Shown: one piece after another, positions 1 through 64,000 of the stretch | How positions within the stretch are numbered: position 1 is the stretch's first letter | Layout of the letters: each line of letters starts with the position of its first letter | Source of the DNA: Thermanaeromonas toyohensis ToBE | Lineage (GTDB): Bacteria > Bacillota > DSM-521 > Neomoorellales > Neomoorellaceae | DNA: 64,000 nt | Direction: 5' to 3' | NCBI RefSeq assembly: GCF_900176005.1 | Contig: NZ_LT838272.1 | Span: 516,501 to 580,500, forward strand | Translations under genes and position numbers: made by a program | The notes under the pieces: generated by a model | What the model saw: the letters and a program-made list of their open reading frames with translations, nothing else | Told to the model about the DNA's origin: nothing | The model's database searches: none

Positions 1-2
1 AT

Positions 3-512
3 AGCTGGAAGAAATACTACCTTGACCACGGCCAACCAGTCTATGAAAATCCCTCACCAGGCAACAAGGAGGGCGGGATCACTACCCTGGAGGAAAAATC
101 CCTAGGGTGTGTCCAAAAAGGCGGAAGTTCTGCGGTGGTGGATGTACTGGAGTATGGTGAACGGTGCCGGGTTAAGGGGTTAAACCTTTTAAGCGCACCG
201 GGTAATGATCTTGTATCTTCCACCGCCTTGGCCGCCGCCGGGTGCCAGATTATCCTTTTTACCACCGGCCGGGGTACACCCTTCGGTACCTGCGTGCCTA
301 CCTTAAAGGTCGCCAGCAACAGTACAATTTACTTTAAAAAACCCCATTGGTTTGATTTTAATGCTGGACAGATACTGGAGGGTGAGGGGATGGAGGAACT
401 AGCCTTAAAGCTTTTAGAACGTGTCTTACAGGTGGCTTCCGGCCAGCACGTCAAAGCAGAAATCATGGGTTATCGCGAGATAGCTATTTTCAAATCAGGG
501 GTTACTTTGTGA
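3..512 (+). CDS. UxaA-family altronate/galactarate-type dehydratase, C-terminal part
   Basis: The reading frame is already open at the left edge, so only the last 169 residues are seen. It carries the UxaA-family signature NPSPGNKEGGITTLEEKSLG near residue 17, followed by a glycine-rich stretch (TTGRGTPFGTCVPTLKVASN) typical of the C-terminal domain of altronate and galactarate dehydratases. These enzymes dehydrate sugar acids in the cytoplasm and depend on Fe2+ or Mn2+. The exact substrate cannot be told from this fragment. No terminator is evident after the stop; the next promoter starts about 45 bases downstream. Confidence 0.8.
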   Translation, partial: SWKKYYLDHGQPVYENPSPGNKEGGITTLEEKSLGCVQKGGSSAVVDVLEYGERCRVKGLNLLSAPGNDLVSSTALAAAGCQIILFTTGRGTPFGTCVPTLKVASNSTIYFKKPHWFDFNAGQILEGEGMEELALKLLERVLQVASGQHVKAEIMGYREIAIFKSGVTL

Positions 513-556
513 TTTACCTATAATCAGGTTTAGTTTCTCTTTAAATAGATTCTCCA

Positions 557-586
557 TTGACCTCGCCTAAAAGACTAGGCTATAAT
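557..586 (+). promoter_or_regulatory. Sigma-A-type promoter of the modABC transcript
   Basis: TTGACC at 557-562 and a perfect TATAAT at 581-586 are separated by 18 bases. The expected transcription start near 593 lies just before the molybdenum-cofactor riboswitch, so the riboswitch would sit at the 5' end of the mRNA. Confidence 0.75.
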
Positions 587-611
587 CAATAACAAAGATA
601 ATACTTAAATA

Positions 612-740
612 GCTTTTCTCCGAGCCGGTCGAACCTACGGGCGAAAAACGGCCTATGGTAGCCGGCCTGGGTTCCTAAAGAACCCACGGGGTATGCCGGG
701 AAACGGGCATGCCTCCCTACGCTCGGAAAGGAGAAAGGCC
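612..740 (+). promoter_or_regulatory. Molybdenum cofactor (Moco) riboswitch
   Basis: The leader shows the Moco RNA pattern. CGAGC (621-625) pairs with GCTCG (721-725) to close the structure. A GC-rich internal arm follows, then a small hairpin GGGTTC-loop-GAACCC (669-685), then the hallmark hairpin ATGCCGGGAAACGGGCAT (692-710), followed by GCCTCCC and GGAAAGGAG. In this family the form with the extra hairpin (P3) is associated with molybdenum cofactor and the form lacking it with tungsten cofactor; the hairpin at 669-685 suggests the Moco type. It is followed by a terminator, which implies transcriptional control of the transporter genes. Confidence 0.85.
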
Positions 741-757
741 TTGCCTAGTGGACAAGT

Positions 758-793
758 GCCCCGGTATCCTTTGCGAGCCGGGGCTTTAATTTT
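758..793 (+). terminator. Riboswitch expression-platform terminator
   Basis: GCCCCGG (758-764) pairs with CCGGGGC (778-784) and is followed by TTTAATTTT. The hairpin lies between the Moco aptamer and the modA start, where a ligand-controlled terminator is expected. Confidence 0.75.
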
Positions 794-815
794 GCCTTGG
801 GAGGGGTATTATAAA

Positions 816-1694
816 GTGAACAAGCAGGATGGGAAAGGATTACTTATTACCTTAGCAACTTTTTTACTCGCCTTATTTGGGCTTATCTTTCTTCCGGGGT
901 GCTTAACTACCCAGAAGAGCTTAAGCCTACCGGAAAGGGAGCTTTTAGTTTTTGCTGGAGCAGCTAGCAAGCCCCCTTTAGAGGAGATAGCGAATAAATT
1001 CCAAGAAAAGACAGGTGTAAAGGTACGCCTTACCTTCGGCGGCTCAGGAACTGTTTTAAGCCAGATGAAATTATCCCAGCAAGGAGACATTTATTTACCA
1101 GGGTCTTCCGACTTTATGGAAATAGCCAAGAAGGAAGGAGTAGTGGACCCCACCACAGAAAGGATAGTTGTTTATTTACTTCCTGCCATCAATGTACCCA
1201 AGGGGAATCCCCAAAACATCCAAAAACTTGAAGATTTAGCTAAGCCTGGACTAAAGGTAGCCCTCGCCCGGCCTGATACCGTGTGTGTAGGGTTGTATGG
1301 TGCAGAGATATTGGAGAAAGAAGGATTAGCAGAAAAGGTCAAGAAAAATATAGTCACCTATGCGGAAAGCTGTGAAAAGGTAGCTAATCTTGTGGCCTTA
1401 AAGCAAGTAGATGCAGCGTTGGGTTGGGAAGTCTTTGCTTCCTGGGAACCCGACAAAATTCAAACTATTTTTCTCCCACCCGAAAAAGTGCCTCGTATCG
1501 GATATATACCCGTAGCTATCTCTAAGTACACTAAGCAAGAAAACCTAGCGCGCCAATTTATCGAGTATTTGACCTCTGAGGAAGGGAAAAGCGTATTCAA
1601 AAAATGGGGGTATATAACTACTGAGGAGGAAGCCCGGAAATTAGCCCCCCATGCGCCAGTAGGAGGGGAGTATAAGCTAAAATCCCCATGGTAA
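816..1694 (+). CDS. modA: Molybdate/tungstate ABC transporter, substrate-binding lipoprotein
   Basis: Extracytoplasmic oxyanion receptor of the ModA/WtpA family. I chose the GTG at 816 because GGAGGGG lies about ten bases upstream and the first residues then form a lipoprotein signal: charged start, hydrophobic core, lipobox LPGC at about residues 25-28. The mature part opens with LLVFAGAASKPPLEEIANKF and contains FGGSGTVLSQM, both typical of ModA. A longer frame opening at 693 would run through the riboswitch and is unlikely. The stop overlaps the start of the permease gene. Molybdate cannot be told from tungstate by sequence alone; the nearby AOR suggests that tungstate is also needed. Confidence 0.88.
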   Translation: MNKQDGKGLLITLATFLLALFGLIFLPGCLTTQKSLSLPERELLVFAGAASKPPLEEIANKFQEKTGVKVRLTFGGSGTVLSQMKLSQQGDIYLPGSSDFMEIAKKEGVVDPTTERIVVYLLPAINVPKGNPQNIQKLEDLAKPGLKVALARPDTVCVGLYGAEILEKEGLAEKVKKNIVTYAESCEKVANLVALKQVDAALGWEVFASWEPDKIQTIFLPPEKVPRIGYIPVAISKYTKQENLARQFIEYLTSEEGKSVFKKWGYITTEEEARKLAPHAPVGGEYKLKSPW

Positions 1695-2479
1695 GAAGAC
1701 CGGATCCTTTTCATATAGGGTTAGTAGGCCTGGTGGCCCTAATAGTGGCCTATCTAGGTCTTCTCTTTTTTTCTCAAATCACTTACTTAACTCCCGGTAG
1801 ATTACTGGATAGCCTAAAAGACAAAGAAATCCAGTTTGCCTTAGGGCTTTCCTTAAAGACCTCTTTTTGCGCAGCGGGGATCGCAGTATTTCTAGGCACG
1901 CCCATCGCCTATTTTCTAGCTCGTACTAATTTCCGGGGTAAGGTATTAGTGGATACTTTGCTGGATCTACCGACAGTGATTTCACCGGTAGCCCTAGGGG
2001 CAGTAATGTTGATATTTTTCAATACCCCCCTTGGTCTGTGGATACAAGAATATCTTTTTCCAGTAGTTTTTACTGTAGCTGGAATAATCGTGGCCCAGGC
2101 TACCATAGCCTTGAGCTTGGTTATACGTTTAGTTAAAGCTGTCTTTGAGACCATCGATCCCCATTTTGAGATAGCCGCGCGCGTTCTTGGAGAAAGCAAG
2201 TGGGGGGCCTTCCGGCGGGTCACCCTTCCTTTAGCCCGGCCGGGGATACTTTCCGCTTTCATTTTGGCCTGGGCCCGGGCATTAGGGGAATTTGGTGCTA
2301 CTGTAACTTTGGCCGGAGCCACTAAATTTAAAACGGAAACCCTCCCCATCGCTATTTATTTAAATTTAGCCAGCGTGCGGATAGAGAAGGCGGTTATCCT
2401 TATATGGTTCCTTTTAATTCTTTCCTGTTTAGTTCTTCTTTCTGTACGTTACTTATATAGGAGGGGAACTTACCTTTGA
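1688..2479 (+). CDS. modB: Molybdate/tungstate ABC transporter permease
   Basis: Integral membrane subunit of 263 residues with about five or six hydrophobic segments. The EAA loop reads IAARVLGESKWGAFRRVTLP near residue 160, followed by RALGEFGATVTLAG, the conserved ModB region. It overlaps modA by 7 bases, and its stop overlaps the start of the ATPase gene by 4 bases. This indicates a translationally coupled modABC operon downstream of the Moco riboswitch. Confidence 0.88.
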   Translation: MVRRPDPFHIGLVGLVALIVAYLGLLFFSQITYLTPGRLLDSLKDKEIQFALGLSLKTSFCAAGIAVFLGTPIAYFLARTNFRGKVLVDTLLDLPTVISPVALGAVMLIFFNTPLGLWIQEYLFPVVFTVAGIIVAQATIALSLVIRLVKAVFETIDPHFEIAARVLGESKWGAFRRVTLPLARPGILSAFILAWARALGEFGATVTLAGATKFKTETLPIAIYLNLASVRIEKAVILIWFLLILSCLVLLSVRYLYRRGTYL

Positions 2480-3570
2480 GCCTTACCCTATCAGGCCTAT
2501 GTGTAGAAGTACAGGGTTTTCGCTTAAAAGACATATCTTTTCAAGTAGAACAAGGAAAATGCTTAGTTATTGTAGGACCCTCTGGTGCCGGGAAGACGTT
2601 GCTTTTGGACACCATCGCTGGCGTGTACACCCCTAAAAAGGGAACTATCCTATTGGCGGGCCGGGATATTACCCGGGCCCGGCCAGAGGAAAGGAACCTA
2701 GGATATCTTCCCCAAAACTTGGCCCTCTTTCCCCATTTATCCGTCTTGGACAATATCCTTTTTGGAGCCCGGGCCCGCAAGATACCCTTGGAGAAAGCCC
2801 GAGCCAGGGTGAAGGAGTTAGCCGAGCTCCTCAGGATTGAGCACTTGTTAGACAGGCCTTCTCCTTTAACTTTAAGCGGTGGAGAAAAGCAAAGGGTGGC
2901 TCTGGCTAGGGCGTTGCTCGTGGAACCTTCTGTCATTTTGTTAGATGAACCTTTTTCCGCCCTGGACAATTTCATAAAGCGGGAACTTATCTTTTATCTT
3001 AAGGAAGTCTTTTCAACTTTAAAAAATACAGTGATCCATGTTACCCATGACCTGCAGGAGGCTTTTCTATTAGCTGATATTTTAGGGGTTATGTTAGAAG
3101 GGAGACTGGAGCAAGTGGGCCCTCGGGAGGAAATATGCTACCGCCCGCACACCTTAGGTGTGGCCCGGCTTTTTGCTGGCTCTAATATCTTTCACGGTCA
3201 TATTGTAGAAATTAACCCTGGAACGGTGGTAGTTAAAACCTTTCGGGGTTTAACCCTAGAACTGCCTTCTAAAGAAGATTTCCGGTTAGGGCAGAGGGTA
3301 GTTTTTGGGATAAGCCCTAGAGAGATTATGATAATCCGGCCGGGTCGTCCTTTACGGGCTAAGGTGCAGGTTAATGTCCTTCCCGCCCAGGTGGTTAGTA
3401 TCTTGGACAGCTACGGCAGCCACCTGGTGTTTTTACAGCTAGAGGATTCAGGAGAAAAGGCTGAACTAGAGATCCCCAGTTACGTCTTCCGGGACTTAAG
3501 TTTAAATCCTGGATCTATGGTAGAGGTATGCTTCAAGAAAGACTATTTGTGGGTATTGCCGGAGGAGTGA
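2476..3570 (+). CDS. modC: Molybdate/tungstate ABC transporter ATPase
   Basis: The 364-residue ATPase energises uptake through ModB. Walker A is GPSGAGKT (about residue 33), the signature is LSGGEKQRVALARAL, Walker B is VILLDEP, and the switch histidine lies in HVTHD. Residues from about 235 to the end form a C-terminal oxyanion-binding (TOBE/Mop-like) region, as in ModC. The start is TTG at 2476, overlapping the modB stop. It is the last gene of the operon; the next element is the oppositely oriented tmRNA gene. Confidence 0.87.
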   Translation: MSLTLSGLCVEVQGFRLKDISFQVEQGKCLVIVGPSGAGKTLLLDTIAGVYTPKKGTILLAGRDITRARPEERNLGYLPQNLALFPHLSVLDNILFGARARKIPLEKARARVKELAELLRIEHLLDRPSPLTLSGGEKQRVALARALLVEPSVILLDEPFSALDNFIKRELIFYLKEVFSTLKNTVIHVTHDLQEAFLLADILGVMLEGRLEQVGPREEICYRPHTLGVARLFAGSNIFHGHIVEINPGTVVVKTFRGLTLELPSKEDFRLGQRVVFGISPREIMIIRPGRPLRAKVQVNVLPAQVVSILDSYGSHLVFLQLEDSGEKAELEIPSYVFRDLSLNPGSMVEVCFKKDYLWVLPEE

Positions 3571-3582
3571 ACCTTACAGCTT

Positions 3583-3616
3583 AAAAACAAAAACAGCGGA
3601 TGCTTCCGCGTCCGCT
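3583..3616 (-). terminator. Rho-independent terminator of ssrA
   Basis: Read on the minus strand, AGCGGA and TCCGCT (3595-3616) form a stem, followed by GTTTTTGTTTTT (3594-3583). It lies 8 bases beyond the CCA end of the tmRNA. Confidence 0.85.
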
Positions 3617-3623
3617 TACCACC

Positions 3624-3981
3624 TGGTGGAGGCGGGGGGAGTTGAACCCCCGTCCGAAGGAACACCCACAGGAGCGTCTACCAGGATAGTTTCCGCTTTA
3701 TATCTCGCCCCGGCGCCCCCCGGAAACTAGGTGCCTCCGGGGCCAGCCTGCTTTAAATTTCTCCCTGGGCCCGCAAGGCGGAGGCCCTAGGGATAGCCCG
3801 CTATAGATTACACCCACTCCAGATCTTGCGGGCTAGACCCGGGTGGATGTGGCCGCTTTAGTTTAGGCAGCCAGAGCTAGTTCTTCGTTGGCACTTATTG
3901 GGGTCCACCGTTTAACGAGAAGGTGGGATCTCGCCTGGCAACTCCTGCCAATGCTTCCCCCGTCGAAACCAGTACGCCCCC
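3624..3981 (-). ncRNA. ssrA: Transfer-messenger RNA (tmRNA, ssrA)
   Basis: On the minus strand the 5' end reads GGGGGCGTACTGGTTTCGAC and the 3' end carries a T-arm followed by CGCCTCCACCA. The ends pair as an alanine-type acceptor stem (GGGGGCG with CGCCTCC, including a G-U at the third pair). An internal reading frame at about 3868-3895 encodes the tag ANEELALAA before TAA. The length is 358 nt. This RNA rescues stalled ribosomes together with SmpB, which is encoded immediately upstream on the same strand. Confidence 0.95.
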
Positions 3982-4116
3982 ACGCTACAAAGTTATACGT
4001 TAAATTATCATTATCCAAAATATATTATAATGCAGACCCCTAAAATATAGCTAGAGATATTATACCCCAATTATCCTCACTTTTAGCTCCTAGCCTGCTT
4101 TAGCTTGAGCTTTTAG

Positions 4117-4581
4117 TTATCTTTGCCGGTCGCGGAAAGCCCTTTCTATTTCACGCTTAGCATCCCGCTCACGGATGGCTTCCCGCTTATCGTAAAGTTT
4201 TTTACCCTTAGCTAGGGCCAGTTCCACTTTAGCTCTACCCTGGGTAGTAAAATAAACCTTTAAAGGGATAAGCGTATAACCCTTTTCTCGGGTTTTACCA
4301 ATGAGTCGGCGTATTTCATGCTTGTGTAAAAGCAGTTTCCTCGGCCGCTTGGGTTCGTGATTAAAACGGTTACCCTGTTCATATGGGCTTATATGCATAT
4401 CGTAAAGGAAAACTTCTCCGTTTTCCACGCGGGCAAAGCTATCACGGATATTGGCTTTGCCACTGCGGAGGGATTTTACCTCCGTTCCTGTAAGCACTAT
4501 ACCTGCTTCTAAGGTTTCTTCGATAAAATAATCGTGGCGGGCCTTGCGGTTTTCCGCCACCACCTTTATGTCCCGGCCCAT
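4117..4581 (-). CDS. smpB: SsrA-binding protein SmpB
   Basis: This cytoplasmic RNA-binding protein of 154 residues has the usual length. It shows the conserved segments [38 protein letters not shown] and [20 protein letters not shown], and a basic C-terminal tail ([20 protein letters not shown]) that enters the ribosomal mRNA channel. It partners with tmRNA in trans-translation, and its gene lies 136 bases upstream of ssrA on the same strand, a common pairing. Confidence 0.95.
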
Positions 4582-4804
4582 AGTACTCCACCCTAATTTA
4601 CGTGCAACTTCATTATACCATGGAGCCTGGGGGAAACGTCAAGCTAAGGTGCTCTAAGGAAGCTGTCAAGTAGAGCTGGTGATTTTGTTGATTTTCTTTC
4701 CTATTATCTTATCGTGCTCGATGTAACGTCAACCCCCAATCCGACTTGCTCAGCTTGGGGCTTAAAAGGCAAGTAGCTCTTGTTGCTACAAGCCTTAAGA
4801 GGGC

Positions 4805-6193
4805 CTAAGAATGTATGCTTAGCCCGTGGACTGCTTCCGCCGCCTCCATTACAGCCTCGGAGAGGGTGGGATGGGCGTGGATACATGCAGCTAGCTCTTG
4901 AGCTTTGATTCCTTGAGTTACAGCAAGAGTTGCTTCGGCAATAAGCTCTGTAGCATGGGGGCCCATGATGTGAACCCCTAAAACCTTGTCACTAGAACCA
5001 TCAGCTACTATCTTCACTAACCCCTCTGTTTCTCCAGTGGCTTGCGCTTTCCCGCTGGCCAAGAAGAAAAACTTGCCTACTTTAACCTTAAATCCCCGCC
5101 TTTCTGCTTCCTCTTGGGTAAGGCCTACGGTGGCAATCTCCGGAGAGGTAAAAATGCAACTGGGCACAGCATCATAGTTTACTTTGGTCGGACGCCCAAG
5201 TATAGTTTGTACAGCCGCAATACCCTGGGCCGAGGCCACATGGGCCAGCTGTATCATACCCGTTACATCTCCTATGGCGTATACGCCCTCTACGTTGGTG
5301 CGCAGGTAATCATCTACCACGATTTCCCCTTTAGGCCCTAGAGCTACTCCCACATTTTCTAGCCCCAGCCCTTGAGTGTTAAACTTCCGGCCAATGGAAA
5401 TTAACACTTTAGCAGAAATTAAAGTTTCGCCGCTGGACAGGGTTACTTTAACTTGTTCGCCTTCCTCCTCTACTGCCGTAACCCGGGCTTGGGTTTTAAC
5501 CTCTACACCAGCCTTTTTAAGGAGCATCTGGTAGCGCCGGGATAGCTCGCTGTCAATCATAGGCAAAATGGAGGGCAGTAGCTCCACTATGGTTACTTTG
5601 ACACCTAAGGTGTTAAATAGAGTGGCAAATTCGCACCCTATAACGCCACCACCGATGATAATTATACTCTCTGGCAGGCTATCCCAGGCCAGAGCTTCGG
5701 TACTAGTTACTACAGTACGGCCATTGTAGCCAAGGCCAGGAAGCAGAGCTGGTTCTGACCCGGTGGCAAGGATGATATTCTGGGCCTCTATCTCCTGGAC
5801 TTCGCCACCGGGACCAGTGACCGCCACCCGCCGGGGGCCGGTGAGATAACCTTTGCCAGGGAAGAGATCCACCTTGTTCTTTTTGAATAAGTAGCTGATA
5901 CCCTGGCGCAGTTGTTTTACCACTGTGTCCTTGCGGGCCACCAGACGACTGTAATCAACCTGGTACCCTTGCACTTGTATTCCAAAGGAGCTCGCCTTCT
6001 TTATAGTCTCCACTATAGAGGCACCAGCCAGGAGGGCTTTAGTGGGAATGCATCCGCGATTAAGGCAGGTACCACCTAAAGCATCTTGTTCTATTACCGC
6101 TACCTTGGCTCCCAGCTGGGCGGCCCGGATGGCCGCCACATAACCGCCTGGACCGGCCCCAAGGATAGCAATTTGATACTCCAAGGAAACCAC
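4805..6193 (-). CDS. lpdA: Dihydrolipoyl dehydrogenase (E3)
   Basis: FAD-dependent E3 subunit that reoxidises dihydrolipoamide with NAD+. It has 462 residues, the family norm. GAGPGGYVAAIRAAQLG near the N-terminus binds FAD, GGTCLNRGCIPTKALL holds the redox-active cysteine pair, GGGVIGCEFATLFNTLG binds NAD, and HAHPTLSEAVMEAA at the C-terminus carries the catalytic His-Glu. It is the last gene of the acoABC-lpdA set, 22 bases after the E2 gene. Its base composition is close to the genome average, unlike the three genes before it. Confidence 0.93.
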   Translation of the reverse strand: MVSLEYQIAILGAGPGGYVAAIRAAQLGAKVAVIEQDALGGTCLNRGCIPTKALLAGASIVETIKKASSFGIQVQGYQVDYSRLVARKDTVVKQLRQGISYLFKKNKVDLFPGKGYLTGPRRVAVTGPGGEVQEIEAQNIILATGSEPALLPGLGYNGRTVVTSTEALAWDSLPESIIIIGGGVIGCEFATLFNTLGVKVTIVELLPSILPMIDSELSRRYQMLLKKAGVEVKTQARVTAVEEEGEQVKVTLSSGETLISAKVLISIGRKFNTQGLGLENVGVALGPKGEIVVDDYLRTNVEGVYAIGDVTGMIQLAHVASAQGIAAVQTILGRPTKVNYDAVPSCIFTSPEIATVGLTQEEAERRGFKVKVGKFFFLASGKAQATGETEGLVKIVADGSSDKVLGVHIMGPHATELIAEATLAVTQGIKAQELAACIHAHPTLSEAVMEAAEAVHGLSIHS

Positions 6194-6215
6194 TCCTTTG
6201 GGTTAACTACAGTCT

Positions 6216-7502
6216 TTAGGGTCGCCCTTCCGGCCCCAAGAGGGCTTCAGGTCGGGAAAGAAGCTCCGCCAGCCGGGCTAGGAACCGGGCCGCAGGTGCA
6301 CCGTTGATCACGCGGTGGTCCACCGTAAGGCTGAGGGTTAGGACGTGCGCTGGGCGGACCTTGCCACCTTCCAGGACTGGTCGCTCCACCGTTCGCCCGA
6401 CACCCAGGATTGCCGACTGGGGTGGATAGAGTACCGGGGTGAAGAAATCGATACCATAGGTACCCAGGTTCGTGACCGTAAAGGTGCCACCCTGGAGCTC
6501 ATCGGGCCGGATACGGCCCTGTAGCACTGCCTCGGTGAGACGACGCCGCTCGGCAGCCAGTTCGTTCAGGCTTAGGTTCTGGGCGTTTCGGATCACTGGT
6601 ACCAGTAGGTCATCGCCGCGGGCGACAGCGAATCCCAGGTGCACCGCAGCAGGCAGGACCAGCTCGTCCCCATCCAAAACGGCCTGGAGCTCACGATGTT
6701 CCACAAGCGCCAGGACCACGGCCCGATGGATAAAATCCGTCATGGTAACGGGTGAACCCGCCCGCTTCAGCTCTGCCCGGAGTGCGGCCAAGGCGCTGAC
6801 ATCGACCTCCCGCCCCACCGTGAACTGGGCGGTCTCTCGCAGGCTCTGGAGCATCCGCGCACCGACTAGGCGCTGGGTCGGGGTCAGGGGCACTCGCTGG
6901 GGGCCGGTATCTGCCTCGGTGGTAACTCCAAACGCTCCGGGGGTCGCGGCCGACGCGGCTGATCCAGTAACATCACCACTTGACGACCCTGCGGAACGGC
7001 GAGCAAAGGCCTGCACATCTTCCTCGGTAATGCGACCGCCCGGGCCGGAACCCGGGACTGCCTCCAGCGGGATCCCCAACTCGCGGGCCAGCCGCCGGGC
7101 CGCCGGGGTGGCCCGGACCTCATCCTCCCTCTTCCCGGTGTCCTGGCGATCCACTATAGTCTCCCGGGAGCCGTGCTCCGTCTCACCGGGGATGTGGGCC
7201 GCTTCCTCTGGCGCGTGGGCCGGAGGCGTCGCGGTTTCGCCACCCCCGGCCTCCACCGTGGCCTCTTCTTCGATGAGGCAGAGCGGTTGCCCGACCCTTA
7301 CCACCTGCCCCTGAGGACAGAGGATCTTGACCAGCACCCCGCTCACCGGGGCATAAACTTCGAACGTCACTTTTTCGAACTGGACTTCCAACAGCAGTTC
7401 GCCTGCCTGCACCGTCTGTCCCTCGTCCTTGAACCAATTCACAACGAATCCTTCCATTTCGGGGACTGCGACGTCAGCGGGCAGGCGGAACTCGTATGGC
7501 AT
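6216..7502 (-). CDS. acoC: 2-oxo-acid/acetoin dehydrogenase E2, dihydrolipoamide acyltransferase
   Basis: The core subunit transfers the acyl group from E1 to CoA. Residues 1-80 form one lipoyl domain with the lysine in VQFEKVTFEV. A Pro/Ala/Glu-rich linker follows, then an E3/E1-binding domain (RATPAARRLARELGIPLEAV), then the catalytic domain ending in DHRVINGAPAARFLARL, the active-site His motif. The 428-residue length suits a single-lipoyl E2. The gene is strikingly GC-rich (43 of 60 bases are G/C at 7021-7080). Acetoin specificity is inferred from the linked sigma-54 activator. Confidence 0.85.
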   Translation of the reverse strand: MPYEFRLPADVAVPEMEGFVVNWFKDEGQTVQAGELLLEVQFEKVTFEVYAPVSGVLVKILCPQGQVVRVGQPLCLIEEEATVEAGGGETATPPAHAPEEAAHIPGETEHGSRETIVDRQDTGKREDEVRATPAARRLARELGIPLEAVPGSGPGGRITEEDVQAFARRSAGSSSGDVTGSAASAATPGAFGVTTEADTGPQRVPLTPTQRLVGARMLQSLRETAQFTVGREVDVSALAALRAELKRAGSPVTMTDFIHRAVVLALVEHRELQAVLDGDELVLPAAVHLGFAVARGDDLLVPVIRNAQNLSLNELAAERRRLTEAVLQGRIRPDELQGGTFTVTNLGTYGIDFFTPVLYPPQSAILGVGRTVERPVLEGGKVRPAHVLTLSLTVDHRVINGAPAARFLARLAELLSRPEALLGPEGRP

Positions 7503-7535
7503 GGGGTATCACTCCTCAAGCACGGGAATCATGGC

Positions 7536-8573
7536 TCAGGACCTGAGCAATTCCTTAACCGCTGCCACAATTTTGGGAGCCGAAGGTAACACGAACTGTT
7601 CCAGGGGACGCGAATACGGGATAGGGACGTCCGGCACGGCCAGCCGCTTGACCGGTGCTTCTAGGTAGTCGAAAGCGTGCTCAGCGACGGTAGCGGCTAC
7701 CTCACCGGTCATGCCGTAGCTCAGGTAGTCCTCGTCCACTACCAGTAGCCGGTGGGTCTTCTTTACGGAATTGATGATAGCCTCCCGGTCCAACGGTACC
7801 AAAGTCCGGAGGTCCAGCACCTCGACGCTGATGCCCTCTTTCTCCAACTCCCTGGCCGCCTCCAGGGCCTGGTAGACACCCATGGCCACGCTGACGACCG
7901 TAACGTCCTTTCCTTCCCGTTTTACATCTGCTTTACCAAACGGGATCATATAAGGCTCCTCCGGGACGGGATCGGTACTATCCTTAATGAGGGTCATCCA
8001 GCCTAGCCCCATCAGGCCCTTGTGGAACATGTAGATGACCGGGTTATCGTCCCGGATGGCTGAGATCATTAGCCCCTTGGCATCGTAGGGGGTGGACGGG
8101 ATAACCACCTTGAGCCCAGGCAAGTGGGCGAAAGTCCCCCACAGGCACTGGGAATGCTGCCCCGCGTCGTTGTAGCCGCCGCCCACCGCTGTCATAAGCA
8201 CCAGGGGTACTCGTACATTTCCAGCGGAGAAGTACGTGTTCTTGGCGATGTGGTTGTAAATCTGATCCATGCAGACACCGAAGAAGTCCACAAACATAAG
8301 CTCGACGATGGGACGCATCCCCTCCATGGCGGCTCCCAGGGCCGCACCGATGAAGCCAGTTTCGGAAATGGGTGTGTCGATAATCCTGTCCGGCCCGAAC
8401 TTCTCGTAAAGCCCGGCCGTGGCTCCAAAGATGCCACCGTACACACCTACATCCTCGCCCATTACGAAGACCCTCGGATCTCGCTCCATCTCCAGACTGA
8501 TGGCCTCGGCGATCGCCTTGGCCATGGTAAGCTTTCGCGTGGTGGTCACCGACACAACCTTCTCCTCCTTCAC
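7536..8573 (-). CDS. acoB: Acetoin/pyruvate dehydrogenase E1 component, beta subunit
   Basis: The 345-residue transketolase-like protein pairs with AcoA to form the thiamine-diphosphate E1 heterotetramer. MAKAIAEAISLEMERDPRVF opens the domain. GEDVGVYGG and DTPISETGFIGAALGAAMEG are the typical E1-beta segments, and the C-terminal part contains VSVAMGVYQALEAARELEKE and VPDVPIPYSRPLE. It lies 33 bases downstream of acoA and is likewise GC-rich. Confidence 0.87.
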   Translation of the reverse strand: MKEEKVVSVTTTRKLTMAKAIAEAISLEMERDPRVFVMGEDVGVYGGIFGATAGLYEKFGPDRIIDTPISETGFIGAALGAAMEGMRPIVELMFVDFFGVCMDQIYNHIAKNTYFSAGNVRVPLVLMTAVGGGYNDAGQHSQCLWGTFAHLPGLKVVIPSTPYDAKGLMISAIRDDNPVIYMFHKGLMGLGWMTLIKDSTDPVPEEPYMIPFGKADVKREGKDVTVVSVAMGVYQALEAARELEKEGISVEVLDLRTLVPLDREAIINSVKKTHRLLVVDEDYLSYGMTGEVAATVAEHAFDYLEAPVKRLAVPDVPIPYSRPLEQFVLPSAPKIVAAVKELLRS

Positions 8574-8606
8574 TGTGCTATTCCCAACGCGAACGCAGAC
8601 TCAACG

Positions 8607-9596
8607 TTACTCGACAAAAACATGTAGCAGAGCCTCTTCCGGTGCCGGGTAGGGGGACTCCCGGGCGAAAGTGAAGGCGTCCTCCACCCGCCTCCGGGCC
8701 TCAGTGTCCAGTTGGTCGAGTTCTACCTCCGTGACGATGCCGCTCTCGAGGAGGTGGTTGCGGAACCGCTTAATCGGGTCGTTCTGCCGGAGGCGTGGAA
8801 CCTCGTCCTTCGGCCGATAGACCTCGGGGTCGCCCTGGAAGTGACCGAAGAAGCGGTCAGTCTTGACCTCGATCAGCGTCGGTCCCTCACCCCGGCGAGC
8901 ACGGGCCACTGCCTCGCCAGCGGCCTCGTAAACGGCTAAGACGTCGTTCTCTCCCACGTAAACCCCGGGCATGCCGTATGCGACGGCGCGGTCAGCGTTC
9001 CGGTTGATGGCCGTGGACTTGTGTTTTGGTACCGAAATCGCCCAACTATTGTCCTCGCACACGAACACCACCGGTAGCTTCCAGAGCGCGGCGAGGTTAA
9101 GCCCCTCGTGAAAGGCACCCTGGTTCGCGGCACCGTCACCAAAGAAGGCCACAGCTACCCGTTCCTCTTTGCGCATCTTAAAGGCCAGGGCTGCCCCCAC
9201 TGCCTGAGGAATGCTGGCACCGATGATGCCGCTGCAACCGAAGTGCACGTCAGGGTCAAAGAGGTGCATGTGACCACCCTTACCGCGCCCCAGACCGGTA
9301 GCCTTCCCGAAAATTTCCGCGGTCATGCGGCGGAGGTCCACGCCCTTGGCAATGGCGAAGTGATGCGGTCGGTGGGTGCCGACCACGGTGTCATCCTTGC
9401 GCAGGTGCATGCATACTCCTACAGCCACCGGCTCCTGGCCCGCGGCTAGGTGCATCTCACCGGGAACCGGGCCCGCTGCAATATTAAATACCGGGTGCTT
9501 CCCCTCCTGGTAGGCCTCTGCCATGGTCTCCTCATACAACCGGATAGTGACCATGTCCAGGTACATGCGCAAGAGGTTTTCTTTGGGAATATTCAT
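8607..9596 (-). CDS. acoA: Acetoin/pyruvate dehydrogenase E1 component, alpha subunit
   Basis: Thiamine-diphosphate-binding E1-alpha of 329 residues. The ThDP/Mg motif GDGAANQGAFHEGLNLAALW runs to CEDN, as in the family. THRPHHFAIAKGVDLRRM and GKGGHMHLFDP are further conserved blocks. It is the first gene of the operon. A sigma-54 promoter lies about 220 bases upstream, beyond an untranslated leader with no obvious reading frame. The product could use acetoin or pyruvate; the regulator favours acetoin. Confidence 0.87.
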   Translation of the reverse strand: MNIPKENLLRMYLDMVTIRLYEETMAEAYQEGKHPVFNIAAGPVPGEMHLAAGQEPVAVGVCMHLRKDDTVVGTHRPHHFAIAKGVDLRRMTAEIFGKATGLGRGKGGHMHLFDPDVHFGCSGIIGASIPQAVGAALAFKMRKEERVAVAFFGDGAANQGAFHEGLNLAALWKLPVVFVCEDNSWAISVPKHKSTAINRNADRAVAYGMPGVYVGENDVLAVYEAAGEAVARARRGEGPTLIEVKTDRFFGHFQGDPEVYRPKDEVPRLRQNDPIKRFRNHLLESGIVTEVELDQLDTEARRRVEDAFTFARESPYPAPEEALLHVFVE

Positions 9597-9814
9597 GTCT
9601 CATCACTCCTACAAGACACAGATTGCCAGATTTCTCGCACTATGCCACTAACCCGTACAAGGTCGCTGCCGAATATGTCTCTTGTGAACTGACACTATAA
9701 AAAATCATTTGAGCGAGTTGTTTTTGCTTAATATAAGTCTGCCCTAAGTTTGGTCTATATACTATCCATACTATCCCTCCTTTTGCTGAATTTCTCTTTT
9801 TACGTCTTTTTTAT

Positions 9815-9830
9815 TGCAAAAAATATGCCA
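9815..9830 (-). promoter_or_regulatory. Sigma-54 (-24/-12) promoter of acoABC-lpdA
   Basis: The minus strand reads TGGCATA-TTTT-TTGCA, matching the RpoN consensus TGGCAC(A/G)-N4-TTGCA with correct spacing. It points into acoA and lies between that gene and the gene for a sigma-54 activator. Two similar motifs, GTTTCAAAA and GTTTCGAAA, lie 15 bases apart (start to start) just upstream (about 9918-9941) and could be activator sites, but that is a guess. Confidence 0.8.
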
Positions 9831-9933
9831 ACACCCGTTATTGAGTGCTGGCTCGCTCGGTCCTTAACTTCCTCCAAAAGCTAGGAAGCTCATGACCTGC
9901 CGACCTGTTGCTTCTGGCTCCTTTCGAAACGTC

Positions 9934-11922
9934 TTATTTTGAAACACCCCAACGAGTCCTCAGCCCATACTTATACAGTTTCCTATATAAGGTGCTCCGT
10001 GCTATGCCCAAGGCTTTGGCCACCTTAGTTATATTTCCACCGTAATACTCGAGAAGGCGCCTAATCTCCTGTCTTTCCAGCTCTGCCAGAGTGACCGAAG
10101 AAAAAGAAGAACAACAACTGTCCTCATGGGGAGTTCGGGAATCTGATAAGTAAGGTGGCAAATGACCTGGAGAAACAGTATTACCTTCTGCCAAATTTAC
10201 TGCCCATTCGGCCACGTTGCGCAGTTCCCTTACGTTTCCTGGCCAGTCATATTTTTCTAATAGAGGCCAAATAGATGGATCGATATAGGTAATATTTTTA
10301 CCTAACTTTTGCGAAACTTTACGCACAAAATGTTCAAAAAGAAGGGGTATATCACTTTTACGCTCGCGTAATGGGCATAGGTGAATAGTAAAAACTCCCA
10401 GGCGAAAATACAGATCCTCTCGGAATTTTTTCTCCCTAACTAGCTTCGGTAAATCCGAGTTGGTCGCCGCAATAACTCGGACGTCTAAAGGGATCTCCTT
10501 ATGTCCACCCAGGCGCACTACTTTCTTTTCTTCCAGCACCCGTAAAAGATACACCTGTATATCTGGAGGCATCTCGCCAATCTCATCTAAAAACAGAGTA
10601 CCTCCTTGGGCTTGTTCAAATTTGCCTGGCTTACCCTCTGGCCGTGCACCAGTAAAGGCCCCGCCCACATAACCGAAAAGCTCGCTACCTACTAGCTCCC
10701 GCGGCAAGGCGCCGCAATTTATCGCCACGAAAGGCCCCTTCCGGCCGCTAGCCTCGTGTATAGACCTAGCAAACAGTTCTTTACCAGTCCCTGTCTCACC
10801 CAGAATAAGCACCGGAGCATCACTACGGGCCGCGATGTAGGCCAATCGTATACTTTCACGCAAACGAGGATGATTCCCTAAAATATGTTCAAACCCTTGT
10901 AAAGTTAGGGGAGAGCTCATATAAAATTGGCTGCTGTCAGGCAATTTAAGGGCTATCAGAGCCGCTACGCTTTCATTGTAGTCACCAGTTACAGGTGAAA
11001 GGTCCGCCCTGCACCGCAAGACTCCTTTCCTGCCTTGTACTAATATTTCCTTACCCTTTATACTTTGTCGCCCTTCTATGAGGGATAAAATTTCCTGCGG
11101 ATTGCCAAATATTTCTTCAACCCTTCGCCCTATTAAATCTTCTATTTTGCATCCCAGAACTTTCTCAGAGGCACAATTAGCTCTGACTAGTCTTCCTGTC
11201 CTATCCACAACTAATAAGGGATCGCTGTTGTTTTCTAAAAAGTGTTTTGTGAGTTGCCTGTAAATCATAGTTTCTTTTTGGGCCCTATTCTGTCTCAAAT
11301 TGTTTTCGATAGCTACGGCAGCAACTACTACAGTAGCTAGGGCCTGCTTATTTTCCCGGTACCAGGGCCCAGAAAGATCTATTATTCCAATAGGTTGTCC
11401 TTCAGGGCCAAAAATGGGGGAACCAGCGCATGTCCAGGAATGAAGGCCGCAGCAGAAATGCTCGGCCCCAGTGATCTCGAGGGCTTGCCCTAAAACCAAG
11501 GCAGTACCTATACCGTTAGTACCCACCTTATCTTCTCGCCAGCAAGCGCCGGGAATAAAATTGATCCTTCGAGCCATATCTATAGTTTCCTGGTAGTTCC
11601 CTAATATCTCCAGTATGTAACCGTCCTCTCCCACTAAAACTGCGAGAAAACCCAGGCTACCGCACAGCGCCAAAAGCTTTTCCATTATCGGCTGGGCAGC
11701 ACGGATCAGCTCTTCTTGTCTCTCCCTAGCTTCCTTTAAGGCAGAACCCTCGATAATCTCCTGCCCTTGTCTCTGGTACGGATTGACGCCTATATTCTTG
11801 CATCTTTCCCAAGATTTGAGTATTTCTGGCCTTATAATTTGTCCCGAAATGGTACTAGTGTTAAGATATCTATTCCATTCATACCACACTTTTCGATATA
11901 CTCCATAAAAATTTTCCACCAT
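9934..11922 (-). CDS. acoR: Sigma-54-dependent activator, AcoR-like
   Basis: Enhancer-binding regulator of about 662 residues. I place the start at the ATG at 11922 because GGAGGAGAGG precedes it; an upstream extension to 12108 is non-coding-like. The N-terminal part (ILKSWERCKNIGVNPYQRQG, then GAF- and PAS-like regions) resembles AcoR/DhaR sensors. The AAA+ domain has Walker A GETGTGKE, the sigma-54 contact loop GAFTGA and LFLDEIGEMP. The end is a Fis-type helix-turn-helix (ITKVAKALGIARSTLYRKL). It presumably activates the acoABC-lpdA promoter just downstream in response to acetoin or a related compound. Confidence 0.88.
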   Translation of the reverse strand: MVENFYGVYRKVWYEWNRYLNTSTISGQIIRPEILKSWERCKNIGVNPYQRQGQEIIEGSALKEARERQEELIRAAQPIMEKLLALCGSLGFLAVLVGEDGYILEILGNYQETIDMARRINFIPGACWREDKVGTNGIGTALVLGQALEITGAEHFCCGLHSWTCAGSPIFGPEGQPIGIIDLSGPWYRENKQALATVVVAAVAIENNLRQNRAQKETMIYRQLTKHFLENNSDPLLVVDRTGRLVRANCASEKVLGCKIEDLIGRRVEEIFGNPQEILSLIEGRQSIKGKEILVQGRKGVLRCRADLSPVTGDYNESVAALIALKLPDSSQFYMSSPLTLQGFEHILGNHPRLRESIRLAYIAARSDAPVLILGETGTGKELFARSIHEASGRKGPFVAINCGALPRELVGSELFGYVGGAFTGARPEGKPGKFEQAQGGTLFLDEIGEMPPDIQVYLLRVLEEKKVVRLGGHKEIPLDVRVIAATNSDLPKLVREKKFREDLYFRLGVFTIHLCPLRERKSDIPLLFEHFVRKVSQKLGKNITYIDPSIWPLLEKYDWPGNVRELRNVAEWAVNLAEGNTVSPGHLPPYLSDSRTPHEDSCCSSFSSVTLAELERQEIRRLLEYYGGNITKVAKALGIARSTLYRKLYKYGLRTRWGVSK

Positions 11923-11971
11923 GCACCTCTCCTCCCCGTACCAATTTGAACTTACTCTATTTGTCAGTGAA

Positions 11972-12000
11972 GTTGTACATACAAGTTGTACACTTGTCAA
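11972..12000 (-). promoter_or_regulatory. Likely promoter of acoR
   Basis: The minus strand shows TTGACA (12000-11995) and TACAAC (11977-11972) 17 bases apart. The spacer overlaps an inverted repeat ACAAGT-N5-ACTTGT at 11981-11997, a possible operator. Confidence 0.5.
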
Positions 12001-12410
12001 AGGAGCGCAGGCTCTATAATAAAAAGTGTGGGATAGGGGTAGGCGGAGTGGAATAAAATAAAGGTGTAAGGATTTTAGCTGTAAAGAAAGGAAAGAACGG
12101 GGGCACATCCAAATTAAATGTTACCAACACAAACCCCTTTAAGAAAGGAGTGCCTCCAAGAATAAGATTAACACGTTCACCCTTTGAAGGACAAGAGAAT
12201 TTTAAGAAAAAACCTAGTAAAAGTTATACCCGTAAAGTTATACTCAGCAAGGTGCCGGTACACTAATGGCTATATATAAGGTAAAAACACCTTAAGTAAA
12301 ATGCTGAAACGCTTAAGTTTCGGCTTTAGAAATCGCACCTATTTCATTAAGAAAATGTTCTTAGGATGTTGCCCCCAAAATTTGATCCCACAAATATTGA
12401 CATAGAGCCA
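12001..12410 (+). other. Intergenic stretch between acoR and the insertion sequence
   Basis: About 410 bases with many stops in all frames. I see no gene, RNA or clear hairpin. It ends with the 9-bp target sequence ATAGAGCCA (12402-12410), which is duplicated on the other side of the insertion element. Confidence 0.5.
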
Positions 12411-12468
12411 GGCCGTGTAAAATTTCAGTAGGTAGCGGCAGGAGGATGGGGATGTAATAAAGAAAAAA

Positions 12469-12520
12469 GAGACCTCACCGGGAAAACAACAAAACCAAAG
12501 CAAAAGGAGCGTGAGGTCTC
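12469..12520 (+). repeat. Inverted repeat enclosing the transposase ribosome-binding site
   Basis: GAGACCTCAC (12469-12478) and GTGAGGTCTC (12511-12520) are perfect complements. The 32-base loop contains the AAAGGAG ribosome-binding site and the start codon follows the stem directly. A transcript entering from outside would fold the start region, a known way for insertion sequences to limit read-through expression; here this is inference. A related GTGGGGTCTC lies near 14141-14150. Confidence 0.65.
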
Positions 12521-13957
12521 ATGATAGATATTCGCCAAATAGTAGGGGGAGTCCTTCTATTTGCGAGTGGACTTGAGAAACTAATTGGGGAATGCAAGGA
12601 TTTTTATGAGCTGGAGAAAGGGATACACGAACTAACGCAGAAGGTTTGTAGCCAGATGTTAACCTGGGCACTAGAACAGATAGATACACGGCTGATGAAT
12701 GAACGTGACCGGAGCCTTTGGGAAGTGGTAGGATTTCGGGCCAAGACAGCTTTAAGCACCTTTGGGGAATTTATTTACAGGAGGCGCCTATACAGGAACA
12801 AAGAAACTGGGGAGAGCAAATTTTTCCTAGACGAAGTTTTAGGCTGGCCTTCTCGGGCGAAGGTTACTCCAAGGCTAAAGGAGCTATTTCTGAAACTGGG
12901 TAGCGAAGTATCCTTTGGCCGGGCGGCGGAGATACTAGGGTATTTAGCACCTGGGGTAAGCGCCATGAAAGTATGGCAAGCCCTTCAAGAAGTGGGGGAG
13001 GCTTTAAAGCAGGAAGGGGAAGAGAAGAGGGCAATAGTTTTTGAGAATGGTGAAGTACCTGGAGGGGAAGAAGTGGCGCCGGAGCTATACATAGAAGCCG
13101 ACGGGGTGATAATACGCCTGCAGAGGGAAAAGGAGAAGCGAGGGGAAATCAAGCATATAGTAGCCTATGAAGGGAAGGAAGAAGTAAGACGGGGACGCTT
13201 TAGTTTAAAGAACAAGCTGGTGATAAGCAGCTTAAGGGATGGGGAAGGAGCCTGGGAAGAAAGCTATGCTTTAATAGGGGAAAAATGGGACTTAAGCCAG
13301 ACCAAGAAGATTTACATAGGCGGAGACGGGGCGGAGTGGCCTAAACAAGGGGTAGAATACTTTCCTGGTGCTGAATATCGCTTAGACCCTTATCACCTAA
13401 GCAAGCATTTAACCGAGGCTCTCTGGCATGATGAAGAAACCTTTAGTAAAGTAGGTTTAGCGATATCCCAGGGCAACTGGGAGGAAACCCGAAGAGTACT
13501 TGAGGAAGCGGAGAAGAAGAGCCGGGGTGACAGGAAGAAAAGGATCACCAAGCTATTACAATACCTCAAAGAGAACTGGGCAGGGGTAATTAATTCACCT
13601 GGAGCGCAGCGACTAGGTGCTATAGAGGGGCAGATACAACACAACATAGCCCGGCGGATGAAACGTCTGGGGGCCAGGTGGACGACCTCAGGTGCAGACC
13701 GCATGGCTCGTGTATTAGCCGCCAAGGCCAACGGAGAGCTAGAACAGTACATATGGCGCTGGCCAGTGGAACAACAGAAATTGAAGGAGGTGGCGAAGGC
13801 GAAAGCGAAAGAGGTAGAGAGACCCAAGGTGGAGGATATAGAGAAATGGTTACGGGTATCCTTACCGGCTCTAAGGGGTCCATATGCCGACCGGATATGG
13901 GTAAAGCACGTTTTACGGGAACTTACCCGGCCAAGTCTTTGGGCTCTTGTGGGGTAG
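12521..13957 (+). CDS. ISLre2 (UPF0236) family transposase
   Basis: A DDE-type transposase of 478 residues, the family length. Candidate catalytic acids are the D in YIEADGVI (about residue 191), the D in IGGDGAEW (about 268) and the E in RLGAIEGQIQHN (about 370). The N-terminal half has the family block GEFIYRRRLYRNKETG. The frame is intact, so the element may be active. AAAGGAG precedes the ATG. Confidence 0.88.
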   Translation: MIDIRQIVGGVLLFASGLEKLIGECKDFYELEKGIHELTQKVCSQMLTWALEQIDTRLMNERDRSLWEVVGFRAKTALSTFGEFIYRRRLYRNKETGESKFFLDEVLGWPSRAKVTPRLKELFLKLGSEVSFGRAAEILGYLAPGVSAMKVWQALQEVGEALKQEGEEKRAIVFENGEVPGGEEVAPELYIEADGVIIRLQREKEKRGEIKHIVAYEGKEEVRRGRFSLKNKLVISSLRDGEGAWEESYALIGEKWDLSQTKKIYIGGDGAEWPKQGVEYFPGAEYRLDPYHLSKHLTEALWHDEETFSKVGLAISQGNWEETRRVLEEAEKKSRGDRKKRITKLLQYLKENWAGVINSPGAQRLGAIEGQIQHNIARRMKRLGARWTTSGADRMARVLAAKANGELEQYIWRWPVEQQKLKEVAKAKAKEVERPKVEDIEKWLRVSLPALRGPYADRIWVKHVLRELTRPSLWALVG

Positions 13958-14215
13958 TCGGATGTTTTTGAGCTTTAGAGGGCGAAAAGGTAGAACTAAA
14001 GCTAGTATAGCCTTTCAGAGGGAAGGGCTAGGAGGGGTGTCTTATTACCTTCTCTTACAGCTTTGCCAAGCCAATATCCAAGGTTTGCCATGGGTAATAT
14101 AGCCGCCATGACCTGTACGGCAAAGCTATATTATCGAACGGTGGGGTCTCATCCGGAGAAATTCTTTCTGAACGCACCTACTATATCTTGACACGGACAT
14201 AGAGCCAAATTTCCC

Positions 14216-14245
14216 TTGACAGACAAGAATACCCTAGCCTATAAT
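14216..14245 (+). promoter_or_regulatory. Promoter upstream of the amt-glnB leader
   Basis: TTGACA (14216-14221) and TATAAT (14240-14245) are perfect hexamers with an 18-base spacer. The insertion sequence ends 17 bp upstream, so the core promoter survived but anything further upstream has been displaced. Confidence 0.8.
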
Positions 14246-14251
14246 AACATC

Positions 14252-14395
14252 AAAAAGTTAGGCGATGGCGTCTGAAGGCGGGTAAAGAAGCTCTCATTTC
14301 GCTACTGAAATGAGAGCTTATTATTTTACCTGCCATCCGCGCAAAGAAGCTCCTGGCCGGTAACTTGAGCTACCGGCGGGGGCTTTTTTGTTAGT
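14252..14395 (+). promoter_or_regulatory. Structured leader with terminator, class not recognised
   Basis: A long hairpin runs from about 14277 to 14334: GGCGGGTAAA pairs imperfectly with TTTTACCTGCC, and inside it AAGCTCTCATTTC pairs with GAAATGAGAGCTT around a six-base loop. GCGATGGC just upstream can compete by pairing with GCCATCCGC just downstream. Then comes a strong terminator at 14348-14389 (CCGGTA pairs with TACCGG, extended by AGCTCC with GGGGGCT), followed by TTTTTT. Alternative pairings plus a terminator look like a riboswitch or antitermination leader for nitrogen genes. It does not match the fluoride, M-box, Moco or ANTAR dual-hexaloop patterns I know. Confidence 0.55.
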
Positions 14396-14424
14396 TAAAA
14401 TTCAATTTAAAAGGAGGTCGTTTT

Positions 14425-14900
14425 ATGTGTACTTATGCAACTCCAAGATTAAGCCACGGCCTGCTCCTCTTAATCCTGGCCGTCGTCCTCGCCTTGTCCT
14501 GGGTCCTACCGGCCTGGGCCGGCGACCCTTCCGGTGCCGCTACCGGTACGGTGAGCGACATCATAGCTGCCCAGTCAGGGTCACCCACACTAGATGAGCT
14601 GGCGTGACTGGTCTGTTCTATGGAGACCCTAGCCAATTGATAGCCCAGCTAATCGATATAGCAGTAGTCTTTGTTTGGGGATTCGGCATATCTTACCTCT
14701 TCTATAAGGTCCTGGATAAAATCATCGGCCTGCGTGTGCCCCCTGAAGTGGAAGAGCAGGGCCTGGATATTCCCGAGATGGGGGCCCTGGCCTATCCCGA
14801 CTTTCTCCTTTCCTATACCGAGCCTTTTAGCCCTGCCCATCTCAAACAGAGCAGTACCGCCTGGGCCCGGCAACAACAAGAATTGCCTGCCCGCAATTAA
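14425..14900 (+). pseudogene. amt: Ammonium transporter Amt with central deletion
   Basis: 14425-14607 encodes an Amt signal peptide and beginning (ends SDIIAAQSGSPTLDELA, then TGA). 14604-14900, in another frame, encodes an Amt C-terminus: GLFYGDPSQLIAQLIDIAVV, FVWGFGISYLFYKVLDKIIG, then GLDIPEMGALAYPDF. The roughly 300 or more residues between them, holding most membrane helices and the conserved pore histidines, are missing, and the junction near 14605 is out of frame. It cannot form a channel. It lies between the leader and glnB, the usual amt-glnK arrangement. Confidence 0.85.
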
Positions 14901-14969
14901 GAGTAAGCACTAAGAGAGGTGCCTGTTTATAAAGGCGTAGAGAATACGTAAGGAGGTAAATACTGGAAA

Positions 14970-15326
14970 ATGAAAAAGATCGAATGTATTATACGTCCTT
15001 CGCGGCTCGAAGCCGTGAAAGAGGCCTTGGGTCGCTACGGCATACATGGCATGACAATCACTTATGTCCTGGGTTGCGGCCTCCAGCGGGGCAAAACAGA
15101 ATATTACCGTGGAAGCGTTTATACCATTAATCTACTACCGAAAGTTAAAATTGAAATCATAACCCGCGACAACTGGGTAGCAGAAATTGTAGAGATCATT
15201 TCCCGTGAGGCCCGTACGGGCGAGATAGGTGATGGTAAAATCTTTATCTACCCGATAGAAAATACCATCCGCATCCGCACTGGCGAACAAGGAGAAGAGG
15301 CTATCTATCGAATAGGAGTAAACTAA
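14970..15326 (+). CDS. glnB: Nitrogen regulatory protein PII (GlnB/GlnK)
   Basis: A small trimeric signal protein (118 residues) that reads 2-oxoglutarate and ATP/ADP and normally gates Amt. It shows MKKIECIIRPSRLEAVKEAL at the start, a T-loop with YYRGSVYTINLLPKVKIE containing the tyrosine equivalent to Tyr51, and ARTGEIGDGKIFIYP with the nucleotide-binding B-loop. AAGGAGG precedes the ATG. Its usual partner Amt, directly upstream, is a deletion remnant, so this PII has either lost its local target or regulates something else. Confidence 0.92.
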   Translation: MKKIECIIRPSRLEAVKEALGRYGIHGMTITYVLGCGLQRGKTEYYRGSVYTINLLPKVKIEIITRDNWVAEIVEIISREARTGEIGDGKIFIYPIENTIRIRTGEQGEEAIYRIGVN

Positions 15327-15510
15327 TAATCACCGTTCCCTACACCACCGCCGTTTAGTATACAGCGATTCATAAGGCAAGCGAAGTTCTCGATACCGTT
15401 CGACTAAGCTCGTTAGCCCTTGGTTTCGCCAATAGGCAAGGCCGAGGGCTTTGTTGACTCTAGGAGAGCCACAGTTTCGTTCAAAGGGAAATCCCTAGGT
15501 ATAACTTATT

Positions 15511-15548
15511 ACCGTATTTCTACAAATTAATACGGTTTAGATTATAAT
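15511..15548 (+). repeat. Inverted repeat and possible promoter before the transducer gene
   Basis: ACCGTATT (15511-15518) and AATACGGT (15529-15536) form a perfect 8-bp inverted repeat. A TATAAT follows at 15543-15548. It could be an operator over the promoter of the downstream gene, or a weak terminator for glnB. The rest of 15327-15619 has GC-rich partial hairpins but no gene that I can see. Confidence 0.4.
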
Positions 15549-15619
15549 CTTTTCCCATAGCGTCTCGCTCTATACTGTCGATGTTATAAGAAAGAAATAC
15601 AAAAAGGAGGGCTGGTAAA

Positions 15620-16453
15620 TTGGTACGCGAGGAAGAATATTCCCTTCTCTATTGGCTAGCAGAGCTGGCTCCATTATTTCAAGCTTGTTTTCCCCTCGAC
15701 TGTACTATTTCGGTTACGGATCGGGAAAAATATCTGGCTTACTTCCGGGGTCAAGAGCTAGACCTGAAAGTAAAACCAGGTATGGCAGTTCCCGTTGGGG
15801 GTACTATCGAGGAAGCCCTCAAGACCGGTCGTCCAAGTCGGAAAGTTATCCCAGAACAAGTTCTGGGCGTGCCTTTTAAATCAACCGCTGTCCCGATCCG
15901 GGATAAAAAGGGCCAAGTCGTTGGAGCCCTAGGGATAGGTGTTAGTTTAAAAAACCAGGAGAAACTATTGGAGGCAGCCAACAATATTACCGCCACCCTT
16001 GAAGAAATAACGGCTACTATGCAAGAATTGGCTGCCGCAGCCACCCAGCTAGCCGATAGCCAAAACAAACTTTTAAAATTAGGAGAAAATATCCGCGAAA
16101 AAATAAAAAAGACTGATACCATTTTAGGGTTCGTCCAGGAAGTAGCTGAAACATCCAAGCTTTTAGGTCTAAATGCTGCCATTGAAGCCGCTCGAGCAGG
16201 AGAACATGGCAGAGGATTTTCGGTAGTGGCAGAAGAAATCCGCAAATTAGCCTCCAACAGCGCTCAAGCGGTAAAAGAAATCCAGAAAGTCCTAGAAGAA
16301 ATTAGAAAAGATGTCCAGGCTATGTACCATCAGCTCGCCATTATATCTGGCATAAGCCAAGAACAAGCCCAAAGCACCCATGAGGCAGCTGGTGCGCTAG
16401 AAACCCTTTCTGCTACTGCTATGAACTTACGTGAGCTCGCTGAAATTATTTAA
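15620..16453 (+). CDS. Soluble methyl-accepting chemotaxis-type transducer
   Basis: A 277-residue cytoplasmic protein without membrane segments. Residues 1-115 form a small sensor domain ([20 protein letters not shown] resembles a PAS or heme-type sensor end). The rest is a coiled-coil signalling domain with the conserved hairpin tip [20 protein letters not shown] and [20 protein letters not shown]. Such short transducers normally bind CheW/CheA, though no che genes are in the window. The start is TTG, with AAAAAGGAGGG 8 bases upstream. Confidence 0.8.
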
Positions 16454-16787
16454 AACTGCTACCATGTATCGCCGCATGGATCTAAGGAGTAATATTTAAG
16501 ATATGCTTGTGTCTAGCGAAAGAACGGTTAGATTAAGCTAGCCTATTTAAGTGCAATTTTATTAAATACATATGGCTAGAAAGCGAAGAAAAAGTGGATA
16601 GAAAGTGGAGATGCTTCCTAGAAGCTTAATTAAATGTAGTCTAACTAGGGTTCGAGCCTTTAAGTTCCCAGAATTTTTGGCATATAAGTAATGGAACTCC
16701 CAGTTTAAGAAATAAGCATAAAACTACCTCGCGGGTCCATAATAAGCAAGTAGAAAAGATTAAATTAGAAGGGGAAGGAGCGGGATA
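16454..16787 (+). other. Intergenic stretch, nothing recognised
   Basis: About 330 AT-rich bases between the transducer and the FixC-like gene. I found no reading frame with coding character and no convincing hairpin. GAAGGGGAAGGAG just before 16788 is the ribosome-binding site of the next gene. Confidence 0.5.
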
Positions 16788-18095
16788 GTGGACAGCTATG
16801 ATGCCATTGTTGTAGGCGCAGGACCCGCGGGCAGCACCGCCGCCCTCACCCTAGCTCAGAATGGTCTTTCGGTAGCCTTGTTAGAGCGTGGCCAGTTCCC
16901 GGGCTGCAAGAATGTGTTTGGCGGGACCATTTACGCTCAGCCTGTGGCCGAAATACTTCCAGCTTTTTGGGAAACAGCTCCCTTAGAGCGTCCGGTAGTG
17001 GCAGAGGAACTTTGGTTTTTGCATACCGATTCGGCCGTACGTATAGGATTCGGTAGTCTACGTTTTGCCCGCCAGCCTTACAATAAATTTACAGTACTTC
17101 GTTCCCGTTTTGATCGCTGGCTGGCTGAAAAAGCCGTTAAAGCAGGAGCAGTCCTCTACACCAAGGCTCATGTGCGCGATCTCATCTTCGATAAGGGACT
17201 TTTCACCCGCGGACCGGTCCAAGGAGTAAGGCTAGATAACGGGGAGATTCTGCTTTCCAATGTAGTTATTATTGCCGAGGGTGTCCTCCCCTTTCTCACT
17301 ACTAAGGCTGGTCTTTTTCCCCAGCTACCACCTGCTTATGCTTACACCCTTTACGTTAAAGAAGTATTGAGCCTGCCCAAGGAAAAGATCAACGACCGTT
17401 TCCAGCTGGAGGACAACGAAGGAGCTATCATAGGGATGATAGGCTTCCCTACTTCCACAGCCATTGGTAAAGCGGGCCTCTGGACCAATAAGGATACCAT
17501 TTCCCTTATAGTAGGTGGGTATTTAAACCAACTAGCCTCCCACGGTCTTAGTCCCTATATGCTTCTTAAGCGGCTAAAACAGCACCCCTTCGTGCATAAG
17601 ATAATTCAAGGTGCGGAGCTTGTCGAATACCAGGCTCACATGATCCCCAAAGGTGGATATACCTTTCTCCCTAAACTTTACGGGGACAATATCCTAGTAG
17701 CAGGAGATGCTGCCCTCATGATTAGCGGCCGACGGGGGAGCGATCTGGCCATGCTTTCAGGAAAGTATGCTGCTGAAACCATAATCCAGGCTAAAGCTAA
17801 AGGGGACTTTTCGGCTAAGATGCTAGCTAATTATGCCCTAAAAATCAATGAAGCCTTCTTTATGGAGGATATCAAGGCTCGTCGTGGTAACCTGGAATAT
17901 TACCAGAAACGGTCAGACGTAGATTATCTCATAAGTAGTACCCTCAATGAATTAGCTAACGAGTTTTTCACTGTAGACCTCTTAAATGAAAAAGAAAAAA
18001 GGGAACGCCTCATAAGTATCATTCGATCTAAACAGTTTCCCCTAAAGACTTTAAGTGATCTTTGGGCTGCACTCCACCACTGGGAGGCTTTCTAA
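16788..18095 (+). CDS. fixC: FixC-like electron-transfer flavoprotein:quinone oxidoreductase
   Basis: A membrane-associated FAD protein of 435 residues that passes electrons from an electron-transfer flavoprotein to quinone or to FixX. DAIVVGAGPAGSTAALTLAQ at the N-terminus binds FAD; GCKNVFGGTIYAQ and NILVAGDAALMISGRRGSDL are typical of FixC. The start is GTG at 16788 after a strong Shine-Dalgarno. The stop overlaps the ATG of the ferredoxin-like gene. No fixAB (etfBA) genes are nearby, so the partner flavoprotein must be encoded elsewhere. Confidence 0.85.
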   Translation: MDSYDAIVVGAGPAGSTAALTLAQNGLSVALLERGQFPGCKNVFGGTIYAQPVAEILPAFWETAPLERPVVAEELWFLHTDSAVRIGFGSLRFARQPYNKFTVLRSRFDRWLAEKAVKAGAVLYTKAHVRDLIFDKGLFTRGPVQGVRLDNGEILLSNVVIIAEGVLPFLTTKAGLFPQLPPAYAYTLYVKEVLSLPKEKINDRFQLEDNEGAIIGMIGFPTSTAIGKAGLWTNKDTISLIVGGYLNQLASHGLSPYMLLKRLKQHPFVHKIIQGAELVEYQAHMIPKGGYTFLPKLYGDNILVAGDAALMISGRRGSDLAMLSGKYAAETIIQAKAKGDFSAKMLANYALKINEAFFMEDIKARRGNLEYYQKRSDVDYLISSTLNELANEFFTVDLLNEKEKRERLISIIRSKQFPLKTLSDLWAALHHWEAF

Positions 18096-18373
18096 TGCTG
18101 GAAGCTAAATTTCCTGAGGATCCCCTACCTTTGATAGAGATAACCGTAGACAATACCTCCCATATTTCCCTACGTGATCTTAAAAGTTGTTTGCTCTGCG
18201 CCAATAAACCGTGTACCTATATTTGTCCAAGCCAGGTTTTCGAGTGGGAAGAAGATTCCCTTAAGATCAACTACTCCCGCTGCGTAGAATGCGGCGCTTG
18301 CCAGCAAATATGTCCAGAAAATATAATTTGGGAGTACCCCCGGGCAGGCTATGGAGTAACTTATCATTATTAG
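18095..18373 (+). CDS. fixX: FixX-like ferredoxin
   Basis: A 92-residue iron-sulfur protein. Cysteine clusters CLLCANKPCTYICP and CVECGACQQICP could hold [4Fe-4S] clusters. I start it at the ATG at 18095, which shares its A with the fixC stop TAA (TAATG); a longer frame from 18062 would only add 11 residues inside fixC. The coupling says it works with FixC, carrying electrons to or from its flavin. Confidence 0.85.
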   Translation: MLEAKFPEDPLPLIEITVDNTSHISLRDLKSCLLCANKPCTYICPSQVFEWEEDSLKINYSRCVECGACQQICPENIIWEYPRAGYGVTYHY

Positions 18374-18456
18374 TTGGTATTTTTTACCATACAAGAAGGA
18401 ACTTTTATTCTCTTTGGCGAATACCTTGGAGGTAACCGGGAGCGGGAGGAAAACCC

Positions 18457-19542
18457 ATGCGGTTAGTGGCCATCCTGGTACTAGGGTTTTTTTTATTTGC
18501 AGTGCCCGGAAATACTTGGGCCGCAAGCACAAATCCGCAAGAAGAGATCAAACAGCGGCTAAAGAATACCCAAAGCCAAGAATATGCCCTTTTGCAGGAG
18601 ATCTTCCATTTAGATGCTAACCTCCAGGCTCTAGCTGCTAAGAAACTTGCTCTGACTACCCGATATCAAACTCTAACCCAAGAGCTCGCTTTAGCCCGAG
18701 AAAAAGAGAAAGAGTTAACTCAGAAGTTAGCCGCTAGCCGGGAAAATTTCAGCCGCAGCCTCCAGTTCTTTCAAAAACATATGGTGACTCCTTATCTTAT
18801 GGCAGCTATTCTCAGCCAAAATTGGGCTGATTTCTTCATCCGCTGGGAACTGTTAGAGCAATATATGTACTTCCTTCTTAACCGGGTGTATCACCATTTA
18901 AGCCTTTATAAGGAAGCACAAAAGATTAGAGAAACTGTGGAGCGCCAGGAAAGAGAGGTGGCCAAGGCTGCTCTAGAAGTAACGCAGCTTGAGGAGAAAT
19001 TAGAAGCAATGAAAATAGCACGGCAAGAAGCCCTGGAAAAAGTGAAAAACCAAGTTGCCCAATACGAGCAAGCCCTTTTCGCTTTAGAAAGAGCTTGGCA
19101 GGAGACCTTGCCTACCTTAATGGCCCTGTTTCAACGTTTTCCGCAGTTTCCTTGGGAAAAACTTACACCAGATAAACTCCGTGTAAATTATGCCCGAGGT
19201 ACTGTGGTAGCTGAATTTAGCCAGCAAAAAATTAACAAAGTTCTTTTGGAAGGGCAACACTCTTTGAAGCATATAAAATTTGTGTTGTCACCGGGAACCT
19301 TAAGCATTCCTGGGCCGGGTTTTCTCCTCCAGGGTACGCTGGCTATAGCTGGAACCCATAATTTAACCTTTACCCCCCAGACCCTCGAACTATCCGGGGT
19401 GCCCTTAGATAAATCTGTATGGGATGTACTCCTTCCCCAAACCGCTTTTAGTATTGAACTGCCTGCTCCCGCCTTCGATCTAAAATTCAGTCACCTGGAA
19501 ATCCAGGAAGGACGTATAGTACTGGAACTCTCCAGGATATAA
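18457..19542 (+). CDS. Secreted coiled-coil protein of unknown function
   Basis: 361 residues. The first 22 form a signal peptide (MRLVAILVLGFFLFAVPGNTWA, cleavage after AWA-like TWA-A). Residues about 28-215 are predicted long helices with heptad-like Glu/Lys/Leu patterns (ALAREKEKELTQKLAASREN), like the N-terminal coiled coils of cell-wall hydrolase regulators (EnvC/CwlO type). The C-terminal part (about 230-361) is richer in beta-type residues and has no peptidase motif. Function is not known; a cell-envelope role is only suggested by export and coiled coil. Confidence 0.7.
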   Translation: MRLVAILVLGFFLFAVPGNTWAASTNPQEEIKQRLKNTQSQEYALLQEIFHLDANLQALAAKKLALTTRYQTLTQELALAREKEKELTQKLAASRENFSRSLQFFQKHMVTPYLMAAILSQNWADFFIRWELLEQYMYFLLNRVYHHLSLYKEAQKIRETVERQEREVAKAALEVTQLEEKLEAMKIARQEALEKVKNQVAQYEQALFALERAWQETLPTLMALFQRFPQFPWEKLTPDKLRVNYARGTVVAEFSQQKINKVLLEGQHSLKHIKFVLSPGTLSIPGPGFLLQGTLAIAGTHNLTFTPQTLELSGVPLDKSVWDVLLPQTAFSIELPAPAFDLKFSHLEIQEGRIVLELSRI

Positions 19543-19572
19543 AAAAGCTACCCTTAAGGCTTAAAGGGTAGC
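19541..19572 (-). terminator. Terminator between convergent genes
   Basis: GCTACCCTT and AAGGGTAGC (19547-19572) form a perfect 9-bp stem. On the minus strand the stem is followed by TTTTTT, so it ends the GGDEF gene transcript; on the plus strand there is no T-run. Confidence 0.8.
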
Positions 19573-19615
19573 ATTCAGGGGATGGAAGGTGTCATTATTA
19601 AATTAGGGATGCCTT

Positions 19616-20384
19616 TTAAGTATACACCATCTTGTCTTTTTCCTTGTGTAAATTAAGTTTATGCTTATACATCCTGCGATCAGCAACCGCTACTAAAGTA
19701 CCGCTTTCCTGGCCATCGTCAGGATAAAAGGCTAAGCCTACCGAAATGCTTACCGGTATCTCCCCGATCCCGGGAATTTTAAATACCAAATTCTCAGCTA
19801 GCCGTTCGGGAAACTTTTTCACTTCCGGCCCGTCTGATCGGAAAAGAATAGCAAATTCATCCCCTCCATAGCGGGCTACTATATCTTCTGGTCCTACACT
19901 TTTCTTAAGGGCTCCTCCTACTGCCTTCAGAACTTCATCCCCCTTTTGGTGACCCAGGCGATCGTTTATTTCCTTCATATTGTCCAGATCCAGTATGGCT
20001 ACAGCAAATCTACCGTGTGATGGATATTTGTACAAGGTATCTTCCAGCCTCTTAATGAAATACTTACGATTATAAAGTCCAGTAAGGAAATCTGTCTCCG
20101 CTTCTTTCTTAAGGTGCGCTATAGTCCTCTCCACGTCTAGAAAAAAGAAATAAACCCCAGCCAGGCTTAAAACAGCACCTAAAGTGTAAAAAAGCACCCC
20201 TCCCAGTACCCACGGGTAGGTACCTACTGCAAAGATACCCTCCAATCCTAGTACAAAGAAGAGCCAACAACAGAAGTCTGTTTCCTGGATATTTCCATTC
20301 CAGGAAACGAGAAAAGCGCCGGTGTATCAAAAAAGCCCCCATAAGGAATAGCAACACTGGGGTTATTAGTAAAATTTGGATCAC
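19616..20384 (-). pseudogene. Membrane GGDEF diguanylate cyclase, apparently frameshifted
   Basis: The 3' part (from about 20245 down) encodes two membrane segments and a GGDEF domain: TDFLTGLYNRKYF, LDLDNMKEINDRLGHQKGD, then RYGGDEF, the catalytic motif for c-di-GMP synthesis. The inhibitory RxxD site before it is absent. The frame opening with GTG at 20384 (after GGGGAG) gives MIQILLITPVLLFLMGAFLI and another hydrophobic stretch, then loses sense; a one-base shift near 20270 joins the two into a continuous three-helix sensor. Without the shift, only a TTG start at 20245 is available. Either a frameshift mutation or a shorter protein. Confidence 0.6.
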
Positions 20385-20425
20385 GAGTTTAGTTCTCCCC
20401 GTGGTCTAGAGTTTAGGGATAACTT

Positions 20426-20641
20426 CTATTCGCTCCGGAAGAAAAGTTCATCTACTGTGACACCAAAAAACTCAGCTAATCTTTTCATAGTTTCTTTACG
20501 GGGATGCCGCCAACCCCTTTCGATCATGGCGTAGCCGCTCTGGGTGATACCTACTGCTTCAGCCACTTGCCTTTGGCTAAGCCTGCGCTGTAATCGCAGC
20601 TCATATAGCTTTTGGTTTCGCAAGGGGACCACCATACCCAT
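20426..20641 (-). CDS. XRE-family helix-turn-helix regulator (small)
   Basis: About 71 residues, almost entirely one HTH domain: LYELRLQRRLSQRQVAEAVG, ITQSGYAMIERGWRHP, RLAEFFGVTVDELFF. I start it at the ATG at 20641; a frame to 20671 adds residues over the operator region and has no better ribosome-binding site. It is divergent from a second XRE regulator and likely represses the shared intergenic promoters. Confidence 0.75.
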   Translation of the reverse strand: MGMVVPLRNQKLYELRLQRRLSQRQVAEAVGITQSGYAMIERGWRHPRKETMKRLAEFFGVTVDELFFRSE

Positions 20642-20664
20642 TGTTTTTTTGCTAGTTATTAATA

Positions 20665-20725
20665 TAATCACAAAACGCGATTATGTCAAGAACTACCAGG
20701 ATAAAAAAATTACTTTTTGTGATTA
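20665..20725 (+). promoter_or_regulatory. Inverted operator-like sites between divergent XRE genes
   Basis: TAATCACAAAA (20665-20675) recurs perfectly in inverse orientation as TTTTGTGATTA (20715-20725). The first overlaps a shorter inverted repeat ATAATC-N9-GATTAT. This spacing and symmetry suit a pair of repressor sites over divergent promoters. Confidence 0.6.
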
Positions 20726-20777
20726 ACTATTGCTTAATATCACAGAGCGTGTTACATTGGCAACGAGGTGTATCCCC

Positions 20778-21242
20778 GTGCCCTCTCTGGGCCAAAGATT
20801 AGCAGCTTTACGCAAAGAAAAAGGCCTTTCTCAAGCCCAGCTGGCCAAGCTACTAAACATGGGTCAGAGCACTATAGCCATGTATGAAAAGGACAAGCGC
20901 CGGCCTGACGCGGAAACTTTAAGAAGGCTGGCTGAGTTTTTCCAGATCTCCGTTGATTATCTCCTGGGATTAACTGATTCCCGCGAAAGACCAGTCTATA
21001 CCCTCACTCCAGAGGCTCAAGAATTATTTTCCCTCCTCTTGCGGGAACCCGATCTACAATCAGGCCTAGCGGACCCCCTCTTTCGCAACCTCCTTAAACG
21101 TATTCCTGACCTGACTCCGGAAGAAAGACAACTTCTGGCCCAACATTGGGAGTGGTCCTTAAGGTTAATAGAAAGAAATAAGGAAATGAAAGAGGAAGAA
21201 AATAGAATCACTAGTAAGAAAGACTATAACAAGAAAGATTAG
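20778..21242 (+). CDS. XRE-family helix-turn-helix regulator
   Basis: About 154 residues. Residues 1-60 form the HTH: LGQRLAALRKEKGLSQAQLA, KLLNMGQSTIAMYEKDKRRP, LRRLAEFFQISVDYLLG. A helical C-terminal part (LFSLLLREPDLQSGLADPLF, then a charged tail) may mediate dimerisation, as in SinR-like or phage-type repressors. I prefer the GTG at 20778, preceded by ACGAGGTG, over a TTG at 20730. The upstream intergenic region carries paired inverted sites, suggesting autoregulation. Confidence 0.78.
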   Translation: MPSLGQRLAALRKEKGLSQAQLAKLLNMGQSTIAMYEKDKRRPDAETLRRLAEFFQISVDYLLGLTDSRERPVYTLTPEAQELFSLLLREPDLQSGLADPLFRNLLKRIPDLTPEERQLLAQHWEWSLRLIERNKEMKEEENRITSKKDYNKKD

Positions 21243-21394
21243 AATGAGAAACCCTTTGCTCATCCGCTTAAAGTGAGAAACACCCGCAAGAAGAGGTTAA
21301 AGCAGTCTATGAATAAAAGGAAGGAGTATTGTTCATATTATCTTAGGCACTTAATAAATAAACTATAGCCATTCAAAAAAGGAGGAGTAAAGGA

Positions 21395-21661
21395 TTGGGC
21401 AAGCGGGTGGCCGTAGAACGTACCATCAGCGCTATAGGTGATCACTTGGCCGGACAGGGCTTTGAGGTAGATTGGGTAGATATGAGCGAACTTAAGCCTA
21501 AGGACTTGCAAAATTACGGGGCTATAGTCATTAGCGGCCAGGACTCTAATCTTTTGGGTAGGGAAGACATATGGACAGAAGTTCCTGTAATAGCAGCAGA
21601 AGGGAAAACCCCGGTGGAAATCGCGGAGATGGTACGAGAAAGACTTGAACTCACTTCTTAA
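21395..21661 (+). CDS. ykuS: UPF0180 (YkuS-like) small protein
   Basis: An 88-residue protein matching the YkuS/UPF0180 family, with GKRVAVERTISAIGDHLAGQ at the start and the conserved central motif VISGQDSNLLG. Function is unknown in the family; the fold probably resembles the phosphotransferase IIB type. The start is TTG at 21395 after AAAGGAGGAG. It stands alone. Confidence 0.8.
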   Translation: MGKRVAVERTISAIGDHLAGQGFEVDWVDMSELKPKDLQNYGAIVISGQDSNLLGREDIWTEVPVIAAEGKTPVEIAEMVRERLELTS

Positions 21662-21669
21662 AGGCGGTA

Positions 21670-22108
21670 ATAGGCCATAGTTTCGTTCACAAGCTTCAAA
21701 TTTTTGGGGGAGTTATCCCAGGGGATAGTGGAGATATTCCAGAAGTAGTCAAGATATAGCGAGACCTGGCTACCACGCTTTCGATATGTTTGGGCGTACG
21801 GTTAGGCATGGGGTTTTTGGGGCCTTTCTTGTGGATACAAGCACTAAGATCTTGCCCTGAGTTTCTATAACGGTGGAGGAAGCTTATACACCCAACGGAC
21901 GGAGACCCCGACGATTTCAGCGACCTGTTTCTACCTGAGCAGGAGCCTGAGGGTTTCCGGAAGCTTTAAGTTGTTGGTATAATGTCATTGGGTGGGTGTC
22001 CCTCCTTTCGGGGTTTTGGTGGCTACTTTGATAATACCCCTGGGATACCCACCCTTTTCAATACCTGTTTAACCCTCTCAAAGTACTGTGAACGAAACTC
22101 TGGCCTAT
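21670..22108 (+). mobile_element. Short degenerate insertion element with terminal inverted repeats
   Basis: The ends are 22-bp inverted repeats matching at 21 positions: ATAGGCCATAGTTTCGTTCA on the left and, reverse-complemented, ATAGGCCAGAGTTTCGTTCA on the right, both continuing with CA. At 439 bp it has no intact gene, so it is a deletion remnant or a non-autonomous (MITE-like) element. A second inverted pair inside (GGGTGGGTGTCCC near 21991 and GGGATACCCACCC near 22042) recurs near 37040-37103. No clear target duplication is visible. Confidence 0.7.
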
Positions 22109-22133
22109 CTACAATTCTAGAGCCCGCGTACCC

Positions 22134-22163
22134 TTGACAGGTGAGAAGGCGGGAAGGTATAAT
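22134..22163 (+). promoter_or_regulatory. Promoter of the tRNA-Ala/tRNA-Val pair
   Basis: TTGACA (22134-22139) and TATAAT (22158-22163), both perfect, 18 bases apart and about 18 bases before the first tRNA. Confidence 0.85.
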
Positions 22164-22180
22164 AGTTTTGCACCTTACAG

Positions 22181-22256
<76 letters not shown>

Positions 22257-22264
22257 AATTTTGT

Positions 22265-22339
22265 GGGCGCGTAGCTCAGTGGGAGAGCGCTTGACTCACA
22301 TTCAAGAGGTCGCAGGTTCAATCCCTGCCGCGCCCACCA
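22265..22339 (+). tRNA. tRNA-Val (anticodon CAC)
   Basis: 75 nt with encoded CCA. The acceptor GGGCGCG pairs with CGCGCCC. The anticodon stem CTTGA/TCAAG holds CTCACAT, anticodon CAC for GTG codons. It lies 8 bases after tRNA-Ala and is probably co-transcribed. Confidence 0.93.
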
Positions 22340-22347
22340 GAAACCTA

Positions 22348-22370
22348 AGGCCTCCCGGAGCCGGGGGCCT
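22348..22370 (+). terminator. GC-rich hairpin after the tRNA pair
   Basis: AGGCC-TCCCGG pairs with CCGGGGGCCT to make a very stable short hairpin. The following AAAAATTT is not a real T-run, so termination here is likely but not certain. Confidence 0.45.
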
Positions 22371-22604
22371 AAAAATTTGCCCGCTTCTACCCAACTCTAC
22401 CCCACTCTACCCCACTGGAAACTACACCTTGTCCGGGATCGGATCGCGTACCTGCAGGATTTCTTCCACCTTGGCTGGCGCCTTCCTCTTGATACGTGGA
22501 TATCCTGGCCAGTGTTAAAATAATAAATTAAGAAAGACTTTGCCCGGCGCATGTTCATATACTTTAGCTGGCAACAATCCAATTGCGGCGGCCTTTTAAG
22601 CAAG

Positions 22605-22757
22605 ATGGACTATAGCCCTAAGGAGAGGCTTAAGTTAAAGATAGAATTTTTAAGGATGATAACCAGGATGGAGCTAGACCCGGCTAAGCTAGGGTTCCCC
22701 AAGTATCGTAGGCAGGATCTTTGGGCTTTTTTAAACGTGTCGTCGAAAGAAGTATAA
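22605..22757 (+). pseudogene. Small reading frame, possible fragment of an Rpn-type nuclease/transposase
   Basis: 50 residues starting MDYSPKERLKLKIEFLRMIT. The stretch FLRMITRMELDPAKLGF resembles the middle of Rpn/PD-(D/E)XK transposase-related proteins, which are usually around 300 residues. Nothing else of such a gene is seen on either side, and no ribosome-binding site is clear. I treat it as a remnant; a genuine tiny gene is possible. Confidence 0.3.
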
Positions 22758-22900
22758 ATTAAGTTTTAAGAATGCAGTTCCTGTCTTAAATAGGGGTTTG
22801 ACGAAGACCCAAGGAGAGCCTCCTAAGGTTTGCGCATTATACGTCCTCCATGGTAATATAGTGTTGCATTGGAAATGATAACAGAAGAAGGAGAAAGCCA

Positions 22901-23272
22901 GTGGTAGCAGTAACTCACATTTTTACTTTTGAGGCCGCCCACCGCCTGGAAGGCTATAATGGGGATTGTGCGCGATTGCACGGGCATACTTACCGCCTGG
23001 AAGTAACTGTTAAAGGGCCAGTGAAGGCCGATGGTATGGTTATCGACTTTTCGCAACTTAAAGCACTAGTGGAGGAAAGGATTATCCAGCGCATTGATCA
23101 CCAGTATCTGAACGAGCTTTTTCCTTTTAACCCTACTTGCGAAAATCTACTTTTACACTTCTGGAGGGAATTGGAGGAAGCCCTTAAAATACTTCCACAT
23201 CTTACCTTAAAGCGCCTGGTACTATGGGAAAGTCCCTTTGCGTATGCCGAGATGGAGGATGATAAGGGGTAG
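22901..23272 (+). CDS. queD: 6-carboxy-5,6,7,8-tetrahydropterin synthase QueD
   Basis: A 123-residue enzyme that converts dihydroneopterin triphosphate to carboxytetrahydropterin on the way to queuosine's 7-deazaguanine base. The zinc ligands are the His in FEAAHRL and the HGHTY pair. The catalytic Cys lies in NGDCARLHGHTY, and PTCENLLLHFWREL follows. The start is GTG after AGAAGGAG. It is the first gene of queDEC. No preQ1 riboswitch was recognised upstream. Confidence 0.92.
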   Translation: MVAVTHIFTFEAAHRLEGYNGDCARLHGHTYRLEVTVKGPVKADGMVIDFSQLKALVEERIIQRIDHQYLNELFPFNPTCENLLLHFWRELEEALKILPHLTLKRLVLWESPFAYAEMEDDKG

Positions 23273-23278
23273 AATAAA

Positions 23279-23917
23279 ATGCTGGTAAAAGAGATATTTC
23301 TATCCATCCAAGGGGAATCAGCTAGCGCAGGTTTGCCCACTATTTTTATCCGCTTTTCTGGGTGTAATTTGCGCTGCCGCTATTGCGATACTACCTATGC
23401 TTATGAGGGAGGAGAAAATTTTACTCCCGAAAAACTTAAGGCCCGGGTATCGATTTATCCTTACAAGAGGGTTTGCCTAACCGGTGGGGAACCTCTTTTA
23501 CAGCCTAGAGAGGAGTTCCAAGGGCTTTTAGATTTGCTAGGAGAATGGGAAATATCGATAGAAACCAATGGTTCGCTTCCATTAGAGAGATTCACCTTAA
23601 AGCCGGGCCACCGGTGGGTAATGGATATTAAATGCCCAGGTTCGGGGGAAGTAGAGGCTAACCGTTGGGAGAACTTAAAGGTGCTCCGGCCATGTGATGA
23701 GGTAAAATTTGTGTTAACCTCGGAAGAAGATTATATGTGGGCCCGGGAGATTATCCGCCGCCACTCTTTAGAGGGCCGCGTAGGATTACTTTTTTCACCT
23801 GCTCATGGTTGGCTAGACCCCCAAAACTTAGCAGAATGGATTTTGCGTGACGGGTTAGATGTCCGGCTACAGTTACAGCTCCACAAGCTGATATTTGGGC
23901 CAGATACCAGGAGGTAG
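23279..23917 (+). CDS. queE: 7-carboxy-7-deazaguanine synthase QueE (radical SAM)
   Basis: A 212-residue radical SAM enzyme catalysing ring contraction to 7-carboxy-7-deazaguanine. The cluster motif CNLRCRYCDTTYAY is near residue 30 in the CX3CX2C form. The N-terminus LVKEIFLSIQGESASAGLPT and the later LTGGEPLLQ are characteristic of QueE. It begins 6 bases after queD, so it is in the same transcript. Confidence 0.93.
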   Translation: MLVKEIFLSIQGESASAGLPTIFIRFSGCNLRCRYCDTTYAYEGGENFTPEKLKARVSIYPYKRVCLTGGEPLLQPREEFQGLLDLLGEWEISIETNGSLPLERFTLKPGHRWVMDIKCPGSGEVEANRWENLKVLRPCDEVKFVLTSEEDYMWAREIIRRHSLEGRVGLLFSPAHGWLDPQNLAEWILRDGLDVRLQLQLHKLIFGPDTRR

Positions 23918-23959
23918 CCAAAACGAGTATTAAAACCTAAAAAAGGAGGGGGCCATTTA

Positions 23960-24661
23960 TTGAAGGATAAAGTCATTGTAGTTCTTTCCGGCGGCCTGGA
24001 TTCTACAACCTGTATGGCTATAGCCCACGCGGAAGGCCAAGATATTTTTCCCCTGACCTTTGTTTATGGCCAGAAACATACTGTAGAATTGGAAGCGGCT
24101 CGAAAAGTAGCGGAGTATTACGGGGTGGCGGAACGCCACAAAATTATAAATCTAGAAGGATTATTGTTCGGTTCTTCACTGACAGATAAAGATAAAGATA
24201 TACCTACAGGTCGGACCTTGGAGGAAATAGGGGAGGGGATACCTTCAACTTACGTCCCGGCGCGGAACATTGTTTTCCTAGCCTTGGCCTTAGCCCAGGC
24301 AGAGCCTTTAGGTGCCAGGGCTATTTACTTGGGCGTTAATGCCCTGGACTTTTCCGGGTACCCTGACTGTCGACCGGAATTTATCGCTGCTTTCCAAGAA
24401 GTAATAAACCGGGGGACAGCAGCCGGAGTGGAAGGCCGTGGCATCCGCCTGGAGACTCCTCTTATTAATCTCACCAAGGCGGAAATAATTAAAAAAGGGC
24501 TGGAGCTAGGGGCTCCCTACCACCTTACGTACTCTTGTTACCAGGGCACAGTGCCTTCCTGTGGCGTTTGTGATGCTTGTATTTTACGCTTGAAAGGCTT
24601 CCGGGAAGCCGGGGCAATAGATCCCATCCCTTATCGCCAATTCTCGGCTCTATGTCGATAG
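23960..24661 (+). CDS. queC: 7-cyano-7-deazaguanine synthase QueC
   Basis: ATP-dependent nitrile-forming enzyme, 233 residues, making preQ0. The PP-loop motif is LSGGLDSTTCMA at the start. The C-terminal zinc site reads CYQGTVPSCGVCDACILR. The start is TTG at 23960 after AAAAAGGAGGG. It completes queDEC; a queF reductase and the tRNA transglycosylase are not in the window. Confidence 0.94.
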   Translation: MKDKVIVVLSGGLDSTTCMAIAHAEGQDIFPLTFVYGQKHTVELEAARKVAEYYGVAERHKIINLEGLLFGSSLTDKDKDIPTGRTLEEIGEGIPSTYVPARNIVFLALALAQAEPLGARAIYLGVNALDFSGYPDCRPEFIAAFQEVINRGTAAGVEGRGIRLETPLINLTKAEIIKKGLELGAPYHLTYSCYQGTVPSCGVCDACILRLKGFREAGAIDPIPYRQFSALCR

Positions 24662-24758
24662 TTGTGGGATCCCTACACATCCCACTTTTGCCTTCGTCTT
24701 CTGCGGCCTCCCAGGAAGAAAGCACGGAAGGTCGCCCTGCTGGAAGCCTAATTCCATA

Positions 24759-25004
24759 TTAAACATGAACTTTATTTAAGGGTACCTGGGCGGGTAAAGC
24801 CAGGTGGAGGCGTTTTTCTACTTCAGACCAGTCGACAACATGCCACCAAGCTTCAATATAATCCTTCCTTCGGTTTTGGTAGTCCAAGTAATAGGCGTGT
24901 TCCCAGACATCCAGAACTAAGACAGGAATAACACCCCACTGGGTTAAATCTTGGTGTTTTCCTTTCTCCTTCTGTAATCCCTTAAAAGTTTTTTCCTTCA
25001 GCAT
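24759..25004 (-). pseudogene. C-terminal fragment of Fe/Mn superoxide dismutase
   Basis: The encoded stretch [20 protein letters not shown] followed by [20 protein letters not shown] is the C-terminal metal-binding part of SodA/SodB, including the Asp and His metal ligands in DVWEH. The preceding ~150 residues, with the other two metal histidines, are missing; the frame instead begins with a Lys-rich stretch. A sirtuin gene starts divergently 43 bases away, so there is no room for the rest. It cannot be an active dismutase. Confidence 0.8.
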
Positions 25005-25047
25005 CTTATGTAAGGATTAATACCTGGGTGAACTGGGGGGCAATATT

Positions 25048-25779
25048 ATGGAGGATCTATTCGAAGCCGTTGCTAAGGTTAATCAAATTTTAAAGAGATC
25101 GCGTAAAACCTTGGTGCTAACAGGTGCCGGTGCCAGCACAGAAAGTGGTATTCCCGATTATAGGAGCAAGGGCACAGGTCTGTGGCAAAAATTTGACCCC
25201 ATGGAGAAGGCCAGCATTACTGCTCTGCTTACCAACCCAGAAGAGTTTTATCGTTTTAATCTACCCCGCTGGTCAAAGTATATACAGGCGGAACCTAATG
25301 TAACTCACCGGGCCTTGGCTAGGTTGGAAGAGAACGGTCTCATTTACGGAGTGATCACCCAGAACATAGATGGCCTACACCAAAAAGCAGGCTCTAAGAG
25401 AGTTTGGGAAGTTCATGGCCATTTACGTACCTGTCACTGCCTGGAATGTGGTACAAGTTACCCCTTTACCGAGCTTATTGGGCAATTCAACCAAGGAATA
25501 AACCCACCTAACTGCCCCCAATGCCGTGGGATACTACGACCAGATGTAGTGCTTTTTGAGGACCCTATGAGCCAGGACTATTACAGCGCTCTGGAAGAAA
25601 TGAAGGACTGTGAGACCCTTATGGTAGTAGGGAGTAGCTTGCAAGTTTATCCGGTAGCCGAATTGCCACGCCTAGCCCCCAAGCTGATAATAATAAATAA
25701 AGAGCCTACTCCCTGGGATTTCAAGGCTATAATAGTAGTTCACGAACAAGCCGGTAAATTTTTTGAGAAGTTTATATAG
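25048..25779 (+). CDS. cobB: NAD-dependent protein deacylase, sirtuin
   Basis: A cytoplasmic sirtuin of 243 residues that removes acyl groups from lysine using NAD+. GAGASTESGIPDYRS binds NAD, TQNIDGLHQKAGS and VHGHL carry the catalytic residues (Asn, Asp, His), and two cysteine pairs, CLECG and CPQCRG, form the zinc site. GSSLQVYPVAELPR is the conserved C-terminal NAD segment. A DUF72 gene follows 24 bases downstream and may share the transcript. Confidence 0.92.
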   Translation: MEDLFEAVAKVNQILKRSRKTLVLTGAGASTESGIPDYRSKGTGLWQKFDPMEKASITALLTNPEEFYRFNLPRWSKYIQAEPNVTHRALARLEENGLIYGVITQNIDGLHQKAGSKRVWEVHGHLRTCHCLECGTSYPFTELIGQFNQGINPPNCPQCRGILRPDVVLFEDPMSQDYYSALEEMKDCETLMVVGSSLQVYPVAELPRLAPKLIIINKEPTPWDFKAIIVVHEQAGKFFEKFI

Positions 25780-25803
25780 CCTTAGTAAGGCTGGCTGAAA
25801 AAT

Positions 25804-26604
25804 ATGAAAACCTTGGGAGAGTTGAACGCAAAAATATACATCGGTACCTCTGGGTACAGTTACCGAGACTGGATTGGATCTTTTTATCCGCCGGGAATAC
25901 AACAGGAGGATATGCTCTCTTATTACGCCCGGGAATTCCCTTTTACAGAGATCAATTTTTCCTATTACCGCCTTCCTTCCCCTAAAGTTTTTGAAAGTAT
26001 GTTGCATAAAGTGCCGGAGAGTTTTCTTTTTACCGTAAAGGCCTTTCAAAGCTTAACCCACGAACGCGGGGATACAGTAAAACAAGACGCTATCAAGTTC
26101 CGTGAAGCTTTAAAGCCCCTTAGGCAGCAAAACAGGCTAGGGGCCTTGTTGCTCCAGTTTCCCTATTCCTTTCCCTACAATGATAGCAACCGATCATATT
26201 TGGCTTTTTTGCGGGAACTACTAGGCGACCTGCCCCTGGTGGTGGAATTTCGTCATAATAGCTGGCTCAAGGAAGCCACCTGGAATTTTCTTAAATCCTT
26301 GAGTATAGGGTATGTTTGCGTGGATGGTCCTAGGCTGGCAGGCCTAGTGGCTAATATAGTTAAAGTTACTGCTCCTGTGGCGTATGTACGTTTTCATGGT
26401 CGGAATGCTAATAAATGGTGGAAGCATGAGAAACCCTATGAACGCTACGATTATCTTTACTCGGAGAAAGAACTTGCAGAATGGGTACCCCGTATTTCTT
26501 TACTTTCCCGCCATTCATCTCGCATATTTGTGGCCTTTAATAACCATTTTGGTGCCCAGGCGGTATATAATGCCCGCATGCTAAAAAAGCTTCTCGCTTT
26601 ATAG
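25804..26604 (+). CDS. DUF72 (YecE-like) protein
   Basis: 266 residues with the family start IYIGTSGYSYRDWIGSFYPP and the later motifs FPFTEINFSYYRLPS, LLLQFPYSF, VEFRHNSW and YVRFHGRN. DUF72 proteins have a TIM-barrel fold and no established reaction. The family's frequent companions are DNA-repair or metal-linked genes; here the upstream neighbour is a sirtuin. Confidence 0.85.
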   Translation: MKTLGELNAKIYIGTSGYSYRDWIGSFYPPGIQQEDMLSYYAREFPFTEINFSYYRLPSPKVFESMLHKVPESFLFTVKAFQSLTHERGDTVKQDAIKFREALKPLRQQNRLGALLLQFPYSFPYNDSNRSYLAFLRELLGDLPLVVEFRHNSWLKEATWNFLKSLSIGYVCVDGPRLAGLVANIVKVTAPVAYVRFHGRNANKWWKHEKPYERYDYLYSEKELAEWVPRISLLSRHSSRIFVAFNNHFGAQAVYNARMLKKLLAL

Positions 26605-26676
26605 CTATTACAGTACTATCTATACATGGGTAGCCGATACCAAAGGTCCTTTAAATGTAACTGTGTAACAATGTAA

Positions 26677-27060
26677 CTAACTACAAAACGCAATAACTAT
26701 TGCGGCTAAGAGCAACCAAAACACTACAATAATTCCAGCAGCTATCCAATTTACAGGTTTATCCTGTAAGGCTAGCCGGGCTTTCTCGCGGCACTCGAGC
26801 ATGACAAGTTGCGGGATCATCCTCAAAGCCAGGGCTACTCCTAGGGGGATGATAATCAAATCATCTAAATGACCAAGAACCGGGATAAAATCAGGTATAA
26901 GGTCCAGGGGACTAAAGGCATATCCCACCAGGCAGGCGGTGAAAAGCTTGGCGTACCATGGCACCCGCGGGTCCCGATAAGCTAGATATAAGGCATATAT
27001 TTCTCCCTTTAGCTTCCTCGCCTGCTCCTTCCAAATAGTCCAAAACTCGCGTACTCTCAT
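26677..27060 (-). CDS. DUF1232 (YkvA-like) membrane protein
   Basis: 127 residues with the DUF1232 core [40 protein letters not shown] and [17 protein letters not shown]. The C-terminus ends in a hydrophobic helix ([19 protein letters not shown]), which probably anchors it in the membrane. Function is unknown. The TTTTCCTCC just upstream on the plus strand is its ribosome-binding site read in reverse. Confidence 0.85.
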
Positions 27061-27215
27061 TTTTCCTCCTAATCTATCCCTTGTATTTTATGAGAGGTTC
27101 TGTCTACATTAATTATAACAACAAGATCGAAACCGAATAAGTTGGGACAGTAACAGTATAATGAAGAGGGTATTTTTACCTAGAGAAGGAGACAAAGAGA
27201 AGGAGGCAACAAATT

Positions 27216-28142
27216 ATGGGTACTGTTGAACTCATAGGCCTTCCCCTTCCTGAAATCCATCCTGGAGAAGATTTGGCTTCCTTCTTGGTAGAGAGCGCAA
27301 TTAGTGTCTGTGGGGGTTTACGGCCAGGCGACCTCCTGGTAGTAAGCAGCAAGGTTATATCTAAAGCCTTGGGTCTTATTGTCCCCCTAGCTGAAGTACA
27401 ACCCTCCCCAGAAGCGAAACGCTTAGCTACTAAGACTGGCCTCGACCCCCGGTTTTTGGAGGTTGTATTGAAAAATAGCGAAGGAATAGTATGTGTTATA
27501 CCTTTGCGGGTTTTAGCGGAAGAAGGGATTTTAGACCTGGCAAAACTTACTACCGAACCAGAAAAAGGGAAAGCCCTTCTAGAGCAATTCCCCTACGAAA
27601 TTTTTGTTATCCGTCGGGGACAGATATATTCCAGTGCTGGGGTAGACGCTTCCAATCTCCCTCCTAACCATGTTAGCTTCCTTCCGCTGGATCTAGATAT
27701 GGCAGCCCGCGACCTCAGGGAAAAGGTTTATAAATTAACTGGTTTTCTTATCCCTGTGGTGATAAGTGATACGGAATACACCCTAGGGCTAGGGAGCCAA
27801 GAAGTGGCTCGCGGTTCCTATGGGTTAAAGCCTATAGCAGGCAAATTTGGCCAGCCAGACAGGTTTGGCCGACCTAAATTCGGAGGTGCTGACTTGATAG
27901 TTCATGAACTGGCCTCAGCGGCTGCACTCCTTATGGGCCAGACCTCGGAAGGCATCCCTGCCGTGCTGGTACGGGGATTTAAATATGAGGCTGCTGAGGA
28001 GGGGATGGGAGATTACTGGTTAGGCGAAGCCAAGTTAGGAAGGATTGTGAAACTTATTTTAAGGGAATCTATTAAGGTGTTAGGATGGAAGTGGCTAAAG
28101 GGGGGCATAAAACTCCTTCTAATCCCTTCCAACATACTCTAG
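27216..28142 (+). CDS. CofE-like coenzyme F420:L-glutamate ligase family protein
   Basis: 308 residues related to the gamma-glutamyl ligase of F420 synthesis: LPEIHPGEDLASFLVESAIS at the start, VVSSKVISKALGLIVPL, then the C-terminal part with VVISDTEYTLGLGSQEVARG, GKFGQPDRFGRPKFGGADLI and SEGIPAVLVRG. In F420 makers it adds glutamate to F420-0 with GTP. No other F420 genes (cofC, cofD, fbiC) are in the window and most Clostridia lack F420, so the real substrate is uncertain. AGAAGGAGG precedes the ATG. Confidence 0.78.
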   Translation: MGTVELIGLPLPEIHPGEDLASFLVESAISVCGGLRPGDLLVVSSKVISKALGLIVPLAEVQPSPEAKRLATKTGLDPRFLEVVLKNSEGIVCVIPLRVLAEEGILDLAKLTTEPEKGKALLEQFPYEIFVIRRGQIYSSAGVDASNLPPNHVSFLPLDLDMAARDLREKVYKLTGFLIPVVISDTEYTLGLGSQEVARGSYGLKPIAGKFGQPDRFGRPKFGGADLIVHELASAAALLMGQTSEGIPAVLVRGFKYEAAEEGMGDYWLGEAKLGRIVKLILRESIKVLGWKWLKGGIKLLLIPSNIL

Positions 28143-28300
28143 AATTTTCAAAGGCTTTCAGGGCACCTAAAGGTCTAAAATCCTCTAAAAACTAAGGTCA
28201 GGTGCGGAAGTAGGGAACCAAGGACTTGTGGTTTTTCAAAGACCACGTAAGAGTTTTTATACAAACCGGTCAGAGGGCTAATTAGGGGGACTGCCCCTAG

Positions 28301-29452
28301 TTAAGGACACTGAATTATATCTTGTGCCCAAAGACAATCGGCACAAGAAGGCTCATTACCCCAGCAATCGCAATTCTCGACTGGATAATCACAAGTGTAG
28401 GCCAGTTCGCAATCGACACAGGAAGGGAACCTGAACAACCTAACTTTTCCGCGGAACCTCACATATTCTTCCGAGGTCCAAAGAGAATACAGGCTGGAAG
28501 CCTTAAGATTCCCGAAAGAATACCTTTTTACCTCCTTGCGGCGACCGAAAACAAAGCATGAGTAAGAATGGGATAAAGGATAGCAAGGAACTACCTCCCC
28601 ATCCCAAGTGACTACAGCTGAATACGAATTAACAAAGCGACAATTGCGGGCTGCCCCCCAGACCATCCTGGGCAATTTTATTGTTCCCCAGGTAAACCAT
28701 TTTTTTGCTGCCGCTTCCCACACTATAGAAGCTATATCCACATAATTTCCTGGCATTAGACCGTGTGCCTTGGGTATCTTGCTTGCCGCAGGATAAGTAT
28801 AAAGTATTTCCCCCATTGTATCGGCACTATAGGGCATTACATTAGTTACCAATAAAGCAAAGGCTCCCCAGCGGCTGGCCAGGCCAGGTAAGTTCTTAAG
28901 CTCATTGACATTACACTTCATAGCCACAAACTCCAGAACCAGACGCGGATGGATACTTTCATATTTCTTTTTGGCCCGATTTAGCGCCCGTATGCCCTCT
29001 TCCAACTGCCCAAGGGAACCGCCGCGAATAGCTTTAAAGCTTTTTTCGCTGGCACTGTCGCAGGAAACTATAATTTCCTCTACTCCAAGTTGGACCAGGT
29101 CTTGAGCTATGGCCGATAGATACTGCCCGTTGGAAGAAATTTTGATCTTTAAACCTTTCTTCCTGGCACACCTTATCATATCCAGAAGCCGGGGATGCAA
29201 CAAAGGCTCACCGAAACCGCCGAAGTAAAGCCATTTCAATAAGGGAAAGCAGGGTACTTCCTCTATAAGTGCCTGGAACAGGTCGTAAGTCAAATATCCT
29301 TCAGCCTCATTCCAGGTGCGACGTACACACATGATGCATCCTGCATTGCAACGGTTGGTAACTTCCACATAAAGGCGCCGGAGATCGGGTAAACCCTGGT
29401 ACAATATGGTTGCACCCTCGATTTCCTCTTTATAGACAGAGTGCTTAATCAT
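28301..29452 (-). CDS. Radical SAM/SPASM protein, tungsten-oxidoreductase maturase type
   Basis: 383 residues. The [4Fe-4S]-SAM motif is TNRCNAGCIMCVRRTWNE near residue 34. The C-terminal third carries a cysteine-rich SPASM region: CRFVNSYSAVVTWDGEVVPC, CVDCELAYTCDYPVENCDCW, and the ending CADCLWAQDIIQCP. As I remember them, radical SAM proteins with a CxxCLWA..QCP tail accompany tungsten aldehyde oxidoreductases. An AOR operon lies 30 kb away here. The role as an AOR cofactor maturase is therefore inference. It is separated from the arsenic-type genes by about 90 bases. Confidence 0.65.
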   Translation of the reverse strand: MIKHSVYKEEIEGATILYQGLPDLRRLYVEVTNRCNAGCIMCVRRTWNEAEGYLTYDLFQALIEEVPCFPLLKWLYFGGFGEPLLHPRLLDMIRCARKKGLKIKISSNGQYLSAIAQDLVQLGVEEIIVSCDSASEKSFKAIRGGSLGQLEEGIRALNRAKKKYESIHPRLVLEFVAMKCNVNELKNLPGLASRWGAFALLVTNVMPYSADTMGEILYTYPAASKIPKAHGLMPGNYVDIASIVWEAAAKKWFTWGTIKLPRMVWGAARNCRFVNSYSAVVTWDGEVVPCYPLSHSYSCFVFGRRKEVKRYSFGNLKASSLYSLWTSEEYVRFRGKVRLFRFPSCVDCELAYTCDYPVENCDCWGNEPSCADCLWAQDIIQCP

Positions 29453-29543
29453 AGCAATCCCACCATTTTTAACCCCGTGGCAACCAATTGCCTTAAAGCC
29501 TCTCGTAACCCGACATATTCTTCCCGAGCCCGTGGCCTTAAAA

Positions 29544-29918
29544 CTAATACCCCAGGGATTCCTTCACTGCTTTTACCACGCGCTTAATTTCTTCATCCGT
29601 CCAGACAAAATCGTGGTGTTTTTTAACTCCCAATTGGGTTACCATAACGTAGTCCGTTACCGGAAAGCCAGAATGTTCTACTGTTTCTTTAGCACAAGCT
29701 ATGGGACAGCCGTCAATAACTACGATCCTTTTGGCCACTTTGGTGGATTCCACAATGCTTTGCACATGGCCCCCAAGCCCGGCCAGGCAGAAAAGTTTGC
29801 CCACACCCTCTTGATCTAGCTTTATGGCTGCCTGGTTAGCTATTTGCCCTACGTTTGAGCCTCCGGCGCAAGGGAAAATCATAATTTCTGTCGGGTCGCA
29901 GGTGCACTTTTCCGCCAT
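29544..29918 (-). CDS. DGC-domain putative zinc-binding protein
   Basis: 124 residues of the DGC family, named for its Asp-Gly-Cys motif. IMIFPCAGGSNVGQIANQAA, FCLAGLGGHV and VVIDGCPIACAKETVEHSGF hold the conserved cysteines (C, C and DGCPxxC). The biochemical role is not known; a redox- or metal-linked job is suggested by its position 15 bases after a thioredoxin-like gene in an ArsR-permease cluster. Confidence 0.8.
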   Translation of the reverse strand: MAEKCTCDPTEIMIFPCAGGSNVGQIANQAAIKLDQEGVGKLFCLAGLGGHVQSIVESTKVAKRIVVIDGCPIACAKETVEHSGFPVTDYVMVTQLGVKKHHDFVWTDEEIKRVVKAVKESLGY

Positions 29919-29933
29919 ACACTTCTCTCCCCT

Positions 29934-30179
29934 TCATTGGCTCAATTCTTCATTAATCCATTTCTTAATCTCTTCTTTATCCGGCACCCGGCCGAAGACT
30001 TTAACTTTGCCGTTGATGACCAGCCCGGGTGTCATCATGACTCCATAATCAGTGATCTTGTTGATGTCCGTTACCTTTTCGACGTCAGCCGCCACACCCA
30101 TTTCGACCAGAGCGTTTATGACATTTTGTTCCAGCGCCTTACACCGGACGCAGCCCGGACCTAAGACCTTTATTTCCAT
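29934..30179 (-). CDS. Thioredoxin-like small redox protein (MTH895/TM0996 type)
   Basis: 81 residues with VLGPGCVRCKALEQNVINAL: the CxxC pair near residue 11, in the short thioredoxin fold without the usual WCGPC. MMTPGLVINGKVKVFGRVPD is the cis-proline region of the fold. These proteins are often encoded beside ArsR-type regulators and permeases, where they may handle electrons or thiols for metalloid export. AGAAGGAGGAG precedes the ATG. Confidence 0.85.
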   Translation of the reverse strand: MEIKVLGPGCVRCKALEQNVINALVEMGVAADVEKVTDINKITDYGVMMTPGLVINGKVKVFGRVPDKEEIKKWINEELSQ

Positions 30180-30323
30180 TATTTATCGTCTCCTCCTTCT
30201 CCATAATTTCCCTAGGCGGTAGCCCCTTCCCTCATGGCCCGCTGGGGGCCCACCATCTTTTGCGCTAATTCCCTTACGGATGCGGCCATAAATCCTCTGA
30301 CCCCCCAAGAAATTTTTTCTTTT

Positions 30324-31496
30324 TTAACCGACCAGCGCCCCGAAAATCATACCCGTTAAGGTAGCCATTATGACCACCAGGGAAACATAGGCGAAGGTTT
30401 TTTTGAAGCCCAGGACGCTGTTAATAACCAGCATACTGGGCAGGCTCAAGGCCGGTCCTGCCAGAAGCAGGGCCAGAGCAGGCCCCTGCCCCATACCGGA
30501 ACCCAGAAGCCCCTGTACAATAGGCACCTCCGTTAGAGTGGCAAAGTACATAAAGGCTCCCACAATAGAGGCAATGAAATTAGCCAATAGCCCATTGCCT
30601 CCCACGACCATGGATATATACTTGGCCGGGATTATCCCTGTATCCACGCCTGGTCTCCCCATAAGAAATCCGGCTACCAGTACGCCTCCAAATAGAAGGG
30701 GCAAAATCTTGATACTGAAATCCCAGGTGGAATCCAGCCAGGCAGACAGTTCTTCCCAGGTAAACCAGGCCTTTAAAATTATAGCCAGGGCTATGAGCAG
30801 GCCTATCACCAGATACCACTTTATGCTGTAGACCGCATACCAGAAACCTATCTTTTCCGCAGGTTTTCCCCAAGCGGCAAAGACGAGTATCAGAACCAGA
30901 ACGAGGAAGTACAGCGTAGTCTGGCCTAAAGTCCGCCGGGGTTCCCCTCCTCCTTCAGGCATAAGCAACCCTTTGGCTCTCTCCTGTTCTTCTCCTCTGA
31001 AGAGAAGAGCTATGATTAGGCCGATAATTACCGAAAACAGGACCGCTCCCAGGGCCCTAGCTAGACCTATCTGCCAGCCCAGGACTCGGGCTGAAAGGAT
31101 TATAGCCAGAACATTTATAGCTGGGCCAGAGTAAAGGAAAGCTATAGCTGGCCCCAGTCCCGCTCCCCGCTTATAAATACCCATAAACAGGGGCAGTACA
31201 GTACAGGAGCAGACGGCGAGAATAGCTCCCGAGACAGCACCTACCCCATAGGCCGTCACCTTGGGGCTATCTGGTCCCAGGTATTTCATTACAGCTTGGG
31301 AGGAGAGGAAGTTGCTTATGGCTCCGGCGATAAATAGGGCGGGCACTAGGCAGAACAGCACGTGTTCCCTGGCATACTCCTGTAGCATATAGAAAGCTTC
31401 AAGAATAGCACTCTGCATCCTGGGATGGTGGAAGGGTAGGAAGTAGGCGGCAAGGAATACGGCTACAATTAGCAGGAGTTTAGTTTGCTTGCTCAT
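30324..31496 (-). CDS. UPF0718/ArsP-type membrane permease
   Basis: A membrane protein of about 390 residues with two homologous halves of about four helices each. The motif AVCSCTVLPLFMGIYKRGAG with two cysteines, and SGPAINVLAI in the first half and AGPALSLPSMLVI in the second, define the family. Members include exporters for organoarsenicals (ArsP). The start is the ATG at 31496; a frame to 31541 lacks a good ribosome-binding site. It sits 57 bases after arsR on the same strand, so export of an arsenic or related compound is the likely job. Confidence 0.8.
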   Translation of the reverse strand: MSKQTKLLLIVAVFLAAYFLPFHHPRMQSAILEAFYMLQEYAREHVLFCLVPALFIAGAISNFLSSQAVMKYLGPDSPKVTAYGVGAVSGAILAVCSCTVLPLFMGIYKRGAGLGPAIAFLYSGPAINVLAIILSARVLGWQIGLARALGAVLFSVIIGLIIALLFRGEEQERAKGLLMPEGGGEPRRTLGQTTLYFLVLVLILVFAAWGKPAEKIGFWYAVYSIKWYLVIGLLIALAIILKAWFTWEELSAWLDSTWDFSIKILPLLFGGVLVAGFLMGRPGVDTGIIPAKYISMVVGGNGLLANFIASIVGAFMYFATLTEVPIVQGLLGSGMGQGPALALLLAGPALSLPSMLVINSVLGFKKTFAYVSLVVIMATLTGMIFGALVG

Positions 31497-31553
31497 AGGA
31501 AGAGCGTCTCCTTTTAAATTAAGTTTAAAAAGCTGCATCAAATTTAAACTAAA

Positions 31554-31934
31554 CTAAGTTCTATAGTTATTTTCTATAGGCGGGGGGCAAGAACTTAGTG
31601 CTTTACCGCTGGCTACGAAGGCTTCATAGCGCTCCCATTCTTCTTTCATCTGGGGGATGTTTTTGATGGGAGTAGCCCAAAATATTTCTAGTCCCCTCTG
31701 GCATTTATCCCACACCTCCTTGACCAACCGGTAACGTACACGCTGGCCTTCTTTTTTTTCCTCCGCCAGGCCGATGGCCTTCAATCTTCTAAGGTGCTGG
31801 GATACAGTGGGTTGGGCGATGTTCATTACTGCTACCAGTTCACAAACGTACATATCGCGCTCTAAAAGGAATTTAATTATTTTCATGCGAGTAGGATCGG
31901 CTAGGACTTTGAGATATTCTGTTAATTGCTCCAT
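31554..31934 (-). CDS. arsR: ArsR-family metalloregulator
   Basis: 126 residues. A winged-helix domain with LKVLADPTRMKIIKFLLERD, YVCELVAVMNIAQPTVSQHL and RRLKAIGLAEEKKEGQRVRY. A cysteine in YVCEL lies in the position of the ArsR metal-binding box, with a second in DKCQRGLE and a third near the C-terminus (SSCPPP). It probably represses its own operon; the AT-rich upstream region (about 31965-32005) has repeated TATAT/ATATA blocks that could be the operator. GAAGGAGAG precedes the ATG. Confidence 0.87.
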   Translation of the reverse strand: MEQLTEYLKVLADPTRMKIIKFLLERDMYVCELVAVMNIAQPTVSQHLRRLKAIGLAEEKKEGQRVRYRLVKEVWDKCQRGLEIFWATPIKNIPQMKEEWERYEAFVASGKALSSCPPPIENNYRT

Positions 31935-32174
31935 ACTTTTTCTCTCCTTCTGTACTTTTATATTCTTTTTTCAATATTATTATATTGCTATATGCCTATA
32001 TAAATTATGACTCGAACCTTCTAAGCTGTCAACCTTTCTTGTAAGAAAAGCCATTCCCAATATTCTACGTCGACGTTACTTTGGTTAGAGCGGAGTTGAA
32101 GTGAGGTTGAAGCGGAGTAAAAGCGTAAGGCCCCCAAGAAGGCTACCGCCAGCAGCTCCTTGACAAAGAGCAGC

Positions 32175-32203
32175 TTGACAGAGAGCAAAAAGTAAAATAA
32201 TAT
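32175..32203 (+). promoter_or_regulatory. Likely promoter of the ACR3 gene
   Basis: TTGACA (32175-32180) and TAATAT (32198-32203) are 17 bases apart. The region between the divergent arsR and ACR3 genes (31935-32293) otherwise contains only AT-rich repeats. Confidence 0.55.
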
Positions 32204-32293
32204 ATAAGCAAGTATTTATATAAAAAGCAACATACTATCTACAAAGGACCAACAGCCAAAATAGCAGTCTAAAAAGGGGGGTCAAAATCGATT

Positions 32294-33376
32294 ATGCCCA
32301 ATAGTCAAGCTATAGCCCGTCTTTCCTTGCTAGATCGCTTTCTTACTCTATGGATCTTTTTGGCCATGGCCTTTGGCGTAGGCCTAGGTTATTTCGTACC
32401 CGAAGTGGCTACTGCTTTAGATAAGCTTTCTATAGGCACTACTTCTATCCCCATAGCTATAGGCCTTATTGTTATGATGTACCCTCCATTAGCCAAAGTA
32501 AAATACGAGGAGATGGGCAAAGTTTTTAAGAATAGTAAGGTATTAACCATCTCCCTCCTCCAAAACTGGGTAATCGGCCCTATCTTGATGTTTATCCTGG
32601 CCATAATCTTCCTCCGGAATTATCCTGAATATATGGTAGGGCTGATACTCATAGGGCTGGCCCGCTGTATCGCCATGGTTATCGTGTGGAACAGCCTGGC
32701 TAATGGTGACAGTGAATATGCGGCCGCTCTCGTAGCCCTTAATTCCATCTTTCAGGTGGGGTTCTACTCTATATATGCTTATATCTTCATTACTGTATTA
32801 CCCACTCTCATAGGGCTTAAGGGTATGCGTGTACAGGTATCCATTGGAGAAGTAGCCACCAGTGTAGCCATCTACCTAGGCATCCCCTTTGTAGCTGGCT
32901 TTCTTACCCGGCGGATACTTCTGCCCGCCAAGGGTAAGGAATGGTACGAAAAGGTGTTTGTACCCAAGATCAGCCCCTTAGCTTTAATAGCTTTGCTCTT
33001 CACTATTGTGGTCATGTTCTCCTTAAAAGGCAACTATATTGTTAGCCTGCCCATGGACGTAGTGCGGGTAGCTATACCCCTTATTGCCTACTTTGTAGTG
33101 ATGTTCTTGATATCCTTTTTCTTAAGCATGCGCCTGGGAGTAAATTACGCCCAGACCACGACCCTCTCTTTTACAGCCGCCAGCAACAACTTTGAGCTGG
33201 CCATAGCTGTGGCTGTGGCCGTTTTTGGCATCAATTCTGGCCAGGCCTTTGCTGCGGTAATCGGCCCCTTAATTGAAGTGCCGGTTATGATCGGCCTGGT
33301 GAATGTGGCCCTAGCTTTTTCGCGTAAATATTTTACCCCTACAGGAGAGCCTAAGACAGCGAGCAACAAGGAATAA
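32294..33376 (+). CDS. acr3: ACR3-family arsenite efflux permease
   Basis: A 360-residue membrane protein with about ten helices. [20 protein letters not shown] near residue 45, the cysteine-bearing [20 protein letters not shown] (helix 4, the conserved ACR3 cysteine) and [20 protein letters not shown] are family hallmarks. It expels arsenite using the proton gradient. It is divergent from arsR, which presumably controls it. AAAAAGGGGGG precedes the ATG. Confidence 0.92.
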
Positions 33377-33476
33377 AGCGTGGTATAAGAGCAGATTTTT
33401 ATGTGAGTAGCACTACTTCCGTCGTGTGGGGGTCAAATAGGGAATCAAAGGGGAACACGGGAGAGAGTTCTTTCAG

Positions 33477-33506
33477 AGAAAACCCAGCCCGCCGCAAGCT
33501 GCTGGG
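33477..33506 (-). terminator. Terminator of the yedE-tusA transcript
   Basis: On the minus strand CCCAGC pairs with GCTGGG (33483-33506) and is followed by TTTTCTC. It lies about 28 bases after the tusA stop. Confidence 0.65.
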
Positions 33507-33533
33507 CTTAAGCTCAGCACTAGTAGGCAATGC

Positions 33534-33788
33534 TCATTTTTCTATTCTAATCTTCCACTCTCCACTATTTAAAGAAGTGACTTCCCCGACAGCACAACCC
33601 TTGCTTTTAACCAGCTCAGGTACATCTTTCGTCGCAGCAGGACAGTCTACTATAAGGTCCAGAAGGCTTCCCGGCGGTAGTTTTTCCAAAAGCAATTCTA
33701 CCGCATATTTCGGATACGGGCACATCCACCCTCGCATATCAACTTGGTAATGATTATTATCTATTTTTACTGGCTTAAGCTCTCTCAT
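33534..33788 (-). CDS. TusA/SirA-like sulfur carrier protein
   Basis: 84 residues. The active cysteine lies in the family motif VDMRGWMCPYPKYAVELLLE near residue 23, and LIVDCPAATKDVPELVKSKG is typical of the fold. Such proteins carry sulfur as a persulfide. I use the ATG at 33788, which overlaps the end of the YedE-like permease gene by 14 bases; the frame extends further upstream but only as a shadow of that gene. The YedE-TusA pairing suggests uptake and hand-over of thiosulfate or selenium. Confidence 0.87.
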   Translation of the reverse strand: MRELKPVKIDNNHYQVDMRGWMCPYPKYAVELLLEKLPPGSLLDLIVDCPAATKDVPELVKSKGCAVGEVTSLNSGEWKIRIEK

Positions 33789-34989
33789 GCTTCCCTGCCT
33801 CCACCCAGAGGATAAACAAATAAAATACCAGTAAAAACGTATAGACAAATGCCAGCGCACCGCCCCAACCGAGTATATCGGGCAAAAATACAGGTTTACC
33901 GTACAACCATCCCTGCCCGACCTTCTGGCCATAAAGGTGTACCCAGGCTCCAGAAGTTAACATGCCACTTAAAATTGCTATCCAGGAACGGGTATATCCT
34001 TCGCCGCTGCGTACCAGGATCCCAAGACCGCAACCCCCTGCGAGAACCATCCCGATTCCGAAGAGGAAGCCACCCATAATGTTATGCCACCCTACCGGCC
34101 CAGGGTTGAAGCCCTGTCCCTTATGAAGGGCAAAGCCCAGGGCACCAACAGCCATGCTCAACAAAACCCACTTCATGACCTTACCGTCACGGCTGATCAA
34201 GATTTCCCGAAAAGCAGCAGTAAAACACAGGCGCGAGCGCTGAGTGATGAGTCCAACAAGTACACCAAATAAAAAGAGACCTCCGTGCTTAGGCATTCCC
34301 AGGAAATAATAAACTAGAACGATAGCGAATATAAAACCAAACACTATTAGTCCTCGCGTCGTCTGTCGAGACGCTATTTGCGGTATTATAGGTTTCGCCG
34401 CAAACGCTCGAGTAAAATCCACATTTTGCAGAGCTTTGCGCATCTGGTGCTGTAGGATTTTGCCTCCTACAAAAGCTCCTAGCAGAAGACCTATAGCAGC
34501 CAACGGCCCGCGCAATGAAAAAGTCATGGTAGCCACCCAAAATCCCCCCAAATTACATGACGGCAACAGGACGGTGCCGAGACCCATTAAAATGCCACCA
34601 ACAGCTCCCCAAAGATAACCCTGCCAGTCTTCTCTCCGTATTTTAAATTCACGTGCTAATAGGGCTGTACCCAAGGCGCCTAAGATAATGCCTATATTAA
34701 GCAAACTGGACTTGTCCTTAAAAATAGGGATTAACGGGTTAGAGGCAAATGGGCTTTCAGTGTTGAGCCCTAGTAAATTGTAAATCCAGCTTCCCCACAT
34801 GGCCATTGTAGGAAAGGTACCTAGGGTGCGGGCGGCATATATAAACATAAAAAAATTGACAAGGGACAGGGCGAGGGCCCCTACTCCTAAAGGCCAGGGT
34901 TCAGTAAATAGCCGCAACAAAACTTCCTTTAAAGAATTTCTCATGTAAACCCATCTACTCATAGGGCACATAACTATTTTACTTTTCAA
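33775..34989 (-). CDS. YeeE/YedE-family membrane transporter
   Basis: 404 residues with about nine or ten helices in two related halves. GVGTVLLPSCNLGGFW-like GTVLLPSCNLGGFWVATMTF and VLAGGCGLGILVRSGEGYTR hold the conserved cysteines of thiosulfate (TsuA) and selenium-linked YedE transporters. The start is TTG at 34989 with GGAGGAGGG nine bases upstream. It overlaps the TusA-like gene, which likely accepts the imported sulfur or selenium. Confidence 0.85.
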   Translation of the reverse strand: MKSKIVMCPMSRWVYMRNSLKEVLLRLFTEPWPLGVGALALSLVNFFMFIYAARTLGTFPTMAMWGSWIYNLLGLNTESPFASNPLIPIFKDKSSLLNIGIILGALGTALLAREFKIRREDWQGYLWGAVGGILMGLGTVLLPSCNLGGFWVATMTFSLRGPLAAIGLLLGAFVGGKILQHQMRKALQNVDFTRAFAAKPIIPQIASRQTTRGLIVFGFIFAIVLVYYFLGMPKHGGLFLFGVLVGLITQRSRLCFTAAFREILISRDGKVMKWVLLSMAVGALGFALHKGQGFNPGPVGWHNIMGGFLFGIGMVLAGGCGLGILVRSGEGYTRSWIAILSGMLTSGAWVHLYGQKVGQGWLYGKPVFLPDILGWGGALAFVYTFLLVFYLFILWVEAGKHERA

Positions 34990-35329
34990 GAAACTTTTCC
35001 CTCCTCCGACTGGGTATTTACTCTGACATTATTTTCGTTGTTACTTTATAAAATCCTACTATGCTATGTATTCCATTTTGGAATGTTGCTTAACAAAAAG
35101 GCCTACCAACTTTAGGCTAATAATTAGATAGTTGTCGACATATCTCTTGGTTCGGCCGCTCCATGCCATTTATGGTCGGAACTTTAGGTGGCTCAGGGAC
35201 GACGGCTGGGACGAGGTTAGTAGGCTAGGGGTGCAGATTATAGGCGTATTAGGAATTTATTTCGGATAATTGAACCCTAGCGCACAAATAGGTGGGTAAC
35301 CCCCAAATCAGGTTATTGGACCAACAAGT
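34990..35329 (+). other. Intergenic stretch, no gene recognised
   Basis: About 340 bases. The first 80 hold the promoter side of the YedE-like gene. A short stretch near 35170-35270 reads without stops in one frame but matches nothing I know. It leads into the formate dehydrogenase remnant and may be decayed DNA of the same origin. Confidence 0.4.
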
Positions 35330-35826
35330 CCAAGTTCTTTATTAGCCTTCTTAAGGCTTGGTATAGTGATACGGTAAGAACCATTCTCACATGATGTTCT
35401 TCGAGCACATGCTGCAGGGCAAAATCAAAGGTTTCTTTGCCTGGGGGCAAAACCCAGTAGTTGGTGGTCCCAATGCGGAGATGGAGTGTAAGGCGTGAAA
35501 AACTGGATTGGTTGGTAGTTATTGATCTTTTCGAAACGGAAACAGCATCTTTCTGGAAAGCACCAGGGGTAAACCCACAAGAGATCAAGACGGAGGTCTT
35601 CCTCCTGCCTGCGGCTGCTTCGTACGAGAAATCAGGAAGTATCACCAATAGTGGTCGGTGGATCCAGTGGCGCTACCAAGCTATTAAACCTCCGGGCGAT
35701 GCTAAGAGTGACCTCTGGATTGTCGACCGGCTATTTAAAGCGGTACGGCAGGTGTACGAGACGGGCGGTATAAGAAATAGTGCCTCCCGAAGTGTCAGCC
35801 AAGAACCCCTTTATCATGCTTCCTGA
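35330..35826 (+). pseudogene. Remnant of a formate dehydrogenase large subunit
   Basis: Three frames together spell FdnG-type sequence. SKFFISLLKAWYSD comes first. A second frame gives HMMFFEHMLQGKIKGFFAWG and QNPVVGGPNAEME, ending at a TGA near 35497. A third (35461-35826) gives LDWLVVIDLFETETASFWKA, PGVNPQEIKTEVFLLPAAAS, SITNSGRWIQWRYQA and DLWIVDRLF. The order is that of the intact molybdopterin subunit, but with at least two frameshifts and without the N-terminal 400 or so and the C-terminal residues. The gene is dead. Confidence 0.85.
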
Positions 35827-35936
35827 AGGACAGGGGTGACTATTTGTTGCGGCCCCACTACCCACCGGTGATGGCATGAGCAGGTTTACGGCCACCTTAA
35901 CAATATCATAGACGCATCATACTACGCTCCTTGTTA

Positions 35937-35965
35937 TTGACAGCGAATTATAGCAGTAGTATTAT
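35937..35965 (+). promoter_or_regulatory. Promoter of the DUF302 gene
   Basis: TTGACA (35937-35942) and TATTAT (35960-35965), 17 bases apart, about 60 bases before the start codon. Confidence 0.65.
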
Positions 35966-36027
35966 AGTATTAGGTTGATAAAACAAAATTCGTAAAACAT
36001 TGTCAAGTACAGACGGAGGGATTAACC

Positions 36028-36420
36028 ATGGAACAGCAAGACCTCAGCTATACCGTAACTACTGCCAAGGATTTTGAGGCTGCCGTCAAGGCCGTAGAAG
36101 AGGCTGCTGCCACCCAAGGCATGAAGGTCCAACACGTCCATGACGTCCAGGTCACCCTTAGGAGTAATGGATATGCTTCCGATCCCTTAAAGATCATCGA
36201 AATCTGCAACGCCCGCTACGCCCACGAAGTCCTGGCGAAGGACATCCTTATCAGCCTGATGATGCCCTGCAAAATCAACGTTTACGTCCGGGATGGTAAG
36301 ACCTATATTAGCGCCCTCCGGCCAACGCTGCTGGCTCAATTCTTCCCCCACGCTGAACTAAAGGAAGTAGCTAATCAAGTAGACGCTAAAATTAGAGCTA
36401 TTGTGGATGCAGCCCGATGA
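36028..36420 (+). CDS. DUF302 family protein
   Basis: 130 residues. YTVTTAKDFEAAVKAVEEAA, IIEICNARYAHEVLAKD and ISLMMPCKINVYVRDGKTYI follow the DUF302 pattern, including the cysteine in MMPC. The family is cytoplasmic and may bind small ligands or metals; function is unknown. GACGGAGGG precedes the ATG. It is a stand-alone transcript amid decayed genes. Confidence 0.85.
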   Translation: MEQQDLSYTVTTAKDFEAAVKAVEEAAATQGMKVQHVHDVQVTLRSNGYASDPLKIIEICNARYAHEVLAKDILISLMMPCKINVYVRDGKTYISALRPTLLAQFFPHAELKEVANQVDAKIRAIVDAAR

Positions 36421-36475
36421 AGCAAAAAATGAACCTATAATTGGCAAGTAATGCTCGACTGACTGCCATGAACCA

Positions 36476-36733
36476 TTGATATTAACTGCAAGATTTTACG
36501 AATTGAGGAAAAAGGCAGGTTTACAAGACGTAAACCTTCACGCCTTACACCATACCTATGCTACTCGTCTCCTGGAGCTCGGTGAGGATCTTAAGGTGGT
36601 ACAAGAATTGTTAGGGCACAGCAGGATAGCCGTTACTGCTGACACCTATGCTCATGTATCGCCAAAATTAAAACGGGATGCCGTGGCCAAGCTCGATGGC
36701 ATGTTAACACCAAAGAAAATACCCTCCGCTTAA
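36476..36733 (+). pseudogene. C-terminal fragment of a tyrosine recombinase (integrase)
   Basis: 85 residues covering only the end of the catalytic domain: LHALHHTYATRLLELGEDLK, VVQELLGHSRIAVTADTYAH. The second catalytic arginine (normally HxLRHT) is replaced by histidine (HALHHT), while the LLGHS histidine and the final tyrosine (DTYAHV) remain. The N-terminal DNA-binding part is missing. It lies 135 bases from a tRNA-Ala gene, the usual place for an integrase, so it is probably the trace of a lost integrative element. Confidence 0.8.
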
Positions 36734-36740
36734 CGGAGGG
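36722..36740 (+). terminator. Hairpin at the end of the integrase fragment
   Basis: CCCTCCG pairs with CGGAGGG around CTTAA. There is no T-run after it. Confidence 0.4.
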
Positions 36741-36758
36741 CTCTCGAAACCCAATACG

Positions 36759-36790
36759 AACCGCCAGGGTTACCTGGCGGTTAAATTTTA
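36759..36790 (+). terminator. Strong hairpin before tRNA-Ala
   Basis: AACCGCCAGG and CCTGGCGGTT make a perfect 10-bp stem with a four-base loop, followed by AAATTTTA. It could terminate transcripts from either side. Confidence 0.6.
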
Positions 36791-36867
36791 CCTTCCCTCC
36801 GGGCCCGGTTGCAGTAGAATTCATTCTTTGAAGTACTGCCCGGATCCCCGGAGGCCTTGAGATTCTT

Positions 36868-36943
<76 letters not shown>

Positions 36944-37009
36944 ACGTGCAACACTTATTATATAGAGGAGAGTGTCGGTTTGTCAAGAGAAAAAAGCTTC
37001 TGAGGTTGT

Positions 37010-37103
37010 AGATAGGCCAGAGAATCATTCTTCACCCCGGGTGGGTATCCACCAACGTAGTATCTAAGTGGCTAGAATCTTTGGGAGATGGGATACCCAC
37101 CCG
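37010..37103 (+). repeat. Relic end of the same element as at 21.7-22.1 kb
   Basis: TAGATAGGCCAGAG matches the right terminal repeat of the element at 21670-22108 (reverse-complemented), after which the two diverge. It is followed by the same kind of inverted pair, CGGGTGGGTATCC and GGGATACCCACCCG (about 37038-37103). Only one end is seen, so this is a remnant. Confidence 0.5.
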
Positions 37104-37130
37104 CAAGGGAATCCTTCCTTATTTCGCTTT

Positions 37131-37613
37131 TTACTTTACCTGCTCTAAATAAAGACGTTCGCTCTGGGGATCGTAGGAGATAACCTCTGCAAACCGGCCC
37201 CAATCTACAATGGTCTTAAAAAGCTGTTCTGCATCTTCATCAGACATGCTCTGCTCGAAAAAGTCCACTAGCTTTTCCCGCCTAATACTACGCTTGCCTG
37301 TTGAGTTTAGTAAGCGAAATACTTCCTTAAAAACTTCTATACCTTCTAATTGACGAGCTAGTATAGCCTTTCGCCCGTTTATATCTGCTGCTAGGAGATT
37401 TTTACCTACTTCGGTAATAATAATATCTCCATCGCTTATCTTTACTAATCCTAACAGCACGGCGGCTTCAATGACTGGTTCAATATCATCTAGCTCTAGG
37501 GAAAGACCCCTAGCTAGCTTGAAAATATCCTCTCTTCCCTCAGCGTCCTCTAACATCTCCAGAAGCCCCAATACCATCCCTATACCCACAGGGGGTAGAG
37601 GCACAACGTCCAC
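37131..37613 (-). CDS. AAA-associated C-terminal domain protein (ABC transporter accessory)
   Basis: 160 residues resembling the domain (AAA_assoc_C) often fused behind NitT/TauT-type ATPases. It starts LPPVGIGMVLGLLEMLEDAE, continues with a winged-helix-like part (VIEAAVLLGLVKISDGDIII), and ends with KLVDFFEQSMSDEDAEQLFK and TIVDWGRFAEVISYDPQSER. It has no transmembrane helix. As a separate gene 64 bases after the ATPase gene it probably modulates that ATPase. The start is weakly defined (ATG at 37613). Confidence 0.7.
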   Translation of the reverse strand: MDVVPLPPVGIGMVLGLLEMLEDAEGREDIFKLARGLSLELDDIEPVIEAAVLLGLVKISDGDIIITEVGKNLLAADINGRKAILARQLEGIEVFKEVFRLLNSTGKRSIRREKLVDFFEQSMSDEDAEQLFKTIVDWGRFAEVISYDPQSERLYLEQVK

Positions 37614-37677
37614 AGATTTTTGCCCTCCCTTTTGCCGCCTGCTCTTTTTACTTTTTAAATATTATTATACCAGCCTT

Positions 37678-38427
37678 CTAGAAGAGAAGCGAATAAATTT
37701 TATCCACTATAGCTGCAAAAGCCTGATCCCTCATATTGCGGGGGCGCGGTAATTCAATTTTTATATCCGCCAAGATCCGGGCTGGTCTTTTGGAAAGCAC
37801 AATGATTCTGTCGGCCATGAACACAGCTTCCTCTATGCCATGGGTCACCATCAGCACCGACTTAACCGGTAGAGTAACATCCAGCCACAGATCCAATACT
37901 TCCTCCCGTAAGTTCTGGGCGGTAAAGGCGTCCAAGGCGGAGAAAGGTTCATCCATACATAGGAGTTCTGGGTCCATGGCCAAGGCCCTGGCGATACCCA
38001 CCCTCTGTTTCATTCCCCTGGAGAGTTCTCGCGGGTACGCTTCTTCAAATCCATCGAGCCCTACTTTATCAATATATTTACTAGCTATCTTTTCCCTCTC
38101 TGGCCGGGGGACTCCTTTGGCCTCCAGCCCTAAAGCTACGTTTTCCTTTACGGTGAGCCAGGGGAATAAGCCGAAGGACTGAAAGACAATGGCTATTTTA
38201 TCCGTGACCCCATTAATTGGCCTGCCGCGATAACGGATCTCACCTTGAGTCGGCCGGTCCAGCCCGGCTATCATCCTTAGAAGGGTACTTTTTCCAGAAC
38301 CCGAGGGTCCTACCAGGCATACAAATTCACCTTTATTTATAGTAAAGGTAATATCATTTAGCACAGTCAAGGAACGGGTAGCATCTTTATAAGTTTTATA
38401 TACGTGTTCAACTTCTAGTAACGCCAC
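37678..38427 (-). CDS. ABC transporter ATPase, NitT/TauT type, under M-box control
   Basis: 249 residues. Walker A GPSGSGKSTLLRMIAGL, Q-loop in VFQSFGLFPWLTVKEN, signature LSRGMKQRVGIARALAMDPE, Walker B LLCMDEPFSALDAFT and the switch His in VTHGIEEAVF. It is like the ATPases of nitrate, taurine and sulfonate importers. The gene follows the double permease by 13 bases and belongs to the M-box-controlled operon, so magnesium or another divalent ion is a candidate substrate. The usual C-terminal accessory domain is on a separate gene here. Confidence 0.85.
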   Translation of the reverse strand: MALLEVEHVYKTYKDATRSLTVLNDITFTINKGEFVCLVGPSGSGKSTLLRMIAGLDRPTQGEIRYRGRPINGVTDKIAIVFQSFGLFPWLTVKENVALGLEAKGVPRPEREKIASKYIDKVGLDGFEEAYPRELSRGMKQRVGIARALAMDPELLCMDEPFSALDAFTAQNLREEVLDLWLDVTLPVKSVLMVTHGIEEAVFMADRIIVLSKRPARILADIKIELPRPRNMRDQAFAAIVDKIYSLLF

Positions 38428-38440
38428 CTCCTACACCCCC

Positions 38441-40153
38441 TCACTCTTCCGCCTCGAACGAGAACTTGGCTGCAGCCCATTCATAAAGCCTGCGCCAGAA
38501 AAAACGATTTAACAGCACGATGACGAGGACCATGGTCATAAGGCTAGACCATATTACTTGGAAATTTCCACTAATATACATAGCCTTATCTAAAAGGGAT
38601 CCAATACCGAAAGTCATATAGGTTTGGCCAGCATATACTACATACTCAGAAACAATAAGGGCATTCCAGCCCCCTCCCCAGGCAGTAATACTTCCTGTAA
38701 CGAGGGAAGGAATGAGGGCGGGAAAGACTACCCGGCGTAAATATTTAGAACCCCGTAGGCCGAAAACCATGGCGGCTTCTTTCATATCCCGGGGAATACT
38801 TTTTACACCAGCTATTAGGTTAAACAGGAGATACCATTGCATACCAGTAAGAACCAATAAAATGGCCGCTAGCTCCATACCCCCGGTAAACCCTACCAAA
38901 AGGAAAACAATAATGGGGAATAAAGCGGTGGCTGGTACCGAGGCCAGTACTTCAAAAACAGGTACAAGGACTTCGTAGGCCCTCTCATTATGTCCTATCC
39001 AGATGGCTACCGGCAGAGTCCAAAGCAAGGACAAAACATAGGCTGCTAAAAGGCGCAAGAAGGAGTAAAAGATGGCTTGGGGGATGGTAAAGATTTCTGC
39101 CTGCCAGGGCTGCAAAAAGAGACCTATTAAGGCTATGAGCCCCCGAAGAAGAGAGTAGGCCAGTAACAAAATCAATCCCCAAGAAATAATGCGGCCTACC
39201 CAAGGGAAGTATAAACGCCCGGGAAACTTAGAACCTAAAGAAACTATAACCCTTCCCAGGGCGCTTCCACTAGCCAGTATCAGTCTCCTTAACTCGCGAA
39301 AGACCGGGGCTTCATACCATAACCGGTAACCCCAACCTTTGGGGATCTGTCGTCCACCGCCGGTCTCAAACTCGTACTTGAAATTTTCCGCCCAGGTAGA
39401 AAGGGGATGCCAGATAAAAGTATTCATAAGGGTAATTATGGCTACCAGCGCCAAAAGGCCAGCCATAGTTAGACCTAGTTCCCCTTCTTCTGCGGTCCGT
39501 ATTAGATAGCTACCGAGACCGGGCAAGGAGTATTCCACCGGGCCTATAGTTATGATCTCAGCGGCGATGAGAAAATACCAACCACCGCTCCAAGAAAGAA
39601 TACTGTTATACACTAGCTTGGGGATACCCGCTGGAAGATAAAGCTTTAGAAACCGGCGCCATCCAGTAACCCGGTAAGCATCTGCTGCCTCCTTTAGTTC
39701 ACCGGGAATGGTGGTTATAGCTTCATAAAACCCAAAGGTCATGTTCCAGGCTTGGCTGGTGAAGATCAAAAAAATAGAGGCTAGCTCAATACCCCAAATA
39801 CTGCCGCGGAATAAGTTGACAAAAAAATAAATAGCCGCGGGGAAAAATCCTAAAATGGGTACTGATTGAAGTACATCGAGAACGGGAAGCAAGATTTTTT
39901 CCGCCCTGGCGTCAGTGGCTGCCTTATAACCATAAGCAAGGGAAAATATTAAAGATAGAAAATAAGCTGCCAGCATACGCAAGAAAGAGCGCAGGGCATA
40001 ATAGGGAAGTATTCCCAAGCTGACTAGGACAGTAGTTTGCCCGGCCAGCTCGGTTATCCGATGCCCGTGATAAGCAAAATAAGCAAAGGCACTAAGGAGC
40101 GCTACCGCCACCACAGTTAAACTCAGATTACCAGCCCTTCTCAACACCTTCAC
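38441..40153 (-). CDS. ABC transporter, fused double permease, under M-box control
   Basis: 570 residues: two complete binding-protein-dependent permease domains in one chain. The two EAA loops read EAADAYRVTGWRRFLKLYLP (about residue 160) and EAAMVFGLRGSKYLRRVVFP (about residue 470). Each half has about six helices. This corresponds to the family annotated as duplicated permease of an anion-type ABC system. No substrate-binding protein gene is adjacent, so either one is encoded elsewhere or none is needed. The mRNA leader is a magnesium (M-box) riboswitch, ending about 40 bases before the start codon. Confidence 0.85.
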   Translation of the reverse strand: MKVLRRAGNLSLTVVAVALLSAFAYFAYHGHRITELAGQTTVLVSLGILPYYALRSFLRMLAAYFLSLIFSLAYGYKAATDARAEKILLPVLDVLQSVPILGFFPAAIYFFVNLFRGSIWGIELASIFLIFTSQAWNMTFGFYEAITTIPGELKEAADAYRVTGWRRFLKLYLPAGIPKLVYNSILSWSGGWYFLIAAEIITIGPVEYSLPGLGSYLIRTAEEGELGLTMAGLLALVAIITLMNTFIWHPLSTWAENFKYEFETGGGRQIPKGWGYRLWYEAPVFRELRRLILASGSALGRVIVSLGSKFPGRLYFPWVGRIISWGLILLLAYSLLRGLIALIGLFLQPWQAEIFTIPQAIFYSFLRLLAAYVLSLLWTLPVAIWIGHNERAYEVLVPVFEVLASVPATALFPIIVFLLVGFTGGMELAAILLVLTGMQWYLLFNLIAGVKSIPRDMKEAAMVFGLRGSKYLRRVVFPALIPSLVTGSITAWGGGWNALIVSEYVVYAGQTYMTFGIGSLLDKAMYISGNFQVIWSSLMTMVLVIVLLNRFFWRRLYEWAAAKFSFEAEE

Positions 40154-40193
40154 CCACTTCTTATAGCCTCCGATATTTAGACTTCTTATAGAT

Positions 40194-40221
40194 AAAAAAG
40201 TCCTCCCGAGCAGGAAGACTT
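40194..40221 (-). terminator. M-box expression-platform terminator
   Basis: On the minus strand AAGTCTTCC pairs with GGGAGGACTT (40221-40198) and TTTTTT follows. It lies between the M-box and the permease gene, as expected for Mg2+-induced termination. Confidence 0.85.
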
Positions 40222-40237
40222 AAAATTTATCCCCCAC

Positions 40238-40386
40238 TCGTTGAGCTTTGGCTCATGCATAGCTAGAGATTCCTCTCAGCCACATTAGGTAAAACCTTAA
40301 GCCGGTAATACCTGTTGACCCATTGGCGTCTTTCGACGTTTCCGGGCAGTGGCTTTTGTCTATGCAGTAGCCTCACCTAACGAGGA
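40238..40386 (-). promoter_or_regulatory. M-box (ykoK) magnesium riboswitch
   Basis: The minus strand reads CTCGTTAGGTGAGGCTACTG, then TAGACAAAAGCCACTGCCCG, then GAAACGTCGAAAGACGCCAA, TGGGT and GGCTTAAGG, the conserved blocks of the M-box in order. The ends close as CTCGTT (40385-40380) with AACGAG (40243-40238). M-box RNAs fold on Mg2+ and turn off magnesium transport genes such as mgtE, mgtA and corA. Here the controlled genes are an ABC transporter. Confidence 0.93.
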
Positions 40387-40410
40387 AATATATATGCAAT
40401 TGTCGTTCTC

Positions 40411-40440
40411 ATTATAGTTTAACGGAATCAAGCTAGTCAA
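40411..40440 (-). promoter_or_regulatory. Promoter of the M-box transcript
   Basis: On the minus strand TTGACT (40440-40435) and a perfect TATAAT (40416-40411) are 18 bases apart. The RNA would begin about 20 bases before the M-box. Confidence 0.8.
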
Positions 40441-40525
40441 GGAAAAATCTTAGCTCAAATAAGGCGGCTAGTGGGAGGGTACATTAAAAAGTGAGACTCA
40501 AGTTTTTGGAAGGGGACAAGGTGAT

Positions 40526-40765
40526 ATGGCTGATATAACGTTATGGATGGGCCCTTTCATCAGCCAGAAAGACGTAGAGCGGGTACAGGATATTTTACCC
40601 CATATAGGAGACGGGGATCATCTCACTATCTCTATGGAGGCGGCTGACGCCCACCAAGCAGATTCTATAATACGCTTGCTAGACGAATACGGCTTTAATT
40701 ACCAAAGTCGGGGGGACAGTGATGGCCACACGTATCATATAGTGGCCTGTAGGCGGCCAAAGTAA
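40526..40765 (+). CDS. Small protein of unknown function
   Basis: 79 residues, acidic, without signal or membrane segment: MADITLWMGPFISQKDVERV, then ILPHIGDGDHLTISMEAADA and YGFNYQSRGDSDGHTYHIVA. Alternating beta-type and helical stretches suggest a small alpha/beta fold; the histidines and acidic residues could bind metal, but that is speculation. Its mRNA start diverges from the M-box promoter about 85 bases away. GGAAGGGGACAAGG lies before the ATG. Confidence 0.6.
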   Translation: MADITLWMGPFISQKDVERVQDILPHIGDGDHLTISMEAADAHQADSIIRLLDEYGFNYQSRGDSDGHTYHIVACRRPK

Positions 40766-40854
40766 ATTAAAAATCATGCTCTTAAGCAGGTTTTTACCCC
40801 AGGGATAGCGAACTTTCCTTTGTAACAAAAAACGCCTCCCTGGGGGGATAAGGA

Positions 40855-42000
40855 ATGAAGCGCATTATAATTGCCCCGGATTCTTTTAAGGAAAGCTTAG
40901 ACGCGCCCCAGGTGGCTAAAGCCATCGCCGCCGGAGTAAAAAAAGCCCTTCCGAATGTGGAAACAGTGGAAGTTCCCCTGGCGGATGGGGGGGAGGGGCT
41001 TACGGCTACTTTAGTAGCCGCTACTGGAGGGAAACTTATAGAAACAGTTGTTACGGGGCCACTAGGCGAGCCAGTAACCGCCCGATGGGGTCTTTTGGGA
41101 GATGGCCACACAGCAGTGGTGGAGATGGCCCAGGCTTCTGGCCTTCCCCTTGTTCCTAAAGAAAAGCGCAACCCCCTTTTTACTACTACCTATGGAACAG
41201 GAGAGTTAATCCGCGAGGCTCTGGCTTCTGGGTGTCAACGGTTGATAGTAGGTATAGGAGGTAGCGCTACCAATGATGGCGGCGCGGGTATGGCCCAAGC
41301 CTTAGGGGTAAAGCTTTTAGATGAAGCTGGCCGCGACATCCCTTGGGGTGCCGTGGGGCTAGAGAAACTTCAGCATATTGATATGCAGAGCCTTTTCCCG
41401 CGGGTAAAAGAAGTAGAAATATTAGTAGCCTGCGATGTGGATAATCCCCTCTGCGGCCCGCGGGGGGCTTCGGCCGTGTATGGTCCTCAGAAGGGGGCTA
41501 CCCCCGAAATGATACCTAGGTTAGATGCCGCCCTGGCCCGCCTCGCTGATATAATAGCCCGGGATTTGGGGATAGAGGTACGTGATCTTCCTGGCGCTGG
41601 GGCTGCCGGGGGCCTGGGTGCCGGGCTGGTGGCTTTTTTAGGGGCCACTTTACGTAGGGGCATTGAGCTAGTGATGGAAACTGTAAACCTGGAAGGGATC
41701 TTGGCAGCAGGGGCGGACCTAGTGATAACAGGAGAAGGCGAAATAAATCGGCAGACGGCTTATGGGAAAGTTCCTACTGGTGTGGCTAAGGTGGCCGGGA
41801 AATATGGTATTCCGGTGGTGGCCCTGGTAGGTTCCATCGGCGAAGGTGCCGAAGCCGTATATGAACATGGAATTAAAGCGTATATGAGCATAGTCCCCCG
41901 GCCGGTTCCCTTATCCTATTGCTTAGAAAATGCAGCTACTTTACTTCTTGATGCAGCCGAAAGGCTGATCCGCCTGCTCACCGTTCTATCCACTGGATAG
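40855..42000 (+). CDS. Glycerate kinase
   Basis: 381 residues of the GarK/GlxK glycerate 2-kinase family. It starts IIIAPDSFKESLDAPQVAKA, and holds PLADGGEGLTATLV, GIGGSATNDGGAGMAQALG and DLVITGEGEINRQTAYGKVP. It phosphorylates D-glycerate with ATP, feeding it to glycolysis. AAGGAATG overlaps the start region. It stands alone ahead of an unrelated hydrolase gene. Confidence 0.92.
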   Translation: MKRIIIAPDSFKESLDAPQVAKAIAAGVKKALPNVETVEVPLADGGEGLTATLVAATGGKLIETVVTGPLGEPVTARWGLLGDGHTAVVEMAQASGLPLVPKEKRNPLFTTTYGTGELIREALASGCQRLIVGIGGSATNDGGAGMAQALGVKLLDEAGRDIPWGAVGLEKLQHIDMQSLFPRVKEVEILVACDVDNPLCGPRGASAVYGPQKGATPEMIPRLDAALARLADIIARDLGIEVRDLPGAGAAGGLGAGLVAFLGATLRRGIELVMETVNLEGILAAGADLVITGEGEINRQTAYGKVPTGVAKVAGKYGIPVVALVGSIGEGAEAVYEHGIKAYMSIVPRPVPLSYCLENAATLLLDAAERLIRLLTVLSTG

Positions 42001-42077
42001 GATAGAAACTCTTACTAAGTAAGGCCTGGATATACTAATGTACTTAGTAGTGGGCAGTATGAGGAGGGTTAAATTCT

Positions 42078-42812
42078 ATGCGCTTGATTATCCTTGGATG
42101 CTACACTCCTTACCCTCCCCCAGGGGGAGCCTGCCTGGGATACCTCCTTAAGGGAGAAAAAACCCAGGTTCTCTTGGAGTTCGGAAGCGGCGTTATGGCC
42201 CGGTTGCAGGAGTTCATTCCCTTCTGGGAATTGGACGCTATACTCCTTTCCCACCTGCACGGGGATCACATGAGCGACCTTGGTGTTTACCGTTATGCCG
42301 CAGATCAGGCTATAATAGAAGGAAAAAGGAGAAGCCCTATACCTGTCTGGGCTTTACCAGAGCCAGAAGAGGTATTTGCTACCTTTACCTACAAGGAAGC
42401 CTTAAGAAGTCAGAAGATAGAGCCTGGCCAAGAGATTACCATAGGAGAGTTCACCTTTACGTTTCTTCTTACCCGACATGCTCTTCCCTGTGTAGCTATG
42501 CGCATAACTGACGGTAATAAAACCTTGGTCTATACTGGGGATACAGAATACTTTGGGGAGCTGGTTGACTTCGCCAAGGGAGCCGACCTATTGCTGGCGG
42601 AAGCTACATATCTTGGGGTAGACTTAGAGACAGGAGCCACAGGTCACCTATCAGCCGGTCAGGCCGCCCAGATAGCTCATGAGGCAGGGGTGAAAAGACT
42701 CATCCTTACCCACCTGCGTTCCTGGTATAAGGTTAGTGACTTACTGGGAGAAGCTAGAGGTTTATTCCCGTATTCCCAGGTGGCAGTAGAAAGGGCTATA
42801 GTGGAAGTCTGA
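42078..42812 (+). CDS. Metallo-beta-lactamase-fold hydrolase, RNase Z-like
   Basis: 244 residues. The metal motif is SHLHGDHMSDL near residue 58, with further ligands in LTRHALP, YTGDTEYF and ILTHLRSWY. This arrangement resembles RNase Z/phosphodiesterase-type members. The substrate is unknown. GAGGAGGG lies upstream of the ATG. It may be co-transcribed with glycerate kinase, 78 bases upstream. Confidence 0.85.
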   Translation: MRLIILGCYTPYPPPGGACLGYLLKGEKTQVLLEFGSGVMARLQEFIPFWELDAILLSHLHGDHMSDLGVYRYAADQAIIEGKRRSPIPVWALPEPEEVFATFTYKEALRSQKIEPGQEITIGEFTFTFLLTRHALPCVAMRITDGNKTLVYTGDTEYFGELVDFAKGADLLLAEATYLGVDLETGATGHLSAGQAAQIAHEAGVKRLILTHLRSWYKVSDLLGEARGLFPYSQVAVERAIVEV

Positions 42813-42835
42813 CTTTATAAACCCCTGGGATACTA

Positions 42836-42859
42836 AAAGCCCCGGATAACCGGGGCTTT
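42836..42859 (+). terminator. Terminator between convergent genes
   Basis: AAAGCCCCGG and CCGGGGCTTT form a perfect 10-bp stem with a four-base loop. A/T-flanks on both sides make it usable from either strand. Confidence 0.75.
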
Positions 42860-42941
42860 AAACTTATAATGCGCAGGCCATTTTCTTAAAGCCCACCTGG
42901 AACCCAGAACTAACAGAGTTTAAAGTTTACGAGGTACAAAC

Positions 42942-43238
42942 TTAGTCATTGGGGATTTCTACGCTACATACTTGCTTTAGGGGAATTATGATAGCCTCTA
43001 CAAGTTCTTCCAAGACAATAGTGCCACCAGAGATGGTGAAAACTTGGATCTTTTCTTCTTGAGGTGCTTCAAGCTCGAGAAAGTCCCTGCCCACTAGGGT
43101 CAGGGTCCCTCCCACTGCTTTTTTGCAGCACTCACCGCAAAAGAATTCGACGTTGACCACCTTATCTTGGAACCGCCGTACTAGCCTTACGATAAAATTC
43201 TCAAAGGTCAACCGCTGGATCTGTACGTTTTCGGCCAA
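42942..43238 (-). CDS. Protein of unknown function with CxxCC motif
   Basis: 98 residues. It starts MAENVQIQRLTFENFIVRLV and contains FFCGECCKKAVGGTLTLVGR, a possible metal site, followed by beta-rich sequence (FLELEAPQEEKIQVFTISGG, IIPLKQVCSVEIPND). The second half is reminiscent of small Sm-like or spore-coat-type domains, but I cannot assign it. A good ribosome-binding site (GGAGGTTTACC on the minus strand) supports it as a real gene. Confidence 0.6.
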   Translation of the reverse strand: MAENVQIQRLTFENFIVRLVRRFQDKVVNVEFFCGECCKKAVGGTLTLVGRDFLELEAPQEEKIQVFTISGGTIVLEELVEAIIIPLKQVCSVEIPND

Positions 43239-43471
43239 GGTAAACCTCCTCCCTTACAAGTAATTCCTTGGTAACCTTTACTATCATAAATATGAGCAAA
43301 CCCCGGTTGGGGTTACTTTTTTACTTAAAGATTAAGATTTAATTCTGCTTGTTTCTTCATTTTTTACCTGATATTTTAAAAAGTGGGGGTGAGTAATTTA
43401 GAAAAAAGAACTTAAGGTGAAGCTCTAGATTATAGATATAGAACTAGAACAAAAAGGTGGGTGGAATAGGA

Positions 43472-45109
43472 ATGCCCCTTACCGTCCGGCAAGCTTTGAA
43501 TATAGGGCCCCTACGGCGGGCACGCGTAATTGCCGGTACTCAGGGATTGGAAAACGAGATAACTTTTGTAAACATTATGGAGGTCCCTGAAGTAGCTCGG
43601 TGGATGAAAGGTGGCGAGCTATTATTAACTGCTGGTTATGCCTTAAAAGACAATCCCCAGTTGCGCCAGAGGATTGTATATGACTTGGTTGGTAAGGGTG
43701 TAGCTGCTTTTGGGATTAAGCCGGGCCAGTATCTTCATAATGTGCCGGAAGATATGGCAGAACATGCCGATAAGATGGGTTTGCCTTTACTTGAGATCCC
43801 GCCTGATGTTCCTTACATGGATATTATGCTACCTATATTTGAATTGCTAATTAACGAACAACTTTACCGGCATCGCCGGGCTGAAGAAATTCACGATCTT
43901 CTTCTTAATGTACTGCTTGGCGGGACTGGCCTGCAAGGTGTCTGCAAAGCCCTGGCCCAGTTTACTACTAATCCTGTCTTTATCTTTAGCCATGGGGCTT
44001 GCCTAGGGGCTGGTTATCCTCCTTTACCTAATGGGCAGCTCTTGCCTGCCTATGGGGATATCTTGGAAGTTATTTTTAAGGAAACTTCAAAAGAATTAAG
44101 AGAGTTACCTCCCCACCGTGCAGCTCTATTACGTTTAAGGCCTGACTTGCCGGAAAGCGTTGTTGTACCGGTCGCTACCCAAGGAAGTATCGATGGTTAT
44201 TTAGTTATTCTCCAAAGCAATCGTCAGTTAGATGATGTAGAAATACGAGGGATTGAAGCAGGGGCTACCATAGTGGCACTGGAGTTTGCCAAAGAGAAGG
44301 CTGTGGCAGAAACAGAACTCCGTCTTCGGGGAGAGCTACTTGAGGAGTTACTAGAGAGGAGAATAGAAAACCCTGAAATAATAATGAAACGAGCTGCTTG
44401 TTTGGGTATAAACTTGGCTGGTAAACTGGCAGTATTAATAGTGGGTTTTGACCCGGGATACCAGGTATCTAATTACCGGCTGGACCTCCAGTCCGAGATA
44501 ATTCATCTCTTGCGCTCTCGTTTCTCGCACCACCCAGGAGGTATATTGGTGGTAAGCAAGGGGAATCAAGTAGTAGGGTTGTTACGCTTCTATGCTGACA
44601 CGGAAAAGGAATTGTCTAGGCGTTTACGGGAAATTTTGAGTTTAGCCAGGGCCAGGTTTCCCCGGGTAAGGATGGCCATAGGCGTGGGTAGGCCATATGA
44701 AGGCTTACACTATATTAGAACTTCTTATGATGAGGCCCAGCTGGCCTTAAAGGTTGCTTGGGAAAGGGGAAGCCCAGGGGAACCAGTATTTTTTACCGAG
44801 CTAGGGGCGTGGCGTATACTTTTTAATCTTAAAGAGCTTCCTTCTGTACACGAGTTTTGCCAGGAATATATCGGCAAGCTCCAGGATTATGATGCTCAAA
44901 ATAATACCGACTTGGTGGGTACGCTGGCTTGCTATTTACAAAATGATGGTAACTTGCGTAAAACCGCCCAAGCTCTATTTGTCCATAAAAACTCTGTTAT
45001 TTACCGTATAAAAAAGATTGAAGAAATCACGGGGCTTAATTTAAACGAAGCAGAAAATCGATTTGCCCTAATGATGGCCTTAAAGTTAGCTCAGTTAATT
45101 TCAGGGTAA
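43472..45109 (+). CDS. pucR: PucR-family transcriptional regulator
   Basis: About 545 residues. Residues 1-130 form the PucR N-terminal domain (LTVRQALNIGPLRRARVIAG, then NIMEVPEVARWMKGGELLLT, with catabolite-sensing character). A GGDEF-like middle follows. The end is a PucR-type helix-turn-helix (LACYLQNDGNLRKTAQALFV, HKNSVIYRIKKIEEITGL). Family members control purine, proline or amine use. I favour the ATG at 43472 over a GTG at 43457 because the ribosome-binding site is better placed. It precedes the heterocycle-type cluster and is the obvious regulator of it. Confidence 0.88.
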   Translation: MPLTVRQALNIGPLRRARVIAGTQGLENEITFVNIMEVPEVARWMKGGELLLTAGYALKDNPQLRQRIVYDLVGKGVAAFGIKPGQYLHNVPEDMAEHADKMGLPLLEIPPDVPYMDIMLPIFELLINEQLYRHRRAEEIHDLLLNVLLGGTGLQGVCKALAQFTTNPVFIFSHGACLGAGYPPLPNGQLLPAYGDILEVIFKETSKELRELPPHRAALLRLRPDLPESVVVPVATQGSIDGYLVILQSNRQLDDVEIRGIEAGATIVALEFAKEKAVAETELRLRGELLEELLERRIENPEIIMKRAACLGINLAGKLAVLIVGFDPGYQVSNYRLDLQSEIIHLLRSRFSHHPGGILVVSKGNQVVGLLRFYADTEKELSRRLREILSLARARFPRVRMAIGVGRPYEGLHYIRTSYDEAQLALKVAWERGSPGEPVFFTELGAWRILFNLKELPSVHEFCQEYIGKLQDYDAQNNTDLVGTLACYLQNDGNLRKTAQALFVHKNSVIYRIKKIEEITGLNLNEAENRFALMMALKLAQLISG

Positions 45110-45122
45110 AAGGGTTAATAGT

Positions 45123-45150
45123 ACCTCAGGTATAACCTGAGGTCTTTTTA
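45123..45150 (+). terminator. Terminator after the PucR gene
   Basis: ACCTCAGG and CCTGAGGT pair perfectly (45123-45143) around five bases and CTTTTTATTT follows. It separates the regulator from the catabolic genes, which must have their own promoter. Confidence 0.87.
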
Positions 45151-45244
45151 TTTGTACTATTGGCCCAAAGGTAAAGATTAATGTGGCGCAGAACTATTTT
45201 AACGTCCTTTTAAAGGGAGGGTTTTGATAGAGGAGGGCAGTAAG

Positions 45245-45928
45245 TTGCACCAACGCTTAGGTTTAATAGTTCCTTCTTCAAATTCAGTTATGGAGGTCGA
45301 CTTTTACCGCAATTTACCACATCACATTACCCTTCATGTGGCACGTATGTATCTAAAAGATACTACGGTCGAAGGTGAAGAGGAAATGCTTGATATACAT
45401 TTTCCTCGCGCCTTACAAGATTTAGTTACTGTACAACCTCATGCTATTGTTTTTGGTTGTACTTCTGCAGGAGCACTGAGGGGTAATGCATATGATAAGG
45501 AATTATGCCGGCAGATAAGTGAAGTAGCCGGTTGCCCAGCGGTTAGTACTGTTGCCAGCGTAAGGGTTACTTTAAAGAATCGCGGTATTAAAAGGGTAGC
45601 GGTGGTTACCCCATATGTAGATGCTTTAAATTATCGGATTGAGCAGAGCTTAAGGGATGATGGATTGGAAGTAGTTGTTATTGCTGGCTTGGGGATCGAT
45701 TATAATTTTGCTATTGCAGATGTACCCCCAGAAGAAATTTTGGCTTTTGCCTTAAAGACTATAGATAAACATAGCGCGGAAGGTATCTTTATTTCCTGTA
45801 CTAACTTTCGGGCTATGGAGATTAAAGATCGGTTGGAATACTTAACTGGTTTACCTGTAGTTACTAGTAATCAGGCTGCGCTGGAAGAAGCTTTGAGAGT
45901 TTTAAGTGACATTGAAACTCATAAATAA
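45245..45928 (+). CDS. Maleate isomerase/Asp-Glu racemase family protein
   Basis: About 227 residues of the cofactor-independent racemase/maleate cis-trans isomerase/arylmalonate decarboxylase group. GLIVPSSNSVMEVDFYRNLP is the maleate-isomerase-like start. The two catalytic cysteines lie in VFGCTSAGALRG and IFISCTNFRAMEI. Start: TTG at 45245 has AGGAGGG 7 bases upstream, better than a TTG at 45224. It opens the catabolic gene row and could act on a dicarboxylate released from a ring. Confidence 0.82.
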   Translation: MHQRLGLIVPSSNSVMEVDFYRNLPHHITLHVARMYLKDTTVEGEEEMLDIHFPRALQDLVTVQPHAIVFGCTSAGALRGNAYDKELCRQISEVAGCPAVSTVASVRVTLKNRGIKRVAVVTPYVDALNYRIEQSLRDDGLEVVVIAGLGIDYNFAIADVPPEEILAFALKTIDKHSAEGIFISCTNFRAMEIKDRLEYLTGLPVVTSNQAALEEALRVLSDIETHK

Positions 45929-45988
45929 ATGCAAATATAGATTATAATTTATCACTATCAACAAACACTATCAAAGAGGTGTATATAA

Positions 45989-47143
45989 GTGGCGGAACTA
46001 CAAGTAAATTTTGCAGGAGTAAATTTTCGCAACCCTTTAGTGCTGGCTTCAGCTACACCTGGCTGGGATGGATTAAGGTTAAAAAAAGCAGGAGAGGCAG
46101 GGTTTGGGGCTGTAATACCCAAAACCATTGGCCCTATTCAGGACTGGGCTGTTCATCCCCGGAATGGTCGCTTGTTTCTTTACCGTGTAGGGAACCGGCC
46201 TGTCGGAATGATTAACCTGGAATTATTTACTACCAAAACCCGAGAAGAATGGATCGCCCGAGATCTGGCTTTGGCTCGCGAAGGTGGGGCGAAGATATTT
46301 GCTAGCATCTTGGCCATGCCAGAACCGGAACAGACTGCGGAATTAGCCAGTCAAGTAGAGGCTACTGGTTTAGTAGATCTTTTTGAGTTAAATGTTTCTT
46401 GTCCGATGCCCGCTTCTACAGTAGGTATGCACATTGGAAAAAATCCTGAGCTAACCTACCGGCAGGTTAAAGCGGCTAAAGGAGCTATTAAATTACCTCT
46501 CTCAGTTAAATTGACCCCTAACGTAGCGGATATGGTGGAAATTGCCCAGGCGGCAGTGGAGGCTGGGGTTGATGCCATTACCATTAGTAATTCAATCCGC
46601 TCTTTTGCCGGCGTAGATATTGAAACTGGTAGACCTTATCTAAGGGGTTATGGTGGTTATACCGGCCCGGCTATAAAGCCCATTATTATGCGCCATTTCT
46701 CGGAAGTAGCCAGGGCTGTGAAAGTACCCCTTTCTGCTGTGGGTGGTGTAAGTAGCTGGCGCGAAGTGGTGGAATATATCATGCTGGGGGCCACCACTGT
46801 CCAGATCGCAACAACTATCATGTGGGAAGGCTTAGGCAAAGTCCAGAAGATCTTGGACGGCTTATCCGAGTTTATGGACCGCAAGGGCTACCGTACCATT
46901 GAAGATTTCCGCGGTATCGCGCTGCCGTATATAAAGACTGTTGAAGAGCTGGCCCAGGAACCTCCTCGTTTTGCTACCATCGATCAAGAGCGTTGCAATA
47001 ACTGTGATATTTGCTCCAGGGTATGCTTTTATGGTGCCATCCGCCAAGAAGAAGGCCGGACATGGGCAGACAAAGCATCATGTGATGGGTGTGGCTTATG
47101 CGTCCAGTGGTGCCCTGTTGGAGCTATTGAACTTAAGGAATAG
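45989..47143 (+). CDS. Dihydroorotate dehydrogenase/PreA-like flavoprotein with ferredoxin domain
   Basis: 384 residues. Residues 1-310 form an FMN-binding TIM barrel: NFRNPLVLASATPGWDGLRL, KTIGP, ELNVSCPMPASTVGMHIGKN, KLTPNVADMVEIAQ, and the FMN-phosphate end SAVGGVSSWREVVEYIMLGA. Residues 325-384 hold two [4Fe-4S] motifs, CNNCDICSRVCFYGAI and CDGCGLCVQWCPVGAI. This is the layout of bacterial dihydropyrimidine dehydrogenase PreA. However, the catalytic Cys (GLACGQ in PreA) is replaced: here MHIGKNPEL. The reaction is thus open; a ferredoxin-linked ring reduction is likely. Confidence 0.83.
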   Translation: MAELQVNFAGVNFRNPLVLASATPGWDGLRLKKAGEAGFGAVIPKTIGPIQDWAVHPRNGRLFLYRVGNRPVGMINLELFTTKTREEWIARDLALAREGGAKIFASILAMPEPEQTAELASQVEATGLVDLFELNVSCPMPASTVGMHIGKNPELTYRQVKAAKGAIKLPLSVKLTPNVADMVEIAQAAVEAGVDAITISNSIRSFAGVDIETGRPYLRGYGGYTGPAIKPIIMRHFSEVARAVKVPLSAVGGVSSWREVVEYIMLGATTVQIATTIMWEGLGKVQKILDGLSEFMDRKGYRTIEDFRGIALPYIKTVEELAQEPPRFATIDQERCNNCDICSRVCFYGAIRQEEGRTWADKASCDGCGLCVQWCPVGAIELKE

Positions 47144-47154
47144 GTGGTTATCCT

Positions 47155-48039
47155 ATGCTGGTAAATCTTCAGGGTGCTATCGATCTCCATGTCCATACCT
47201 ACCCTTGCCTATTCCCGCGGCTCTGCGATGATTACACGGCTGTGGTAGCTGCTGCCCAGGCGGGAATGGGGGGTATGGTGCTCAAATGTCATCATGAAAG
47301 CACCGTCTCCCGGGCCAGGGAGGTAGGCCGCCAGGTAGAAGGGTTTAAGGTTTATGGAGGGATAGTTCTAAATACTTATGTAGGCGGCATCAACCCGGCT
47401 GCCGTGGAAGCGGCCCTAAAGATGGGCGGTAAAATCGTCTGGATGCCTACTATTGATGCGGCCTACCACGCCAGGGTTCACGGCTCGCGGGGTAGATATG
47501 ATGTACAGGAAGGGGGAAATACTGGCCGGCCAGGCGAACAGGAAGGAATTACCATATGGGATAACGAAAAGAATATTACTCCGAACACATTAGAAGTATT
47601 AGACTTGGTGGCCCAATATGATGCCATTTTAGGTACTAGCCATCTTTCTCCCGAGGAAATTTACGAATTAGTTAAAGCCGCACGGGGAAGAGGGGTTAAA
47701 AAAATCCTAATAACCCACCCCTTTTTCAAAGTGCCCAAGTTATCACTACAAGAGCTTAAGGAATTGGTGGAGCTAGGAGCCATCGCTGAGTTTGGCTACT
47801 GTACTATTTCCCCTATGTGGCATTACGCCACTATCGAGGAAGTTTTTATCGCCCTAAAAACTATTGGTATAGAGAACGCTGTCTTGATGAGCGATGCCGG
47901 CCAGAGGCATAATCCTTTCCCCCATGAGGCTTTGCGAATTTTTGCCCAGTGCTTGTATGAAAAAGGATTGAGTGAGAAAGAAATACGCCATCTCACCGTA
48001 GAAAAGCCGGCAGAACTTCTGGGAGAGGAAGTGAGGTGA
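47155..48039 (+). CDS. DUF6282/PHP-like metallohydrolase
   Basis: 294 residues with an amidohydrolase/PHP-type metal site: IDLHVHTYPCLFPR at residue 10, LKCHHESTVSRAREVG, GTSHLSPEEIYELV, LITHPFF, and AVLMSDAGQRHNPFPHEAL. Hydrolytic ring opening or deamination is plausible. It is translated right after the PreA-like gene (11 bases) and right before the hydroxylase genes (6 bases), so it surely serves the same pathway. Confidence 0.75.
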   Translation: MLVNLQGAIDLHVHTYPCLFPRLCDDYTAVVAAAQAGMGGMVLKCHHESTVSRAREVGRQVEGFKVYGGIVLNTYVGGINPAAVEAALKMGGKIVWMPTIDAAYHARVHGSRGRYDVQEGGNTGRPGEQEGITIWDNEKNITPNTLEVLDLVAQYDAILGTSHLSPEEIYELVKAARGRGVKKILITHPFFKVPKLSLQELKELVELGAIAEFGYCTISPMWHYATIEEVFIALKTIGIENAVLMSDAGQRHNPFPHEALRIFAQCLYEKGLSEKEIRHLTVEKPAELLGEEVR

Positions 48040-48045
48040 GGTTAG

Positions 48046-49830
48046 GTGTCCGGTCGCCAGATCAGCTTAATTGTTAATGGGCAGCGGGTAACTGCTACAG
48101 TGGACCCAGGGCTAACCTTGCTCCGTTTCTTACGGGAAAACTTGAGATTAACCGGTACCAAGGAAGGTTGCGGTCAGGGTGAATGTGGTGCCTGTACGGT
48201 GCTGGTTAATAACCAGGCGGTGAATTCCTGTTTAATTCCCGTAGTGGCCGTAGATGGCTGTGAAGTGGTTACCATTGAAGGATTAGCCCGCGATGGGGAG
48301 TTGGATCCTCTCCAACAGGCTTTTATCGATGAAGGTGCTATCCAGTGTGGTTTCTGCACGCCAGGTGCTATTATGTCAGCTAAGGCCTTGCTTTTATCCA
48401 ATCCTAAACCCACGGAAGAAGAAATTAGGGAAGCATTATCCGGTAACTTATGCCGCTGCACAGGTTACCAGAAAATAATTCGCGCCGTTAAAGTGGCTTC
48501 TGGCCAGATCCCTCCGATAGAAGTATCACCCTCTTCTAGTTATAGCATTATCGGCCAGAAAGTGCGCCGCCGCGACGCAGTGGAAAAAGCCACGGGGAAA
48601 GCTGTTTATGCCGATGATATTTCCTTACCTGGGATGCTTTACGGGAAAGCTTTGCGGAGCGCTTATGCCCATGCCCTCCTCAAAGGGATAGATTATTCAC
48701 GTGCCCAAAAAATCCCCGGGGTTGTAGCTATATTAACGGCACGGGATATCCCCGGCATTAACCGTTATGGCCTCGTGTATTTGGACCAGCCGGTACTGGC
48801 CGATGATAAGGTTCGATGTGTAGGAGATGCAGTAGCGCTGGTAGTAGCAGAAAGCGAGAAGGCAGCAGAAGAAGCGCTGGAGCTTATTAAAGTAGACTAC
48901 GAGGAACTACCGGGTGTATTTTCGGCAGAGGAAGCCTTGCGACCTGGTGCCCCTTTGGTACATGAGAAGGGAAATCTGGTTCAGCACACCAAGGTTAGAA
49001 AAGGGGATGTAGAAAAAGGCTTTAGTCAAAGTGACGTTATAGTAGAAAGGACTTTTCGAACCCAAGCCGTTAAACATATCTATCTAGAGCCAGAATGTAG
49101 CGTTGCCGCTATAGATCACCAGGGAAATCTCACTGTATGGACTTCTACCCAGTATGTCTTCCGCGACCGGCGGCAGATCGCTCCCGTTCTAGGCCTGCCA
49201 GTGAATAAAGTAAGGGTGGTACAAATGACCACCGGCGGGGGCTTTGGAGGTAAAGATGATATTACTACAGAAATTTTGGCTGGCTTAGCTGCCTTAAAAA
49301 CAGGTCGCCCGGTTAAAGTTCGTTTTACCCGGGAAGAGTCCATGCGGGGGGCTGCCACCAAGCGCCATCCCATGACTATTAAGGCACGTTTAGGAGCTAG
49401 CCGGGAGGGGAAGTTGCTGGCGCTGGAAGGGGAGATTTACGCCGATACGGGTGCTTATGTTTCCCTTGGCGTTTATGTAGTAAAAAAGGCTGGTCTCCAT
49501 CTCAGCGGGCCCTATTATATTCCCAACATTAAAGTAGACACCTATACGGTTTATACTAACAATCCCCCATCCGGAGCCATGCGCGGTTTTGGTGTAGTAC
49601 AGGCAGCCTTTGTGCATGAGTCTCTCATGGACCTTCTGGCGGAAAAGCTGGGGATGGATCCCTGGGAGATTAGGTACAAAAACGCTCTAGAGCCGGGGTT
49701 AAGTACCGGTACAGGTCATGTCTTAAAGCATGGTGTAGGTATTAAGGCTACTCTACGGGCCGTCAAGGAATATTTAGAAGCGCATCCATTAGAAGAGGGT
49801 GCTCCCGAGGTGGGGGTGAAACAGAAATGA
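48046..49830 (+). CDS. Molybdenum hydroxylase: 2Fe-2S subunit fused to first half of the Mo subunit
   Basis: 594 residues of the xanthine dehydrogenase family. Residues 1-155 are the iron-sulfur subunit: GCGQGECGACTVLVNN, then QCGFCTPGAIMSAKALL and LCRCTGYQKIIRA. Residues 175-590 are the first half of the molybdopterin subunit: hammerhead part (AVEKATGKAVYADDISLPGM), TTGGGFGGKDDITTE, and SGAMRGFGVVQAAF with the active-site Arg. It stops where the second MPT-binding domain should begin; that part is encoded by the next gene, overlapping by 4 bases. The start is GTG at 48046. Confidence 0.9.
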   Translation: MSGRQISLIVNGQRVTATVDPGLTLLRFLRENLRLTGTKEGCGQGECGACTVLVNNQAVNSCLIPVVAVDGCEVVTIEGLARDGELDPLQQAFIDEGAIQCGFCTPGAIMSAKALLLSNPKPTEEEIREALSGNLCRCTGYQKIIRAVKVASGQIPPIEVSPSSSYSIIGQKVRRRDAVEKATGKAVYADDISLPGMLYGKALRSAYAHALLKGIDYSRAQKIPGVVAILTARDIPGINRYGLVYLDQPVLADDKVRCVGDAVALVVAESEKAAEEALELIKVDYEELPGVFSAEEALRPGAPLVHEKGNLVQHTKVRKGDVEKGFSQSDVIVERTFRTQAVKHIYLEPECSVAAIDHQGNLTVWTSTQYVFRDRRQIAPVLGLPVNKVRVVQMTTGGGFGGKDDITTEILAGLAALKTGRPVKVRFTREESMRGAATKRHPMTIKARLGASREGKLLALEGEIYADTGAYVSLGVYVVKKAGLHLSGPYYIPNIKVDTYTVYTNNPPSGAMRGFGVVQAAFVHESLMDLLAEKLGMDPWEIRYKNALEPGLSTGTGHVLKHGVGIKATLRAVKEYLEAHPLEEGAPEVGVKQK

Positions 49831-50813
49831 AAAAGAGGGGTATAGGATATGGTTGCATGATGTATGCTATAGGTTTTGGTTTTGGTCGACCAGATAATGC
49901 GGCTGCTTCAGTAGAGATAGGGGAGGATGGAACGGTCACGGTACTGAGCGGTTGTGCAGATATGGGTCAAGGCTCGACTGAGATGATCGCCTTGATTGTG
50001 GCAGAAGAACTGGGTATTTTGCCTGAAGATGTGCAAATTTTTACCGCTGATACGGCCACTACTCCTGATGCGGGTCCCAGCACAGCTAGCAGGCAAACTT
50101 ACGTTACTGGGCATGCTGCCAAGAAAGCAGCGGCTGAAGTAAAGGAGAGCCTTATTGAGAGCGCCGCGGAACTACTAGGGGTTAAACCGGAAGGCATTAC
50201 CTTTAGGAACAGGGAAGTGTACTATAACGGAGAAAAAACCCGGCTGACTATGGCTGAGGTAGCTGCTCATTGCCGACGTACAGGCCGCAAATTTATCGGT
50301 TGGGGATGGCATAACATCACCACCCCTGACGTAGATCCAGAAACCAATCAAGGAGATGCCTATGCTGCTTATACCTTTGCTACCCAGGCAGCTGAAGTGG
50401 AAGTAGATACAGAAACAGGAGAGGTAACTGTTTTGCGGGTAGTGGCTGCCCACGATGTAGGAAGAGCTATCAATCCCTTAGCCATTGAAGGTCAGATCGA
50501 AGGTGGGGTAGCCATGGGGCTGGGTTATGCCCTTATAGAGGAACTAATTTTAGACCAGGGTCGACCTTTAACTCCAACACTAGCGGAGTACTTGATACCT
50601 GCAGCCCAGGATGTGCCGCCTGTTGTCAGCCTAATTGTAGAAGAAGAGGAACCTACAGGTCCCTTTGGAGCTAAGGGAGTTGGCGAGCCACCTAATATCC
50701 CTACAGCGCCAGCTATTATTAATGCTATTTATAACGCGGTAGGGGTAAGAATTACTGAATTGCCTGCGACACCAGAAAAGATTCGGCGGCAATTAAAGGA
50801 GAAAGGCTATTAA
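49827..50813 (+). CDS. Molybdenum hydroxylase, second half of the Mo subunit
   Basis: 328 residues. RGIGYGCMMYAIGFGFGRPD begins the MPT-binding domain 2. LSGCADMGQGSTEMIALIVA and STASRQTYVTGHAAKKAAAE bind the pterin. GPFGAKGVGEPPNIPTAPAI contains the catalytic glutamate (GVGEPP). The size (about 35 kDa) and break point resemble the NdhM half of the split nicotinate dehydrogenase of Eubacterium barkeri. It overlaps the previous gene by 4 bases, suggesting coupled synthesis of the two halves. Confidence 0.88.
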   Translation: MKKRGIGYGCMMYAIGFGFGRPDNAAASVEIGEDGTVTVLSGCADMGQGSTEMIALIVAEELGILPEDVQIFTADTATTPDAGPSTASRQTYVTGHAAKKAAAEVKESLIESAAELLGVKPEGITFRNREVYYNGEKTRLTMAEVAAHCRRTGRKFIGWGWHNITTPDVDPETNQGDAYAAYTFATQAAEVEVDTETGEVTVLRVVAAHDVGRAINPLAIEGQIEGGVAMGLGYALIEELILDQGRPLTPTLAEYLIPAAQDVPPVVSLIVEEEEPTGPFGAKGVGEPPNIPTAPAIINAIYNAVGVRITELPATPEKIRRQLKEKGY

Positions 50814-50828
50814 TTTGGAGGTGGAGAT

Positions 50829-51692
50829 ATGTGGGAAGAGTATTATCGTCCTTCTACCTTAGAGGAAGCTTTAGAGATACTTGCCTCGTGTAAAGGAGAA
50901 GCAAGGGTTATAGCTGGCGGAACTGATCTGATACTGGATATTAAAAAGGGTAGCAAAAAAGCCAAGTACTTGGTTGATATTCGGAATATCGACGGGATAA
51001 ATGTTATCGAAGAAAAAGGAGATAAACTTTATCTGGGCGCTGGTGTTACTCATACTCAAGCAGCAACTAGTCCCTTAGTAAGAAACAAAGCCACTGCTCT
51101 AGCTGAGGCCGCTTCACAGGTGGGGAGTGTGCAAATTCGTAATGTAGGTACCATAGTAGGAAATATTGTTAATGCCCAACCTGCGGCTGATACTGCAGTG
51201 GCCCTGGTAGCCTTGGAAGCGGAAGCAGAGATAGCCTTCACGGATGGTAGTAAACAGCTAGTAAAGGTAGAGGAGCTATATGAGGGGCCAGGGAAATCCA
51301 AAGTAGATAGTACTTCCAGTATAGTGACAGGTATATATATTCCGTTACGAGAGAGAAGCAAATCGGTGTTTAAACGACTGGCACGCCGGAAGAGTTTAGC
51401 TTTACCTGTAATAAATGTGGCAGTAACAGTAGTACTGGAAGAAGGAAATCGTGTTTCTTATGCTGGAGTAGCTGCTGGACCAGTTGGACCCCAACCTCAG
51501 CGGCTAAAAGAAGTAGAGGAATTTCTCTGGGGGAAGGTTCTTACAGCTTCTGTGATAAAGGAAGCCGCTCAGCTAGCAGCAAGGTTAGCCCAGCCTAGGG
51601 ATTCGGTGCTACGAGGTAGCAAGGAATATCGAAGAGAACTATTGCGGGTATTAATTACTCGCAGTTTGCAGTCACTGGCTACTACAGCTTAA
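50829..51692 (+). CDS. Molybdenum hydroxylase, FAD-binding subunit
   Basis: 287 residues of the CoxM/XdhB type. YYRPSTLEEALEILASCKGE at the start, the FAD loop ARVIAGGTDLILDIKKG, VGSVQIRNVGTIVGNIVNAQ and PAADTAVAL are the family features. It passes electrons from the iron-sulfur clusters to a soluble acceptor. It ends the hydroxylase gene set, with the Liv-type importer starting 25 bases on. Confidence 0.9.
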   Translation: MWEEYYRPSTLEEALEILASCKGEARVIAGGTDLILDIKKGSKKAKYLVDIRNIDGINVIEEKGDKLYLGAGVTHTQAATSPLVRNKATALAEAASQVGSVQIRNVGTIVGNIVNAQPAADTAVALVALEAEAEIAFTDGSKQLVKVEELYEGPGKSKVDSTSSIVTGIYIPLRERSKSVFKRLARRKSLALPVINVAVTVVLEEGNRVSYAGVAAGPVGPQPQRLKEVEEFLWGKVLTASVIKEAAQLAARLAQPRDSVLRGSKEYRRELLRVLITRSLQSLATTA

Positions 51693-51717
51693 TAAAAGAG
51701 AGGGATTTTAAGAAATT

Positions 51718-52590
51718 ATGGAAGGTTTGGCTCAATCTATAGCTAACGGAATTATTATTAGTGGCACCTATGCCTTGTTAGCGGTAGGATTAACCTTGAT
51801 TTTTGGATTTATGGAACTAGTAAACTTTGCCCATGGAGAATTATATATGTTAGGCGCTTACTTTACCTTTACTTTTACTGTGCTTTTAGGATTTCCTTAT
51901 TGGGTTGCTTTATTACTTTCGATAATTAGTGTAATGGTATTGGCCTATATACTCGATTTAGCTTTATTTCGCCCCTTAAGAGATCAAGATATTTTAGTAC
52001 GTATGTTAACTACAGTGGGTCTTATGGTTGCTTTTCAGAATTTAGCACTTCTTATATGGGATCCAGTACCTAAAAGGGTACCGGTTCCTCTTCAACTTCC
52101 ACCGTTAATAATAGGTTCCATACATCTTTCTGCTCTTCATCTTATAGTAGTAGTGATAGCAATAATCCTAATTATTGGGTTTCATCTATTTATGCAATAT
52201 ACAAATATAGGAATGGCCATGAGAGCTACTTTTCAGGATCGTGAAGTAGCAAGTGCTTACGGAGTAGATGTTAATCGGGTTTATGGGTATACATTTGCTT
52301 TAGGTGCTGGGATGGCAGCAGCTGGAGGGGCGTTGCTTTCCACAATCTATCTTGTTACTCCCACAATGGGTTCTATGGCTACTACAAAAGCCTTTGCTGT
52401 AGTTATTCTGGGAGGCTTAGGAAATTTTGTGGGGGCTATAGTAGGAGCATTTATTTTAGGAATAAGTGAGACGTTAGCCGCTACTTATATTGCCTCAGGT
52501 TATAAGGATGCTATAGCTTTTATCTTACTAGTAATGATCTTGCTGCTTAAACCTGCAGGGATTCTGGGTAAGGCAAGAGGAGTGGAATAA
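51718..52590 (+). CDS. Liv-type ABC importer permease LivH
   Basis: 290 residues, about eight helices. It starts IANGIIISGTYALLAVGLTL, continues IFGFMELVNFAHGELYMLGA and ends with ALGAGMAAAGGALLST and GGLGNFVGAIVGAFILG, all LivH hallmarks. This family takes up branched-chain amino acids, urea, amides, aromatic or heterocyclic compounds. The gene directly follows the hydroxylase genes. Base composition becomes strongly AT-rich from here. Confidence 0.88.
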   Translation: MEGLAQSIANGIIISGTYALLAVGLTLIFGFMELVNFAHGELYMLGAYFTFTFTVLLGFPYWVALLLSIISVMVLAYILDLALFRPLRDQDILVRMLTTVGLMVAFQNLALLIWDPVPKRVPVPLQLPPLIIGSIHLSALHLIVVVIAIILIIGFHLFMQYTNIGMAMRATFQDREVASAYGVDVNRVYGYTFALGAGMAAAGGALLSTIYLVTPTMGSMATTKAFAVVILGGLGNFVGAIVGAFILGISETLAATYIASGYKDAIAFILLVMILLLKPAGILGKARGVE

Positions 52591-52596
52591 AGTTTC

Positions 52597-53592
52597 ATGA
52601 GAACATGGAAAAAGCTATTTTTAGCCTTAATAGCTACCCTGATACTTCTTCTATTACCCTGGATACTTCCGACTACCTATGCTTTACATGTCATTATCCT
52701 AGCTTTGGTATATGCGGTATTAGCTACAAGCTTAAATTTGGTCACCGGATATTCTGGCCTTTTATCTTTGGGTCACCAGGCATTTTTTGGTATCGGAGCT
52801 TATACTTCTGCTCTTTTGACTGTAGACCTACACCTTTCATTTCCCATAGCTTTTTTAGCAGCAGGGTGTTTAGCAGCTCTAGCGGCTTATATAATTGGTA
52901 GTATTACTTTACGTTTTCGTAGTGCCTACTTTGTTATAAGCACCATTGCCTTTGCAGAAATGTTACGCCTAATAAGTTTAAACTGGTATTCCTTGACTCG
53001 GGGGCCTTTGGGGATTACAAATATTCCCCCACCTAGCTTAGGAACCCTAATTTTCGATACCCCTGCTAAAGCATATTACCTTATCCTTATTATTACTTTG
53101 GGTGCGGTATTTATAGCCTATAGAATAGTTAGCTCTCAATTAGGAAGGGTATTAATAGGTTTGAGAGAAGCAGAGTATGTAGCTAAGGCTGTAGGAATAA
53201 ACCCCCGAAAATATCTTATTCTTTCGGTTATAGTATCAGGTTTTATGGCCGGAATAGCAGGTAGTTTTTACGCTCATTATATTAAATTCCTTAGTCCCGA
53301 TGTGTTCTACTTTGGGGTAGCAGTCAATTTGATAATTATGGTAATTGGAGGTGGAATTGGAACTATTGCGGGACCTATATTAGGAGCATTCATGTTTACT
53401 ATTATCCCTGAATTATTAAGAGCTAGCGATCAATTTCGCCTTATAATATATGGAGTTGTCTTAATACTAGTTGTTAGGTTTCTTCCCGGTGGACTCTATT
53501 CATTATTTGTAAGCTTGTGGCGGAAATTCCTACCAGCCCAGACGACCTACTGTTGCGAAAAGGGTGGGATCCAGATTCATGGAGACGCTTAA
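52597..53592 (+). CDS. Liv-type ABC importer permease LivM
   Basis: 331 residues with about nine helices; LNLVTGYSGLLSLGHQAFFG and GIGAYTSALL are the LivM signature, and FYAHYIKFLSPDVFYFGVAV and GIGTIAGPILGAF follow. It pairs with LivH to form the channel. The last bases overlap the first ATPase gene. Confidence 0.88.
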   Translation: MRTWKKLFLALIATLILLLLPWILPTTYALHVIILALVYAVLATSLNLVTGYSGLLSLGHQAFFGIGAYTSALLTVDLHLSFPIAFLAAGCLAALAAYIIGSITLRFRSAYFVISTIAFAEMLRLISLNWYSLTRGPLGITNIPPPSLGTLIFDTPAKAYYLILIITLGAVFIAYRIVSSQLGRVLIGLREAEYVAKAVGINPRKYLILSVIVSGFMAGIAGSFYAHYIKFLSPDVFYFGVAVNLIIMVIGGGIGTIAGPILGAFMFTIIPELLRASDQFRLIIYGVVLILVVRFLPGGLYSLFVSLWRKFLPAQTTYCCEKGGIQIHGDA

Positions 53593-54358
53593 AGTAGAGA
53601 ATTTAGAAATAAGATTTGGAGGATTAGTAGCTATTAACAGTTTAAGTTTTGAAACAAGGGAAAAAGAAATACTTTCTATTATTGGTCCTAATGGAGCAGG
53701 GAAAACCACTCTATTTAATGCTATAACAGGATTTCTAAAACCTGCTCGAGGGAAAATATTTTGGAGGGATATAGATATAACTGGATTTCCTCCTTATCGC
53801 GTTACTGAATTAGGGATAGCCCGTACCTTTCAAAAGCGCAGCTTTTTTCCTGCTTTAACTGTTTTAGAGAATGTACTTTTAGGATGTCATCTAAAAAATT
53901 CAGTTTCCTTGGGAGAAGCATTATTAAAATACCCAGCCTTAAAAAAAGAACAATATGCTAAAGAATATGCTATGGAATTACTAGATTTTGTTGGTTTAAA
54001 AGGAAAAGAATATTTGTTGGCCTGCAATTTGCCTTATGGTGAACAACGCCTTTTAGGTATAGCTATAGCACTTGCTTCAAAACCCAAATTGCTACTATTA
54101 GATGAGCCTTGTGCAGGAAGCAATCCAGCTGAAAGTCAAAACATTACTCGTCTCATTGAAAATATAAAACACATGGGGATCACAGTGATTTTGGTAGAGC
54201 ATCATATGCGTGTAGTTATGAGTATTTCCGATAGAATAATTGTTTTAAGTTCGGGAGAAAAATTGGCAGAGGGTTCAGCAAAAGAAATACAAGATAATCC
54301 TAAAGTAATAGAGGCTTACTTGGGAAGGAAGAGTGAGGGTAATGGCCTATTTACTTGA
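53579..54358 (+). CDS. Liv-type ABC importer ATPase LivG
   Basis: About 259 residues. Walker A GPNGAGKTTLFNAITGFL, AIALASKPKLLLLDEPCAGS as Walker B, and VEHHMRVVMS at the switch. The normal signature LSGGQQR is changed: NLPYGEQRLLGIAIAL. I start at the ATG at 53579; a GTG at 53564 would add five residues. It overlaps livM and livF. Confidence 0.88.
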   Translation: METLKVENLEIRFGGLVAINSLSFETREKEILSIIGPNGAGKTTLFNAITGFLKPARGKIFWRDIDITGFPPYRVTELGIARTFQKRSFFPALTVLENVLLGCHLKNSVSLGEALLKYPALKKEQYAKEYAMELLDFVGLKGKEYLLACNLPYGEQRLLGIAIALASKPKLLLLDEPCAGSNPAESQNITRLIENIKHMGITVILVEHHMRVVMSISDRIIVLSSGEKLAEGSAKEIQDNPKVIEAYLGRKSEGNGLFT

Positions 54359-55052
54359 AGTAAAGGATCTTTGTGTAGGTTATTATAACGTACAAGTATT
54401 AACTGATATAAATTTTTACTTGCAACAAGGCGAAATTGTAGCACTTATCGGCTCTAATGGTACTGGGAAAAGTACCTTCCTTAAAACACTAATAGGATGG
54501 TTAACTCCTTGGAGGGGAGAGATAGTATTTCAAGGTAAAAAGCTTAATAATTTATTACCTCACGAAATTATTCGCCTTGGTATAGCCATATGTCCTGAAG
54601 GCCGGAGGGTATTTCCAGGGTTAACAGTATTAGAAAATTTAAAAATGGGTGCTTATACCCGCCAAGCTCAAGAATGGAGAGCCGACTTAGAGAAAGTGTT
54701 TAACTTATTTCCCCGCTTAGCGGAAAGAAAAAATCAACTAGCTGGGAGCCTAAGCGGGGGGGAACAGCAAATGTTAGCTTTAGGGAGAGCCCTAATGGCA
54801 AAACCCAAATTACTTTTAATAGATGAACTTTCTTTAGGGCTAGCACCAGTTATAGTAGAGAATTTAATAAACACGGTAAAAGAGATTAGAGAACAGGGAG
54901 TATCAATTCTTTTAGTAGAACAAAATGCCCAATTAGCTTTAGAAATTTCTAATCGAACATATGTTCTGGAAGGAGGGAGGATTGTTTTAAGTGGTTTAAG
55001 CCAGGAGTTGTTAAATGAAGAAAGCATTAAAAAAGCTTATTTAGGAATTTGA
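54342..55052 (+). CDS. Liv-type ABC importer ATPase LivF
   Basis: About 236 residues. Walker A is IGSNGTGKSTFLKTLIGWL, signature LSGGEQQMLALGRALMAKPK, Walker B LLLIDELSLGLAP, switch His position replaced by Gln in VEQNAQ, as is usual for LivF. I chose the ATG at 54342 over the GTG at 54333. One 60-base stretch (54361-54420) has only 14 G or C, the lowest I counted. Confidence 0.88.
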   Translation: MAYLLEVKDLCVGYYNVQVLTDINFYLQQGEIVALIGSNGTGKSTFLKTLIGWLTPWRGEIVFQGKKLNNLLPHEIIRLGIAICPEGRRVFPGLTVLENLKMGAYTRQAQEWRADLEKVFNLFPRLAERKNQLAGSLSGGEQQMLALGRALMAKPKLLLIDELSLGLAPVIVENLINTVKEIREQGVSILLVEQNAQLALEISNRTYVLEGGRIVLSGLSQELLNEESIKKAYLGI

Positions 55053-55066
55053 AAGGAGGGCTAGAG

Positions 55067-56317
55067 ATGTTATTTTCACAAAAAAGGCGGGCGTTTTTAA
55101 TCCTTTCCTGTTTATTGTGTCTCTTTTTAGTAACCCCAGGATGTGGTTCCTCAAAAGGTACAACTTCCGAACAAACCAAAGGTCAAGGGCCTAAAGGTGA
55201 GCCTATTAAAATTGGCTTGATTCAACCCTTAAGTGGTCCTGTGGCCGCTGCTGGTATAGCAGTTAAGAATGGAGCTTTTATTGCTAAAGATGAGATAAAC
55301 GCAAGCGGAGGAATTAATGGGCGACCTATAGAGTTAATAGTAGAAGACAGTGCGAATGATCCAGCTACAGCTACTAATGCAGCCAACAAACTTATTACTC
55401 GAGATAATGTGTTAGCTATTATAGGAGCTTGGGGAAGCTCTCCTACATTAGCAGTAGTTCCCGTATGTAGAAATAATAAAGTTCCTCAACTCGTAGAGAC
55501 AGCTAGTTCTTTTAAAGTTACTGACCGGAACGAACAGGGGAACGAATGGGTTTATAGACTTAATGCTCCTACCCGTATGGAAGCAGCAGCTATGAAAGAA
55601 CATTTGGTCAAAGATCTGGGGTTCAAAAAGGTCATGTTTTTATCCGTCAATAACGACTGGGGTAGAGGGGCTATTTTAGATTATACTAAAGTCTTAAAAG
55701 AGACCGGAGGAGAAGTAGTTGGCCAAGAATTTTTTGAACAAGATGAAACTAATTTTACTCCCATTTTAACCAGAGTTAAAAATTCACCAGCTGATTCCAT
55801 AATTTTAACCACTGATGCTGCTCAAGTTGCTTTAATTGCTGAGCAAGGTAGGAATATAGGTCTTACGCAAAAGATTTTAGTAACAGGAGGCAGTTGTTTC
55901 CTCGATAAAGTTATCAAACTCGTAGGTCCTAAGGCTGCTGAAGGGCTATATGCTAGTATGTTTTATGCTGGTGCTTATGATCCCAATAAGTCTGCTAATC
56001 CTGAAAAAGCTAAGTACTTTAATGAAGAATGGAAAAAACGAGGTTATGATTGGGTGGAAATAACAGAAGGTGCACGTGGGTATGATGCAGTAATGACTTT
56101 AGCTGAAGCTTTAAAGCAGCTACCCTCCCAAAACATTACTAGGGAAGGCATTCGCGAGGCACTAGCTAAGGTGAAACTAAAAGGGATTATCTTTGGAGAT
56201 ATTTCCTTTGGAGAATGGGGTAGCTTTATTAACCAGAACGCTGCTCCTGTTGCTATAGCGGTAGTTAAAAACGGTAAAGGCCAATTAGTTATGGATCCTG
56301 TAGTTCCCAAGCCTTAA
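55067..56317 (+). CDS. Liv-type ABC importer substrate-binding lipoprotein
   Basis: About 416 residues. A lipoprotein signal leads to the lipobox TPGC (residues 20-23), then IKIGLIQPLSGPVAAAGIAV and NASGGINGRPIELIVEDSAN, the usual type-I periplasmic binding fold of LivK proteins. FLSVNNDWGRGAILDYTKVL and PADSIILTTDAAQVALIAEQ are in the ligand lobes. The ligand cannot be read from the sequence. It is last in the importer row; the ATG at 55067 has AAAGGAGG 7-9 bases upstream. Confidence 0.88.
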   Translation: MLFSQKRRAFLILSCLLCLFLVTPGCGSSKGTTSEQTKGQGPKGEPIKIGLIQPLSGPVAAAGIAVKNGAFIAKDEINASGGINGRPIELIVEDSANDPATATNAANKLITRDNVLAIIGAWGSSPTLAVVPVCRNNKVPQLVETASSFKVTDRNEQGNEWVYRLNAPTRMEAAAMKEHLVKDLGFKKVMFLSVNNDWGRGAILDYTKVLKETGGEVVGQEFFEQDETNFTPILTRVKNSPADSIILTTDAAQVALIAEQGRNIGLTQKILVTGGSCFLDKVIKLVGPKAAEGLYASMFYAGAYDPNKSANPEKAKYFNEEWKKRGYDWVEITEGARGYDAVMTLAEALKQLPSQNITREGIREALAKVKLKGIIFGDISFGEWGSFINQNAAPVAIAVVKNGKGQLVMDPVVPKP

Positions 56318-56324
56318 ATCTAGT

Positions 56325-56351
56325 AGGAGGGGGGCGGCTAGCCCCCTTCCT
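56325..56351 (+). terminator. Hairpin after the importer genes
   Basis: AGGAGGGGGGC pairs with GCCCCCTTCCT with one mismatch around GGCTA. No T-run follows, so it may be a transcript-end stabiliser and not a classic terminator. Confidence 0.5.
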
Positions 56352-56416
56352 CGTACTATAGGGTAAGACTCCCGGAACGGCAAAGATAGCCAATGGAGGG
56401 CTGAAACAGGTAGGCG

Positions 56417-56959
56417 ATGTTGGGAGCTAGGATTCGCGAAATCCGGCAGGAAAAGGGTTTGAGACTAGAGAAGGTGGCCAAGAAGGCAGGGCTTACTTGT
56501 GGTTTTCTAAGCCAGGTGGAGCGGGACTTAGCAAATCCCTCTATTACTTCTCTCCGAAAGATCGCTGAAGCACTGGATGTTCCAATATTCTATCTTCTTT
56601 TGGACCATAAGGGCCTCAAACCGGTGGTTCGACGGGATCAGCGTAAGGTTTTGCGGTTTCCCCAGTCAGGTGTGACTTACGAGCTCTTGTGTCCTGAGCT
56701 CAACCGTAAAATGGAAGTGATGATAGGTAGGGTGGACCCCAGCGCCGTAAGTTGTGAGGAGCCCTTGTTTCACCCCGGGGAAGAATGTATTGTGGTGCTT
56801 CAAGGATGCATGGGCATTAATATTGGGGGAGAGGTTTATCGCCTAGAAAAAGGGGATAGTATTTATTATTGTGCCGCGGTGCCTCACAAGCTGTGGAATC
56901 CTGGAGATAAAGAGCTGGTCTTTCTGTCGGCCGTAACACCCCCTTTGTGGCATTGCTAA
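56417..56959 (+). CDS. XRE-cupin transcriptional regulator
   Basis: 180 residues. Residues 1-60 are an HTH (ARIREIRQEKGLRLEKVAKK, GLTCGFLSQVERDLANPS, SLRKIAEALDVPIFYLLLD). Residues 105-175 are a cupin (FHPGEECIVVLQGCMGINIG, YRLEKGDSIYYCAAVPHKLW) that may sense a small molecule. Such regulators often control amine or amino-acid use. It comes right after the importer and is a second candidate regulator of the cluster, next to PucR. Confidence 0.87.
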   Translation: MLGARIREIRQEKGLRLEKVAKKAGLTCGFLSQVERDLANPSITSLRKIAEALDVPIFYLLLDHKGLKPVVRRDQRKVLRFPQSGVTYELLCPELNRKMEVMIGRVDPSAVSCEEPLFHPGEECIVVLQGCMGINIGGEVYRLEKGDSIYYCAAVPHKLWNPGDKELVFLSAVTPPLWHC

Positions 56960-56964
56960 ATAGG

Positions 56965-56986
56965 GAGCCGGTAAAGTAACCGGCTC
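56965..56986 (+). terminator. Terminator between convergent genes
   Basis: GAGCCGGT and ACCGGCTC form a perfect 8-bp stem around six bases, followed by TTAGCATTT on the plus strand. It lies between the XRE-cupin gene and an opposing gene. Confidence 0.6.
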
Positions 56987-56993
56987 TTAGCAT

Positions 56994-57377
56994 TTAGCGA
57001 GAAAGAAATTTTAGAGGAATAGCGGGCAGGCGCCTCAAGGTTTTGTTAACCGGGTCCACCAGAATCCCCACCGACTCCAGGGCGGTTACACCGAGCAGAG
57101 GTTCGCACCCAGGCGGGCCGAAGACTACCCTTCCGGCCGTGATTTCCCCTATGAACTCAATCCGGGTCAGGCCATACTGATACTCCTGCAGGCGGCCCTT
57201 GGCCAACTCAAAAACCATCTTGCCGACGGGTTTTATCCCCGCTGCTTGGAGTTTATCAGAGGGGGTCACGGTGTCAGTAGCTCCGGTGTCCACGAGGAAG
57301 TTGTCCTCATAGCTCTGAATTTGTTCTCCATTTTCGCTAAGCGCCGTAAGCTTTACGGTGACATATGTCAAGCCCAT
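56994..57377 (-). CDS. Retropepsin-like aspartic protease domain protein
   Basis: 127 residues with the single aspartic-protease motif LVDTGATDTVTP near residue 29 and GVTALESVGILVDPV near the end, like clan AA proteases that act as dimers. No signal peptide. The substrate is not known. GGTGGGACATCAGC upstream of the ATG holds a fair ribosome-binding site. Confidence 0.75.
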   Translation of the reverse strand: MGLTYVTVKLTALSENGEQIQSYEDNFLVDTGATDTVTPSDKLQAAGIKPVGKMVFELAKGRLQEYQYGLTRIEFIGEITAGRVVFGPPGCEPLLGVTALESVGILVDPVNKTLRRLPAIPLKFLSR

Positions 57378-57465
57378 GCTGATGTCCCACCTTTAAAATC
57401 ATAGTACCACATTTTGTAAGACAGGCCAACAATAAATTCCCTGTGGGACCTTAAGTGTAAATAAA

Positions 57466-57492
57466 AATTTTCCTTAATCTTGAAGGAAAATT
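57466..57492 (+). repeat. 10-bp inverted repeat upstream of the GntR gene
   Basis: AATTTTCCTT (57466-57475) and AAGGAAAATT (57483-57492) are perfect complements with seven bases between. It could be an operator, or a weak terminator in the minus direction where a T-run follows. Confidence 0.45.
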
Positions 57493-57523
57493 AACCTAGA
57501 GGGCGAAATATTATATTTGATAG

Positions 57524-57533
57524 ACGTACGTAC
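57524..57533 (+). promoter_or_regulatory. GntR-type palindrome
   Basis: The sequence ACGTACGTAC contains two overlapping perfect 8-bp palindromes and lies 23 bases before the GntR start. The position suits an autoregulatory operator. Confidence 0.4.
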
Positions 57534-57555
57534 AAGGTGATCAGGGGGGCCTTAT

Positions 57556-58290
57556 ATGACCCTTAATTTAAAATTGGAGCGTAATACGTTGCGGAGCCAG
57601 GCAGCTGAGATACTCCTTAACATGATTAAAGAAGGGCGATTTGCTGGTAACCGGCTACCAGCGGAAGAAGAATTAGCTCGCATGATGGGAGTTAGCCGGG
57701 CTACTGTACGGGAAGCCTTATATTCTTTAGTGCAGCTAGGGATAATCACTAAAAGGCAAGGTAAGGGCAACTTTTGTCACCCCAGTATCGCTAATTTACC
57801 AGCCCGCCTGGATATAAGTACGGATTTTCTAGAGCTTTTAAAGACCAAGGACCAGGGGGCACGGGTAATCCATAAGGATTTAAGGTGCACTGCTTGTTCT
57901 CCCAGGGCTAGGGAAAATTTAGGGTTAGCAGAGGGGGAAAAGGTGGTTAGGTTTGATAGGCTATATTACCAAGACGGGCGACCGGCCATCCTAGCAGAGA
58001 TTGAAATACCCCAGAGATATTTCCGGCAGCTACCCCCTACGGAAGAAGTTAGGCCCACCTTGAAGGAATTTTACGAGGCTTATTGCGAAGGGGAGCTAGT
58101 GAAGATGATAATCCAGATGAAGTCCCGGATTTACCCGCAAGCGGCAGAGATTTTTCAGATCGACAGCCAAACCCCTCTTTTATGGTGGGAAGAGAAGTGG
58201 CTTACTTTAGAAGATCAGCCCGCTTGCTATGCCAGCGTATATTTTAACCCTGGGGTAACCTCCCTTTCCTTGGTAGTTACTCTAGGGTAA
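57556..58290 (+). CDS. GntR-family regulator (HutC/UTRA type)
   Basis: 244 residues. The winged helix reads LRSQAAEILLNMIKEGRFAG, RLPAEEELARMMGVSRATVR and EALYSLVQLGIITKRQGKGN. The C-terminal UTRA ligand domain follows (VVRFDRLYYQDGRPAILAEI, and the ending YASVYFNPGVTSLSLVV). Twenty-one bases separate it from the MoaD-like gene, so it heads and probably controls the AOR operon, perhaps sensing an aldehyde or acid. Confidence 0.87.
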   Translation: MTLNLKLERNTLRSQAAEILLNMIKEGRFAGNRLPAEEELARMMGVSRATVREALYSLVQLGIITKRQGKGNFCHPSIANLPARLDISTDFLELLKTKDQGARVIHKDLRCTACSPRARENLGLAEGEKVVRFDRLYYQDGRPAILAEIEIPQRYFRQLPPTEEVRPTLKEFYEAYCEGELVKMIIQMKSRIYPQAAEIFQIDSQTPLLWWEEKWLTLEDQPACYASVYFNPGVTSLSLVVTLG

Positions 58291-58311
58291 GGAGGAAGGG
58301 GAGGATGGGGG

Positions 58312-58629
58312 ATGGAAATAACCTTGAAATACTATAACTTGGTAGCTGAGGTAGCGGGGAAGACTACCGAAAAGCTGGCTTTACCAGTGGGGAAAGAGGG
58401 CATAACTTTAGGCGAGTTACTAGAACTACTTATACAGAAATATGGAAGGGAGATGGCTAAACTCCTTTTCCGGGAACAAGGGAAGATTAACTCTAGTCTG
58501 CTTATATTAGCTAATGGAAAACTTCTTACTAAAGGGGGGGAAGAGACAGAAGAGATTTTAAAAGAATTTATAGCTCCAGGTACAGAGATAGCCCTCCTTT
58601 TAGCTATAGCGGGAGGCGAACGCGATTAA
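58312..58629 (+). CDS. MoaD/ThiS-family sulfur carrier of the AOR operon
   Basis: 105 residues with a ubiquitin-like fold: MEITLKYYNLVAEVAGKTTE, LGELLELLIQKYG, and the tail IAPGTEIALLLAIAGGERD. The usual C-terminal Gly-Gly is present but followed by ERD, so the protein may need processing or act differently. Small MoaD-like proteins are regularly encoded beside tungsten aldehyde oxidoreductases and may help build the pterin cofactor. Confidence 0.8.
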   Translation: MEITLKYYNLVAEVAGKTTEKLALPVGKEGITLGELLELLIQKYGREMAKLLFREQGKINSSLLILANGKLLTKGGEETEEILKEFIAPGTEIALLLAIAGGERD

Positions 58630-58648
58630 AAAGGGAGGAGGAAAGCCT

Positions 58649-59149
58649 TTGTATTTAGATGTTAATCCGGACCTATGTACAGGTTGTAGACTATGTGAGG
58701 CTTTTTGCTCTTTTCGGCGGGAAAAAGCCGTATGGCCCAGCAAATCTTGCATTTCAGTTTTAAAGTACGAAAAAGAGGCCTTATATATACCCTTTACCTG
58801 CCAGCAATGCGAGAAGGCCATATGTGCCGAGGTGTGCCCGGTCCAGGCTATACAACGCAATCCTAATACTGGGGCCTGGGAGATAGAGGTTAGCCGATGT
58901 ATGGGATGCAAGATGTGTGTGGCGTCCTGCCCTTTAGGTGGGGTAGCCTTTGATCCTAACAGGGGTCAGGCTTTTAAATGTGATCTCTGCGGTGGGGACC
59001 CTGAATGCGTAAAGGTCTGTGCCCCGGGAGCCCTTAGATTAGTAAAGGGACCTGAGGCTACCCTAGCCAAAAGACGCCGGGTTGTGCAGAATTTAGTCCA
59101 CCTGCTTAAAAGTTGGGGGAAAGATTGGGGGGTAGAAAAATATGTTTAA
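58649..59149 (+). CDS. Four-cluster ferredoxin-type electron-transfer subunit
   Basis: 166 residues with four cysteine groups: CTGCRLCEAFCSF, CQQCEKAICAEVCPVQAI, CMGCKMCVASCPLGGV and CDLCGGDPECVKVCAPGAL, enough for four [4Fe-4S] clusters, like HycB/DmsB-type subunits. It probably carries electrons between AOR and the NAD(P)/FAD protein of the same operon. The start is TTG at 58649 after GGAGGAGG, and its stop overlaps the AOR start by 8 bases. Confidence 0.87.
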   Translation: MYLDVNPDLCTGCRLCEAFCSFRREKAVWPSKSCISVLKYEKEALYIPFTCQQCEKAICAEVCPVQAIQRNPNTGAWEIEVSRCMGCKMCVASCPLGGVAFDPNRGQAFKCDLCGGDPECVKVCAPGALRLVKGPEATLAKRRRVVQNLVHLLKSWGKDWGVEKYV

Positions 59150-61088
59150 ATACAAAGGGTACGCTGGAAATATATTGCGGGTAGATCTTACCAAGCAGAA
59201 GATAGAAATACTCCCTTTAGCCGAAAGTCTGGCTGAAAAATATTTAGGCGGCAATGGTTTCGGTATACGTCTTTTATGGGAGGAGGTTCCTCCCCAGGTA
59301 GACCCCCTTTCCCCAGAGAATCTTCTCATATTTGCTACGGGACCCCTAGTAGGCACCCTTATCCCCAATTGTGGCCGGATAGAGGCCATCGCCAAATCGC
59401 CTCTGACTAATATATACGGGGATTCCAATGCCGGTGGTTTCTTGGGTCCAGAGATCAAATTTGCAGGCTACGACATGCTCATTTTCCAGGGTCGCGCTCC
59501 CCAGCCTGTGTACTTATATATTGAAGACGACCTAGTGGATCTGCGCGATGCCTCTCATCTTTGGGGTAAAGATACTATAGAAACTGAGGAGGCCTTAAAA
59601 GAAGAGATTAAAGACCCGGATATTAAGGTAGCCTGTATCGGGCCGGCAGGGGAGAATATGGTGCGTTATGCTTGCATCCAGGTTACTCCCCAGCGCTCTT
59701 TAGGTAGGAGCGGTATGGGTGCGGTCATGGGCTCTAAAAATTTAAAAGCCGTGGCCGTCCGGGGGAGTAAAGGTGTATCTATTGCTGAACCGGATAAATT
59801 TCACGAGTTGGCTTTAGAATTTCACCGGCGGCTGCGGGCTAACGATGTGTACCCCGCTGTGTCTAAATACGGTACTCCAGGTATTGTATCCATAATGAAC
59901 ATGATAGGTCGTTTTCCCACCAAAAATTTCCAATATGGTGCCTATGAATGGGCAGATGAGATAAATGCTGAAGCCCTTCACCAGAAGCATTTTGTAAAGC
60001 ACTTAGCCTGTTATGCTTGTCCGATAGCCTGTGATAAGCTCTTTAAAGTAAAAGAAGGAGAGCACCAGGGCCTTGTCTGCCGGAGTGTAGAATACGAGAC
60101 TCTAAACGGTTTCGGGGCCAATATATTAAACCGAGATCTTTCCTTGATCCTTAAAGCTAACGATATGGTGGATAGATTAGGGCTAGACAGCATATCGAGT
60201 AGCCGGGCCATATCCTTTGCCATGGAGCTATGGGAAAAAGGGATACTTACTAAGGGAGAAGTAGAGGGACTAGATCTTTCCTGGGGTAATATGGAAACTG
60301 TATTTAAGCTCCTTACCATGATCGCTTACCGCCAGGGTTTAGGTGATCTCCTGGCCGAAGGGGTAAAGAGGGCAGCGGAGAAAATAGGTCGCGGCGCAGA
60401 ATATTACGCTATGCATGTTAAGGGGCAAGAGATAGCAGCCCAAGATGGGAGAGCCCAGCAGTCTATGGGCCTGGCCCACGTCACCTCTAACCGGGGAGCT
60501 GACCATCTTAAAGCCTTCCCCACTATAGATGAAACTGGGTATCCTGCCGAGGCTGAGCGGCGCTATGGCAAAGAATATTTGCCGGATATGGCTGATCCCC
60601 GCAGTATCAAATACAAAGGGTTTTTAGTTAAAGATGGAGAAGATTTTGCCGCTGTAGTGGATAGTGCCGGAAACTGTAAATCAGGGGGGACCTTTGTCCT
60701 GGCCGAAATTTACTGGGAGGATATGGCCAAGGCTATCCGCTATGCTACAGGCCTAGAACTTGATGTAGAGGGTTTAAAGAAAATAGGCGAGCGTATATAT
60801 AACCTGCAACGCTGCTATAACATTTTGTGCGGTATTTCCCGGAAGGACGATACTTTGCCCCGCAGGTTCCTGGAAGAGCCTAACCCTTCTGCTGCGGCTA
60901 AAGGATTAGTTTGTAAGCTTAAGCCTATGCTGGAAGAATATTATTACTTGCGCAACTGGGATGCCCGCACCGGCTACCCCACCATAAAGAAGCTAGTGGA
61001 ATTGGACCTTAAGGAGGCTGTGGATAGGATCGGCCAGGAAAAGCTGATCTATTCCCGTGAAGATATAAAACCAGGCCAAAGTGAGTGA
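59142..61088 (+). CDS. aor: Tungsten-type aldehyde ferredoxin oxidoreductase
   Basis: 648 residues, close to the family length of about 600-620. The N-terminal domain starts GYAGNILRVDLTKQKIEILP and holds GGNGFGIRLLWEEVPP and IFATGPLVGTLIPNCGR. Cysteines in LACYACPIACDKLFK and CGISRKDDTLP ligate the [4Fe-4S] cluster next to the tungsten-bispterin site. The enzyme interconverts aldehydes and carboxylic acids. The start overlaps the ferredoxin gene and its stop overlaps the oxidoreductase gene. Confidence 0.92.
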   Translation: MFKYKGYAGNILRVDLTKQKIEILPLAESLAEKYLGGNGFGIRLLWEEVPPQVDPLSPENLLIFATGPLVGTLIPNCGRIEAIAKSPLTNIYGDSNAGGFLGPEIKFAGYDMLIFQGRAPQPVYLYIEDDLVDLRDASHLWGKDTIETEEALKEEIKDPDIKVACIGPAGENMVRYACIQVTPQRSLGRSGMGAVMGSKNLKAVAVRGSKGVSIAEPDKFHELALEFHRRLRANDVYPAVSKYGTPGIVSIMNMIGRFPTKNFQYGAYEWADEINAEALHQKHFVKHLACYACPIACDKLFKVKEGEHQGLVCRSVEYETLNGFGANILNRDLSLILKANDMVDRLGLDSISSSRAISFAMELWEKGILTKGEVEGLDLSWGNMETVFKLLTMIAYRQGLGDLLAEGVKRAAEKIGRGAEYYAMHVKGQEIAAQDGRAQQSMGLAHVTSNRGADHLKAFPTIDETGYPAEAERRYGKEYLPDMADPRSIKYKGFLVKDGEDFAAVVDSAGNCKSGGTFVLAEIYWEDMAKAIRYATGLELDVEGLKKIGERIYNLQRCYNILCGISRKDDTLPRRFLEEPNPSAAAKGLVCKLKPMLEEYYYLRNWDARTGYPTIKKLVELDLKEAVDRIGQEKLIYSREDIKPGQSE

Positions 61089-62349
61089 TAAAGGAATGCG
61101 CTACCTTATTATCGGGAACAGCGCTGCAGGGGTTACGGCAGCCGAGGCTATCCGTAAGATGGATAAAAAGGGAGAAATTGCAATCGTCTCGGATGAGCCT
61201 TATCCAGCTTACTCTAGGATCTTTATTACTAATATCCTAGCTGGCACGGCGAGTTTAGAAAATATACTTATGCGGCCGCCGGATTTTTATGAGAAGTTTA
61301 AGATAAAGGCTATCTTGGGGCAAAAAGTGATACAGGTCGATCCCTTAAGCCATGAGGCTTATCTGGAAAAGGGCGATGTTCTCTCCTTTGACCGCCTACT
61401 TTTGGCTACCGGAGCTTCACCCCAACTTCCTCCAGTGCCTGGAAGCCACTTATTAGGGGTTACCGGCATGCGCACCCTGGCGGATGCCCTAGAAGTAGCA
61501 AAAAGGCTAGAGGATTCGCCAGGGTTGCCGGTAGCCGTGATCGGTGGCGGGTTGGTCAGTCTTAAGTCAACTGAGGCTCTAATTAACCGGGGGGCTAAAA
61601 TAATCCTAGTAGTCAAATCGACCCAGATTCTTTCCCAGATGCTAGATGAAAGGGCGGCATCTATTATTCAAAGGCGGATGCTGGATGCTGGTATAAAGGT
61701 AATGCTAGGGTATGATCTTGTTGCTTACGAGGGTGAGAAAGAGTTAGAGGCTGTTTATCTAGATAATGGGGAAAAGATAGTGGCAAGGCTGGCTATAGTA
61801 GCTAAAGGTGTGGTTCCCAATCTTGAGCTGGCTAAAGGGATGGGTTTACAGGTGAACCGGGGGATAATGGTGAACCCTTACCAGGAGACTAGCCAGGAAG
61901 GAATCTATGCGGCCGGGGATGTGGCAGAGACTTACGATCCTGTCCGGCGCCAGGGCACTGTTAACGCCATGTGGCCTAACGCTGTCTTTCAGGGCGAAGC
62001 GGCAGGCTTAAATATGGCTGGGCTACGCGTCCCTGCTCGCACGGGAACCAGGGTGAATGCTGCTTCCTTTTTTGGCCTTCAAGCAGCCTCGGTGGGTCGG
62101 ATCCGACCCCTAGAAGGGGACGAGGAGGTAACGGTGGTAGACCGCGGAAATAATTACCATAAGCTTATATTCCGGGAGGAATCCTTAGTAGGGGCAGTGC
62201 TGGTGGGCGACATAAGAAATATAGGCTACTACCGGTGGCTAATCGCTGAACAAAGGTCGGCTAGTTCTTTACGCCAGGAACTAGGAAGGAAAATCTATAA
62301 TTTTAGCGCTTGCTGGGCCAGAGTAACCCCTTTAAGGTGCTCTATTTAA
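61081..62349 (+). CDS. NAD(P)/FAD-dependent oxidoreductase of the AOR operon
   Basis: 422 residues. YLIIGNSAAGVTAAEAIRKM binds FAD, PVAVIGGGLVSLKSTEALIN binds NAD(P), and GIYAAGDVAETYDPVRR is the second FAD motif. It resembles the rubredoxin/nitrite-reductase-type pyridine nucleotide oxidoreductases. Together with the ferredoxin subunit it could connect AOR to NADH, as in AOR complexes that reduce NAD+. The GTG at 61081 overlaps the AOR stop by 8 bases. The last 25 or so residues are unlike the family. Confidence 0.83.
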   Translation: MSDKGMRYLIIGNSAAGVTAAEAIRKMDKKGEIAIVSDEPYPAYSRIFITNILAGTASLENILMRPPDFYEKFKIKAILGQKVIQVDPLSHEAYLEKGDVLSFDRLLLATGASPQLPPVPGSHLLGVTGMRTLADALEVAKRLEDSPGLPVAVIGGGLVSLKSTEALINRGAKIILVVKSTQILSQMLDERAASIIQRRMLDAGIKVMLGYDLVAYEGEKELEAVYLDNGEKIVARLAIVAKGVVPNLELAKGMGLQVNRGIMVNPYQETSQEGIYAAGDVAETYDPVRRQGTVNAMWPNAVFQGEAAGLNMAGLRVPARTGTRVNAASFFGLQAASVGRIRPLEGDEEVTVVDRGNNYHKLIFREESLVGAVLVGDIRNIGYYRWLIAEQRSASSLRQELGRKIYNFSACWARVTPLRCSI

Positions 62350-62434
62350 GTTTTAGATATTCGACCTCTTAATTAACTACGATTAAACTCTTAGCAAGTT
62401 AGGTGGATTCATCCCTAAGAAAGGGGCTTTAACA

Positions 62435-63625
62435 ATGAGGGAAAACTTAAATACTTGGGTAGAAAAACAGCAGGAAGAGTTAGTTTCTTTTCTTAGGCGC
62501 CTTATTGCTATTCCTAGCCCTTCCGGCCAGGAAAAAGAGGTGGCTGCTTATTTAGCGGAAGAGATGCGGCGAGTAGGGTTTGAAGAGGTTATCGTGGATT
62601 CTCTAGGGAATGTGGCCGGGAGGATAGGTAGGGGCCGGGTGACCATAATTTATGATGCCCATATGGATACTGTTCCCGCTGGGGAGGCTAAGGAATGGGG
62701 CTTCGACCCTTATAGTGGGAAATATGAAGAGGGCATTGTGTATGGTCGCGGGGCTAGCGATGATAAAGGATGCCTGGCCTGTATGGTGTATGCAGGAAAG
62801 GCTATTAAGGAGCTAGAGTTAAAAGGGGACTTTACCCTTTATGTAGTGGGTGTAGTAGGGGAAGAGATAGGGGAAGGCAGGGGTATAAAGCATTTTCTAG
62901 AAGAAACAGGGATTAACCCTTCTTATGTGGTTATAGGAGAGGCGAGTGGATTAAGGATCTGCCGGGGTCACCGGGGCCGCGCTTTATTTAAGGTTACTTT
63001 ACCTGGGAAGGCTGGCCATGCTAGCGCTCCCGAACTAGCAGATAACCCCTTATATAAAGCGGCCGCTTTTTTAAACCTGGTGGAAAAAATGGGAGGAACC
63101 TTGGCCGAAGATCCTTTCCTAGGCAAGGGGAGTATTGCCGCTACCCAGGTGGAATGCTTTACCCCTTCTTTAAATACCATTCCTGGGGAATGCGCTGTTT
63201 ATCTTGACCGCAGGTTAACCTTAGGGGAGAGCAAAGAGGTAGCTTTAGCCCAGGTGGAAAGGATAGCTTCTCTTTTGGGAGGCAAGGTGGAGATCCTTAA
63301 GTATGATGAGCGTTCTTATACTGGCCACCCCTTTGGGGGTGAAGAATTCTTCCCTGCCTGGTGCTTACCAGAGGAACACCCCTTTTTAGCTGCCTTTAAG
63401 GAGGCCTTCCAGGAAGCCTTGGGCCGGGAGCCAGTGGTGGGGCGCTGGGGTTTTTCTACGGATGGCAATTATACAGCAGGGCAGGCGGGGATACCCACCT
63501 TGGGGTTTGGACCAGGAAATGAACAGCACCCCCATTCTTACCAGGACCAGATAAGTGTAAAGGAGATGCTGGAAGCCTTGAAAGTATATGCCCTTTTACC
63601 CCTTAAATTAGCTAAGACTTCCTAA
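62435..63625 (+). CDS. M20 peptidase-family hydrolase, YgeY-like
   Basis: 396 residues. IYDAHMDTVPAG and GRGASDDKGCLACMVYAG carry the first metal ligands, VVGEEIGEGRGIK the catalytic Glu region, VVIGEASGLRICRGHRG, and GPGNEQHPHSYQDQ the last ligand. The layout matches YgeY, a hydrolase linked in many bacteria to selenium-dependent molybdenum hydroxylases and purine or amino-acid breakdown. It starts 85 bases after the AOR operon, with AAGAAAGGGG before the ATG. Confidence 0.83.
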   Translation: MRENLNTWVEKQQEELVSFLRRLIAIPSPSGQEKEVAAYLAEEMRRVGFEEVIVDSLGNVAGRIGRGRVTIIYDAHMDTVPAGEAKEWGFDPYSGKYEEGIVYGRGASDDKGCLACMVYAGKAIKELELKGDFTLYVVGVVGEEIGEGRGIKHFLEETGINPSYVVIGEASGLRICRGHRGRALFKVTLPGKAGHASAPELADNPLYKAAAFLNLVEKMGGTLAEDPFLGKGSIAATQVECFTPSLNTIPGECAVYLDRRLTLGESKEVALAQVERIASLLGGKVEILKYDERSYTGHPFGGEEFFPAWCLPEEHPFLAAFKEAFQEALGREPVVGRWGFSTDGNYTAGQAGIPTLGFGPGNEQHPHSYQDQISVKEMLEALKVYALLPLKLAKTS

Positions 63626-63658
63626 AGGAATAGGGGGTGGTGGGGGAGGTAAAAAGGG

Positions 63659-64000
63659 ATGGCGGTAGAAATTTTGGGTTTGGCAGGTAGCCCGCGCAAG
63701 GGAGCCACGGAATATGTGGTGGAAGAGGCCTTGCGAGCAGCCCAGGAGCTGCCAGGGGTGAGCACCAAGTTTATGACCTTGCGCGGTAAAAAGATACAGC
63801 CTTGTACGGGCTGTGACTATTGTAAAACCCATAAAACGCGCTGTTGTATCAAAGATGACATGGAAGAGCTTTTTGAGGAATTTGTCAAGGCTGATGCTTA
63901 TTTAATCGCTTCCCCTGTTTATGTCATGGCTCCCACACCCCACCTGGCCGCTTTCTTTAGCCGCCTGCGGCCCATCCACCATGTTTATCCTGGAATGCTC
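63659..64000 (+). CDS. Flavodoxin-fold NAD(P)H-dependent FMN reductase, N-terminal part
   Basis: The first 114 residues, cut off by the window edge. EILGLAGSPRKGATEYVVEE binds FMN phosphate. CTGCDYCKTHKTRCCIKDDM is the cysteine-rich segment of iron-sulfur flavoprotein-like reductases, and IASPVYVMAPTPHLAAFFSR continues the flavin site. GGGGGAGG lies upstream of the ATG. It follows the M20 gene by 33 bases. Confidence 0.85.
   Translation, partial: MAVEILGLAGSPRKGATEYVVEEALRAAQELPGVSTKFMTLRGKKIQPCTGCDYCKTHKTRCCIKDDMEELFEEFVKADAYLIASPVYVMAPTPHLAAFFSRLRPIHHVYPGML

Follow-up and report, generated by a model that had tools for sequence, protein, structure and literature searches.

Which substrate does an ABC transporter carry when its operon begins with a magnesium riboswitch? 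This question is raised by a locus of Thermanaeromonas toyohensis ToBE that lies in the window, i.e. the whole 64,000-nucleotide stretch of DNA analysed here. A sequence-only reading of the window had proposed that an M-box controls a NitT/TauT-like ABC transporter at this locus, and that the transporter is a candidate Mg2+ importer. Bacterial Mg2+ importers have been described as CorA, MgtE, MgtA/B and, since 2014, NrmT (PMC4072509), and ABC transporters go unmentioned in a 2022 review of Mg2+ transporters (PMC9276622). We conclude that the operon is probably repressed by Mg2+ and that its product is most likely an ATP-driven Mg2+ importer without a dedicated binding protein, a reading to which we assign a probability of roughly 0.7.

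Results

The leader

The promoter, a complete M-box, a terminator and the genes for the permease, the ATPase and the AAA_assoc_C protein follow each other on one strand (Table 1). The sequence-only reading had both the coordinates and the anatomy right. The aptamer matches the RF00380 covariance model over its full length (model positions 1-169 of 169), scoring 147.4 bits where the gathering score is 44 (E 1.7e-33), and it is the sole M-box of the 3.33-Mb genome. The GTG start codon of the permease lies about 44 nt past the terminator stem. A TTGACA/T and TATAAT pair is found in the equivalent position in the ABC leaders of the Moorellaceae and of a genome from family f93 (G192).

Table 1. Features of the M-box leader, the operon behind it and the neighbouring gene (positions in the window).
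Feature	Position	Strand	Evidence
Sigma-70-type promoter, TTGACT-18-TATAAT	40440-40411	(-)	11/12 consensus
M-box (ykoK leader) Mg2+ riboswitch aptamer	40391-40226	(-)	RF00380
Aptamer P1 3' strand, proposed antiterminator strand	40251-40226	(-)	complementarity to terminator 5' arm
Intrinsic terminator, AAGTCTTCCTGCTCGGGAGGACTT + T tail	stem 40221-40198	(-)	
Fused double ABC permease, 570 aa, COG4986-like	40153-38441	(-)	two PF00528 (BPD_transp_1) stretches, 2.7e-34
ABC ATPase, 249 aa, NitT/TauT-type	38427-37678	(-)	PF00005, 8.3e-37
AAA_assoc_C protein, 160 aa	37613-37131	(-)	PF09821, 1.2e-32
Glycerate kinase, divergent, outside the transport system; synteny marker of the locus	40855-42000	(+)	PF02595, 1.3e-155

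The anatomy of this leader is that of a standard M-box OFF switch, with a predicted terminator and antiterminator that are expected to be mutually exclusive. The P1 3' strand lies within the final 26 nt of the aptamer, and pairing of this segment with the terminator's 5' arm is predicted at -15.1 kcal/mol, compared with a mean of -9.9 kcal/mol for shuffled sequences (10 of 200 shuffles were equally low). The folding energy of the terminator itself is -12.3 kcal/mol. Such complementarity is also present in the remaining Moorellaceae ABC leaders, in G192 and in the leaders of two corA genes (G008 and G011); none was seen in the leaders of G190 or G004. At high cytosolic Mg2+, presumably the ligand, the M-box would fold, the P1 3' strand would stay paired and the terminator would form. 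At low Mg2+ the P1 3' strand would instead bind the terminator's 5' arm, and transcription would proceed into the operon.

The proteins of the operon

Homology searches with the operon proteins matched ABC families only, and found no relationship to CorA, MgtE, MgtA or NrmT. The best NCBIfam matches of the ATPase are taurine, SaoA and nitrate ATPases, with the taurine and nitrate models at E 1e-63 to 1e-68. No curated NCBIfam cut-off for a substrate class was reached (ntrB 86.9 of 209, taurine ATPase 230 of 357). By sequence the permease matches ntrB (1e-24) as well as CmpB and NrtB (1e-18 to 1e-19); its second half is near CmpB and NrtB, and its first half is weakly like OpuA. The AlphaFold model of the permease (pLDDT 87.5) consists of two MetI-type halves. 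The best matches in a fold search with this model are NrtBCD and CmpBCD, and the best over the whole length is the ferric importer FbpBC. The model of the AAA_assoc_C protein (pLDDT 95.2) has tandem winged-helix domains, for which a fold search gave winged-helix matches that were all weak, with none reaching E <= 0.001. We also considered the conserved transmembrane residues Asp93 and Gln96 of the first permease half as a Mg2+ site. This candidate was rejected; OpuA has the same residues, so they are uninformative on Mg2+.

The order of permease followed by ATPase with AAA_assoc_C is kept in the relatives, i.e. the COG4986/PF09821 double-permease systems. The ATPase and AAA_assoc_C form one fused protein at 81 of the 105 loci; in Moorellaceae and f93 they are two proteins. 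The absence of an adjacent binding protein, which the sequence-only reading had pointed out, is borne out: none was found in the window operon or in the inspected operons of relatives. Type I importers usually have one. NrtBCD and CmpBCD, the nitrate and bicarbonate transporters, work with a binding protein and build their permease from separate chains. They share with the present system the ancestry of the ATPase and of the permease halves (fold TMt about 0.63-0.70). They differ from it in its single fused permease chain, its AAA_assoc_C subunit and the failure to find a binding protein for it. FbpBC of Thermus thermophilus also has a fused double permease and a metal ion cargo, and gives the best full-length fold match (TMq 0.50), but it is only 16% identical and its substrate is ferric iron. 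The system descends from the NitT/TauT kind, but its scores stay below the substrate-class cut-offs of that kind and it has no cognate binding protein in the operon.

Magnesium transporters of the genome

The sequence-only reading had suggested a search for mgtE and corA in this genome. We sought Mg2+ transporters family by family and found no MgtE, no Nramp and no magnesium P-type ATPase (MgtA equivalog) above the TIGR01524 cut-off. There is one CorA, 400 kb away and without an M-box. The family searches and this M-box-free CorA make the ABC system the only M-box-controlled candidate, yet not the sole possible importer.

Targets of the M-box in Bacillota

The phylum-wide sample of Bacillota comprised 398 genomes, of which 134 carry an M-box and 24 carry the permease (threshold E 1e-40). 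Together with a sample of the order it gave 130 M-box sites with downstream sequence, which were classed by clustering the downstream proteins and identifying cluster representatives; three sites were resolved by hand, and some weaker M-box matches were left out. The targets are MgtE (73, including one truncated, in G318), CorA (30, including G008), the ABC permease (16), MgtA-type P-type ATPases (9) and Nramp (2, including G377), where G008 and G377 were assigned from reading frames. The two Nramp genes are first-gene cases; more are found as the second gene behind mgtE. No further class of target gene occurs among the 130 classified sites.

The 16 ABC cases come from four families: Moorellaceae (12), f93 (G192), f31 (G190) and f23 (G084 and G041). 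The permease identities outside Moorellaceae are 60% (G192), 36% (G190) and 37-38% (G084 and G041), and the M-boxes of all four cases were confirmed in a separate search. Other carriers of the permease in the Bacillota sample have an M-box elsewhere in the genome (G175, G245 and G377), are cut by a contig edge (G302) or lack any M-box (G205, G223, G316, G332 and G337). An Rfam search beside the permeases of M-box-less family members gave nothing above threshold. In 38 genomes with distant homologues an M-box was present in just three, all Streptomycetaceae, and there ahead of Nramp genes.

In a quickly built maximum-likelihood tree with 96 permeases, those linked to an M-box occupy no fewer than three branches (Moorellaceae together with f93; f23; f31), with M-box-less relatives between them. 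A single clade of M-box-linked permeases is not supported by this tree, in which branches are long and exact placement is unsure. The link to Mg2+ would be either ancient and often lost, or have arisen repeatedly.

One locus, three transporters

The order sample of 22 genomes includes 17 with an M-box and 12 with the double permease. In all 12 permease-bearing Moorellaceae genomes the M-box lies directly upstream of the permease. Family members that carry an M-box and lack the permease have CorA behind it in three cases (G004, G008 and G011) and MgtE in one (G002); in G016 the downstream sequence is cut by the contig end. The glycerate kinase gene of the window also adjoins the M-box in G011, where the target is CorA (kinase 80% identical), and in G002, where it is MgtE (77%). 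Since the glycerate kinase flanks all of these, related leaders at the same chromosomal locus are followed by ABC, CorA or MgtE. The M-box leaders of G011 and G002 are 76-86% identical to Moorellaceae ABC leaders, e.g. the ABC leader of G005 is 86% identical to that of G011 and 81% to that of G002.

Two points count against this replacement evidence. The genomes G011, G008 and G002 are fragmentary drafts (G011 is 58% complete), and the G011 contig that bears the locus ends in another, partial M-box, so a further ABC copy may lie off that contig.

Actinomycetota and clustering with Nramp

An M-box is present in 33 of the 396 genomes of the Actinomycetota sample. It precedes MgtE and Nramp genes, in mycobacteria-like genomes PE/PPE-like genes or an ileS region, and in one genome (G729) the ABC system. 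In the latter the M-box is followed by a permease that is 51% identical to a Streptomyces member, and then by an ATPase with AAA_assoc_C. A further case is in print. For Bbr_0406-07 of Bifidobacterium breve UCC2003, the permease of which belongs to COG4986, Bottacini and colleagues described an M-box within the expressed 5' UTR and suggested in one sentence a role in metal ion homeostasis (PMC5746004). This system, known here from that paper alone, shares with ours an M-box before an ABC transporter with a COG4986 permease; the report differs in having neither phylogenetic breadth nor replacement evidence.

The ABC operon of Streptomycetaceae is itself without an M-box. At 11 loci of this family an Nramp gene lies 0.5-2.7 kb from the ABC genes, and in 9 of them an M-box precedes the Nramp gene, some of these being divergent. 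At three more loci corA genes start about 2.6-3.1 kb past the permease end. With only a few such genes among several thousand, a rough estimate is that chance would rarely bring them this close to the ABC genes.

The sequence-only reading had staked its case on a conserved association of the M-box with this transporter in other genomes. We find one: beyond Moorellaceae it extends to three more Bacillota families, one Actinomycetota genome and B. breve, which amounts to at least five bacterial families in two phyla.

Discussion

The operon probably encodes an unrecognised ATP-driven Mg2+ importer, because the pairing with the M-box recurs and a known Mg2+ transporter occupies the same place in some relatives. 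Further support comes from the completeness of the M-box leader together with the Bacillota targets, which are otherwise all known Mg2+ transporter classes. The clustering with Nramp and CorA, a genome without MgtE, Nramp or an MgtA equivalog, and the precedent of NrmT point in the same direction. NrmT, an Nramp-related protein of Clostridium acetobutylicum, was inferred to carry Mg2+ from the position of an M-box, and the transport was then proven by experiment (PMC4072509). Both cases concern a family without an earlier link to Mg2+ that was recognised through M-boxes ahead of its genes. They differ in that NrmT is a secondary carrier with proven Mg2+ transport, whereas the present protein is an ABC system for which transport is predicted.

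We propose the following mechanism. The product would be a type I ABC transporter built from the fused permease, the NitT/TauT-type ATPase and the tandem winged-helix AAA_assoc_C subunit, which probably regulates the ATPase. It would import Mg2+, with ATP hydrolysis permitting uptake against a gradient, and presumably without a binding protein encoded elsewhere. The ABC system would then do the job of the M-box-controlled CorA, MgtE, MgtA or NrmT of other genomes. With M-box-controlled MgtE, CorA and MgtA it has in common the riboswitch, the OFF logic and, in two relatives, the locus; those are channel or P-type proteins, unrelated to ABC. In other words, the system would act like the M-box-controlled Mg2+ importers, yet stands outside their protein families.

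Several findings count against Mg2+ import. The genome has a CorA free of the M-box, many family members lack an M-box, and the 16 Bacillota cases represent just four families. The operon lacks a binding protein, its nearest relatives of solved structure transport nitrate, bicarbonate or ferric iron, and no Mg2+-specific site can be named.

An alternative that we regard as unlikely is that the operon is repressed by Mg2+ and carries some other substrate that helps the cell under Mg2+ scarcity, e.g. Mn2+, Ca2+ or K+, a polyamine, or a Mg2+-anion complex. The anions and ferric iron of the solved relatives would fit such a role, as would the ZnuABC-type set that adjoins the operon of G190, and the PE/PPE genes and ileS region of mycobacteria-like genomes illustrate that M-box targets are not always transporters. 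That said, at the classified sites of Bacillota every target class apart from ABC is a Mg2+ transporter, the ABC system stands in place of CorA or MgtE at one locus, and the analogous explanation for Nramp was rejected experimentally (PMC4072509).

It is improbable that the ABC system exports or senses, either by expelling competing ions or by remodelling the envelope under Mg2+ limitation. The lack of a binding protein in any inspected operon would be accounted for in this way, but permease and ATPase both belong to the type I importers, and the other M-box partners at the classified sites of Bacillota are all Mg2+ transporter classes. Chance adjacency, i.e. a riboswitch left over before an unrelated ABC operon, has next to no probability: other NitT-type ABC permeases are present in the T. 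toyohensis genome, but the leader of promoter, aptamer and terminator is kept in 12 of 12 genomes and in further lineages of two phyla.

How much of this is new? The sequence-only reading had put forward Mg2+ transport by an ABC system as a candidate novelty. The bare pairing had been published once, for B. breve. In the open-access literature, which leaves most subscription journals outside, we found no paper testing the M-box-ABC pairing or its breadth. The breadth of the pairing, the replacement at one locus and the clustering with Nramp appear new.

If Mg2+ import is the correct reading, a primary-active class is added to the bacterial Mg2+ importers, and the system may exemplify type I ABC import without a binding protein. 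The broader proposal is that ATP-driven type I ABC systems of Bacillota, Actinomycetota and other phyla, gated by AAA_assoc_C and working without a binding protein, make up a fifth class among the Mg2+ importers of bacteria; we place it a little short of even odds. Mg2+ import would also provide a substrate for COG4986/PF09821, a widespread orphan family that is found in Streptomyces, Legionella, Pseudomonas, Verrucomicrobiota and others.

Other elements in the window and at related loci

Coordinates of the further elements seen beside the M-box-ABC operons (the M-box followed by the fused double permease, ATPase and AAA_assoc_C genes) and elsewhere in the window
Location	Position	Strand	Feature	Score (bits)
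Window	606-749	+	Moco (molybdenum/tungsten) riboswitch, RF01055	75.7
Window	37036-37104		Imperfect inverted repeat
Window	40526-40765	+	79-aa ORF
L005 (Moorella)	1479-1627		Mn2+ (yybP-ykoY) riboswitch match	45.2 (borderline, vs 45)
L186	10604-10687	+	c-di-GMP-II riboswitch	73.8
L184 (genome G190)	5369-7960		ZnuA-type binding protein, ATPase and permease genes

Within the window, the 79-aa ORF occupies the gap that separates the M-box operon from the divergently oriented glycerate kinase gene, and is without a Pfam match. The AAA_assoc_C gene ends on one side of the inverted repeat, GGGTGGGTATCC ... GGGATACCCACCC, and the tRNA gene lies on the other; the repeat was spotted by eye.

In three Moorella loci (L003, L004 and L006) a 450-aa ORF on the opposite strand follows the ATPase gene, approximately 2.6 kb past the permease start, and in L003 and L004 it splits the ATPase and AAA_assoc_C genes. 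The borderline Mn2+ riboswitch match is about 4 kb away from the Moorella operon. In L186 the c-di-GMP-II riboswitch and the ABC operon's M-box are neighbours on opposite strands. In G190, a Bacillota genome, the ZnuA-type binding-protein gene and the accompanying ATPase and permease genes are immediately 5′ of the operon.

One Moorellaceae genome of the order sample (G018) has MgtE and an Nramp match, and both the M-box and the double permease are absent from it. Among the Actinomycetota, the M-box is followed by an isoleucyl-tRNA-synthetase-like frame in L295, L297, L298 and L299, and by PE/PPE-like frames in L325, L326, L328, L330 and L332, both labels having been assigned by reading the sequence.
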